Shown: positions 1-40,816 of the stretch, one piece after another | Numbering within the stretch: the stretch's first letter is position 1 | How the letters are laid out: every line of letters starts with the position of its first letter | Assembly: GCA_011391865.1 (NCBI GenBank) | Contig: JAABPV010000020.1 | Span: 1-40,816, forward strand | Direction: 5' to 3' | DNA length: 40,816 nt | Source of the DNA: Desulfobulbaceae bacterium | GTDB taxonomy: Bacteria > Desulfobacterota > Desulfobulbia > Desulfobulbales > Desulfobulbaceae | Position numbers and translations under genes: made by a program | Notes under the pieces: generated by a model | Databases searched by the model: none | The model's input: only the letters and a program-made list of their open reading frames with translations | Told to the model about the DNA's origin: nothing

Positions 1-75
1 CTCTTGGCTTCAACACGCCAAAAAAGCTATTCTTGGGAACTTGCCAAAAAATTGCACTTGGAACTTGAATCCACG
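1..75. repeat. Left copy of 75-bp inverted repeat
   Basis: Bases 1-75 are the reverse complement of 40722-40796 with a single mismatch (position 58 against 40739). The match begins exactly at window base 1 and stops at base 76. The copy lies in an open frame here and in a different open frame, read antisense, at the other end. Confidence 0.9.
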
Positions 76-849
76 GTAAAATTTACTACCGCTCTTGTTC
101 CTGAAGACCTTTTAATTCAGGATCTTCTGCCTCAGAATCACTCATATCATGGCAGCGAGCCGTTCAGTTATACCCACCTTGTCCGGGAAGAGCCTGGCGC
201 ATTTCAAGAACGAGATATTGTGCAATTGCTGCACAGAATTTTCTCACCAGAACAAATTTATCTTGGTCCGCTGCGCGTGACTGACAGGGAAGAAATAGCG
301 GATGTGTTGGTGGCGACTGATTCGCATCTGCTTCTTATCCAAGCAAAAGACAGCCCGAATACCGAACAAGTAGCAAAAAATACTATGTCCCGTAAAAAGG
401 CAACAACTATAAAAAGTCTTCGCAAGGCTGTAGATCAGACAAGAGGAGCAGTCCGATATGCAAGGTCAGGTGAGCCGATGAGGATGATTATAGGAGGAAA
501 AGAGATCAAATTAAGGATAGAAGGGAGAAAGATACGCACATTGATAATCGTCAAAGAGCTGTTTTCTGACGAGTATTCAGCATACAGCAACATTGTCTTG
601 CCAGTGGCTGAAAAAAATAATGCTCCTTGCATTGTGCTCGATTATGCCGAGTTGCACATGTACTCTTCACATTTAAGAAATGAGGAATCGTTCTTTAACG
701 CATATGACAGAATCTTCATGTATGGTGCTGAACATGGTATTTTTCCACGCCTTCGTTTCGGCATAGCTGACAGTATTAATTCTTCACGTTTTATTAAAAA
801 ACTCGTTAATTTTAACCCTCCATCAGCAGAGAAATGCAGGCGGCGATGA
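1..849 (+). CDS. Putative PD-(D/E)XK nuclease-like protein, 5'-partial
   Basis: The frame is open from the first base of the window, so the true start is probably outside; a TTG at 4 is only a nominal start (281 residues). Residues about 69-115 look like a PD-(D/E)XK nuclease core: a helix with Glu69, then a strand ending in Asp100, then a hydrophobic strand ending LLLIQAK (Gln113-Lys115). I infer a nuclease-like fold; no family is recognised. The first 25 codons lie inside a 75-bp inverted repeat shared with the far end of the window, so the N-terminus may be foreign or chimeric. The gene is AT-rich compared with its neighbours and its 3' end overlaps the convergent prenyltransferase gene by 38 bp. 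This suggests an accessory, possibly defence-related gene. Function is not established. Confidence 0.55.
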   Translation, partial: LLASTRQKSYSWELAKKLHLELESTVKFTTALVPEDLLIQDLLPQNHSYHGSEPFSYTHLVREEPGAFQERDIVQLLHRIFSPEQIYLGPLRVTDREEIADVLVATDSHLLLIQAKDSPNTEQVAKNTMSRKKATTIKSLRKAVDQTRGAVRYARSGEPMRMIIGGKEIKLRIEGRKIRTLIIVKELFSDEYSAYSNIVLPVAEKNNAPCIVLDYAELHMYSSHLRNEESFFNAYDRIFMYGAEHGIFPRLRFGIADSINSSRFIKKLVNFNPPSAEKCRRR

Positions 850-1675
850 ACAGCGTCAGGGCGATGAAGCCGTTCATGGAGAAAAAAGACATTTCGATGC
901 GCGAGAGGTCGCGGGGATTGACGATGAGGTGCTGATAAAACAAAGCCGCGCCGGTGAGCAGGATGCCGATGTAATAGACAAAATTCAGAAATTGCAGCCA
1001 GCCGGTCAGCGTGAAGAGCAGAAAGGCGAGAACGTGAAAGAGAATGGCCAGCCGGAAGGCGTTCTTCCGCCCCAATCTGGCGGGCATGGAATGCAGCCCG
1101 GCTTGGCGGTCAAATTCCGCATCCTGCGAGGCGTAGATGATGTCAAAGCCGCTCACCCAGAAGAGCACGCCCAGCGACAGTGCCCACGGATAGCCTGACA
1201 AACTGCCAGCCGCAGCCGCCCAGCCGCCCAGCGGTGAAAACGCCAAAGCCACGCCGAGCACGACATGACAGAGCCAAGTGAAACGTTTGGTCAGCGAATA
1301 AAAAAAGGTCAGGGCAAGGGCAAAGGGCGAAATAAACAGGCAGAGCTGATTGAGCATGGCGGAGGCGAAAAAGAAAAGCGCGGACGCGGCGGCAGTCAGC
1401 AGCCAAGACTCTTTCAGCGAGACCGCCCCGGCAGGAATGGCCCGGTCTTTGGTGCGGGGATTGGCTGCATCAAAGCGATGGTCGGCGATGCGGTTGAAAG
1501 TCATTGCCGCTGTCCGCGCCCCGATCATGGCGATGATCACCCAGAAAAAAACCCGCAGCGGCGGAATGCCGCGCGCAGCGAGAAAGGCTCCCAGAAGAGC
1601 GAAGGGCATGGCGAAAACCGTGTGCTTGAATTTGATCATTTCAAGCATGACGGCGATTTTTTTCATTGCGACCAT
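812..1675 (-). CDS. ubiA: UbiA-family prenyltransferase (MqnP/UbiA-like)
   Basis: Integral membrane enzyme that attaches a polyprenyl chain to an aromatic quinone precursor. Both Asp-rich motifs of the UbiA superfamily are visible: NRIADHRFDAANPRT in the first half and YASQDAEFDRQ in the second, the Mg-diphosphate binding sites, among about eight hydrophobic segments. Length (287 residues) is normal. In a menaquinone-using anaerobe the futalosine-pathway enzyme MqnP is as likely as classic UbiA; sequence alone does not decide. I chose ATG 1675; a TTG at 1696 would overlap the upstream channel stop codon but has no clear ribosome-binding site. Last gene of a tight minus-strand run: RNB exoribonuclease, K+ channel, this gene. 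Confidence 0.85.
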   Translation of the reverse strand: MVAMKKIAVMLEMIKFKHTVFAMPFALLGAFLAARGIPPLRVFFWVIIAMIGARTAAMTFNRIADHRFDAANPRTKDRAIPAGAVSLKESWLLTAAASALFFFASAMLNQLCLFISPFALALTFFYSLTKRFTWLCHVVLGVALAFSPLGGWAAAAGSLSGYPWALSLGVLFWVSGFDIIYASQDAEFDRQAGLHSMPARLGRKNAFRLAILFHVLAFLLFTLTGWLQFLNFVYYIGILLTGAALFYQHLIVNPRDLSRIEMSFFSMNGFIALTLFIAACISLLMEG

Positions 1676-1692
1676 ATTCTTTTTCTCAAACT

Positions 1693-2712
1693 TCAAAGAG
1701 TGTCAGCCATTGCTGCAATATCACTGCTCTCGCCAAGCACGATTAGAATATCGCCCGCCATAATCTTGGTTTCCGAACCGGGATTGAAAATCATCGGCAT
1801 TTCCTCCCGCTTGATCGCCACGACAATGATGCCGTATTTTTTCCTGACCCCGGCCTCAATCAAAGTTTTGCCGACGCAATGCGCTTGTCTGCTGACAACC
1901 AGCTCCTCCATGCGCAGGCCAAGATCGCCCACCTGCGTGGCCAGATCGAGAAAATCAACCACTGTTGGCCGGATGATGATGTGCGCCATCCGGTGCGCGC
2001 CGATGCAATAGGGAGAAATGACCCGGCTGGCTCCGGCCCGCTCCAGTTTTTTCGCCGCGCCGGGCACACCGCTGGAGCGGGCGAGGATGAAGAGTTTCGG
2101 ATTCAGGCCGCGCGCGGTCAGGGTGATGTAAACATTTTTTTCATCGGAGGAAACCGCAGTCACCAACCCTTTCGCCTGTTTGATGCCGGCTGCCAGCAAA
2201 ATGTCATCATCTGAAGCGTCGCCTTTCAGCTCGGCGTAGCCAAGCCGGTCAAGCTGCTCAATCACCGCTTCATTGCTTTCAATCACGACAAAATCCCGAC
2301 TGTTCTCCTTGAGGATCGAGCAAATTTCCTGCCCGATCCTGCCGAAGCCGCAGATGATGTAATGATCCTGCATCTTGGTCATCTTTTTCTGCATTCTCCT
2401 TTTGGCGACAAGCTGGCGCAGGCCGCCCTCAACCATTGTCTCGGTGATCTGGCTGAATAGATACATCACATAGCCGACACCGGAGAAAATCAGCAAAATG
2501 GTGAAAATGCGGCCTCCGGCAGTGACCGGAGCAAGGTCGCCGTAGCCGACCGTGGTGATGGTGATCGCGGTCAGATAGAGGCCGTCGAGAAAGCTCATCC
2601 CTTCCAGCAGCTCGTAGCCGAGCGGCCCGGCGATGAGCAGGAACAGCAGCGGCGCGATCGGGAGAAGATATTTGCGGATTTTCGCCGCCAGCCATTTGAC
2701 CAGCCGCCGCAT
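1693..2712 (-). CDS. TrkA-domain (RCK) potassium channel
   Basis: Two-TM potassium channel with a cytoplasmic regulatory half. An N-terminal hydrophobic helix (about 15-35) is followed by a pore loop with the selectivity filter TVGYGD and a second helix (about 68-90). Then comes an RCK/TrkA-N Rossmann domain starting with YIICGFGRIGQEI, with an acidic strand end (VVIESN) typical of nucleotide binding, and a TrkA-C domain from about residue 250. This is the MthK/Kch-like architecture; 339 residues is the usual size. It probably gates K+ flux in response to nucleotide or divalent ligands. It lies 15 bp downstream of the RNB gene and abuts the prenyltransferase gene, so the three are likely co-transcribed. 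Confidence 0.9.
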   Translation of the reverse strand: MRRLVKWLAAKIRKYLLPIAPLLFLLIAGPLGYELLEGMSFLDGLYLTAITITTVGYGDLAPVTAGGRIFTILLIFSGVGYVMYLFSQITETMVEGGLRQLVAKRRMQKKMTKMQDHYIICGFGRIGQEICSILKENSRDFVVIESNEAVIEQLDRLGYAELKGDASDDDILLAAGIKQAKGLVTAVSSDEKNVYITLTARGLNPKLFILARSSGVPGAAKKLERAGASRVISPYCIGAHRMAHIIIRPTVVDFLDLATQVGDLGLRMEELVVSRQAHCVGKTLIEAGVRKKYGIIVVAIKREEMPMIFNPGSETKIMAGDILIVLGESSDIAAMADTL

Positions 2713-2727
2713 CGCGAAGTCCTGCCG

Positions 2728-4737
2728 CTACCACTCCACCCGCAGCGTGTTCTCCAGCGCGTCCACCTTGGCGATTCGGACTGTGACCTCATCGCCCGGC
2801 TCGGCCTGCAAAGAGGGATGCGGCGGCAGGTCAATGTCAAAAAGACAGTCGAGGAGAAGGGCGTTGATGCGCTGCGGGCCGCTGTTGACCACCAGCGCGG
2901 GCAGGCTTTTGCCGATTTGATCTTCCAGCCAGCGCAGGATCCAGTAGCGGTGCCGCTGCTGGCGCACCTTGTTGGCGCGGGAGAGCTTGTCCTGAATGAT
3001 TCCGGCGAATTTTCGGCAGTCATCCATTGTGAAAAGAATGCCTTTGCCGCTGATCAGATTAGCGATTTGCAGCTGCACGGCGGTGTCCAAAACCCGGCGG
3101 ATGGGCGATGTGACCGTGGTGTAGCAGTTGAGGCCAAGACCGGAATGTGGCTTCGGATTGGCGGTCAGTTCGCCGCGCGCGAGGAAACGCCGCTGGCAAG
3201 CGATGTCGGCCAAGCTGTTGTGCACCCCAGAAATCAGCCGCTTTTTCGGCGGTGGCTGGGAGCGGAATAGACCCGGTGCTTCTTGAGCGGCGAGATATTC
3301 CGCAGCGATGCCGTTGGCGAGAATCATGCACTCGGAAACTATGCTGCGGGCGGGCGTGTCCGACGGCGTGAGGCTGACCATCACCTTGTTGCCTTCTTCC
3401 AGATAAATAGTCACATCCGGCAGCGAGAGCAGCAGCGCGCCGCGCTCAGCCCGCTGCTGGCGGAGCTGGAGCTGAAGGCGGTTGAGCAGGCGCAGGGCTT
3501 TGTCCTCCTCCACCATCCGGTCGGCCTCGCTGTAAGTGAGCTGGCGTTTGACCTGAATGACGCTGAGGACGATTCTGCTGCTGAGGATGTCTCCGTCCGG
3601 CGACATTTTCACCAAGAAGCTGACTGCTGGCCGCACCCGGTCTTTGATCAGGCTGAACACGCCCTGCGACAGCTCTTTGGGCATCATCGGCACTTGATTT
3701 TCCGGGAAATAGAGCGAGGTGGCCCGCTCCAGACTCTCGGCGAAAAGCGGGTCTTTCGGCGTGATGAAATAGCTGACATCCGAGACATGGATACCCACCA
3801 GCAGGCTGCCGTCCTCCTGCGGCTCGATATGCAGCGCGTCGTCGTAGTCGCGGGTGGAGGATCCGTCTATGGTGAAGATGTCCAGCTCACGGAAATCTTT
3901 GCGCTTGGGATCAGCCAGCAGCTCCTCGGCACTCGGCTCGGCAATGGCGGCGGCATAAGCAAGCAGTTCCGGGGCGAAATCCACCGGCTGTCCGGCTTGG
4001 AGCAGAGGAATATTCTCATCCGGCTGCCAGTAGCCAGCCTGCACAAGCACTTGGTACGGATCGCTGGGCCGGTGCAGCCCGGCGTTTTTCAAAAGCTGGC
4101 GCATCAGCTCAAGATCGCAGTTCGTGGCTTCGCTGCCGAAAAGGGCGAAATCCGCCAGCCAGCCAAGAATTTTGTCGCGCTCCGGCCATTCCTCCGCCGT
4201 GATCTGCTTGCCTTCCATGATCGCCGCCAAATTGGCCGCGCCAGCCTTGAGCAAATCCTCCTTCTCCTGCTCGCGCTGCCGTTGCAGGCGGAGCTGCTCA
4301 ACCTGCTCCTGGCTGTGAACGCTGACCACGTCGTTTTTGTATTTGAAGAAAAGCCGGTCTTCAAACACCGCCCGCAGGAAGGCGGCGGTCTGGTCGTCGT
4401 TCAGACTGCCGCCGAAAAAGAGGCCCGCGAGGAAGTCGGGCGGAAAGGCGTTCTGCTCCTCCGCGCTGGCCAGCTCCCAGATGTCCTCCAGCGGAATAGT
4501 GCCGGTTAGGGCGGCGCGCTGTTCAGCCATGCCTTTCAGAAGAGCCATGCGGTCTTCGCGGCTGCCCTCAACCTGATGCCGGTTCTTGGAAACCGTCAGC
4601 ACCCGCGAGGCGGGCAGCACGATCTCCTTGCCGTTCTGATTGAAAAGCCGTAGCCTGCCGCTGCTGTCCTGCAGAACAAGGGCGCAGAGGAAGCGTCCTC
4701 CGTCTATATATTCAACAATGCTTCCTGGAGAGGTCAT
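2728..4737 (-). CDS. RNB-domain exoribonuclease (RNase II/R family)
   Basis: 3'-5' exoribonuclease of the RNase II/R superfamily. The catalytic RNB signature is intact: [14 protein letters not shown] carries the four clustered aspartates that bind metal, followed downstream by [11 protein letters not shown] and TSPIRRVLD, the usual conserved blocks of the domain. The N-terminal 250 residues lack a recognisable cold-shock pair and contain a charged helical segment (many Gln/Arg/Glu, about 165-185), so this is not a standard RNase R. ATG 4737 (669 residues) is chosen because the 38 codons upstream read like leader sequence; the frame itself stays open to 4851. First gene of the run with the channel and prenyltransferase genes, 15 bp from the former. 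Confidence 0.88.
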
Positions 4738-4890
4738 GGGCGTTTTTCCATCGTGCGGAGCCTCTGGCCCCGCCGCTGCGCTGGCCGGAACGGCGAACGG
4801 GCAGTATTGTTCGGTCTGAAGAATAGGGGAAATATACCGGCAGCCCGGCAAAAAGACAAAACGTTTGTGCGGCAGGGAAATGGATTGTCC

Positions 4891-5928
4891 TTATTCCAGC
4901 GGATACGAGCAAGGCAGCCCTTGCCATGTGGTGAATTCCAGCCTGCCCTCCTGCATCGCGGTGATGTAGTCCGGGCTGAGGGGGATTTTGCCTTTGCCGC
5001 CCGGCGCGTCGAGAACGAACTTCGGCACGGCCATGCCGGAGACCGTGCCGATGAGCTGGCGCATGATCGCCAGCCCGTCCTTGACCGGAGTGCGGAAATG
5101 GCTGGTGCCTTTGGTCAGATCAGCCTGCATTAAGTAATACGGCTTGACTCGCAGCCGCAGCAGGCCGCAGAAGAGTTCTCGCAGCACGTCAGCGGAATCA
5201 TTCACCCCTTTCAGCAACACGGTCTGGCAGCCGAGCGGAATGCCCGCGTCGGCAAGGAGCGAGCAGGCTCGTTCGGCCTCCTTGGTCAGCTCCGCCGGGT
5301 GGTTGAAATGGGTGTTGATGTAGAGCGGATGAAATTGGCGCAGCATGGCGCAAAGTTCCGGCGTGATGCGCATCGGCAGGGTGCAGGGCGTGCGAGTGCC
5401 AATGCGGATGACTTCGATGCTCCGCACCTCGCGCAGCCGCCGCAGGATTTCCTCCAGCCGCTCGTCGGCAAGCAGGAGCGGATCGCCGCCGGAAATCAGC
5501 ACCTCGCGCACTGACGGCGTGCGGCGAAGGTAATCCAGCGCGGCGGCGAAGCCTGTCTCGCTGAACTGCATGGCCGCACCGCCGACCTTGCGTTTTCGGG
5601 TGCAGAAGCGGCAGTACATCGCGCATTGGCTGCTGACTAAAAGCAGCACTCTATCCGGGTATTTATGCACCAAATTCGGCGACGGACTAAGGTCTTCCTC
5701 GCCGAGCGGATCATCCATGCCGACCGGATCATCCAGCTCGCGCAAATCCGGCACCGCTTGAAGCCGCAGCGCGTCGCACTGTTTGATCAGCTTCAAATAA
5801 TACGGCGTGATCCGCATCGGATAACGGGCGATGACCGCCTCGACGGCCTTTGGATCGCAGCCCAGTTCGCGGGCCAAGCCGCCGCTGTCCTGCACGGCGT
5901 GGCGCAATTCCTCCTGCCAGCTTGTCAT
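4891..5928 (-). CDS. kamA: KamA-family radical SAM aminomutase (lysine 2,3-aminomutase/EpmB-like)
   Basis: Radical SAM, PLP-dependent enzyme of the lysine 2,3-aminomutase family. Cys102, Cys106 and Cys109 (CAMYCRFC) form the CxxxCxxC site for the 4Fe-4S cluster; VLISGGDPLLL is the SAM-contacting GGD block; APGGKGK near the C-terminus contains the family PLP-binding lysine. At 345 residues it is nearer to EpmB (EF-P beta-lysylation) than to clostridial KamA (about 416), so the two roles, EF-P modification and beta-lysine osmolyte synthesis, cannot be separated here. No efp or lysine acetyltransferase gene is adjacent. It reads in the same direction as the RNB gene, 153 bp upstream of it. The site before ATG 5928 has only a weak ribosome-binding sequence. 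Confidence 0.87.
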   Translation of the reverse strand: MTSWQEELRHAVQDSGGLARELGCDPKAVEAVIARYPMRITPYYLKLIKQCDALRLQAVPDLRELDDPVGMDDPLGEEDLSPSPNLVHKYPDRVLLLVSSQCAMYCRFCTRKRKVGGAAMQFSETGFAAALDYLRRTPSVREVLISGGDPLLLADERLEEILRRLREVRSIEVIRIGTRTPCTLPMRITPELCAMLRQFHPLYINTHFNHPAELTKEAERACSLLADAGIPLGCQTVLLKGVNDSADVLRELFCGLLRLRVKPYYLMQADLTKGTSHFRTPVKDGLAIMRQLIGTVSGMAVPKFVLDAPGGKGKIPLSPDYITAMQEGRLEFTTWQGLPCSYPLE

Positions 5929-6274
5929 TTCGTTGCTGCTGCCTGTGTGTTAAAGTAAGTTCCAAAGCAGTAAGCACCTCTCAGCTCGCGGGCCTCGCAT
6001 GTTCTATCCGCCGCCGGGTTGCTGTTCCGTTGCGAAGCGATTATGATAGATGCCAGCAGTTCAAGCAACTGTTCAGTACAGGAGCGCATCGCGTCGCATA
6101 GCGAAAGGCATGGTTGGTATTGGCGGCAAAGGAGAAGGATGCGGACGGCAACGAGCGGTTAGTGCTGTCTGCCGTGGCGGCGGATATTGCGGTGGGATCG
6201 AGGGTGGCGTAAGAGGGATATGAGCGTTCCTGTGCTACGGCGGCGGGGGAACGAGAGCAAATTGAACGTTGCAG
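5929..6274. other. Gene-free stretch upstream of kamA
   Basis: No convincing gene. A short plus-strand frame ending with TAA at 6210-6212 reads like a coding relic (KDADGNERLVLSAVAAD) but has no plausible start and is closed upstream. I see no tRNA, RNase P, SRP or tmRNA signature. Presumably it also holds the kamA promoter; no convincing -35/-10 pair stood out. Confidence 0.4.
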
Positions 6275-7309
6275 CTAAGTTGTGACAATCTGATTGCTGC
6301 TTTCGTCATTGTCGCTGGGAAAACCAGCAGCAATCAATTCTTTCTTGGTTGGCACCATCCAGAAGATGTAGAATCCATGCTCCATACCAATCCCTCTGGG
6401 GGATTTCATCTCTATACTTGCTGAGTTGCTGATTACTTTTACAATTTTCCTTGTCGCCTTCTTTCCGATAGGACGAGTTCCAATTGAAAGCATAAAAATA
6501 TCTTCAAAATTATCAATATGTCTCCAGGGGAACTTGTCTGGAAATATAACCCTAATTGTTAGATTAGATGAATGACGTGCGAAACAATAAAACATTTCAG
6601 ACGCAGCTTTTTTCTGTGCTTTATTTCTATAATTATCTTTCAGAGTCGGCTGGATAAAATATTTGTTTAATTCCTCTCTGCATGACGCATGCTGCCCTAA
6701 AATTTCATATTGCAATTCTAGTCTAACTATGTCTCCAGATTTAAACGGGACTACAGTATGAATGTTTACTTTTAGTTTGTCTCTATCTGTATCGCCATTT
6801 CCAGATTTAGATATATGTAGATCGCAGTTTACACAGCTTGTTTTTCCATTTATTAGGATTTTTGCACTTGGCTGAATTATTTCATCAATTCCATTAGCTG
6901 ATCGAGGCTCATATGAATAATAGAAATAAGGCCCTATTGTTGTAATTTCATTGCGAGTTATAACGAATTCCATAGACCGGACTATTTTTGCAGCAAAAAC
7001 TCCATTTTGATATCTGTTATATGGAAAGCATAATATCTCATAAGATCTTCTGTAATATCCGAACAACTCACCATGAATTCTACTGTGATTACTGTAAGCC
7101 TTTACGATCAATATTATTGAGATAAAAAATATCGCTGCTGAAACTATCAATAAGTAAACTGGCACTATCAGCGTTATAGGTGTTTTTAGAAAAGGTAAAA
7201 AATTCACAGCAAAAGGTAAGGTCGCAGGTATACCAGCCACAATTGCCGCCCATGCCATATTGCCGAGCAAACCCCAATCTTTAACAGTCTTCCATGCCTG
7301 CTTAATCAT
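6275..7309 (-). CDS. Membrane-anchored protein of unknown function
   Basis: Not recognised. The 344-residue protein has two adjacent N-terminal hydrophobic segments (about residues 18-40 and 46-72), then a roughly 270-residue soluble domain rich in beta-strand-like, Lys/Ile/Asn-rich sequence with a Cys-x-x-Cys pair (SCVNCD). ATG 7309 is preceded by GGAG eight bases upstream, better than the TTG two codons earlier. Base composition is much more AT-rich than flanking housekeeping genes, suggesting acquisition by transfer. It stands alone between kamA and the tandem repeat array. The topology (hairpin membrane anchor plus cytosolic domain) is compatible with a membrane effector or sensor, but nothing in the sequence proves a role. 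Confidence 0.7.
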   Translation of the reverse strand: MIKQAWKTVKDWGLLGNMAWAAIVAGIPATLPFAVNFLPFLKTPITLIVPVYLLIVSAAIFFISIILIVKAYSNHSRIHGELFGYYRRSYEILCFPYNRYQNGVFAAKIVRSMEFVITRNEITTIGPYFYYSYEPRSANGIDEIIQPSAKILINGKTSCVNCDLHISKSGNGDTDRDKLKVNIHTVVPFKSGDIVRLELQYEILGQHASCREELNKYFIQPTLKDNYRNKAQKKAASEMFYCFARHSSNLTIRVIFPDKFPWRHIDNFEDIFMLSIGTRPIGKKATRKIVKVISNSASIEMKSPRGIGMEHGFYIFWMVPTKKELIAAGFPSDNDESSNQIVTT

Positions 7310-7369
7310 TCTCAATCTCCATAGCTAACCAAGCTGAATGCCGCCATGATACCCTATCAGCCTTAGCCC

Positions 7370-7398
7370 TGTCAAAAAATTCTATTTTCCTGTATACT
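7370..7398 (+). promoter_or_regulatory. Promoter-like module (TATACT) upstream of repeat array
   Basis: TGTCAA, a 17-bp spacer and TATACT on the plus strand. The stretch TTTTCCTGTATACTGCCG is almost identical to the mutL promoter region (TTTTCCTGTACACTGCCG, minus strand, about 12105-12122). Downstream on this strand there is only a weak 65-codon frame from 7468 and then the tandem repeats. Confidence 0.4.
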
Positions 7399-7685
7399 GC
7401 CGGAAATGATGCTCTCGCAGCCAAGGTCAAAAGATACACATCACTCTTCAGGTGTGAGTATAAGTGATTGCAAAATGAGACAAACGATACTAAGAAAAAA
7501 GACAAAACAGCAATCATACAATTTGAAGTGCAGCAGGATATACAACGTGGCATAGATCATCCGCGCCTGAGATTCATCTTCTCAACAGAGTGCCAAAAGA
7601 ACAAACGCCATACAGCTGCGCTCCGCTTCATGCGGATCATCCCTGCGCAACGCGGCTCGTTGTGATGCCTCAGATGCGGCGGCAA

Positions 7686-8130
7686 TGCAGCGCATTTAAC
7701 GCATACGAGCCATTCCTTGCTTAAAATGAGGCGTTCTAAAATTGAAACGAGATATTTGAAGCAAAGAACGCGGTCTGCAAATTTAAAGCGGGCCATTCGT
7801 TGCTTGAAATGAGCCATTTCAAACTTGAAACGGGTCGCGTATCGGAGCCGCGAGGCATTTTAAGCTAAGAATGAGTTTTACAGAATATAGGCGGGTCATT
7901 CGTTGCTTAAAACGAGCTATTTTCAACTTAAAACGTATCGCATATCGAAGCTGCGAGGTGTTTGAAACAAAGAATGAGGCTTGAAACTTAAAGTGGGTCA
8001 TTCCTTGCTTGAAATGAGTCATTTCAAACTTGAAACGGGTCGCGTATCGGAGCCGCGAGGCATCTGAAGCAAGGAGTGAGGCTTGCAAAATTCAGGCGGG
8101 TCATTCGTTGCTTGAAAAGTGCCGCATATC
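7686..8130. repeat. Tandem array of about 103-bp imperfect repeats with palindromic core
   Basis: Four full units and a partial fifth: about 7686-7787 (most diverged), 7788-7890, 7891-7992, 7993-8095, then 8096-8130. Each unit starts near GCGGGTCATTCGTTGCTTGAA, trimmed here to its core GGGTCATTCGTTGCTT, and contains GTCGCGTATCGGAGCCGCGA in the second half. In the unit at 7993 the centre is a perfect 19-bp palindrome, TTGAAATGAGTCATTTCAA; the other units carry degenerate versions. The weak frames seen across the array on both strands are products of the repeat and not convincing genes. With 7310-7685 and 8131-8329 this makes about 1 kb without a supported gene. Confidence 0.85.
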
Positions 8131-8329
8131 TTCCCGATACGGCGTATATAAAATAAACAGGGCGCAGAATTTTCCTTCAAGGCACTTGCATTTTGCAATA
8201 TATTTTGTTTCATATCATCATGGCTCACATGCTGCATTTTCAATATATATTTATCCTTGATGCGGATCACAAAATACCGCAAGTTATCTGGCTGAGAATT
8301 CACGCTTCTCGCCGCGCACGGAGCCAGAA

Positions 8330-9136
8330 ATGAAGAAACCACAGCTCATGGGCATCCTGAACGTCACGCCGGATTCCTTTTCCGACGGCGGCAGCTTTTT
8401 TGATGCGCAAAGCATTCTCCAGCAGGCGGAGCGGCTGCTGGCCGATGGTGCGGACATCATCGACATCGGCGGCGAGTCCACCCGGCCTTTTGCCCAGCCG
8501 GTTGCAGAGGAGGAGGAGCTGCGGCGGGTCATCCCGGCGATTGAGGCGGTGCGCTCACTTGCGGCGGAAATTCCGATTTCCATCGACACCACCAAGGCCG
8601 CTGTGGCCCGCGCCGCGCTGGCCGCCGGGGCGACGATCCTCAACGACATTTCCGCCCTCCGCCACGACTCGGAAATGATTGACGCAGCCCGCAGCTTTAA
8701 TGGCCCGGTGATCATCATGCACATGCAGGGCAGGCCCGGCGACATGCAGCTTGATCCGCAATATGCTGATGTGGTTGCTGAAATTTGCGCGTTTTTTCAG
8801 GAGCGGACAGCGTGGATGGAGGCGCAGGGCATCCGCCGCGAGCGGATCATTCTTGATCCTGGCATCGGCTTTGGCAAGACGCTGGAGCATAATCTGGCGA
8901 TTCTGCGCAATATCAGCGCGTTCAAATCGCTCGGCTTTCCGGTGTTGATCGGCCATTCGCGCAAATCTTTCCTCGGCAAGCTGCTCGGCCTGCCGACAGA
9001 AGAGCGGGACTGGGCCACGGCGTTAGTTTCCGCCCTCTGCGCCCGTCAGGAAGCGGACATGCTCCGGGTGCATGATGTGGCGAAAACTGCGGCGGCTCTG
9101 CGGCTGGCCGAGGCGTTGGAGCCGCAGTCGGCATGA
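8330..9136 (+). CDS. folP: Dihydropteroate synthase
   Basis: Condenses 6-hydroxymethyl-7,8-dihydropterin diphosphate with p-aminobenzoate in folate synthesis. Family blocks are complete: GILNVTPDSFSDGG at the N-terminus (loop 1), IDIGGESTRP (pterin site), SIDTTK, NDISAL, the MHMQGRP strand, DPGIGFGKT and the C-terminal GHSRKSFLG sulfonamide/pABA site. The 268-residue length is standard. ATG 8330 follows CGGAG at a good distance. The usual neighbours (ftsH, folC, glmM or cdaA) are absent; the gene sits alone between the tandem repeats and the twin exported-peptide genes. Confidence 0.95.
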   Translation: MKKPQLMGILNVTPDSFSDGGSFFDAQSILQQAERLLADGADIIDIGGESTRPFAQPVAEEEELRRVIPAIEAVRSLAAEIPISIDTTKAAVARAALAAGATILNDISALRHDSEMIDAARSFNGPVIIMHMQGRPGDMQLDPQYADVVAEICAFFQERTAWMEAQGIRRERIILDPGIGFGKTLEHNLAILRNISAFKSLGFPVLIGHSRKSFLGKLLGLPTEERDWATALVSALCARQEADMLRVHDVAKTAAALRLAEALEPQSA

Positions 9137-9169
9137 AAAAAAGCCCGTCTGCGCAAAGGCATGACGGGC
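9136..9169 (-). terminator. Rho-independent terminator of the first exported-peptide gene
   Basis: On the minus strand a GCCCGTC / GACGGGC stem is followed by seven T. It directly abuts the folP stop codon. The stem and T-tract are nearly the same as those of the paralogous gene at 9837. Confidence 0.85.
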
Positions 9170-9196
9170 CGGGCCACCGGACGACGGAAGCCGAGA

Positions 9197-9493
9197 TTAC
9201 GGCTCAACTACGTCCGCAACTTTATATTCAGGGTGCAGTTCGCAAGGGCTTTTGCGCGGCAGGGTGTAAACCTCAGCCACATACTTTCCATTTTCTTTAT
9301 CGGGCAGAATGCGGACTTGCGTGCTGGCATCCAGCACACCCTCGCTGTCCCATTCGTTGGCGGCTTTCATGCCCGCCTCCAAGGCTTCAGCGGGGGTGTT
9401 TCCATGCACTCTGACGCATTTTCCAGCAAAAGCTGAAGCTCCAGAAATAAGCAGCACAGCGGCTGCGCAAGCGGCGGCAAGCAGTTTTTTCAT
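9197..9493 (-). CDS. Small exported protein, Fur-box promoter (paralog A)
   Basis: 98 residues beginning with a typical signal peptide (MKKLLAAACAAAVLLISGASAFA, abbreviated core LLAAACAAAVLLISG; predicted cleavage after AFA). The mature part contains a first Cys, a GNTPAEALEAGMKAANEW segment, RILPDKENGKYVAEVYTLP and a second Cys. It is related to the neighbour at 9837: both share signal peptide, Cys, an (A/D)-(E/D)-A-x-x-x-G helix, an (R)-(I)-LP-(D/K) strand and (K/V)-Y-V-(A/V)-(E/K)-V. Start ATG 9493 has GGGAGG eight bases upstream. Its promoter overlaps a Fur-like box, so it is probably induced by iron starvation. Function is unknown; a periplasmic metal or haem-related role would be inference. 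Confidence 0.8.
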   Translation of the reverse strand: MKKLLAAACAAAVLLISGASAFAGKCVRVHGNTPAEALEAGMKAANEWDSEGVLDASTQVRILPDKENGKYVAEVYTLPRKSPCELHPEYKVADVVEP

Positions 9494-9564
9494 GATCGTA
9501 TCCTCCCTCGATGATTGAAAATACGCCTAAGCATCTTCTCTGAAGGGCCAGTCCCTTCTTTTTT

Positions 9565-9618
9565 GCTATTGATAATCATTCCTAATTAAAGGATACGAAA
9601 AAAACGCTGCCTTGTCAA
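9565..9618 (-). promoter_or_regulatory. Promoter plus Fur-like box for paralog A
   Basis: On the minus strand: TTGACA (9613-9618), 17-bp spacer, TATCCT (9590-9595), then GAATGATTATCAATAGC at about 9565-9581, matching the core of the Fur consensus GATAATGATAATCATTATC and placed where transcription would start. Confidence 0.8.
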
Positions 9619-9764
9619 ATTTTTGGGGATTTTGCTTTACTTGATGAAACAAATGCAGTTTAATTGTGTCACGTAAAGTACAAAAAATAGTATTAACTAT
9701 AAAATTAGATAGATACATTATAAAAATAGCCTTTTCTGTTTTGTGCGCAGCAAAAATTGCGCAT

Positions 9765-9801
9765 AAAAAAAGCCCGTCTGCCTCAACAGAGGGAGACGGG
9801 C
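9765..9801 (-). terminator. Rho-independent terminator of paralog B
   Basis: Minus-strand stem GCCCGTCT / AGACGGGC followed by seven T. It is the sister of the terminator at 9136-9169. The rest of 9494-9836 holds the paralog A promoter and no gene. Confidence 0.85.
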
Positions 9802-9836
9802 CGTATGGAGATGCGGCTGCTTACGCCGACCAAGTT

Positions 9837-10106
9837 TTATTTTCTGACTTTTCCAGAGTCAAGAGAGGAATGGCAGACTTTCACCACATAGACACCATGC
9901 CCATTCTTTGGCAAGATATGAAGACGAGCCTTGCCTTCCTCTCCGCCAAGCTGCAAACCAGCACCTTTGGCAAGGGTTACACCTACCTTGAAAGCGTCAT
10001 CTATAGTTTTTCCTTCTCCTGATAAGCAGTCTTTTTTTACATCGCCAGCGTAAGCAAGGCTGCCTGCAAGCAGCATAATTCCAAGCAGAATAATATATTT
10101 CTTCAT
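9837..10106 (-). CDS. Small exported protein, Fur-box promoter (paralog B)
   Basis: 89 residues from ATG 10106. AAGGAG lies six bases upstream of this ATG but directly touches the ATG at 10112, so the inner start is preferred. Signal peptide MKKYIILLGIMLLAGSLAYA, then a mature part with Cys near the N-terminus, GKTIDDAFKVGVTLAKGAG, ARLHILPKNGHGVYVVKVC and a second Cys. It is a diverged paralog of the protein at 9197. A perfect 17-bp palindrome (TTCAGCGTGACGCTGAA, 10117-10133) sits in the leader and overlaps the ribosome-binding site, so translation might be modulated by RNA structure. Probably iron-regulated; biochemical function is unknown. Confidence 0.8.
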   Translation of the reverse strand: MKKYIILLGIMLLAGSLAYAGDVKKDCLSGEGKTIDDAFKVGVTLAKGAGLQLGGEEGKARLHILPKNGHGVYVVKVCHSSLDSGKVRK

Positions 10107-10154
10107 GATCATCTCCTTCAGCGTGACGCTGAACCTGTCATGTAGATTTTAATT

Positions 10155-10208
10155 GCTATTGATAATCAATCCTACTTTTAGGATAGATGAAAAATCTGGC
10201 CTTGTCAA
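10155..10208 (-). promoter_or_regulatory. Promoter plus Fur-like box for paralog B
   Basis: Minus strand: TTGACA (10203-10208), 17-bp spacer, TATCCT (10180-10185), then GATTGATTATCAATAGC at about 10155-10171. Hexamers, spacing and box position are identical to those of paralog A. Confidence 0.8.
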
Positions 10209-10303
10209 AAAAATTTCGATTTTTCTTTACTTGCTAAAAAGGATGCGGTTAAATATTTGCTGCTGCAAGTACAAAAAAATATACTCACAGCAACATCATA
10301 AAG

Positions 10304-12073
10304 TTATGCTCTTTTGAACCACTTTTCCATTTCCTGCGGCGAAAACATCTTCAGCACCGGCCTGCCATGCGGGCAGTGTGAGAAGGCCGCGCAGCCGCCC
10401 ATCTGCTCCAGCAGCTTCAGCATTTCCTCCGCCTGAAGACGTTTGCCCGCCTTGACCGCCGCCTTGCAGGCCAAAGAAGCCAGCAGCTTGTCCATATATT
10501 CCGGCACAGCGGCGGCCAAGCCGTCGAGGATATCCGCTAAAACCTCCTGCGGCGGCAGATGCGCGGCCAAGGCGGGCAGGGTTTTGATCAGCCACGTATT
10601 GCCGCCGAAGAACTCCGCTTCCACGCCCAGCGCGGCCACCGCCTCGCGCTCCTTTTCCAGCAAATCCGTTTGCTCCGGCTTCAGCTCCGCCGTGACCGGG
10701 AAGAGCAGTGCCTGACTGGCTGGCCGCCGCTGCTGATAATTGTCCCGCAGCTGCTGATAGATGATCCGCTCATGGGCCGCGTGCTGATCAATCACCACTA
10801 ACTGGCCGTCCAATTCGCAGAGCAGGTAGAGCTTGGCTAATTGGCCGATCAGGCGCAGGCCGCCGCGCTCCGGCTCAAGCAGCATGGGCGGACGGCTGGC
10901 GGCGGCTGGCGAAGGCGGCATTTCCGGCGGCTTGGCAAATTGCTCCCGGAACTGCGGCTGCGGCTCGGCGACATAGACCAATTGCGGATGCAGGGGCGAA
11001 AAATCTTTCGCCCCTAAATTGTCACCAGAAGGCGCAGGGGCGGAAGTCAGAATTGCCCCTGCATCGTTCGGCACGGCAAACAGCCGCGAGCGCAGCCGCT
11101 CTTGCTGCCGCCGCACCGCCTCAGCCACCGCGTTTTTTACCGCCTGATGCACCTCGCCGGACTTGCGGAAGCGGATTTCTCGCTTGGCCGGGTGGACGTT
11201 GATGTCCGCCAGCTCCGGGGTCAGCTCAAGGAGCAGCGCGCCCGCAGGCTGCTGCCCCTTCATCAGCAGGCCCTGCATTCCCTCCGCCGCCGCGTGGCGC
11301 AGCATTCTGTCCTGCACAGGCCGCCGGTTGACGCAGAGCCGCAGCAGGCCAGCCGGGCTGCCGCTTGGCAGCAGCCAGCCGCACACGGCCAGCTCTCCCG
11401 CCGCCTCCACCGCCAGCAGCTCCTCGTCCGGCCAGCGGCAGACAGCCCGCAGCCGTTGCTCCAAACTGGCGGCGGGCAGATCAAGGGTCTTGCGCTCATC
11501 TATATATAAGGTGAAGGCGACTTCCGGGCAGGCAAGGGCCTGGCTGCGGATGACCTCTTCGATGTGCGCCAGCTCGGTACGCTTGCTCTTGAGAAATTTG
11601 CGCCGGGCCGGGATGTTAGCAAAGAGATTACGCACTTCAACAATGGTGCCGCAGGCGCAGCCTGCCTCGTGGACATCGTGGAGGATGCCGCAGCGCACCT
11701 CGGCCCGCGTGCCTGCGGCTGCCTCACTGGTGCGGGAGAAAATGCTCAAGCGCGAGACCGAGGCGATGCTGGGCAGGGCCTCGCCACGGAAGCCGAGCGT
11801 GGTGATTGCGTCGAGCTGGCTGTCCTCGGTCAGCTTGGAGGTAGCGTGGCGTTCGAGGCAGAGCAGCACGTCGTCCTGATCCATGCCGCAGCCGTTGTCC
11901 GCCACCCGGATCAGGCGGGTGCCGTCGTCCTCCACGTGGATGTCAATCCGGCTGGCCCCGGCATCAAGGGCGTTTTCCAGCAGCTCCTTGACCGCCGAGG
12001 CGGGCCGCTCGACGACCTCGCCAGCGGCGATGCGGCTGGCAAGCTGATCGGAGAGAATGCGTATTTTGGACAT
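10304..12073 (-). CDS. mutL: DNA mismatch repair protein MutL
   Basis: GHKL ATPase of methyl-independent mismatch repair. N-terminal motifs are complete: the AAGEVVERPASAVKELLENA helix with the catalytic Glu, DNGCGM, and TLGFRGEAL; a Pro/Ala-rich linker spans about 340-400. The C-terminal domain carries an endonuclease-type motif, DQHAAHERIIY near residue 428, plus ACKAAVKAG and the zinc-site CPHGRP, so this is the nicking type found in bacteria without MutH. The DQHA(X)2E(X)4E consensus ends in Gln instead of the last Glu. 589 residues is a normal length. MutS is not in the window. Convergent with nothing; it is read from its own promoter near 12110. Confidence 0.93.
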   Translation of the reverse strand: MSKIRILSDQLASRIAAGEVVERPASAVKELLENALDAGASRIDIHVEDDGTRLIRVADNGCGMDQDDVLLCLERHATSKLTEDSQLDAITTLGFRGEALPSIASVSRLSIFSRTSEAAAGTRAEVRCGILHDVHEAGCACGTIVEVRNLFANIPARRKFLKSKRTELAHIEEVIRSQALACPEVAFTLYIDERKTLDLPAASLEQRLRAVCRWPDEELLAVEAAGELAVCGWLLPSGSPAGLLRLCVNRRPVQDRMLRHAAAEGMQGLLMKGQQPAGALLLELTPELADINVHPAKREIRFRKSGEVHQAVKNAVAEAVRRQQERLRSRLFAVPNDAGAILTSAPAPSGDNLGAKDFSPLHPQLVYVAEPQPQFREQFAKPPEMPPSPAAASRPPMLLEPERGGLRLIGQLAKLYLLCELDGQLVVIDQHAAHERIIYQQLRDNYQQRRPASQALLFPVTAELKPEQTDLLEKEREAVAALGVEAEFFGGNTWLIKTLPALAAHLPPQEVLADILDGLAAAVPEYMDKLLASLACKAAVKAGKRLQAEEMLKLLEQMGGCAAFSHCPHGRPVLKMFSPQEMEKWFKRA

Positions 12074-12108
12074 GACGTTCTGTTGGCTGCGAGATTTTGT
12101 TTTTCGGC

Positions 12109-12137
12109 AGTGTACAGGAAAATGGAAGATTTTGCAG
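12109..12137 (-). promoter_or_regulatory. Probable mutL promoter
   Basis: Minus strand CTGCAA, 17-bp spacer, TACACT (12109-12114), about 36 bp upstream of the mutL start. The -35 is weak. The -10 region shares a near-identical 18-base block with the promoter-like module at 7370-7398. Confidence 0.45.
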
Positions 12138-12206
12138 AAATATGGTAAGAATGCGCTGCATGGGAGAGCAAAAGATGCTCACTGAGAGATGCAGGAGGAA
12201 AGGACG

Positions 12207-12475
12207 ATGAACAAGCCATTTTTCGCCGGACGCGAGGCAGAGCTGGAGAGGCTGGCCGCATTGTCAGAAGAGGGGCCTTTGCAGGCAAGGCGCGGATCGC
12301 CTTCATCACCGGCGAAGCGGGCATAGGCAAGACCGCTTTGGCGCAGGAGCTGCTCCGCATTTTGCAGGAGAAGCGCGGCGATATGGTGCCTGCGAAAACC
12401 GACCTCCAGATTGCCGAGCGAGATTCCGCAGCGATGCTAGTGCTGCATGACGGAGAGAAGGACAAGGAGGAATAA
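12207..12475 (+). pseudogene. Frameshifted, truncated P-loop ATPase fragment
   Basis: ATG 12207 has a strong GGAGG site and begins MNKPFFAGREAELERLAALS, the start typical of large AAA/TPR signalling ATPases. Around 12270 the frame shifts; the next frame continues with ARIAFITGEAGIGKTALAQE, a clear Walker A (GEAGIGKT), and ends at TAA 12473-12475 after only about 90 residues in total. Removing the two bases GA in the GAAGAGGGG stretch would join the two parts. The region after the P-loop helix has no Walker B, so the gene is both frameshifted and deleted. Probably the dead remainder of an accessory ATPase. Confidence 0.75.
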
Positions 12476-13205
12476 ATCGTGTTCCATTGCATAGACACGA
12501 TTTCTTGAAAATACCGTTGAATCCACCTGCTCATTCTCCAAATATCTCTTCTGATAAAGTCAGTTGCTCTTGCTGGGCGATCTTTTCAAATTCCTGCCGC
12601 TTGGTTGGATTTTCTTTAAAGAGCTTCTTTAATTCATCACATGCCTCGAAAGGGTAGTATGTTGATTTGGTGAAGATAGAGCATATTGAACGAACAGCTT
12701 CAATAGGAATTGGGTACGACTCAAGATACCAGCAGATTAATTTATCGTTTCTATTCGCCAAGATAAAAGAATTTAACAAGCCATCTGTAAACGCTATTTT
12801 GGAAAACATGGCAAAGAAACCGTACTGATCGAGTGTCTGTTTATCTGCCGGACTTGGGATATTTCCTTTAATTTTGGTGACTGTTTTGTCATTTGCCTCA
12901 GCGACTTCCTCTTGAGGAATCATATTAGCACGCAATAAAGCTGCAAACACTTTGAGGTCGTTGTGATGATATCTCGAAAAAAGATGCTTTCGCCATAGGC
13001 AACGTACTAACTCAGGATTCTGATCAAGAAGGATGACATGTTGCGGAAAGTTGCGGAGCAGATTAACGAGGTAATCCTCGTTATTGACAAGGAAGTCTCG
13101 AAGTGCGTTTACGGTGTTGTTATCCGTGATACGGATTATTGCATCAAAAACACGATTGAGACGATTGATGCCCCGAGCTTGGTCTAAACCTGATAACGGC
13201 AATGC

Positions 13206-13219
13206 TGCCGCCTGCCGCC
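13206..13219. repeat. 7-bp tandem duplication (TGCCGCC x2) in HEPN-like gene
   Basis: TGCCGCCTGCCGCC; removing one copy joins NDMAA to ALPLSGLD in frame on the minus strand. Confidence 0.8.
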
Positions 13220-13673
13220 ATATCGTTAAAAAAATTACTCAGTTCCTCTCGTTCAACGCAGTGAGGAATTCGCTCAATAATCGGATCAAGAGGTGTATTG
13301 GGAGGAGTAACGTCCTGATCAAAATGGAGAGCTATTTCATTCAGGAGAGCGGCGGCACTTCCATTTGGCACGAACTTCCCCATATTCGAGAAGATGAAAT
13401 GCCAGAAAGACTCCACATGCGAATGATCAATCTCATTCGTCTTGAAGTGGGCGCAGTCGTTGCGCCTGTTTTTCCAGTAGCGCACCTGATGCCGCAAATC
13501 TTCAGAAACAAGAAAAACAGGAGCCGGGGACTTCTGTTGAGTCAAATCAAAAACTTTCCTATCCCATTCGTCTTCACAGCGCAAACCGGCAAGATCTTTT
13601 TCCCATTTATTCAGCGGAATACCTGTCGGACATGCGGCCCGCAGCAAGCGTGACCTGAGCGTAAGCCCCCAGC

Positions 13674-13683
13674 CTATGCTATG
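13674..13683. repeat. 5-bp tandem duplication (CTATG x2) in HEPN-like gene
   Basis: CTATGCTATG; removing one copy joins FSYI to GWGLT in frame on the minus strand. Confidence 0.8.
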
Positions 13684-13810
13684 TAGGAAAAGAGCAACGC
13701 CGCACGATATGCCCCGGCTCGATAGCAGAGCTCCGCCTCTTGGAAGGGAACGACCGTTTCTTCCGGCAGTGGAAAAGTGTCTTGTATCCGCGTCAGCAGC
13801 GTTCTCATTT

Positions 13811-15181
13811 TCAGCGCGAGACTTCTGCCAGTTCCGCCGCACAGCGCATAAACTCATCCCCACGATGTTCATAATTCTTAAACATGTCAAAGCTGGCGCA
13901 GGCCGGAGCCAACAGCACGGTCTCTCCCGGCTTGGCCGCTGCAAGGCTCTTGCGCACCGCATCGGCCATATCATCAGCAAACTGGTGACCGATCTCGGCG
14001 GCCTCAGCAGCGGCAGCCAACTCCGGCCCGGCCTCGCCGATCAGCACAAGCTGCTTGACATGCTGCCGAAAAGCGGGAACCAATTCGCTGAAATCGCCGC
14101 CTTTGTTCCGCCCGCCTGCAATCAGGATCACATCTTTCTTGAAGCCAGCCAAGGCCGCCTGCACCGCGCCGATGTTGGTCGCCTTGGAATCATTGATGAA
14201 CCGCACCCCGTTGATTTCCCCGGCAGGAGTCATCCGGTGCATGGGCGGCTGATAGACGGCCAAGCCCGCTTTGATCCCTTCGACAGAGCAGCCAAAAGCC
14301 CGCGCCGCCAAGACCGCCGCTGCCGCGTTGTAGGCATTGACCAGCGAACTGAGCCGGGTGGCGGATAAATCGTAGATCTCTGTTGCGCCATCTGCGTCGA
14401 AACTAGGTTCAATCCGCACCTGTTGCCCTTCAATTTTAGCCCGGCAGCCTAACTGTGTGCCGAAATACAGTACCGTCCCGGCGGTTGTCACTGGCTTGCC
14501 CGCAACGAACGAATCATCCGCGCCAAGAATGGCGATGTCTGCCTTGCCCTGCTGGGCAAAAATCTGCCGCTTCGCTTCGGCGTAATTTTCAAAACTGCCG
14601 TGCCGGTCAATGTGATCCGGCGAAAGGTTGAGCAGCAGGGCGATGTCAGGGCGAAACTCGCCTGCCATCTCAAGCTGAAAGCTGGACAGCTCCAGTACTG
14701 CTGCCTCAGCATTGTCCGGCTCACGCAGCCAGTCTAAAACCGGCGTGCCGATGTTGCCGCCGACAAAGGTCTTTTTGCCGGAGCTGCGCAAAAGCTGGCC
14801 GATCAGGCTGGTGACGGTGGTTTTACCGTTGGAGCCGGTCACAGCAAGCACCGGCACGGAGATGCGCCCCGCAGCCAAGGCCAGCTCGCCGATCACTGGT
14901 ACGCCCCTGCTGCGAGCGGCGTTCAGTACGGGCAGATTGGTCGGCACACCGGGGCTGACCACGATCAAGTCGGCATCGGCGAAGAATTCTGGCGTGTGGC
15001 CGCCGAGTTCCACAGCTGCGCCGCACTCCGCCAGCACGGCCTCCTCTTCCGCCGTGATCTGCTGTTTATATTCCGAGGCCGCAGTTTGCAGTCCAAGGCT
15101 GTGCAAGTAACGCACTGCCGCCAGCCCGGATTTGCCAAGGCCGACAGCAACAGCTTTCATGCTTGGAGTTAACTTGATCAT
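13811..15181 (-). CDS. murD: UDP-N-acetylmuramoyl-L-alanine--D-glutamate ligase
   Basis: Adds D-Glu to UDP-MurNAc-L-Ala in cytoplasmic peptidoglycan precursor synthesis. Features: N-terminal Rossmann domain with VGLGKSGLA, the ATP-binding P-loop VTGSNGKTTV at about 114-123, ELSSFQLE, LNLSPDHIDRHG, NDSKATN and the C-terminal LLAPACASFDMFKNYEHRG characteristic of MurD. The 456-residue length is normal. The gene is outside any visible dcw cluster, which is unusual for Mur ligases. Its ATG overlaps the stop of the small membrane gene upstream (ATGA), so the two are translationally coupled. Confidence 0.94.
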   Translation of the reverse strand: MIKLTPSMKAVAVGLGKSGLAAVRYLHSLGLQTAASEYKQQITAEEEAVLAECGAAVELGGHTPEFFADADLIVVSPGVPTNLPVLNAARSRGVPVIGELALAAGRISVPVLAVTGSNGKTTVTSLIGQLLRSSGKKTFVGGNIGTPVLDWLREPDNAEAAVLELSSFQLEMAGEFRPDIALLLNLSPDHIDRHGSFENYAEAKRQIFAQQGKADIAILGADDSFVAGKPVTTAGTVLYFGTQLGCRAKIEGQQVRIEPSFDADGATEIYDLSATRLSSLVNAYNAAAAVLAARAFGCSVEGIKAGLAVYQPPMHRMTPAGEINGVRFINDSKATNIGAVQAALAGFKKDVILIAGGRNKGGDFSELVPAFRQHVKQLVLIGEAGPELAAAAEAAEIGHQFADDMADAVRKSLAAAKPGETVLLAPACASFDMFKNYEHRGDEFMRCAAELAEVSR

Positions 15182-15546
15182 TTTGGTTGCAAAGACTGTT
15201 TACTGGCAGGTTTTTCCTTTTCTTCAGCGCGTTTCATTTTCCGATATAAGCTATACCGTCCATAAATAACATCATAAATTTCCGACTTGTTTTCAGTGAG
15301 TTTAAATCCTTTTTCAGCAACATCCCTGCTTTTCTTCCAGTCACCAAAAACATAGTAGGCATCGCTCAGTATCAGATATCTATGAAAGTAAGAATTGAGC
15401 GATGCATAGCAAATGACAGCAAGCACTCCAGCTAATAGCTTGCTCCTTTTCCTCCCATCCTTTTTCGCTCTTTGGAAGAGCCAAAGCAATGCTGGTATAA
15501 CCAGAAAAAACTGCAAAACAAATACAACCAGATGGATTATAGACAT
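15178..15546 (-). CDS. Small membrane protein, coupled to murD
   Basis: 122 residues, unrecognised. Two hydrophobic helices (about residues 4-24 and 36-52) are followed by a soluble helical segment resembling one TPR-like pair (DAYYVFGDWKKSRDVAEKGF) and a Lys/Glu-rich tail. The stop codon overlaps the murD start (ATGA), so expression is coupled to murD. A role at the envelope is possible from context but unproven. Lower GC than murD. Confidence 0.7.
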   Translation of the reverse strand: MSIIHLVVFVLQFFLVIPALLWLFQRAKKDGRKRSKLLAGVLAVICYASLNSYFHRYLILSDAYYVFGDWKKSRDVAEKGFKLTENKSEIYDVIYGRYSLYRKMKRAEEKEKPASKQSLQPK

Positions 15547-15578
15547 TTTTTATTAAAAGTAAACTCTATAACGAACAC

Positions 15579-15607
15579 AGTCCGCTTTCTTGAAAAGAAA
15601 GCGGACT
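15579..15607. terminator. Strong hairpin between the DUF1844 and small membrane genes
   Basis: AGTCCGCTTTCTT pairs with AAGAAAGCGGACT around a short loop. No T-run follows directly, so termination on either strand is probable but not certain. Confidence 0.6.
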
Positions 15608-15651
15608 ATCCCCAATGCTTCCAGTGCAGCTGATACTTGCCTCAGGAGAAA

Positions 15652-15954
15652 TTACCTCTCATTCTTCACCTTGATAAACCGCATCTTCAGCTCATAGACC
15701 ACGCGGCTGATCAGCTCCTGCTCCTGGCTGTCCAAGTTGCCTTTGGTCTTCTCTTCCAGCATGGCCAAGGTGTCAATGGCATTGCGGGCCAGCTCCAGAT
15801 CAAAGACCTTCTGCCCGGTTTCAGGATGGGGAATTTCGCCCAGATGAAACAGGGCGGTGGTGTTGAGGGAGAGGATGAAGGAAATAAAGGACACCGCAGG
15901 CATGACGTTTCCGCCGCAGCTGCCCTGACCGCACGCTCTGTTCTGCTCACTCAT
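15652..15954 (-). CDS. DUF1844-family protein
   Basis: About 100 residues matching the small DUF1844 family: FILSLNTTALFHLGEIPHP, followed by DLELARNAIDTLAMLEEKTKGNL and a helical tail ending in MRFIKVK. A Cys/Gly-rich N-terminus (RACGQGSCGG) precedes the domain. The biochemical role of the family is not known. ATG 15954 is preferred over a GTG at 15963. It lies 44 bp downstream of serA in the same direction and is probably co-transcribed with it. Confidence 0.85.
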   Translation of the reverse strand: MSEQNRACGQGSCGGNVMPAVSFISFILSLNTTALFHLGEIPHPETGQKVFDLELARNAIDTLAMLEEKTKGNLDSQEQELISRVVYELKMRFIKVKNER

Positions 15955-15998
15955 GATGTTCACCGCCCTGTTGGTTGTTCGCAGTATGCCGGGATGAC

Positions 15999-17597
15999 TC
16001 AGCCTTTGTACGTCGGCAGCATCAGGGCCATCGCGTGGTCAACATGCTTCAGCTCCAGCACTTTGGCCAGCAGCTCCTTGCTCACTGGCTGATCGGTGTT
16101 AAGCAGGATGACGTTGCGCTGCGAGGTCTCTTCGCGGCCCACGGTCATGCGGGCAATGTTCACGCCTGCCGCGCCGATGGTCGTACCCAGCGCACCAATC
16201 ACGCCGGGAATGTCTTTATTATAGGCCAGCAGCATCGGCCCGGCAGGCAGTGCCTCCAGCCAGAAGGAGTTGAGGCGGACTAGGCGCGGTTTCTTGGTGC
16301 CGAAGACTGTGCCTGCGAGCACGTTCTCGCCCTCGGTGGCCTTGACCGTGATCTTGACCAAGCTGGTGAAGTCCGCGCTGCCTGTGGTCTTTGATTCAAC
16401 CACCTTAATGCCGCGCTCTTTCGCAATCAGCGGGGCATTGACAAAATTCACAGCGTCTTGCAGGATAGGCGTGAACAGACCTTTGAGAAACGCCACGGTG
16501 ATCGGGCCGACATGCTGCTCGGCCACATCGCCGCTGTACTCCAATTGCACTTCCTGCACGCCGCCTTTGGCAATCTGCATGTGCAGCGAGCCGAGCATTT
16601 CACCAAGGGTGATGTACGGCCCGATCTTGGCCAAGACCTCATCGCTCACAGAAGGCACATTGACCGCGTTGCGCACTGCGCCTTTGGTGAGATAATCGGC
16701 AATCTGCTCGGCAATGGCGACAGCGACGTTCTCCTGCGCTTCTGAAGTTGACGCGCCGAGATGCGGGGTGCAGATGAAGTTGTTCAGACTGAGCAGCGGC
16801 GTGGTCTCAATGGTGGTCGGCTCTTTCTCAAAGACATCAAGGGCGGCACCGGCAATCCGGCCTTCCTTCAGGGCGACATAGAGGGCTTCCTCATCCACCA
16901 CGCCGCCGCGTGCGCAGTCAATGAACATGGCATCTTTCTTCATCGCATTGAAGAATTCGGTCGAGAGCATGTGCCGGTTGTCCTTGGTCAGCGGTGTATG
17001 CACCGAGATAAAGTCAGCGCGGCGGGCCAGCTCCAGCAGATCAACGCGCTCAACGCCGATCTTCTCCACCAGCTCCTGCGGCATGAAAGGATCAAAGGCA
17101 ATAACCTTCATCTTCAGCCCTTGCGCCCGGTTGGCAACGATGGAACCAATGCGGCCAATGCCAACAATGCCCAGCGTCTTGCCGGTCACTTCGCGGCCCA
17201 TGAAGCTCTTCTTCTCCCACTTGCCCGCCTTCATCGAAGCGGTTGCCTGCGGAATGTTGCGGGCCAGCGACATCATCATCGAAATGGCGTGCTCCGCCGC
17301 TGTGACCGCGTTGCCATCGGGCGCATTCATCACCACAATGCCCTTCTCGCTGGCAGCCGGCACATCCACGTTGTCCAGACCGATGCCTGCGCGGCCCACC
17401 ACCTTCAGCTTGGTGCCCGCCTCGATGATGTCGGCCTTCACCTTGGTCGCGCTGCGGATGACCAAGCCGTCGTACTCGCCGATGATCGCCTTCAGCTCTT
17501 CCGGCGGCAGACCGGTCTTTACGTCCACTTCCAGCCCGGCATCTCTGAGTATTTTCTCTCCGACAGGCGACAGGTTGTCGCTGATGAGCACTTTCAT
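15999..17597 (-). CDS. serA: D-3-phosphoglycerate dehydrogenase
   Basis: NAD-dependent first step of serine synthesis. N-terminal substrate domain begins MKVLISDNLSPVGEKIL; the nucleotide-binding GIGRIGSIVANRA motif follows at about 148; ARGGVVDEEAL and the catalytic His region CTPHLGAS are present. A long intervening domain and a C-terminal ACT domain (about 455-532: IPGVIGALGTTIGAAGVNIA) give the long SerA form of 532 residues. Serine feedback at the ACT domain is typical of the family. A good sigma-70-type promoter lies 34 bp upstream; DUF1844 follows. Confidence 0.96.
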   Translation of the reverse strand: MKVLISDNLSPVGEKILRDAGLEVDVKTGLPPEELKAIIGEYDGLVIRSATKVKADIIEAGTKLKVVGRAGIGLDNVDVPAASEKGIVVMNAPDGNAVTAAEHAISMMMSLARNIPQATASMKAGKWEKKSFMGREVTGKTLGIVGIGRIGSIVANRAQGLKMKVIAFDPFMPQELVEKIGVERVDLLELARRADFISVHTPLTKDNRHMLSTEFFNAMKKDAMFIDCARGGVVDEEALYVALKEGRIAGAALDVFEKEPTTIETTPLLSLNNFICTPHLGASTSEAQENVAVAIAEQIADYLTKGAVRNAVNVPSVSDEVLAKIGPYITLGEMLGSLHMQIAKGGVQEVQLEYSGDVAEQHVGPITVAFLKGLFTPILQDAVNFVNAPLIAKERGIKVVESKTTGSADFTSLVKITVKATEGENVLAGTVFGTKKPRLVRLNSFWLEALPAGPMLLAYNKDIPGVIGALGTTIGAAGVNIARMTVGREETSQRNVILLNTDQPVSKELLAKVLELKHVDHAMALMLPTYKG

Positions 17598-17630
17598 GGT
17601 CTTCCTCTTGTTGGATTCGTGTATAAAGAC

Positions 17631-17659
17631 AGTATAAAACTGTTGATTTTTCCTCGCAA
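17631..17659 (-). promoter_or_regulatory. serA promoter
   Basis: Minus strand TTGCGA (17654-17659), 17-bp spacer, TATACT (17631-17636), with AGAGGAAG as ribosome-binding site just before the serA ATG. Confidence 0.75.
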
Positions 17660-17772
17660 AGCAAGCACTATACCGGGAATCGGCAGCACCGGCAACTGCA
17701 AAAAATCAGGGTTTGGGCTTTTCAGGACACAGGGCGGGGTTGAGTAGGGGCGCAAGATTTTCCGCCTCTGCC

Positions 17773-17831
17773 CGCAAACGTTTGCGAGACAAACACTCTC
17801 GTGTTTATGATACAAACACTCTCGTGTTTGT
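17773..17831 (+). promoter_or_regulatory. Promoter with three palindromic operator-like sites
   Basis: Three palindromes in 59 bp: CGCAAACGTTTGCG (17773-17786), AAACACTCTCGTGTTT (17791-17806) and the same 16-mer again at 17814-17829, extended to ACAAACACTCTCGTGTTTGT at 17812-17831. A promoter fits through them: TTGCGA (17782-17787), 18-bp spacer, TATGAT (17806-17811). Thus one palindrome covers the -35, one fills the spacer, and one lies over the start site. The two identical sites are 23 bp apart. This looks like a repressor operator; the cognate regulator is not encoded next to it. Confidence 0.7.
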
Positions 17832-17849
17832 GCGAAGGAAGAAAGGTGA

Positions 17850-18314
17850 ATGATGGCTGCTCCGAAAAGAACAACGAAAGCGCAATCAGAAGAAGGGATT
17901 GCCCGGTTTCTCGCCGCGCTGGACACGCACACCAAGCTGCTGGCTTTCTTCTTCGGCCTGTGCTTTGTGGCGGCGGTGCTGGTGTTGGCGGTCTGGTTTC
18001 CGCAGCCGACAGCCTTTCAATACACGGTGTTCCGCATCGTGCTGGCCTTGGCTGCTGCCGGAGTTGCCGGGGTCATTCCCGGCATGATCCGCCTGAAAGC
18101 GCAGCCGGGAGCTGCCCTGCTGATTCATGCGGGCGGTGCGCTGGCGGTGTTTGTGATGGTATATCTGCTTGCGCCTGCGGCAGTGCCGCAAGAGGAAAGG
18201 CCAGCTAAGAAAAACGCTGCTCCCACGCAAGTTGTTCATCAGCTAATTCAAGGGAATAACAATACTAACATTAATTTAGAAAAAGGCAATGTGGAGGTAA
18301 AGCATGAAGAGTAA
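17850..18314 (+). CDS. Small polytopic membrane protein with NLEKGNV tail
   Basis: 154 residues, unrecognised. Three hydrophobic helices (about 29-50, 58-79, 88-110) are followed by an extramembrane tail ending QGNNNTNINLEKGNVEVKH. The tail motif recurs at the N-terminus of the next protein (SSAYNLEHGNVTVYN), suggesting a common binding element or origin. Start ATG 17850 follows AAAGGTGA. The stop overlaps the next gene by 11 bp, so the two form an operon behind the palindromic promoter. Confidence 0.75.
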   Translation: MMAAPKRTTKAQSEEGIARFLAALDTHTKLLAFFFGLCFVAAVLVLAVWFPQPTAFQYTVFRIVLALAAAGVAGVIPGMIRLKAQPGAALLIHAGGALAVFVMVYLLAPAAVPQEERPAKKNAAPTQVVHQLIQGNNNTNINLEKGNVEVKHEE

Positions 18315-19416
18315 AATCACAGCGTTGTCATTGACCGGCCTGTTATCTGTCTCTCACGCTTCCGCAGAACCTCCTGTGTCGCATCAGTCACTTGTTGGTG
18401 ATAAAAGTTCTGCTTACAATCTCGAACATGGAAATGTCACAGTCTACAACTGTAAAGATTGTTGCACTGATGAGAAAAAACGTTGCGATTCAATCGCAGA
18501 AAAATTGAAAGCTACAAGCGAGCAACTCCCAAAATCACTGTTAAAGAGAGCACAGCGGCTAATAGAGAAAAATCGCAATGATGATGCAAAGAAAGTGCTT
18601 GACAGGAGCGTCAAAAATCATAGCTCTTTTATTGAAGAAACCCTGTGGTTGCAAGGGGATTACGATGAAAAGAGAGGAAAAGGCAAGGAAGCTCTGATGT
18701 CTTATAAAAAAGCTGTTGTGTTGAATGAAGAAAAGAATCCAAAGTATCTGATGTCAGCAGGAAAAATGGCACGTGATTATGGCGCATACGAAGAGGCGGA
18801 AAAATGGCTGGAAAAGCTTTTGCAAATTAGATTAGCTGAAAAAAAGAACGATCTCAATCTTGCTGCGGCAAGGCGAGAATTGGCCGTTCTGTATGATGAT
18901 CAGGCTAAAGCTGAGAAGCTATACCAAGAAGCACTTGAAATATATGAAAAAGAATCTGGAGTAAATAGTAAATATTACGCGGCTGTTTTGCATGATTTGG
19001 CCGATTATTACCGCAGGAAAAACGATTACCTGAAAGCAGAACCGCTGTTTGAGCAATGCCTCAATATTATGGAGAAAACTCTTGGTAACAATGACCCTGA
19101 TATAGCTCATGTTCTTGCAAATTTTGCTCTCCTCCAAAAAGAAAATGGAAAAATTGAAGAAGCTGATCAACTATTCAGCCGCTCGCTTAGAATTTGCGAT
19201 GCGGCGAGTGTTCTTGGAACAGACTGTGATGACATTGGGATGATTAAAAATGACGTTGCTGAGTTTTATGAATCTCAAAAACGTTACAAAGAAGCAGAAC
19301 AGCGATATGAAGAAGCTCTTTTCATGTTGAAGGCGAAATTTCCTAATGGCCATCAGCAGATCAATCAGGTTCAGGTAAATTACGACAGGCTGAAACAGAA
19401 GATGGCGGAACAGTAG
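18304..19416 (+). CDS. Exported tetratricopeptide-repeat protein
   Basis: 370 residues with a signal peptide (about 1-21, ending SHASA) and then a short stretch containing NLEHGNVTVYN and a CKDCC cysteine cluster. From about residue 70 to the end it is a series of TPR units, e.g. YEEAEKWLEKLLQIRLAE, AEKLYQEALEIYEKESG, YLKAEPLFEQCLNIMEKTLG and YKEAEQRYEEALFML, of the Klc-like 42-residue type. Probably a periplasmic scaffold for protein-protein contacts. A good GGAGG lies before ATG 18304. Co-transcribed with the membrane protein upstream; AT-rich, so possibly acquired. Confidence 0.82.
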   Translation: MKSKITALSLTGLLSVSHASAEPPVSHQSLVGDKSSAYNLEHGNVTVYNCKDCCTDEKKRCDSIAEKLKATSEQLPKSLLKRAQRLIEKNRNDDAKKVLDRSVKNHSSFIEETLWLQGDYDEKRGKGKEALMSYKKAVVLNEEKNPKYLMSAGKMARDYGAYEEAEKWLEKLLQIRLAEKKNDLNLAAARRELAVLYDDQAKAEKLYQEALEIYEKESGVNSKYYAAVLHDLADYYRRKNDYLKAEPLFEQCLNIMEKTLGNNDPDIAHVLANFALLQKENGKIEEADQLFSRSLRICDAASVLGTDCDDIGMIKNDVAEFYESQKRYKEAEQRYEEALFMLKAKFPNGHQQINQVQVNYDRLKQKMAEQ

Positions 19417-19447
19417 CAAAATATCGCCACTTACGAAGCCGAGTAGT

Positions 19448-19476
19448 GTGGGCAAACGGCTTTATCGTTTGCCCAC
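19448..19476 (+). terminator. Hairpin downstream of the TPR gene
   Basis: GTGGGCAAACG pairs perfectly with CGTTTGCCCAC around a 7-base loop; no clear T-run follows. The rest of 19417-19598 shows no gene. Confidence 0.6.
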
Positions 19477-19598
19477 GCGGAATCCTGTGCATCACGAGTG
19501 CAGCGGAGAGGGAATAAGGAATGAGGGGGAGGACGCGCTCGACATCCCTGCGCCTGAACTTCCTTGCCCAATCGGAATACCATACAAGGAGGAGACAC

Positions 19599-19847
19599 AT
19601 GCTGCTGTCAACGCTTACTGCCAAAGGGCAAATGACCATCCCAAAACACATCAGAGACGCAATGAAGCTGCGTCCTGGCGACAAACTTGAAATCGTTCTC
19701 AACGAGAACCAAGAGGCGGTGATCAGACCTGTGGCAAAGAAAGTTGATGAAGTGTTCTGCAAACTGCATAAGCCGGGCAGGCGAGCGGCAACCTTGGCGG
19801 AAATGGATGAGGCTGTACGAAAGCGAGTGAAGGAACGCTTCAAGTGA
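19599..19847 (+). CDS. vapB: AbrB/MazE-type antitoxin (VapB-like)
   Basis: 82 residues with an N-terminal SpoVT/AbrB swapped-hairpin domain: TLTAKGQMTIPKHIRDAMKL, RPGDKLEIVL. The C-terminal half (about 45-82) is charged and helical, as expected for the toxin-binding tail. ATG 19599 follows AAGGAGGAG; the longer open frame starting at 19521 lacks such a site. The stop TGA overlaps the toxin's GTG start by four bases. These antitoxins normally repress their own operon. Confidence 0.9.
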   Translation: MLLSTLTAKGQMTIPKHIRDAMKLRPGDKLEIVLNENQEAVIRPVAKKVDEVFCKLHKPGRRAATLAEMDEAVRKRVKERFK

Positions 19848-20242
19848 AAGGCATTGACACAAACATCATTGTCCGTTTTCTGATTGGTGATGACGAGACG
19901 CAGGCAAAGAAGGTTTACGATATCTTCAAGAATGCGGAAGCGGCCCGGAGTGAACTCTTTGTGCCTTTGCTCGTCATCTTAGAACTGATCTGGGTTCTGG
20001 AATCAGTCTATGCAATATCGAGGCATGAGATAGTAGATGCGCTGCGTGAGCTGCTCCTGATGCCGGTGCTGAACTTTGAACATCGGCCAGCTCTGCATCA
20101 TTTCATTCAAGCCGCGCAAGAGAGCAAATACGATCTTTCTGATCTGCTGATTGCTCATGCCGCCAAAGCGCAGGGCTGTGAAGCCGTCATGACCTTTGAC
20201 AGGAAAGCGGCCCGCTTTGCGCTGTTTGAGCTTGTTCGTTAA
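19844..20242 (+). CDS. vapC: PIN-domain ribonuclease toxin (VapC-like)
   Basis: 132 residues forming a complete PIN domain. The acidic metal-binding set is visible: Asp5 in GIDTNIIVRFL, Glu47 in VILELIW, Asp97/Asp100 in YDLSDLLIAHAA and Asp119 in TFDRKA. VapC toxins cleave tRNA or rRNA loops and are held inactive by VapB. The GTG start overlaps the antitoxin stop, giving translational coupling. Intact by sequence. Confidence 0.92.
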   Translation: MKGIDTNIIVRFLIGDDETQAKKVYDIFKNAEAARSELFVPLLVILELIWVLESVYAISRHEIVDALRELLLMPVLNFEHRPALHHFIQAAQESKYDLSDLLIAHAAKAQGCEAVMTFDRKAARFALFELVR

Positions 20243-20276
20243 ACAATGCTTGCCAAACCTTGCTGGCCAGCATTGT
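20243..20276 (+). terminator. Hairpin immediately after vapC
   Basis: ACAATGCTTGCCA pairs with TGGCCAGCATTGT (one mismatch) directly after the vapC stop. No T-run, so a weak or non-canonical terminator. Confidence 0.55.
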
Positions 20277-20459
20277 CCACAAGTTCCTTTCCGACCAGCT
20301 CGTTGACCGAAGAAGCATCTTGAAGAGCATGGATATCTCTGAGAGAGTCTGGTTTGGCACTGTCGGAATAACAGCACGTGATCCAAAGAGATTGATATAG
20401 AGAGTCTTTCCAACACCAGCAACACCTTGCTGATGCTTTAATTTTGCTGGCCATGCATT
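20277..20459. other. Possible coding relic between vapC and icd
   Basis: Open but unconvincing frames on the minus strand read protein-like pieces (GVAGVGKTLYINLFGSRAV in one, LRDIHALQDASSVNELVG in another), as if a gene had lost frame. I cannot assign a family and see no start with a ribosome-binding site. Confidence 0.3.
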
Positions 20460-20488
20460 TTGGGAACAAATGAATCCAACCATATAAT
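20460..20488 (+). promoter_or_regulatory. Probable icd promoter
   Basis: TTGGGA (20460-20465), 17-bp spacer, consensus TATAAT (20483-20488), 32 bp before the icd ATG, which has a GGAGG site. Confidence 0.65.
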
Positions 20489-20520
20489 CCAATTCAACAC
20501 ACGCACTCATCGGAGGCATA

Positions 20521-21738
20521 ATGGCAAAAATTCAGGTGAAAAACCCTGTAGTGGAGATAGACGGCGACGAAATGACCAGGATCATCTGGGCGTTCATCAA
20601 AGACAAGCTGATCCTGCCCTATCTTGATGTGGATTTGCATTACTACGATCTGTCCATCCAGAAGCGCGACGAGACCGGCGACCAGATCACCGTTGACGCG
20701 GCCAATGCGATCAAAAAGCACGGCGTGGGCGTGAAATGCGCCACCATCACCCCGGACGAAGCCCGCGTCAAGGAGTTCAGCCTGAAGGAGATGTGGAAGT
20801 CGCCGAACGGCACCATCCGCAACATCATCGGCGGCACGGTTTTCCGCCAACCGATCATCTGTACGAACATCCCGCGCTTGGTGCCTGGCTGGACAAAACC
20901 CATCGTCATTGGCCGCCACGCTTTCGGCGATCAGTACCGCGCCACCGATTTCCTCATTCCCGGTGCAGGCAAGCTGACCATGCGCTTCGAGCCTGCGGAC
21001 GGCGGCCCGGCAGTTGAATACAAGGTCTTTGACTTCCCCAGCAGCGGCTGCGCAATGGGCATGTACAACCTCGACGAGTCCATTCGCGGCTTTGCCCGCT
21101 CCTGCATGAATTACGGCCTCACGCTGGGCTGGCCGGTGTATTTGTCCACCAAAAACACCATCCTGAAGAAGTACGACGGTCGCTTCAAGGACATCTTCCA
21201 AAAGGTGTACGAGGAAGAGTTCAAGGCGCGCTTCGAGGCGGCGGGCATCAGCTACGAGCACCGCCTGATTGACGACATGGTGGCTGCGGCCCTGAAGTGG
21301 GAGGGCGGCTTTGTCTGGGCCTGCAAGAACTACGACGGCGACGTGCAGTCCGACACCGTGGCGCAGGGCTTTGGCTCGCTCGGCCTGATGACCTCGGTGC
21401 TGATGACTGAGGATGGCCAGACCATTGAGGCGGAGGCCGCGCACGGCACCGTCACCCGCCATTACCGCGAGCATCAAAAGGGCAACAAGACCTCAACCAA
21501 CCCGATTGCCTCGATCTTTGCTTGGACACGCGGGCTGTATTACCGGGGCAAATTCGACGCAACGCCGGAGGTGATGCGCTTTGCTGAGACGCTGGAGCGG
21601 GTCTGCGTGGAGACGGTTGAATCCGGCTTCATGACCAAGGATTTGTCCCTGCTGATCAGCAGAACGCAGCCTTGGCTGACCACCGAGGAATTCCTGAACA
21701 AGCTGGACGAGAACCTGCGGGCGGCGATGCAGGCCTGA
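20521..21738 (+). CDS. icd: NADP-dependent isocitrate dehydrogenase (eukaryote-type)
   Basis: Oxidative decarboxylation of isocitrate to 2-oxoglutarate. Closest in sequence style to the homodimeric eukaryotic IDH1/2 group: [14 protein letters not shown] at the start, [19 protein letters not shown] (substrate Ser/Asn/Arg), [12 protein letters not shown], the metal-binding [20 protein letters not shown] with its aspartates, and [15 protein letters not shown] (NADP-binding). 405 residues fits that group and not the E. coli form (416, different motifs). Single gene behind its own promoter. Likely central carbon metabolism, 2-oxoglutarate supply or a complete TCA cycle. Confidence 0.95.
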
Positions 21739-21869
21739 GCAGACAGCCGCAGTGCATTTGGCTGGATCATGACGGAGCCAGCGGCCTCGTCATGGTCATT
21801 GCTCACAGCACCAGCTTAACCTTGCTTTCCGCATCATCATAGTTTTTCCTATCCAAGCGCAGTTCAATC

Positions 21870-24800
21870 ATGAGCAGAGCAGGCACAAAACCGAATCAGG
21901 GGGGTAATTATCAAGGATTCATCGCCCTGCACTGGATAATCCGCCTGATCAGCGATGATGCAATTGAATTCGTTCAAGCCGAATCCACCGGCCTGCCCGG
22001 CGTGGATGAAAAAATCACGGTTGATGATATTGTTGTCTGCTATAAGAATGGTCAGCGGCGGCATATTCAGGCCAAGAAGAACCAGCCAAAAAATCGTTGT
22101 TGGAATCTGACCGATTTGCAGGACGAGCTGCCAAAGATACTGGCCCAGCTTGAAATCTCCCCGCAAACATTAGTTGAACTCTGCTCCCAGACTCCTTTCG
22201 GAGACTTAAAAAGCCTTGTTGATGCTGGCAGAGAATATTCTGATTTTACCGCATTTAATAATCATGTCGAGAGCAAGAAGCTTCAGAACTTACTGAACCA
22301 GCTTGCCGAAAAATGGAACCGTTCCCAAAAAGATACCTTTGTTTTGCTGCGGAGAATAGAAATCGGCCCGCATCATTCCTTCGCAGACTGGCCTCGCATC
22401 AATCTTGAAGAATTAAAAAGGCTGGTTTCCCGTGCTGATACTGCCTTGAAAGTTCTTGAATCCTTTCTTAATAAGCATCAGTCAAAGCTGCTCGCACAAT
22501 CATTCACAATAAACCGTGAGGATGTGCTTGACCAGCTCCGCAAACACGGCTGTGTGCGGGCACCTCTGTATGAGGAATCAGAAATACTCCAGCAGTTCAG
22601 GAGAATATCAGTCATCGGGCGAAATGACTGGCAGCGCACGGTTGGAGGACGGAAAATCAACCGCCCGGAATTCGCTCAAGTTTTGGAGCAAGTGGAAGAA
22701 GGTGCTGCCACGGTGCTGGTGACAGACCGCCCCGGCAGCGGCAAAACTTGTCTGCTGCTTGATTTTGCTGATCATCTTGAAGCTGATGACCGCTTTGGCC
22801 TGCTCTTCATCAAAGGCGACCGCTTTACAACGAGCAGCAGCATTTCTGATTTGCCTGAAGATATTCCCGGACTTTGCGCCCGCTTGTCGGAAACACGCCG
22901 CGTTGTCGTCATCCTCGATTCATTAGACGTGCTGTCCATGAATCGTGAGCACGGCGCATTAGAGAAATTTCTGCGGTTGATTGATCAGCTCCAGCTCATG
23001 CCCGGCGTGACGGCAATAGCAGCCTGTCGTTCCTTTGATCTGAAATATGATACCCTGCTGCGGGACAGGAAATGGCAAAAAACGATTGCGCTTGCTAATT
23101 TCGATTATGATCAAGTCGTTGCTCCGCTGCTCAAGGACTGGAACGTTGCAGAACACGAGGTGGATGCGCCGCTTCGTGAACTGCTCCGGCTGCCGCAGAA
23201 CCTGCGGCTTTTTGAGACGGTAGCCCAGCGCGGCGGGCCGTACAATATCCGTTCGGTGCATGAGCTGCATGAAGCCTATCTTGACGAGGCGGTTCTGAAA
23301 AATCCGCTGCTGGGCGATGCGGCCATGCAGACGCTGCGCGATTTGGCGGACAAGCTGCTGCAGGAAAGGGAACAGTGGATTGCGCCCGCCTTGTTTCCTT
23401 TGACGGAAGATATTCGCCGCGCTCTTGTAAGCTGCGGTGTACTGCATCAGGATGAAAAAGGCAAAATCGGTTTTGGCCATCAAACGTTGTTGGATAATCT
23501 TGCCGCCAAGTCCGCCTTTGCACGTCAGCAAACGCTGGCAGATTTCATCAAATCGCATCCGCCTTTTCCATTCATCCGCCCTGCTGTCCGTTCTTTTGCC
23601 TTTCACCTCAGAACATATTCCGCAAAAAAGTTCAGGCAGCAGCTACGGTCTGTCTTCACAGACCAAGACGTGGCCTATCATTTCAAACGGCTTCTGGCGG
23701 AATCTTTGATCGAAATCATTCCTGAAGAGGATGACAAGCTGTTGATCAACCGCCTGATGCAGAATGAGCCTGAATTGTTCCGGCGTTTCTTCTGGCGGCT
23801 GAACAGCGCGGCGTGGTTTTCTTGGCTGACAGAGCATTGGCTGCCGAATCTCGGTTCCGTGCAGGAGGACAAGCAATGGTATGCCCTGTTTGCTGCCAAG
23901 CTGGAGCGGTGGCAGAACGCCTTCCCTGACGAAGTGCTCGCTCTTTGGCAGCGGGCCTTTGCGGAAGAATGGGATGAGAAGAGCAATCTTTCAGGAAGAC
24001 TCGTTTTCAGTCTTCGCAAATTTCGGCATTGGCAGGTTCAAGGTATTGATTTTCTGTTAGAGAAGCTCTTGACGGAATCTAATGATACGCATTCATTAGG
24101 CAAGACGATTAGCCAGTATGTTACGGCAACGGGCCAAGGCGATGATTTGCTCTGGCGATTCATCATAAAAGACCTGAGCAGCGCGGATGTGACGGAATTG
24201 GATATCGGCAAGAAACTGCACTGTGATGAGCACGATTTTCATCAGAATGATTTTTTTAAACAGCGGATGCTTGCTTCGGAATATCTGCTGGACTTGGTTC
24301 TCAGCGACCTGCAAAAATGGGCGGATGCTGGAATCAGTGATTATGACAGGAAGATGGATAGCCGACATTATTCTATCTTGCTTGAAAGCACAAGCTGGAG
24401 TCAAACGCATCATCAACTTAACTTTTACCGTGCTGATGATTTAACGATACTTATTCAGATTGTTGGACAGACACTTCAATATCATTCCAGAAAAAAAACA
24501 GCATGGTGGCAGGAAAACGAGCCGCAGCTCAGGCAATCTTGTGAAGCAGGAATGCTGTATCTGCTGATACTTGCTTATCGAGAAAATTTAGTAGCCAATG
24601 CAGCCGGGATCGCCGCCCTGCTTTCAGACAAGAACCTGCTGCGCTACGGACGGTTGGAACATGAATTGGGCGAATTGGCAGGTTCCTCCTTTCATCTGCT
24701 CAACGACTCAGATCAAGAGCTTTTTCAACGAGCTGTTCTCTGTCTGTATGATGATAAAGACTACAGTAACAAACAATGGGTGCAGCAAAAGAAATATGAT

Positions 24801-26420
24801 TATCTGGTCTGGGTTCCAGTTATCTTTCGCCTATCTGAAGCGCAGCATCTTGTGGATCAGCTTAGTCCGTCTATTGGCAGTCTTCTGCCCATGCCGCAAG
24901 TTTATTGTCGAGCAATAGATACGGGAGCAATTGTTCCTTTTAATGAATTGATATATTTAAGCAATGGCAGTCTTTACAGAATATTATCATACTATGATGC
25001 TCTTTCGACTTCCGCCAATGGCAACAGTGAGCACGATATCTATAGAACGGTGAGACGATGGGGCGCAATTGAGAGGGTACTTTCCGAAGCTGCAACTTAT
25101 GACCCGCTGCGCTATTTTTCTCTCCTGCCTGAATTAGAAGGCCAAGGATTGAGCGCAAGTTATGCTGTCAGCATTTTGCAAGGAATTTCTAATCATATGT
25201 GCTACCGGTTTGGTCGTCTGCAACCACCAAACGGCAAAGACTGGAAGCACATTGAACCGCCGCCGGACGGTTTTCTCCTCACTGAAATCCTGATCAATAC
25301 CGCTGAACGATTTGATCCCGTTTGGCAAGACGGTTATGCCATAAGCCGTATCCTTCAAGCCTGCTCCGAGGTGGTTGAAGACGCTGCTTCAGCAGAGCGT
25401 CTTGTTTTCCTCCTCTTCCGTCTGCGCAACCATCCTGACCCTGAAGAAAACAGAGAGGAGGGATTCTTTGATTCTATCAATCGCGTCCGGGGGATAGCGG
25501 CTGGTGCGGCAATGACCTTGTGCAACCGCCTTCTGGAAAAAGAGGTTGAGCTGCCGGAACTGCTCTTCCCGCTGCTGCGTCATTATGCGCTGGATCATGT
25601 CTTGTCCGTTCGCGCTGCTTTGATGAACGGTCTGCCCTTCCTGACCCACAAACACCATGACTGGGGCTGGCAGCTCTTTGATGATATTTTCCGGGATGCT
25701 CCGACGCTCCTCTGGCCCCTTGCAGAACGCCATCTCTATTATCAATATCGCGAGCATTTCGACAAAGTCGCGCCCTGCCTTGACCGCATTCGACAGGAAG
25801 CACCGGCTGAGGCTGGCGAGGCTTGGGGACGTATTGCAACTTTTGCATCTTTGGACGGGCATTTGCCGCAGGACAGCCTGTTTGCCCAGCTTGAACAGAC
25901 AAATATCGCGAAACAATGGGAAGTTGCGGCTGAAATTTTTGCCGCCAACATTGAACGGCGCAACGATGCCTGCATGAACGGGCTGCGCAGAATCCTTGAA
26001 CGGGAAGAAAACGAGGAAGAGACGTTGAGCGCAGTCTGCAATGCCTTTAATTTGGAGAAAAACGGCAAACTGCTGGATGCTAGTTTTGCTGTTCTGTTCA
26101 TCAGGAAGATGCGCGTTGACATCAATGGACATGCGCACTCTGATTTATTCGACTGGATTGCTTGGTTTGTGCAGAAGGATGCAGCGGCAGGAATCGAGGT
26201 CTGCGAATGTCTTGTGGAGAAACTGGCAGAAAGCGGCGCGGCAGTCAGTCAGTTATGGCACAGCGAATCATTGCTTTCTGCCTTAAAAAATATTCTCCGA
26301 GAAGCAGATGAAAGCGATGATGCAGACTTGATCAACCGGGCAGTGCGGCTGCAAGATCAGTTTCTGCGCATGGACATCGCTGGCATGGAGGAGTTCTTGG
26401 AGCAGGCCGCAAAGCTGTAA
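21870..26420 (+). CDS. Giant STAND-like NTPase with N-terminal PD-(D/E)XK-like nuclease domain (Avs-like)
   Basis: 1516 residues. N-terminal domain (about 10-110): GGNYQGFIALHWIIRLI helix, then ITVDDIVVCYKNGQ (Asp52/Asp53) and RHIQAKKN (Gln67-Lys69), the D...QxK layout of Cap4/DUF4297-type and Mrr-type nucleases. NTPase domain (about 250-480): Walker A DRPGSGKT (286-293), Walker B VVVILDSLD (345-353) and a sensor-like AACRSFD (about 387). From about 500 to the end: a 1000-residue helical region without an obvious short repeat, as in sensor arms of STAND proteins. This is the architecture of Avs antiviral proteins, which recognise phage proteins and activate an N-terminal effector. Assignment to a known Avs type is not possible by eye. 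AT-richer than icd and comF on either side; no partner gene adjacent. Confidence 0.8.
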   Translation: MSRAGTKPNQGGNYQGFIALHWIIRLISDDAIEFVQAESTGLPGVDEKITVDDIVVCYKNGQRRHIQAKKNQPKNRCWNLTDLQDELPKILAQLEISPQTLVELCSQTPFGDLKSLVDAGREYSDFTAFNNHVESKKLQNLLNQLAEKWNRSQKDTFVLLRRIEIGPHHSFADWPRINLEELKRLVSRADTALKVLESFLNKHQSKLLAQSFTINREDVLDQLRKHGCVRAPLYEESEILQQFRRISVIGRNDWQRTVGGRKINRPEFAQVLEQVEEGAATVLVTDRPGSGKTCLLLDFADHLEADDRFGLLFIKGDRFTTSSSISDLPEDIPGLCARLSETRRVVVILDSLDVLSMNREHGALEKFLRLIDQLQLMPGVTAIAACRSFDLKYDTLLRDRKWQKTIALANFDYDQVVAPLLKDWNVAEHEVDAPLRELLRLPQNLRLFETVAQRGGPYNIRSVHELHEAYLDEAVLKNPLLGDAAMQTLRDLADKLLQEREQWIAPALFPLTEDIRRALVSCGVLHQDEKGKIGFGHQTLLDNLAAKSAFARQQTLADFIKSHPPFPFIRPAVRSFAFHLRTYSAKKFRQQLRSVFTDQDVAYHFKRLLAESLIEIIPEEDDKLLINRLMQNEPELFRRFFWRLNSAAWFSWLTEHWLPNLGSVQEDKQWYALFAAKLERWQNAFPDEVLALWQRAFAEEWDEKSNLSGRLVFSLRKFRHWQVQGIDFLLEKLLTESNDTHSLGKTISQYVTATGQGDDLLWRFIIKDLSSADVTELDIGKKLHCDEHDFHQNDFFKQRMLASEYLLDLVLSDLQKWADAGISDYDRKMDSRHYSILLESTSWSQTHHQLNFYRADDLTILIQIVGQTLQYHSRKKTAWWQENEPQLRQSCEAGMLYLLILAYRENLVANAAGIAALLSDKNLLRYGRLEHELGELAGSSFHLLNDSDQELFQRAVLCLYDDKDYSNKQWVQQKKYDYLVWVPVIFRLSEAQHLVDQLSPSIGSLLPMPQVYCRAIDTGAIVPFNELIYLSNGSLYRILSYYDALSTSANGNSEHDIYRTVRRWGAIERVLSEAATYDPLRYFSLLPELEGQGLSASYAVSILQGISNHMCYRFGRLQPPNGKDWKHIEPPPDGFLLTEILINTAERFDPVWQDGYAISRILQACSEVVEDAASAERLVFLLFRLRNHPDPEENREEGFFDSINRVRGIAAGAAMTLCNRLLEKEVELPELLFPLLRHYALDHVLSVRAALMNGLPFLTHKHHDWGWQLFDDIFRDAPTLLWPLAERHLYYQYREHFDKVAPCLDRIRQEAPAEAGEAWGRIATFASLDGHLPQDSLFAQLEQTNIAKQWEVAAEIFAANIERRNDACMNGLRRILEREENEEETLSAVCNAFNLEKNGKLLDASFAVLFIRKMRVDINGHAHSDLFDWIAWFVQKDAAAGIEVCECLVEKLAESGAAVSQLWHSESLLSALKNILREADESDDADLINRAVRLQDQFLRMDIAGMEEFLEQAAKL

Positions 26421-26437
26421 TTTTTTTTTGCAACATC

Positions 26438-27166
26438 ATGACGGAGGCATCTGGACGAAAACCTGCGGGTGGCGATGCGCTGATTGCCGTGCGCCTTCTG
26501 CTGGAGGCATTCTACGATCTGCTCTTCCCGCCCCGCTGTCTGGGCTGCGAGGAGCAGATCCTTTCTTCCCGTCCGCCGCTCTTCTGCGCCAGCTGCCGCG
26601 CAAAGCTCATCCCCTTCACGCCGTCCAGCACACCAAAGAGCATTTTCCCTTGCACGGCGCATCCGCTCTTTGTCTATCAGGAGCCGGTCAGGTCGCTCAT
26701 TCATCAGCTCAAATTTGAGGGCAGCCTTGCCGGACTGAGCACTTTTGCGGTCTTGGCGCAACAGGCCCGTGCTGCCGAAATGTTTGATGAACCTGATTTG
26801 ATTTTGCCAGTACCGCTGCACATCCAACGCCTGCGCTGGCGCGGTTTCAATCAGGCGGTCGTGCTGGCGAAAACTTGCTTTCCCTTCTGGAAGGACAGAA
26901 TCCGTGTTGACCTGCTTCAGCGGCACAAAAAGACTGTGCCGCAGCTTGGTCTCAGCGGCGCGGAACGGCGCAGCAACCTAGCCGGGGCTTTCCGCGTCCG
27001 CAGGCCAGAGGAGGTCAGCGGCAGGCGCGTTCTGCTGGTGGATGATGTTTTCACCACCGGCTCGACGCTGCGCGAATGCGCAAAGTTACTCCGAGAAGCT
27101 GGAGCGGCGGAAATTACGGCGTTTACTGTGGCACGGACAGAGGAATGCGGCAACTCGTCCGCCTGA
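26438..27166 (+). CDS. comF: ComF-family phosphoribosyltransferase-like protein
   Basis: 242 residues. N-terminal Cys4 zinc site (CLGC ... CASC, about 34-54) is followed by the ComF core: VRSLIHQLKFEG, ILPVPLHIQRLRWRGFNQA and the PRPP-binding loop VLLVDDVFTTGSTL. ComF is needed for uptake of transforming DNA in naturally competent bacteria, but it is also widely kept where competence is not known (GntX-like roles). ATG 26438 lies 18 bp after the STAND gene stop, though the two probably have unrelated functions. Confidence 0.92.
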   Translation: MTEASGRKPAGGDALIAVRLLLEAFYDLLFPPRCLGCEEQILSSRPPLFCASCRAKLIPFTPSSTPKSIFPCTAHPLFVYQEPVRSLIHQLKFEGSLAGLSTFAVLAQQARAAEMFDEPDLILPVPLHIQRLRWRGFNQAVVLAKTCFPFWKDRIRVDLLQRHKKTVPQLGLSGAERRSNLAGAFRVRRPEEVSGRRVLLVDDVFTTGSTLRECAKLLREAGAAEITAFTVARTEECGNSSA

Positions 27167-27276
27167 GCTGGTAAGTTCCGCCGTTTCCGGCTATAATCCC
27201 TTTGCTGACATTGATTGAGAAAAAAATAGGCGGCCTGCGCGGCACCGCGCAAATTATCCAGCCAAGGAGACGGAAT

Positions 27277-28218
27277 ATGGGACTTTTTGACGCATTGCAC
27301 CTCACCGGCAACCCGACGGCGGTGGACTGGGAGATGACCCCGGAATACACTTTCGGCACCTTTGAAAGCTGGGGCGGCAGGGAGCGCGTCCGCAGCAGCA
27401 AGGAGCGGATTTACTACTTTTTTATTGATGCTTGGGGCAAGGAGCCGAAGCTCTGCCTGATGGAGCGCGGCATCAAGTACGCCCGCGTGGTGGCTGAAAT
27501 TCTCGCGCCGCCGGATTTGCTCCGCCGCTGCGTGGAGCAGCAGGGCAAGGTGGCTCTTTTTGAACGCACCATGGCGATTGACGAGGAGCTGAAGCAGTGG
27601 TTGATCGACAACGTGATGAGCAGCGTGGACAATTCTAAGGTGGTACCGGTGGTGAGCGAGGACCGCAGCGACCGGCTGGGGCCTGCGGGCTTGCCAGGGC
27701 TGAACGAGCCGCTGCCTGCTGGGCTGGAGCCGGTTCAGCTGCCGGACAGCGCGGCGGAGCTGACCGAGGAAGAGGCGGACCGGCTGATCCGCGATCTGGG
27801 CTTGCTTGATCATGAGCGCAACCCGGCAGGCGGCTTCAGTTCCTTCTTGGTTGACAACGGCGACGGTCTGACCGTGACCGACAAAGTCAGCGGCCTGACT
27901 TGGCAGCGCGGTGGCTTGGACATCATGAGCAACCGGATGCTGCGCAAGGCGGTTGATGAGCTGAACCGGGAGGGCTTCGCCGGGCATTCGGACTGGCGGC
28001 TGCCGACCTTGGCCGAAGCACTTTCTCTGATGCAGCCGGAGATGAACGCCAAGGGCCAGCACATAAATTCGGTCTTCTCTTCCGATCAGCCTTTCATCTT
28101 TGTTGATGCGGTGCGAAAACCAGGCGGCCAGTGGTTTGTTGATTTCAAACACGGGCGCGCCTACTGGGCTTCCGGCACCATCCCCGGCGGCTTTGGCCGT
28201 CTCTGCCGCAAGGCCTGA
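27277..28218 (+). CDS. DUF1566 (Lcl C-terminal domain) protein
   Basis: 313 residues. The C-terminal half is a DUF1566/Lcl-type domain: TVTDKVSGLTWQRGG, then GHSDWRLPTLAEALSLM, SSDQPFIFVDA and WFVDFKHGRAYWA, a C-type-lectin-like fold often seen in surface proteins. Here there is no signal peptide. The N-terminal 120 residues form a separate unrecognised domain, and a Pro/Leu/Glu-rich linker connects them. ATG 27277 has AGGAG nine bases upstream; the frame extends to 27202 but without a site. Cytosolic location is therefore likely and unusual for this domain. Confidence 0.8.
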   Translation: MGLFDALHLTGNPTAVDWEMTPEYTFGTFESWGGRERVRSSKERIYYFFIDAWGKEPKLCLMERGIKYARVVAEILAPPDLLRRCVEQQGKVALFERTMAIDEELKQWLIDNVMSSVDNSKVVPVVSEDRSDRLGPAGLPGLNEPLPAGLEPVQLPDSAAELTEEEADRLIRDLGLLDHERNPAGGFSSFLVDNGDGLTVTDKVSGLTWQRGGLDIMSNRMLRKAVDELNREGFAGHSDWRLPTLAEALSLMQPEMNAKGQHINSVFSSDQPFIFVDAVRKPGGQWFVDFKHGRAYWASGTIPGGFGRLCRKA

Positions 28219-28299
28219 AAAGAGACGGCTGGCGGCCTCAGCGGCGGCTTGATATTTCTTCTGCGCGGCACAACGCGGCGAAGCACGCCTTCTTTCAAA

Positions 28300-28328
28300 T
28301 TGACCGTGCGGAACAGCTCGCTTATACT
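28300..28328 (+). promoter_or_regulatory. Promoter of the response-regulator/kinase gene
   Basis: TTGACC (28300-28305), 17-bp spacer, TATACT (28323-28328), 46 bp before the start codon at 28375. It may also serve the chaperone-like cluster that follows. Confidence 0.75.
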
Positions 28329-28374
28329 CAAACAGCGGAACCTTTCCGGTCTCTCAATCAGATGAAGACACGCC

Positions 28375-29451
28375 ATGAAACTGCTGATCGCTGACGATGA
28401 ACTCTCGACCCGGATACTGCTCCGACATTGCGCCGCCCGCTGGGGCTATGAGGTGGTCGAGGCTGCGGACGGGCTGGAGGCCATGACCATGCTGCGCGGC
28501 CCGGAGCCGCCCCGCATCGCAGTGCTGGACTGGATGATGCCCGGCTTGGATGGCGTGGAAATCTGCTCGCGGCTTAATCCACCGGGCGGCGGGCCGCTGA
28601 CATACATCATTCTGCTCACCGGCAAAAGCGAAAAAGAAGATGTCGTCCACGCCTTGGATCAGGGAGCGCATGACTTTCTCAGCAAGCCGGTGCACATCGG
28701 CGAGCTGCACAGCCGGATCACCGTGGGACGGCGGCTGGTGGAGGCCAACGACCGCCTGATCGAATTAGACAAGCTCAAAGACCGCTTTCTGCGCATCGCC
28801 GCCCATGATTTGCGCAATCCGCTCGGCTACATCATCACCATGACCGAGATGCTCTTGGATAGCAATTTCTTTGAGATGCGGAACAATCTTGACAGCCATC
28901 TTTCGGCTATTCATGAAACCGCCTCGGTGATGCAAGGCTTGATCAACGATCTGCTCGACCTCTCGGCGGTGCGCGAAGGCACCTTCAAGATCAGTCGGGA
29001 GGCCGCCTCAATCAGCGACATTCTCCGGCAGGCGGCGCGGATACAGGGGCAGGCGGCGGCCCGCAGGCAAATCCGCATCTTCGAGCAGCTGGCCGATATT
29101 CCGCCCTTCAGCTTTGATCCGGCCCGCATCCGCCAAGCTGTGGACAACCTCCTCGGCAACGCGGTCAAATTTTCCTCGCCCGGTTCTGCTGTTACTCTTA
29201 GTGTGGAGGAGGAGGAAGGCCGGGTCAGGGTTTCCGTGGCTGATCAAGGGCCGGGCCTGAGTGCCGAGGAGCTGGCTCGGCTTGCCGCCGGAGAAAATTC
29301 TCAGCTACCGGGCGGCAAAGAGGGCGGTCTCGGCCTGACCGTGGTCAGAAAAATCATCGAACTGCATCAGGGCGAGCTGTGGGCAGAAAACCGGGCCGGA
29401 GGCGGCTGCGTCGTCAGCTTCACTCTGCCTGCCGGGCCTGCGCCCGCCTGA
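28375..29451 (+). CDS. Receiver-histidine kinase hybrid (cytosolic)
   Basis: 358 residues, no membrane segment. N-terminal receiver domain: ADDE at 6-9, phosphoacceptor Asp52 in AVLDWMMPG, Lys104 in FLSKP. It is followed by a HisKA dimerisation helix with His144 in RIAAHDLRNPLG and an HATPase domain: N-box VDNLLGNAVKF (Asn262), DQGPGL and GGLGLTVVRKII. REC placed before the kinase suggests that the kinase output is switched by phosphorylation from another kinase. No paired regulator is adjacent. 102 bp separate it from the Hsp70 gene; co-regulation is possible. Confidence 0.92.
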   Translation: MKLLIADDELSTRILLRHCAARWGYEVVEAADGLEAMTMLRGPEPPRIAVLDWMMPGLDGVEICSRLNPPGGGPLTYIILLTGKSEKEDVVHALDQGAHDFLSKPVHIGELHSRITVGRRLVEANDRLIELDKLKDRFLRIAAHDLRNPLGYIITMTEMLLDSNFFEMRNNLDSHLSAIHETASVMQGLINDLLDLSAVREGTFKISREAASISDILRQAARIQGQAAARRQIRIFEQLADIPPFSFDPARIRQAVDNLLGNAVKFSSPGSAVTLSVEEEEGRVRVSVADQGPGLSAEELARLAAGENSQLPGGKEGGLGLTVVRKIIELHQGELWAENRAGGGCVVSFTLPAGPAPA

Positions 29452-29553
29452 AAATTTTTCCGCCAGTCAAGTCAGGGCTTCCGCCGCCGCTGTTTTCGTG
29501 GTATTTTGCCCGCAAACTAGCTGCGTTGGTTCCTCCTCCCTGAACAGAACGGC

Positions 29554-31866
29554 ATGAAGAAATCCATCGGCATTGATTTGGGCACCACCAATTCGGCCGC
29601 CGCGATCAAAAAAGCGCGGGTTGAAGTGCTGCAAAACGCGGAAGGCGAGTTCATCACTCCGTCTTGCGTCACTGTGCGCAAACGGCTGATGCGGAAGCCG
29701 GAGTTCATCGTTGGCCGCCATGCCTTGGAGTGGCTGCGGCAGGAGCCGGAAAACACCGTCACAGCGGTCAAACGGCTGATCGGTCGCAATTATCACGACC
29801 CGGAAGTGCAGGAGCTGATCAAGAACGGCAGGTTCCGCTGCCCGCTTTCGCCGCATTCCAGCGGCACCAAAAACAGCTTGGCGATCACCGCCGGAGGCCG
29901 CGAGTTCAGCCCAGAGGAAATCTCCGCCCATATTTTGGCCAAAATCAAGGCTGATGCCGAACGCGCTCTCGGCGGCGAGGTGGACACGGCGGTGATCACT
30001 GTGCCTGCCTATTTCAACGACAAGCAGAAACACGCCACCCGCACCGCCGCCGCGCTGGCCGGGTTGAAGGTCAGCCGCCTGCTGCCGGAGCCGACTGCGG
30101 CGGCCATCTCCTTCGGCGTGGATCAGCTCTCCGGCGACGAAGGAAAAACCGTTCTGGTCTTCGACTTCGGCGGCGGCACCCTTGACCTCTCGCTCCTGGC
30201 AATCAGCGGCGGGCAGATCATCGAAATAGCCAAGGGCGGCGATATGTGGCTCGGCGGCGAGGATATCGACAACCTGCTTGTCGTCCACGCCCTGCGCGAG
30301 ACAGCGGCGCGGGAGGACATGGACGATCTCCGCCTCCGCGCCCTGATCGGGCGACTGGAGTCGGGTCAGCGCAACCGCCTGTTGGCCGAGCTGAAGACAG
30401 CGGCGGAAAAGACGAAAATCGCTCTCAGCGACAGCCCGGAAGCCTGTTTGTCCGTGCTGGGGCTGCTCACGGACGAGGACGGCGATCCGCTGAACATTGA
30501 GGCGGAATGCAGCCGCGAGCAGCTTGAGGAGCTGATGACCCCGACGCTGGCGGCACTGCTTAAATTAGTGCGTGGCCTGCTGACTGAGTCTCATTTCAGC
30601 AAAGAGCTGGTTGATCTTGTTCTCTTGGTCGGCGGCAGCTCGCGCATTCCCTGCGTCATCAGCGCGCTGCGGCAGGAGTTCGGTCCGGAGAAAGTGCTGG
30701 CGCATGAGCGGCCCATGCTGGCTGTGGCGGAAGGCGCGGCCATCCTCAGTTGCCGTCTGGCGGACACGCAGGAATGCCCGTCCTGCGGCAAAGAGGCCGG
30801 GCAGCATGATGCCGTCTGCCCGCATTGCCAGTTCGACCTTGAAAATCATGCTGTCCGGAACGGGCTGGTGGACATCGTCCATGCGGTGGCCCATGACTAT
30901 TTCATCCGCTTGGAGAACGACCAGCGTTTTCTGCTGATCAAAAAAAACACGCCGCTGCCCTGCTCCAGCACTGAGGTTTTTCAGCTAGTGGATGCCGAGC
31001 AGGAGCTGGTGCATATCCGCTTCTATAACGTGGTCAACGAGCGCGAGGAGCGCATCGGCGACCTCTGGCTGGGCATTGACCGCGACAGCGGCGGGCCGGA
31101 GCCGGAGGAGCCGCCGCGTGTCGCCGTGACCTTGGACATTGACGAGAGCAATTTGGTTTCGGTGCGGGCGGCCTTGGCCGGCCAGCCGGAGGTGAAGGTG
31201 GAGGGCACTCTCTCGCGCGGCAAGGCGGACGAGCGGCTTTTCCTCCTTTTGGAGCAGACAATCAGCGAGGCCGACCGCAAGGGCTGCTCCGCCTACACCG
31301 TGGCCGATCTGCTCTGCCGGGCCAGAGGGATCATCCGCTCCATCCGCAAAGTGGTTGATCCCCGCACTGGCGCGGCGGACGAGGCCCTCTGCCGTCAAGT
31401 GGAGGAAAAAATCCGCAAGGCGGCGGCAATCGCCGAGGCAGAGGAAGCCCCGCTGACCAGAATTTATTACGCGGAAAGCATGCTGAACGATTACAGCAGC
31501 TTGATCGCGCCCGCTTTGCAGGAAAAAATAATCAGCAAAATAGAGCGGCTGCGGAAAATCGACGAGGACGGCGGCTATGAGGAGACCATGCAGGCCATGG
31601 ATGAGCTGGCCGCCGCGCTGGAGGATCCAGGCTTGAATTTAGCGCATGACCTGACCCAGATTGAGAACGCCTGCGAAATCTGCCATCGGACAGAGCCGGA
31701 CAAGGCCACGCGCTTCATGCGGGCGGCGGCGGCGGTGCTGGAGGCCGCTGAGACGGGAGAGGAGCCGGATATTGCGCAGTTAGAGGCGGTCATGCCGGAA
31801 GTTGAGGACGTGCTGGATCAGCACGCCCGCAGCGCGCAGAAAATTCATCGGGACATCCGCAGATGA
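29554..31866 (+). CDS. Hsp70-family ATPase with inserted zinc ribbon
   Basis: 770 residues. N-terminal Hsp70 ATPase domain: IGIDLGTTNSAAA (phosphate 1), VITVPAYFNDKQ, LLPEPTAAAISFG, VFDFGGGTLDLSLL (phosphate 2) and LLVGGSSRIP (adenosine). Immediately after it, near residue 408, is a zinc ribbon CPSCGKEAGQHDAVCPHC that normal DnaK lacks. Next comes a diverged substrate-binding-like beta region (about 440-560) and a long helical C-terminal part. The interdomain linker DLLLLDVT of DnaK is not recognisable. It is therefore a specialised Hsp70, not the housekeeping DnaK. Its stop overlaps the next start (ATGA), and the six genes following are close-packed, including J-like and GrpE-like genes, so it probably works with dedicated co-factors. 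Confidence 0.88.
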   Translation: MKKSIGIDLGTTNSAAAIKKARVEVLQNAEGEFITPSCVTVRKRLMRKPEFIVGRHALEWLRQEPENTVTAVKRLIGRNYHDPEVQELIKNGRFRCPLSPHSSGTKNSLAITAGGREFSPEEISAHILAKIKADAERALGGEVDTAVITVPAYFNDKQKHATRTAAALAGLKVSRLLPEPTAAAISFGVDQLSGDEGKTVLVFDFGGGTLDLSLLAISGGQIIEIAKGGDMWLGGEDIDNLLVVHALRETAAREDMDDLRLRALIGRLESGQRNRLLAELKTAAEKTKIALSDSPEACLSVLGLLTDEDGDPLNIEAECSREQLEELMTPTLAALLKLVRGLLTESHFSKELVDLVLLVGGSSRIPCVISALRQEFGPEKVLAHERPMLAVAEGAAILSCRLADTQECPSCGKEAGQHDAVCPHCQFDLENHAVRNGLVDIVHAVAHDYFIRLENDQRFLLIKKNTPLPCSSTEVFQLVDAEQELVHIRFYNVVNEREERIGDLWLGIDRDSGGPEPEEPPRVAVTLDIDESNLVSVRAALAGQPEVKVEGTLSRGKADERLFLLLEQTISEADRKGCSAYTVADLLCRARGIIRSIRKVVDPRTGAADEALCRQVEEKIRKAAAIAEAEEAPLTRIYYAESMLNDYSSLIAPALQEKIISKIERLRKIDEDGGYEETMQAMDELAAALEDPGLNLAHDLTQIENACEICHRTEPDKATRFMRAAAAVLEAAETGEEPDIAQLEAVMPEVEDVLDQHARSAQKIHRDIRR

Positions 31867-33146
31867 GCCAGACGCGCAACTGTCCGGTCTGCGGGCGGCC
31901 CGGCCTGCCGCCTGACTGCGGCAGCTGTCCGCAGTGCGACGCGGATTTGACCTGCTTTCAAGCTCTTGACTCGCTTGCCAGCCCGGCGGCGGCCACAGTC
32001 GCCGCGCCGCCGAAAAAACGCCGTTTTCCGTGGGCGGCTGCCGGTGTGCTGGCACTGCTTGCCCTGCTGCTTCTGGCCGGGCTGGCGGCGAGCATGAAAA
32101 GCCGCCTTTCCGAGCTTGACCGCCAGCTTGCCGAGCTGAAAGCGGCGGAAGCACGGACGGCGACTGAGAGCAAGCCAACGCGGCAGCCCGTTCCCGCCAA
32201 GCCGCCGGAAAGCAAAATTCAGATTGATGCCCGCGTCCGCATCGTTGATGAGCACGCGGCGGCGGGCAGTGCAGCTGTCGAAGAGTCGAAACAGCCTGTC
32301 GTTGCGGCCAAAGAAATGAAGAAGATTGCCGCCGTCCAGCCGGGCGAGGAGCGGAAGCCAGCATCGGACGCAGCGCAAGCCGCCGCTGCTCAGCCTGTCG
32401 CCGGGCCGGTTGAGCAGGCAGATGCAAAGTCGAAGGTGGTGCGGGAGATAATCCGGCAGCCGGACAAGGAGAAGGATGAGCCGCTTGGCGCGCCAATGCC
32501 GCCGCCGCCTGCGGCAAAAACGGCGGAGCAGAGCGCGGCGGCGGCTTCAGAAGCTTCAGAAAAATCAAAGGAAGAGCAGTCTCTGTCAGTCGTTGCAGAT
32601 CGCCCTGCCAGCGAGGAAGGCCGCGACCTTGCTGAAATTGCTGATCCGCCTGCAACGCCGCCGGTGCTGCTCAAGCCGGGCTTCAGAAAGCACCGTGTAA
32701 GGCCCGTCGTTCTCAGAGAAGAAATTGCGCAGCATCCTGCCGTTGCGGCAGAACATGTGGGGCTAACCGCAGCGGCGCAGCAGCGCGGCGGCTCCTTTTT
32801 TTATTTAATCAAGGACGGGGAGACGGTCTGGGACATTGCCGAGCGGTTCTACGGCGACCGCAAATATTACCCAGTAGTGATGGAGCAGAATCCGCACATT
32901 TTCCTCGGCTTCATCCGCAAAAACAGCACGGTGCGGCTCTTCACCGACCGCCGCGAGGCCGCCGCCCTCTACCAGCGTAAGATTGAGCAGCGCGAGGGCC
33001 TGCTGCTCTGGAGCTACGAAGTGCGGCCCGGTGAAACATGGCGCACTATTTACGCCCGCTTTTTCCTGCCCCGCTACTCTGGCATGATTTTCTACGGAAA
33101 CCAAGATGTTGCGCCGGGAAAAACAATGCTGGTCATTTTGCGCTGA
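31863..33146 (+). CDS. Zinc ribbon-TM-LysM protein
   Basis: 427 residues. Zinc ribbon at 7-25 (CPVCGRP ... CPQC) resembles that of the preceding Hsp70. One TM helix at about 57-75 (WAAAGVLALLALLLLAGLAA). A 220-residue Ala/Pro/Lys/Glu-rich low-complexity spacer follows, then a LysM-like domain (FYLIKDGETVWDIAERFYGD ... VVMEQNPHI) and a second one (YEVRPGETWRTIYARFF). The layout places the zinc ribbon in the cytosol and LysM at the cell wall. It may link the Hsp70 machine to the envelope; that is inference. Start and stop both overlap neighbours (ATGA and TGATG). Confidence 0.82.
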   Translation: MSQTRNCPVCGRPGLPPDCGSCPQCDADLTCFQALDSLASPAAATVAAPPKKRRFPWAAAGVLALLALLLLAGLAASMKSRLSELDRQLAELKAAEARTATESKPTRQPVPAKPPESKIQIDARVRIVDEHAAAGSAAVEESKQPVVAAKEMKKIAAVQPGEERKPASDAAQAAAAQPVAGPVEQADAKSKVVREIIRQPDKEKDEPLGAPMPPPPAAKTAEQSAAAASEASEKSKEEQSLSVVADRPASEEGRDLAEIADPPATPPVLLKPGFRKHRVRPVVLREEIAQHPAVAAEHVGLTAAAQQRGGSFFYLIKDGETVWDIAERFYGDRKYYPVVMEQNPHIFLGFIRKNSTVRLFTDRREAAALYQRKIEQREGLLLWSYEVRPGETWRTIYARFFLPRYSGMIFYGNQDVAPGKTMLVILR

Positions 33147-34690
33147 TGAATCTGGCCGGAATCTGCGCAGGTCTGCTGCGGCTCTTCGGCGGGCGCGTTC
33201 AGACGGCGGCCCGGCTTGAAGCCGAGGCGGCAGAGCCGCCCGACCCGCTTCAAGTCGGGCTTGATCTGGCTGCCACAGGAGACCCTGCTGGCTGCCTGCG
33301 GCTCTGGCTTGCCGCTGAATATCTTGATATTGATGAAGAAAAATTGCGCATCCAGTTCCTGCTGCTGGATGCGCTGCGCCGCCGCCTGAACGCCGGGCCG
33401 CTGGAGGAGGAAGAAGGTGTTTCCGCGCTGATCAAGGAATTCAGCCTCTCTGGCCTGCCGGGCGGCCCGGAGCTGCTGGCGCGCTGCCGCAGCATCCGGC
33501 TGGCCCGGCTCTGGCGTGACGGGCTGCTGGAGGACATCGCGGTCATGGCGGATCAGACTGACTGGCGGCAGCCCGCTGCGCTGGCCGTGCAGGCGAAGGC
33601 ACTGTGCAGGCTGCTGGCAGCGGAAGAGCCGATTGCACCGTCTCTGGCAAGACTGTTCATCAACGCATGGCTGACGCTGCTTTTTCACCCGGAAGCCGGG
33701 CCGCAGAATGAGCGGCTGCGGCAGACCCTGCTGGACTTCAGCGCGGAGCGGCTGCGGCGGCAGGCGGCTCGGATGAGTGGAGGGGCAGGATTGCTCCGTC
33801 AATGGGAAGAATTGATCAGCATTTTAGAATCACTGCGAAACCTGACAAAAGAACCGATCTGTGCCCCGGCCTTAGCTTTCCAAGCCGGGCTGGCGGAGCG
33901 GCACTGCGCCCTGATCAAGAGCGGACGGGCGGCTTTCGCGGATGAAACGGCATGGCTGGCTGCTGGCGCGGCGTATTCAGCTGCCGGAGAGTCCCTGCTT
34001 CTGCTCCGCGAGGGCCGCGAGGAAGATGCGCTGGCGGAGCTGCCGGATGATGAGGGCGATTCCTTCGCCGCTTGGGGCGCGGCTGAAGTCCGGGCGGCCT
34101 GCGGCTTGCGCTTCCTTTGTGACAGACGGCTGCGCGAGGCGGAGCAGGTGCTGACCGGCGGCCCGGCGCATTGGACGGCGGAGCTGGAAGAGACGCTGCT
34201 GGACGTGCTGCATGACGAGCTGGACGGCGCGGAGCTGGCGGCCAGCCTCGGTATCCTTGCCCTGCTGCCGCCGGGAAGCGGGGCCGCAGACGCGTTCTGC
34301 GCGGCTCTGGCAGCTCAGGCCGCACGGCTGCGGGCTGACGGAGCGTCTCCCCGCCTGCTGGCCGCAGTGACCGCCAAGGCCGCCGCGCTCCGGCCCGACG
34401 ACGAAGCCGCCCGGAAGCTGCATGAAGAGGCTTTGCTGAACCTTGAGCTGGCGCGGATCAACGAGGCGTTCGCCTGCGACTGCTTCGCCGAGGCTGCCCG
34501 CGTTGCCGCCGCCAGCCGTTTCCCGCAGGCACGGGAGCATTTCTTTGCGGAGGCCGGACAGGCTGCGGCCCGCATCGCCTGCGGCGGCTGCGCTGATCAG
34601 GAAGCTGCGGCCTATGTGCTGGAAGAACTGCAGGCGGCCTGCTCCGCTGTGGATGCTGAGTGCTGCTCGGTCGGGAAGGCGCGGCTATGA
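33146..34690 (+). CDS. Helical protein of unknown function in the Hsp70 cluster
   Basis: 514 residues from ATG 33146, which overlaps the LysM gene stop (TGATG). Almost entirely Ala/Leu/Glu/Arg-rich helices, like a degenerate TPR/solenoid (e.g. DPLQVGLDLAATGDPAGCLR, ALRPDDEAARKLHEEALLNL). No signal peptide; a slightly hydrophobic N-terminus (AGICAGLLRLFGG) could touch a membrane. No family recognised. Its position between the LysM and J-like genes suggests a scaffold of the same complex. High GC, like its neighbours, so not a recent import. Confidence 0.7.
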   Translation: MNLAGICAGLLRLFGGRVQTAARLEAEAAEPPDPLQVGLDLAATGDPAGCLRLWLAAEYLDIDEEKLRIQFLLLDALRRRLNAGPLEEEEGVSALIKEFSLSGLPGGPELLARCRSIRLARLWRDGLLEDIAVMADQTDWRQPAALAVQAKALCRLLAAEEPIAPSLARLFINAWLTLLFHPEAGPQNERLRQTLLDFSAERLRRQAARMSGGAGLLRQWEELISILESLRNLTKEPICAPALAFQAGLAERHCALIKSGRAAFADETAWLAAGAAYSAAGESLLLLREGREEDALAELPDDEGDSFAAWGAAEVRAACGLRFLCDRRLREAEQVLTGGPAHWTAELEETLLDVLHDELDGAELAASLGILALLPPGSGAADAFCAALAAQAARLRADGASPRLLAAVTAKAAALRPDDEAARKLHEEALLNLELARINEAFACDCFAEAARVAAASRFPQAREHFFAEAGQAAARIACGGCADQEAAAYVLEELQAACSAVDAECCSVGKARL

Positions 34691-34899
34691 ATCCGTTCAA
34701 AATTCTTGATGTCGGCCAAGATGCTGAACCAGCGGAGGTCATGCGTGCGGCGGCGCAGGCCCTGCGGGAACGGCGGCATTCCGCCCGCGAAATTGCGGCG
34801 GCCCGGCAGATGCTGATGGAGCCTGAGCAGCGGGCCGTGCTCGTCTTCCTGCATTTCACGGACACCGCTCCGCTGCTCAGGCCGTCGGATGAATCATAA
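34687..34899 (+). CDS. Small J-like protein lacking HPD
   Basis: 70 residues from ATG 34687, overlapping the previous stop (ATGA). It begins NPFKILDVGQDAEPAEVMRA, aligned with helix I and the start of helix II of J domains, and ends with AARQMLMEPEQRAVLVFLHF, aligned with helix III (the usual EVLSDPEKRxxYD part). The HPD tripeptide between the helices, needed to stimulate Hsp70 ATPase, is missing; RERRHSARE stands there. I call it J-like from this pattern and from the Hsp70/GrpE context. It could act as a non-stimulating adaptor. Confidence 0.6.
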   Translation: MNPFKILDVGQDAEPAEVMRAAAQALRERRHSAREIAAARQMLMEPEQRAVLVFLHFTDTAPLLRPSDES

Positions 34900-34944
34900 T
34901 ATCATGAAATTGTTGAGCTTTGTCTGGCTCATTGAAAGAGGGCG

Positions 34945-35439
34945 ATGAGGAAGGAAATTGACGCTGGCAGCCCAAGCGGTCTGCTCCGGGAAAAGCTGGT
35001 TGGATTTCAGCGCGAAATCGCCGGGCTGAAGCGGCAGCTCAAGGAGCGCGAGGAGGAGGAGCTGCGCCGTGAGCGGGAGCTTTATGCGGATATTTTTGAT
35101 ATTGTTGATATTTTCGACAGTATCGAGCTAGGCACGCGGCGCAAGCCGGAACCGCTGGACAAAGGCGGCCAGCGGCTGCTGGAGAGCATGAAGGCTGTGC
35201 GGCGTAGGCTCATCCGCCTGCTCGGCTCCCGCCGGATCGAGCCGCTCGACTTCCCCGACCGCAAGGCGCAGCCCGGCCAGTGCGCGGTGGCGGAGGCCCG
35301 ACCTGCTCCTGGACGGGAGAACGAGGAGATTCTGGCTGTGCTCAAACGCGGCTGGGCGGACACGGCGCAGGGCGTTGTCCTGCGCAAGGCGGAAGTGGTG
35401 ACGGTGCGGAATGAGGAGCGGGCAGAGACCGCGGGGTGA
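34945..35439 (+). CDS. GrpE-like nucleotide exchange factor
   Basis: 164 residues. An N-terminal coiled coil (about 10-60: GFQREIAGLKRQLKEREEEE) is followed by LYADIFDIVDIFDSIE, matching the GrpE helix with the DxxD/N dimer region, and by a beta-wing-like C-terminal end: VLKRGWADTAQGVVLRKAEV, where GrpE reads 'rGY...gRvlRpA.V'. Canonical GrpE length is 170-200. It is presumably the exchange factor of the atypical Hsp70 at 29554. ATG 34945 follows GAAAGAGGG. The 3' end overlaps the RecD-like gene by 29 bp. Confidence 0.75.
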   Translation: MRKEIDAGSPSGLLREKLVGFQREIAGLKRQLKEREEEELRRERELYADIFDIVDIFDSIELGTRRKPEPLDKGGQRLLESMKAVRRRLIRLLGSRRIEPLDFPDRKAQPGQCAVAEARPAPGRENEEILAVLKRGWADTAQGVVLRKAEVVTVRNEERAETAG

Positions 35440-37273
35440 GGCCGGGCGGAGCGTCCGCGCCGCGCTGGAGCAGGCCGCCCGGAACGGGGAGCTGCGCCCG
35501 CTTGACCTGCATCTTGGTCTGTTCCTTGAGCGGCAAGCGGGCAGGGCAGGGCGGAAAAACCCTGAGCTGCTGCTGGCGGCGGCCTTGGCCAGTTCGGCGG
35601 CAGGCGGCGGCCATGTCTGCTGGCCGCTGGCGGAGCGCGAATCCCTGCCGTTCCCGCTGCCGCTTGGCCTACTCCCAGAGCCTGAGCACTGGCGGCGCAG
35701 CCTCTTGGTCGGCGGCGCGGTCGGCCAGCCCGGCGACATTGCGCCGCTGATCCTCGACCGGCACAACCGGATCTACCTAAGCCGCTTCCATCAGGCTGAA
35801 GAGCGGATCGCCAGCGGGCTGCTCTGCCGGGCCAAGGTAGACACGCCCGCCGACGCGGAAGCGGCTTGGCCTCTTTTGCAGCAGCTTTTTCGCGAACAGC
35901 ACCTTGACAGGCTCGGCGGTGGCCCGGACTGGCAGCAGGCGGCGGCGGCAATGGCTCTGATCAAACCGCTGCTGGTGATTTCCGGCGGGCCGGGTACGGG
36001 CAAGACTTACACAGCCGCCCGCATCATCGCCCTTCTTCAGAGCCTGCACAATGGCGGCAGGCCGCTGCGCGTCGCCTTAGCCGCACCCACCGGCAAGGCT
36101 GCGGCCCGTTTGGATGAATCCATCCGCGCCGCCCGACAGAGCCTGCCCGAAGGTTTGGGCCGCGCTCTGCCGGAACATGCCCAGACCCTGCACCGTCTGC
36201 TCGGCGCACGGCCCGGCAGCGAGGCGTTCCGCTATAACCGCGACAATCCGCTGGCCGTTGACCTGCTGCTGGTGGATGAAGCCTCGATGATCGATCTGTT
36301 GCTGACAGACGCTCTGCTGGAAGCCCTGCCGCCTAATGCCCGGCTGATTCTGCTCGGCGACCGCAGCCAGCTCGCTTCCGTTGAGGCGGGTAGCCTCTTC
36401 GCCGACCTCTGCGGCAGCGGCGAACCGGCGTGGTCAGAGCCGCTCCGCGCCCGGCTTGGCCAGCTCACCGGCCAAGAGCTGCCGCCTGCGCCTGAACCCG
36501 GCGGCCTGCTGGCGGACTCCTGCGTCCTGCTCCGCACAGGCCACCGTTTTCAGGGGGAAAGCGGTATCGGCAGCCTAGCGGCGGCGGTGAACAGCGGCTC
36601 AGTCGAGGCGGCAGAGGAAGCGCTGGCCGCAGGGCTGCCGGATTTGGAATTCGCCGAATGCGCAGGCCGCGAGCGCGAGGCTTGGCTGCGGACGCAGCTG
36701 CTGCGCGGCTTCCGGGGCATCAGCGAAGCGGCTTCGTTGGAGGCGGCCTTTGCGGCGATGGAACAGTTTCGCCTCCTCTGCGCTGTTCACAAGGGGCCGA
36801 ACGGCACCGAAGGCATCAACAGTCTTGCCGCCGCCGTGCTGCGGCAGGCCGGGCTGATCAGCAGCCGGGAGACGGAATGGCATCAGGGCAGGCCGCTGAT
36901 CATCCTCCACAATCAGTATGACCTCCAGCTCTTCAACGGCGACACAGGCCTGCTTTGGCTTGACCGGGACGGGCGGCTGAAAGCCTGGTTCCGCCGGGCG
37001 GACGGCAGGCTGCATCCGGTCTCGCCTTCGCTGCTGCCGGAGCATGAGACCGCCTACGCCGTCACTGTCCACAAGGCCCAAGGCTCGGAGTTCGAGCAGG
37101 TGCTGCTGCTCCTGCCGGAGGAGGAGAGCCGCGTCCTCAGCCGCGAGCTGCTCTACACCGGTATCACCCGCGCCCGCCGCAGGCTGATCCTCTGCGCCGA
37201 CCGCAGGATGCTGGCCGCCGCCGTGCGCTTGCGGACCAAGAGGCATTCCGGGCTGGCGGAGAAGCTGCTGTGA
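35411..37273 (+). CDS. recD: RecD-family helicase (exodeoxyribonuclease V alpha-like)
   Basis: 620 residues, SF1B helicase. Walker A VISGGPGTGKTYTAARI near residue 190, motif Ia APTGKAAARL, motif II LLLVDEASMIDL, motif III LILLGDRSQLASVEAG, motif V/VI TVHKAQGSEFEQV and LLYTGITRARRRL. The N-terminal 150 residues fit the RecD N-terminal domain that contacts RecB/RecC. recB and recC are not in the window, so either they lie elsewhere or this works alone (RecD2 is longer, about 720+). The start overlaps the GrpE-like gene by 29 bp, so it is at least transcriptionally tied to the chaperone-like cluster. Confidence 0.9.
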   Translation: MRSGQRPRGEAGRSVRAALEQAARNGELRPLDLHLGLFLERQAGRAGRKNPELLLAAALASSAAGGGHVCWPLAERESLPFPLPLGLLPEPEHWRRSLLVGGAVGQPGDIAPLILDRHNRIYLSRFHQAEERIASGLLCRAKVDTPADAEAAWPLLQQLFREQHLDRLGGGPDWQQAAAAMALIKPLLVISGGPGTGKTYTAARIIALLQSLHNGGRPLRVALAAPTGKAAARLDESIRAARQSLPEGLGRALPEHAQTLHRLLGARPGSEAFRYNRDNPLAVDLLLVDEASMIDLLLTDALLEALPPNARLILLGDRSQLASVEAGSLFADLCGSGEPAWSEPLRARLGQLTGQELPPAPEPGGLLADSCVLLRTGHRFQGESGIGSLAAAVNSGSVEAAEEALAAGLPDLEFAECAGREREAWLRTQLLRGFRGISEAASLEAAFAAMEQFRLLCAVHKGPNGTEGINSLAAAVLRQAGLISSRETEWHQGRPLIILHNQYDLQLFNGDTGLLWLDRDGRLKAWFRRADGRLHPVSPSLLPEHETAYAVTVHKAQGSEFEQVLLLLPEEESRVLSRELLYTGITRARRRLILCADRRMLAAAVRLRTKRHSGLAEKLL

Positions 37274-37289
37274 TGTGCTGAAAAAGACA

Positions 37290-37325
37290 AAACCCCGCAG
37301 GCTTTTGAAGGTTGCGGGGTTTTTG
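37290..37325. terminator. Bidirectional rho-independent terminator
   Basis: AAAACCCCGCA pairs with TGCGGGGTTTTT; A-run on one side and T-run on the other. It closes the Hsp70-recD run on the plus strand and can also end the convergent tRNA transcript. Confidence 0.9.
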
Positions 37326-37362
37326 TTATGACTGCGCCGGAAATAAAATTCCGCGTGTTTTC

Positions 37363-37439
37363 TGGTGGCGATGCAGGGACTTGAACCCCGGACACTACGG
37401 ATATGAGCCGTATGCTCTAACCGGCTGAGCTACATCGCC
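37363..37439 (-). tRNA. tRNA-Met (anticodon CAT), elongator type
   Basis: Reading the minus strand: acceptor GGCGATG pairs with CATCGCC, D-arm AGCTCAGCCGGTTAGAGC, anticodon arm TACGG-CTCATAT-CCGTA with CAT in the loop, and T-arm with GGTTCAAGTCC; CCA is encoded (37363-37365). The overall pattern resembles elongator tRNA-Met; a tRNA-Ile with lysidine-modified CAT cannot be fully ruled out by eye. Confidence 0.93.
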
Positions 37440-37606
37440 TTAGATGATGAGGCCATTATTTAACCGTTTTCACCGCTCCTGTCAAGAGGGAAACACGATG
37501 AAAAAAACGCCGCCGGACGCGGAGGCCGCTGCCTTTTCATGTCCGGTGCTGCTCTCTGGTCGGCGATGACGATGGAGCGCAGCAGGCAGGATTGCAAGTC
37601 TTTGCT

Positions 37607-37853
37607 TCAACTTGCCAATCCCAGCAGCTTTCTTGTCTCCGCCTCTTTCAGTCGCAGACCAAGCTGCTGAAATTCCACGAGGGCCTTGAGGAGCAGCTCT
37701 TCCGCCTGCGCCCGTCTGCCGAAGGCCCAAGTGCGCCTTGCCAAGGTACATCATGGTTTCGCCGAGCGCGTAATGCTTGCCGATATAAAATGTGGTCTTC
37801 GCTTTTTCAAAACCCCTGAAATCATCCGGGTCTTGACGTCCATGCGGTTCCAC
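37607..37853 (-). pseudogene. TPR-protein relic with frameshift
   Basis: On the minus strand one frame reads FEKAKTTFYIGKHYALGETM then MMYLGKAHLGLRQ; one base later another frame continues AEELLLKALVEFQQLGLRL then KEAETRKLLGLAS and a stop at 37607-37609. Together they form a TPR unit of the AAA/TPR type; a single extra base in CAGACGGGC explains the shift. No start codon with a ribosome-binding site is left, so this is a fragment. It lies between tRNA-Met and the substrate-binding protein gene; 37440-37606 shows no gene. Confidence 0.55.
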
Positions 37854-37854
37854 A

Positions 37855-38940
37855 TCACAGCTTCCCGTCCGCCGCCATCTGCATGTAGGTCTTATCAAAA
37901 CGCAGCTTGACGTTGCCCTTGTCGCCCATGACCGAGCCGTCCGGGAAAGCGATGCCGACCAAATCCTTGCTTGGCGCGCCCTCGCCATACAGGCCGTGGT
38001 CAAAGCTGAAGCTGCGGACATAATCCATCGTCTTTTTCATCTGCTCGCCAGCAGCAAAGGCGGCCGCCTCAGCCGGATTATAAAACATCTTGGTGGTCTT
38101 GAGCTGGGCCTTGAATTCCGCTGCGGTGCCGCCTGCGGATTTCGCCATCACCTCAATGGCCTCTTTGCTTGCTGCCGGATTGCTCATCTGCGCCATCGCC
38201 TCATACCACGCGCCAGCAAGGGCTTTTTTCAGCGCATCCGGCGTGTCGCTTTTCACCACCAGACAATCAATAATTTCGCCGGGAATCTGCGAAGAGTCAA
38301 AGACCAAATTCGCGCCCTTGACGTTGCGCACCTGCATCAGCAGCGGATTCCACGTCGTCACAGCCGCTTTCGGATCTTTGGCCGCCTCAGAGACAAAGAG
38401 CGGGGCAATGTCCGCGTCGCTGGTGTTGACCAAGGTCAGTTCCTTCTCCTTCATGCCGTTCATGTCCAAGGCGCGGGTCAGCAGATAATGCGAGACCGAG
38501 AGTTGGACAATGCGCATTTTGCGGCCCGCCAAGTCTTTCACTGAACTGGCGTTCATGGCCACAATGCCGTCGTTGCCGTTGGAAAAATCGCCGACGATCA
38601 GCGCGGTGGAATCCACGCCGCCCACCGCCGGGATGGTCAGAGCGTCCATGTTGGTCATCACGCAGCCGTCAAACTGCCCTGCGGTGTACATGTTGATGCT
38701 TTCGACGTAATCATTGACCAAAACGATCTCGACCTTGTCCAAGCCATATTTCTTGGCCCATTTGTCCATGATGCCGGACTCCTGAATGTAGGCCCACGGC
38801 TCCCAGCCGGTGTAGTGCGACCAAGCGATGCGGTGCGTGCCGCCCGCCAAGGCCTGCCCGGCAAGCAGGACGCAGGACGCGGCCAAAATGGCCAGCAATG
38901 CAACCGCTTTGTTCATGGTGTTCCTTCTGTGTTGTGCCAT
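37855..38940 (-). CDS. ABC transporter substrate-binding protein, urea-carboxylase-region type (NitT/TauT-like)
   Basis: 361 residues with a signal peptide (about 10-32, KAVALLAILAASCVLLAGQA). The mature part begins HRIAWSHYTGWEPWAYIQES and contains VEIVLVNDYVESINMYTAGQ and FDGCVMTNMDALTIPAVGG, as in periplasmic binding proteins found near urea carboxylase genes and in the NitT/TauT/SsuA group. Likely ligand: a small nitrogen compound or thiamine-pyrimidine-like molecule; not decidable here. No permease or ATPase gene is adjacent. ATG 38940 is kept because GGAG lies seven bases upstream; ATG 38916 also has AAGGA. A strong promoter is 61 bp upstream. Confidence 0.85.
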   Translation of the reverse strand: MAQHRRNTMNKAVALLAILAASCVLLAGQALAGGTHRIAWSHYTGWEPWAYIQESGIMDKWAKKYGLDKVEIVLVNDYVESINMYTAGQFDGCVMTNMDALTIPAVGGVDSTALIVGDFSNGNDGIVAMNASSVKDLAGRKMRIVQLSVSHYLLTRALDMNGMKEKELTLVNTSDADIAPLFVSEAAKDPKAAVTTWNPLLMQVRNVKGANLVFDSSQIPGEIIDCLVVKSDTPDALKKALAGAWYEAMAQMSNPAASKEAIEVMAKSAGGTAAEFKAQLKTTKMFYNPAEAAAFAAGEQMKKTMDYVRSFSFDHGLYGEGAPSKDLVGIAFPDGSVMGDKGNVKLRFDKTYMQMAADGKL

Positions 38941-39000
38941 AGCCTTTCTCCTCTTGTTTTATAACCGGTTGGCATCACCGCTAAAAATTTCTTGGCAGGC

Positions 39001-39029
39001 AGTGTATGCAGCAGGGGCGTTTTTGTCAA
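39001..39029 (-). promoter_or_regulatory. Promoter of the substrate-binding protein gene
   Basis: Minus strand TTGACA (39024-39029), 17-bp spacer, TACACT (39001-39006). Confidence 0.8.
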
Positions 39030-39174
39030 CAGGAAAATTTTCTGACCGAGGAAACGCAGGGAGCTGTTCCGCTTTTTCTCTCCGGCCACGCTGTTTTTGC
39101 TCTTGACATCCTATGGTTATTGCAGGAAGATTGAGCCAACAACCTTTCATTCCTTCAACTATAAAGCCATCCCT

Positions 39175-39507
39175 ATGAAGAACGGAAAATTCTTTCTTCT
39201 TGCCTTGGCCGCAGCAACGGCGGTCTCGTGCCTCAGTTCAGCATCAGCCGAGACAATCTCCGGCAAAATTGCGGCTGTGACGAAAAACAGCAAATCTGCG
39301 ACAGCGGAAATCATCCCTGCTTCCCCTGACGGCCAGCCTGCCCACCGCTATGCAGTTTCGACCACATTCCAAGAAATCACTGAAATGCTGATGCGGGCGA
39401 TGGAGTCGAAAGCGACCGTGACTGTTGTCAGCTCGGACAACTGCGCGGCAGCAGGGGCTGTGCGGGAATGCGGCAGTGTCGTCACTGTGGAGACGGCGCA
39501 AAAATAG
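39175..39507 (+). CDS. Small exported protein of unknown function
   Basis: 110 residues. Signal peptide about 1-25 (FFLLALAAATAVSCLSSASA, cleavage before ETISG). The mature 85 residues look like a small beta-rich domain (TISGKIAAVTKN, AEIIPASPDG, HRYAVSTTF, ATVTVVSSDNC) with two cysteines that could pair. No family recognised. ATG 39175 has a poor ribosome-binding site; a TTGACA at 39103-39108 is a possible -35 with a weak -10. Followed at once by a very strong hairpin. Confidence 0.72.
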   Translation: MKNGKFFLLALAAATAVSCLSSASAETISGKIAAVTKNSKSATAEIIPASPDGQPAHRYAVSTTFQEITEMLMRAMESKATVTVVSSDNCAAAGAVRECGSVVTVETAQK

Positions 39508-39513
39508 TCGACA

Positions 39514-39550
39514 CTGCGCCTGCGCGGATGAAATGTCCGCGCAGGCGCAG
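39514..39550 (+). terminator. Perfect 15-bp hairpin after the small exported-protein gene
   Basis: CTGCGCCTGCGCGGA pairs perfectly with TCCGCGCAGGCGCAG around a 7-base loop. Only an A-rich stretch follows, so it terminates on the plus strand without a T-run, or acts as an RNA stability element. Confidence 0.65.
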
Positions 39551-39570
39551 AAAATCATGCTTCAGGAAAA

Positions 39571-40152
39571 ATGAATAAGAGCAAATATCAACAGAGAGCA
39601 GAAAAGTATTTTGTTGAAGATATGTCTGCGGCGTTACTTCCGGGCAGTCGTTTATACAATATATTGGAAAGATTGGAAGCAGGTTATCCTGTTCCTGTTT
39701 CTGAACAAGATTTTCTGAGCAGCAAAGGTCTTTCGGCTCTTTCAATCTATGCAAACAGCCTTTCTTTTTTTGTAAAGGGTGCTGAGGTTGAACGTGCTGA
39801 GCGTTATCGTGCCTCAACGACAATTTCTCAAGAAAATGAAAAAAAATTGCAGGAGGAAGCTCTTCAAGCAAGGCTGAAACGGGAACAAGAGCAGACAGCG
39901 GCAGGAGAGGAAAAAAAGCGGCGGGAAGAAGCAGAGCGGAAACGACGAGACAGAGAGGAACTGGAGGAGGAAAATGCAAAAAGGATTGCACTGAAACGTG
40001 CAGGGGAAACAGAAGAAGAAAGGATAAAGCGAAAATATGGCGTTTCCGTATCCATGTTGAAGGCTAATTTTCCAGATATATTTAATGCGGAAACAAAAAT
40101 AAAAGAAGGTGCCAAATCATGTATTAAAACAAAAGAACAGGGGGCTTGCTGA
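39571..40152 (+). CDS. Coiled-coil protein, N-terminal part (frame breaks at G5 run)
   Basis: 193 codons. An N-terminal 75-residue segment (KSKYQQRAEKYFVEDMSAAL, ILERLEAGYPVPVSEQDFL) is followed by a strong Lys/Glu/Arg coiled coil at about 80-155. The stop at 40150-40152 comes just after GGGGG (40140-40144); with four G the frame would run on into the next entry as one protein. AT-rich accessory gene with no recognised family. Either a phase-variable or mutated gene, or a homopolymer error. Confidence 0.65.
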   Translation: MNKSKYQQRAEKYFVEDMSAALLPGSRLYNILERLEAGYPVPVSEQDFLSSKGLSALSIYANSLSFFVKGAEVERAERYRASTTISQENEKKLQEEALQARLKREQEQTAAGEEKKRREEAERKRRDREELEEENAKRIALKRAGETEEERIKRKYGVSVSMLKANFPDIFNAETKIKEGAKSCIKTKEQGAC

Positions 40153-40816
40153 AAAAAGAAAGGCAACAGAGGAGGAGATACGTTTATTTAAAATAAAACT
40201 GCAACAGGATGCGACTATGGAGAAAGCACGGGTAGCAGCAGGCCTGCCGTCTTTCGTGAAACCTCTATCTTCTATGGTGATAGACCATGCTGCTGTAAAA
40301 AGAAAAGCTCAGGATGCGCTGATGGAAAAATACAAGATATACAACTGGCGCAGGAGTATCCACTTTGATAAGTTAATTGATATGCTGAAACGACTTGATG
40401 ACGGATGCCGCCTGTCCGAAGTTGAAGTTGCTTGGATTAAAACAACAGAAGAACAGATTGAAACAATAGAGAAAGGTATTGAATTTAAGCCGCTTAAAAA
40501 ACTATACCACAAAAACGAGGCCGCCTTTTACGCAGAAGAATTCAAGGACAAGAAAGACTGCTGGCTCGCTGTCAACGCAAGCAGCCATTATCGAAAATGC
40601 GATGAAGCGCATACCGCCGAAGTTCTTCTGAACACGATCAACATTTCCTCTGTAAAAGATACCAAGCTAAAATCTGCGCTCTGCACAACACATGGCGGTG
40701 TGAAACGTGATTTGGGTGACTCGTGGATTCAAGTTCCAGGTGCAATTTTTTGGCAAGTTCCCAAGAATAGCTTTTTTGGCGTGTTGAAGCCAAGAGATTT
40801 TCGTGGCCTGTTGTTA
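40142..40816 (+). CDS. Continuation of the coiled-coil gene in the +1 frame, 3'-partial
   Basis: 225 stop-free codons from the G5 run to the window edge, so at least part of it is coding: GLAEKRKATEEEIRLFKIKL, then HFDKLIDMLKRLDDGCRLSE, then AVNASSHYRKCDEAHTAEVL and LKSALCTTHGGVKRDLG. The latter part has the helix spacing of TPR repeats. From 40722 to 40796 the frame runs through the inverted repeat shared with 1-75, where the encoded residues (WIQVPGAIFWQVP) stop resembling a TPR. No start codon of its own is convincing, so it is best read as the second part of the gene at 39571. Confidence 0.6.
40722..40796. repeat. Right copy of 75-bp inverted repeat
   Basis: Reverse complement of 1-75 with one mismatch; 20 bases of other sequence follow before the window ends. 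Confidence 0.9.

Follow-up and report, generated by a model that had tools for sequence, protein, structure and literature searches.

A conserved five-gene cassette encoding a non-canonical Hsp70, an HPD-less J-like protein and a predicted envelope anchor in cable bacteria and other phyla

The window analysed here, a stretch of 40,816 nucleotides (contig JAABPV010000020.1), belongs to Candidatus Electronema, a cable bacterium. A sequence-only reading of this stretch had described six close-packed genes of an atypical Hsp70 machine, and all six open reading frames were found on the forward strand at the positions given there. The conserved unit, however, comprises five genes and not six, encoding an Hsp70, a zinc-ribbon/TM/LysM protein, a solenoid, a J-like protein and a GrpE-like protein, with the RecD gene lying outside it. 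The features of the locus are as follows.

28375..29451, + strand: response regulator-histidine kinase upstream of the Hsp70, a possible regulator (domain search)
29554..31866, + strand: non-canonical Hsp70, 770 aa (Pfam HSP70, E=1.5e-100; own clade; catalytic residues in 59/59)
30775..30828, + strand: Cys4 ribbon within the Hsp70, residues 408-425 (CPSC...CPHC), separating the ATPase domain from the linker (alignment)
31863..33146, + strand: ribbon/TM/LysM-like protein of 427 aa, predicted to be an inner-membrane anchor in N-in/C-out orientation (orthologue alignment)
31881..31937, + strand: N-terminal Cys4 ribbon of the membrane protein (CPVC...CPQCDADL; Cys columns invariant in the orthologue alignment)
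32031..32093, + strand: single TM helix of the ribbon protein, about residues 57-77, preceded by KKRR (hydropathy scan of relatives; window sequence)
32796..33143, + strand: conserved C-terminal region, predicted to be periplasmic, containing one or two LysM-like stretches (orthologue alignment)
33146..34690, + strand: all-helical TPR-like solenoid, about 514 aa (AF2 pLDDT 88.6, helices only)
34687..34899, + strand: HPD-less J-like protein, 70 aa (AF2 pLDDT 91.6; top Foldseek matches are J domains)
34945..35439, + strand: GrpE-like nucleotide exchange factor, 164 aa (Pfam GrpE)
35411..37273, + strand: RecD-type helicase, passenger (Pfam)

The genes had been described as joined mostly by start/stop overlaps, which is borne out at three junctions: the ATG of the ribbon-protein gene lies at 31863 and the Hsp70 stop codon ends at 31866, the ribbon-protein and solenoid genes overlap in TGATG, and the solenoid and J-like genes overlap in ATGA (34687/34690). 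For the solenoid gene, 33146 is the likeliest start; the reading frame from 33038 has its first 36 codons within the ribbon-protein gene. The GrpE-like and RecD genes overlap by 29 nt, whereas a gap of 45 nt separates the J-like from the GrpE-like gene. Membership of RecD in the machine was considered and rejected, as the gene is present on other contigs in genomes G001 and G002, is absent from seven related loci and is linked to the five-gene unit in no relative examined; the earlier caution that it may be a passenger was thus well placed.

Among the named loci with at least 6 kb of downstream DNA, the order Hsp70, ribbon protein, (solenoid), J-like, GrpE-like is maintained on one strand throughout in 30 of 31, as the sequence-only reading had proposed to check in related genomes. 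These loci span the Desulfobacterota, the Bacteroidota and one cyanobacterium, together with metagenome-assembled genomes labelled as other phyla, and a chance arrangement of the genes is ruled out because the order is conserved across phyla. Pieces of the cassette occur alongside the ordinary dnaK in all 13 cable-bacterium genomes tested; in G002 it is split over two contigs (Hsp70 and ribbon protein on one, solenoid to GrpE-like on the other), with both halves retained. The proposed test for a separate canonical dnaK elsewhere in the genome was likewise positive, the canonical grpE-dnaK of the same genome being located on contig C60 and DnaJ-type proteins on contigs C25 and C75.

The Hsp70 consists of a complete ATPase domain (about residues 1-400), a Cys4 zinc ribbon, an altered linker, a substrate-binding domain and a long helical C-terminus, in agreement with the earlier assignment of a ribbon after the ATPase domain; the Cys4 pattern recurs in the majority of the Desulfobacterota-type members and in some of the Bacteroidota-type ones. 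The 59 Hsp70s of the family form a clade of their own, cleanly split (support 0.999) from DnaK and from further Hsp70 paralogues within the same order, which, along with the separate contigs of the canonical genes, upholds the view that the locus is unlike a housekeeping dnaK-grpE-dnaJ cluster. The catalytic residues K70, E171, T199 and D201 are present in 59/59, and with every ATPase residue tested being kept, the family is, judged from its residues, ATPase-competent. Asn170 of DnaK is replaced in all 59, while Asn occupies this position in 31 of 32 other Hsp70s (residue numbering follows the E. coli DnaK sequence, and the DnaKs of the same order show the same contrast). A motif search detected the VLLLDV-type linker in none of the 59 family members as against 25 of the 32 others.

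Textbook Hsp70 function needs an HPD-bearing J domain acting via the interdomain linker. The AF2 model of the J-like protein matches J domains as its best Foldseek hits (probability 1.00, TM about 0.6, E 0.03 or worse), and although the protein from the window is below the Pfam threshold for DnaJ, a DnaJ match at E<=0.05 is obtained for 29 of its 45 relatives, the lowest E being 5.7e-6. The earlier identification of a J-like gene therefore stands, but it had missed that the HPD motif is absent, as it is from all 45 relatives (local DnaJ-type controls: 4/4 with HPD). The cassette contains no HPD-bearing J protein, and ATP hydrolysis by its Hsp70 might be triggered by a general DnaJ. As read from the sequences, the Hsp70-J interface is altered across the family, the HPD, Asn170 and the VLLLDV linker all being changed, and the change in the Hsp70 matches the loss of the HPD. 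The GrpE-like protein of the window barely exceeds the Pfam cut-off (26.2 against 25.8 bits), while the GrpE profile is matched by 37/37 of its relatives and comparison with canonical GrpE by hhalign gives E=6e-8; the J-like assignment is thus sustained by profile and structure searches and the GrpE-like one by profile searches.

The second gene had been read as a TM protein with a ribbon and two LysM-like domains. An N-terminal ribbon followed by one TM helix was observed in 54/54 relatives, and LysM is clear in some of these (Pfam E: L103, 1.1e-8; L095, 3.8e-7), whereas in the protein from the window LysM is sub-threshold (Pfam E=0.019, first stretch only), the second LysM-like stretch being recognised by eye. 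Relatives in L080, L083 and L087 align over the N-terminal part only, and LysM may be missing in some relatives. The protein is predicted to be a membrane- and wall-facing anchor, with the topology resting on one TM position and the KKRR stretch. The helical solenoid was confirmed as described: the best Foldseek matches of its model, though weak, are helical-repeat proteins, and Pfam TPR repeats are found in the proteins at the solenoid position in L103 and L095.

These features lead us to infer that the cassette forms a dedicated Hsp70 machine, anchored to both inner membrane and cell wall and distinct from the housekeeping DnaK/DnaJ/GrpE, a reading to which we assign about an even chance. 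The envelope link suggested earlier follows fairly from the topology (ribbon and TM in every relative, LysM in several), while the chaperone or remodelling activity proposed with it is conjectural, as is any client. A tethered Hsp70 is also a component of the mitochondrial import motor, which is composed of mtHsp70, the GrpE homologue Mge1, the HPD-less J-like Pam16 and Tim44. The cassette might by analogy be a pulling device at the inner membrane that moves or assembles envelope proteins, since its parts list is that of the motor: an ATPase-competent Hsp70, a GrpE homologue, an HPD-less J-like protein and a membrane-tethered partner. Such a motor is improbable, however, as the cassette lacks a channel gene and a Pam18-type, HPD-bearing J partner, its tether is a ribbon/LysM protein, and no recurrent secretion gene is present among the flank families listed. 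It is scarcely credible that the cassette is a general-purpose DnaK system that was duplicated and serves everyday proteostasis. The cassette does share with canonical DnaK-DnaJ-GrpE a complete-ATPase Hsp70, a J-fold protein and a GrpE-family exchange factor, and in G007 (L043) it divergently adjoins the canonical grpE-dnaK; yet the HPD, Asn170 and the linker motif are lost family-wide, a ribbon follows the ATPase domain ahead of the linker, TM/LysM and solenoid proteins are added as dedicated partners, and the Hsp70s form a separate clade. A specialised second Hsp70 with its own GrpE is known from the two-gene MxDnaK2-GrpE operon of Myxococcus, for which no ribbon/LysM, solenoid or pseudo-J gene was found mentioned (PMC11019930).

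The main rival, which we regard as possible but rather unlikely, is a conflict (anti-phage) or stress-signalling module in which the tethered Hsp70 machine would sense infection or envelope damage and a TerY-P-like kinase/vWA/phosphatase triad would gate the assembly or release of an effector, possibly a very large TPR protein. Pointers to it, as raw occurrences, come from the gene neighbourhoods, in Bacteroidota some copies following such a triad and lying near defence genes: STK-vWA-PP2C is located upstream of the cassette on the same strand in L107, L108 and L110 only, a partial triad (vWA-PP2C) lies near it in L061, an STK-AAA protein is encoded directly downstream in L099, L101 and L111, ZorA/ZorB adjoin it in L107, and the Bacteroidota-type flanks include genes for type IIG restriction and phage integrases. 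The sporadic spread across phyla and two published parallels are in line with this. The GTPase-centred GAP1-N2 conflict systems combine, in one neighbourhood, Hsp70 and GrpE with DnaJ- or TPR-fused FNIII proteins, some being membrane-linked, and a different theme among them includes kinase-PP2C-vWA genes (Kaur et al. 2020, PMC7159879). The cassette differs from them in its phyla and in having no DO-GTPase, GAP1 or FNIII protein (DO-GTPase and GAP1 genes were detected neither among the window proteins at 21.9-37.3 kb nor among the flank families listed), and a LysM/ribbon anchor with an HPD-less J protein is not described for these systems (PMC7159879). CoCoNuTs contain Hsp70 homologues and TerY-P (vWA/PP2C/kinase) triads in one McrBC-type system, and their Hsp70-like proteins are reported to carry degenerate Walker A-like motifs and probably to bind RNA (PMC11090510), whereas the cassette retains its ATPase residues and has no McrBC or nuclease gene. 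Against a conflict role, the ten core proteins gave no convincing match to the PADLOC defence models (best E=0.036), and no phage or plasmid carrying the cassette was found, the plasmid matches being ordinary dnaK-like genes. Desulfobacterota flanks, considered as defence islands, were rejected as such, the families listed being mostly housekeeping genes, and near fixation in cable bacteria is unlike a typical defence island.

In the tethered machine that we favour, the ribbon of the membrane protein would lie in the cytoplasm and hold the Hsp70 at the membrane, perhaps ribbon to ribbon, while its C-terminal LysM would grip or sense peptidoglycan. The solenoid would bind and present a particular client, the J-like domain would dock on the Hsp70 to scaffold or restrain it, comparable to Pam16, instead of triggering the ATPase in the classical way through HPD, and the GrpE-like protein would reset the Hsp70. 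As a tentative extension, the cassette could represent a cross-phylum class of Hsp70s operating without the HPD/linker mechanism, in which a pseudo-J protein and a wall/membrane tether link the ATP cycle with kinase signalling and the state of the envelope, and which in some lineages would act as a switch for defence or for a programmed response.

An ATPase-competent Hsp70 family with its own GrpE and J-fold proteins is thus present in several phyla, with the HPD, Asn170 and the linker motif lacking in all members examined, and provides a natural system for studying how an Hsp70 can be set going or held back when the classical trigger is missing. A combination of Hsp70, ribbon and LysM, or an Hsp70 cassette of cable bacteria, was not found described in a literature search that covered few subscription journals. 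The cassette could also reveal a connection, so far overlooked, that joins cytoplasmic chaperones to the cell wall and to Ser/Thr-kinase signalling. The input to the machine would be phosphorylation signalling that differs by lineage. Genes of the STK/vWA/PP2C (TerY-P) type are absent among the scanned neighbours in the window; the response regulator-histidine kinase upstream of the Hsp70, which is not conserved in Electrothrix or G007, is restricted to the genus Electronema, where it adjoins the Hsp70 in L040, L041 and L042.

All six open reading frames recognised by the sequence-only reading, which had taken them for one Hsp70 machine with a RecD helicase as its last member or perhaps only a passenger, were confirmed at their positions:

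29554-35439, forward strand: cassette of Hsp70, ribbon/TM/LysM protein, helical solenoid, J-like and GrpE-like genes
35411-37273: RecD-type helicase gene

Short overlaps join four of the five core genes, the GrpE-like gene being preceded by a 45-nt gap. The Hsp70 matches the HSP70 domain at E=1.5e-100, while some of the other domain identities hold because relatives show them, not from the window protein alone. The GrpE match is barely above the cut-off in the window and present in 37/37 relatives; LysM in the ribbon protein is below threshold in the window and clear in two related loci (L103 and L095). The DnaJ match of the J-like protein is weak by sequence (29 of 45 relatives at E<=0.05), and its predicted fold is clearly DnaJ-type. 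The proposed J-like and GrpE-like relationships are thus upheld.

The host genome (2.8-Mb, 95% complete), of which contig C20 (40,816 bases) is the window in full, has as its closest named kin Candidatus Electronema aureum and other Electronema, followed by Candidatus Electrothrix, in a scan of named genomes; the organism is therefore a cable bacterium. A separate canonical dnaK is present, as a grpE-dnaK pair on contig C60, with DnaJ-type proteins on C25, C75 and elsewhere. A few kb from this dnaK lies a 99-aa piece that repeats the C-terminal part of DnaK almost exactly (L036:426-725), either a partial duplication or an assembly remnant. The canonical pair adjoins the cassette, divergently, in a Desulfobulbaceae MAG (L043:3982-9235, contig C293).

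The conserved unit comprises five genes, not six. In seven related genomes searched with tblastn, the order Hsp70-ribbon/LysM-solenoid-J-GrpE is common to three genera wherever the contig extends far enough and the unit is whole; RecD was found beside the cassette in none of them, and two Electronema relatives carry it on contigs other than that of the cassette, so it was rejected as a member. The named-genome scan, queried with Hsp70 alone, yielded 63 loci, in nearly all of which the other members, sought afterwards with profiles from close relatives, adjoin the Hsp70. The expected synteny was borne out: among the 31 loci that have 6 kb or more of downstream sequence, 30 preserve the complete order on a single strand. 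The solenoid profile has no match in 13 of these 30 (Bacteroidota-type and one cyanobacterium); in those inspected, the slot holds a large helical protein, of TPR or other type. The sole exception, Electronema UBA5173, carries the Hsp70-ribbon and solenoid-GrpE halves on different contigs (C52:2792-6408 and C11:14049-16344), so both halves are retained. Electrothrix aarhusensis (L079) and marina (L059) have an Hsp70 frame disrupted around its 3' part, and L079 a disrupted solenoid frame as well, which may reflect errors in the draft assembly or genuine decay.

Strong matches occur in 16/258 genomes of the order, in 8/8 Electrothrix and in 4/5 Electronema. The fifth Electronema genome, 69% complete, has its solenoid and GrpE-like genes starting 515 bases into a contig, so its Hsp70 was probably lost at the contig edge. 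Across an even sample of the phylum the cassette is found in just 2/395 genomes, the window genome counted. Non-MAG members are Desulfonema magnum (complete genome), Desulfobacter latus, Telluribacter and Flavihumibacter; MAG contigs, their taxon known by label only, add Spirochaetales, Elusimicrobia, Schekmanbacteria, Victivallales and Nitrosomonas. A search for viral or plasmid copies found none.

In an ATPase-domain tree, 59 cassette Hsp70s part with support 0.999 from 32 sequences that comprise E. coli DnaK and, from the same order, DnaK and other Hsp70 paralogues. The catalytic residues K70, E171, T199 and D201 are retained in 59/59. Position 170, in DnaK an Asn that contacts DnaJ, is Pro, Ala or Ser in all 59 and Asn in 31/32 others; the VLLLDV-type linker occurs in 0/59 as against 25/32. 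HPD is missing from the J-like protein in 45/45 and present in 4/4 local controls. The classical J-Hsp70 contact has thus changed on both partners together. By pattern, 45/63 loci have the Hsp70 Cys4 ribbon; several Bacteroidota members and the cyanobacterium lack it, and it is therefore not a defining part. In 54/54 relatives the second protein carries a Cys4 ribbon at its N-terminus and a single TM helix, and no signal peptide precedes the ribbon, an arrangement that fits a cytoplasmic ribbon and periplasmic LysM. The predicted solenoid structure (pLDDT 88.6) consists entirely of helices, and structure comparison gives likeness to helical-repeat proteins at class level only. In an Oscillatoriales MAG (L095:14485-15954) the J-like domain sits at the N-terminus of a protein of 489 aa that ends in a weak SPOR-like match.

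We hold with high confidence the anatomy of the cassette, its conservation and the change in the J-Hsp70 interface, all of which have good support. The most probable working model, at roughly even chances, is a dedicated and tethered Hsp70 machine that has a pseudo-J protein as partner. Its main rival, a role in conflict or stress signalling, is rather unlikely. Three Bacteroidota-type loci (L107, L108, L110) have kinase, vWA and PP2C phosphatase genes upstream, in the orientation of the cassette; vWA-PP2C lies near the cassette in a Desulfobacterales locus (L061), a kinase-AAA protein 3' of it in L099, L101 and L111, and a response regulator-histidine kinase gene 5' of the Hsp70 in Electronema. 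Among the flank families listed, those around Bacteroidota-type cassettes include type IIG restriction and phage-integrase genes, and those around Desulfobacterota cassettes are mostly housekeeping genes; the ten core proteins compared have no convincing PADLOC match, the best reaching E=0.036. In actinobacteria and firmicutes, GAP1-N2 GTPase systems include Hsp70 and GrpE with DnaJ- or TPR-fused FNIII proteins, kinase-PP2C-vWA being a separate theme there (Kaur et al. 2020, PMC7159879), and Hsp70 homologues and TerY-P triads accompany the McrBC-type CoCoNuT systems (PMC11090510). The cassette lacks the GTPase or McrBC parts that define these systems, and neither account appears to include it; no published description was found in the literature searched.

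ZorA- and ZorB-like genes lie directly downstream of one Bacteroidota cassette (L107:14220-16380; PADLOC ZorA2 E=4e-143). Upstream of the cassette in the window, a 1516-aa protein (21870-26420) has weak AAA/nSTAND/NACHT-like NTPase matches, and a tandem TPR_12 protein (18304-19416) has relatives inside a 1347-aa TPR protein of Electrothrix (L039:1232-5275), some 2 kb ahead of the cassette there.
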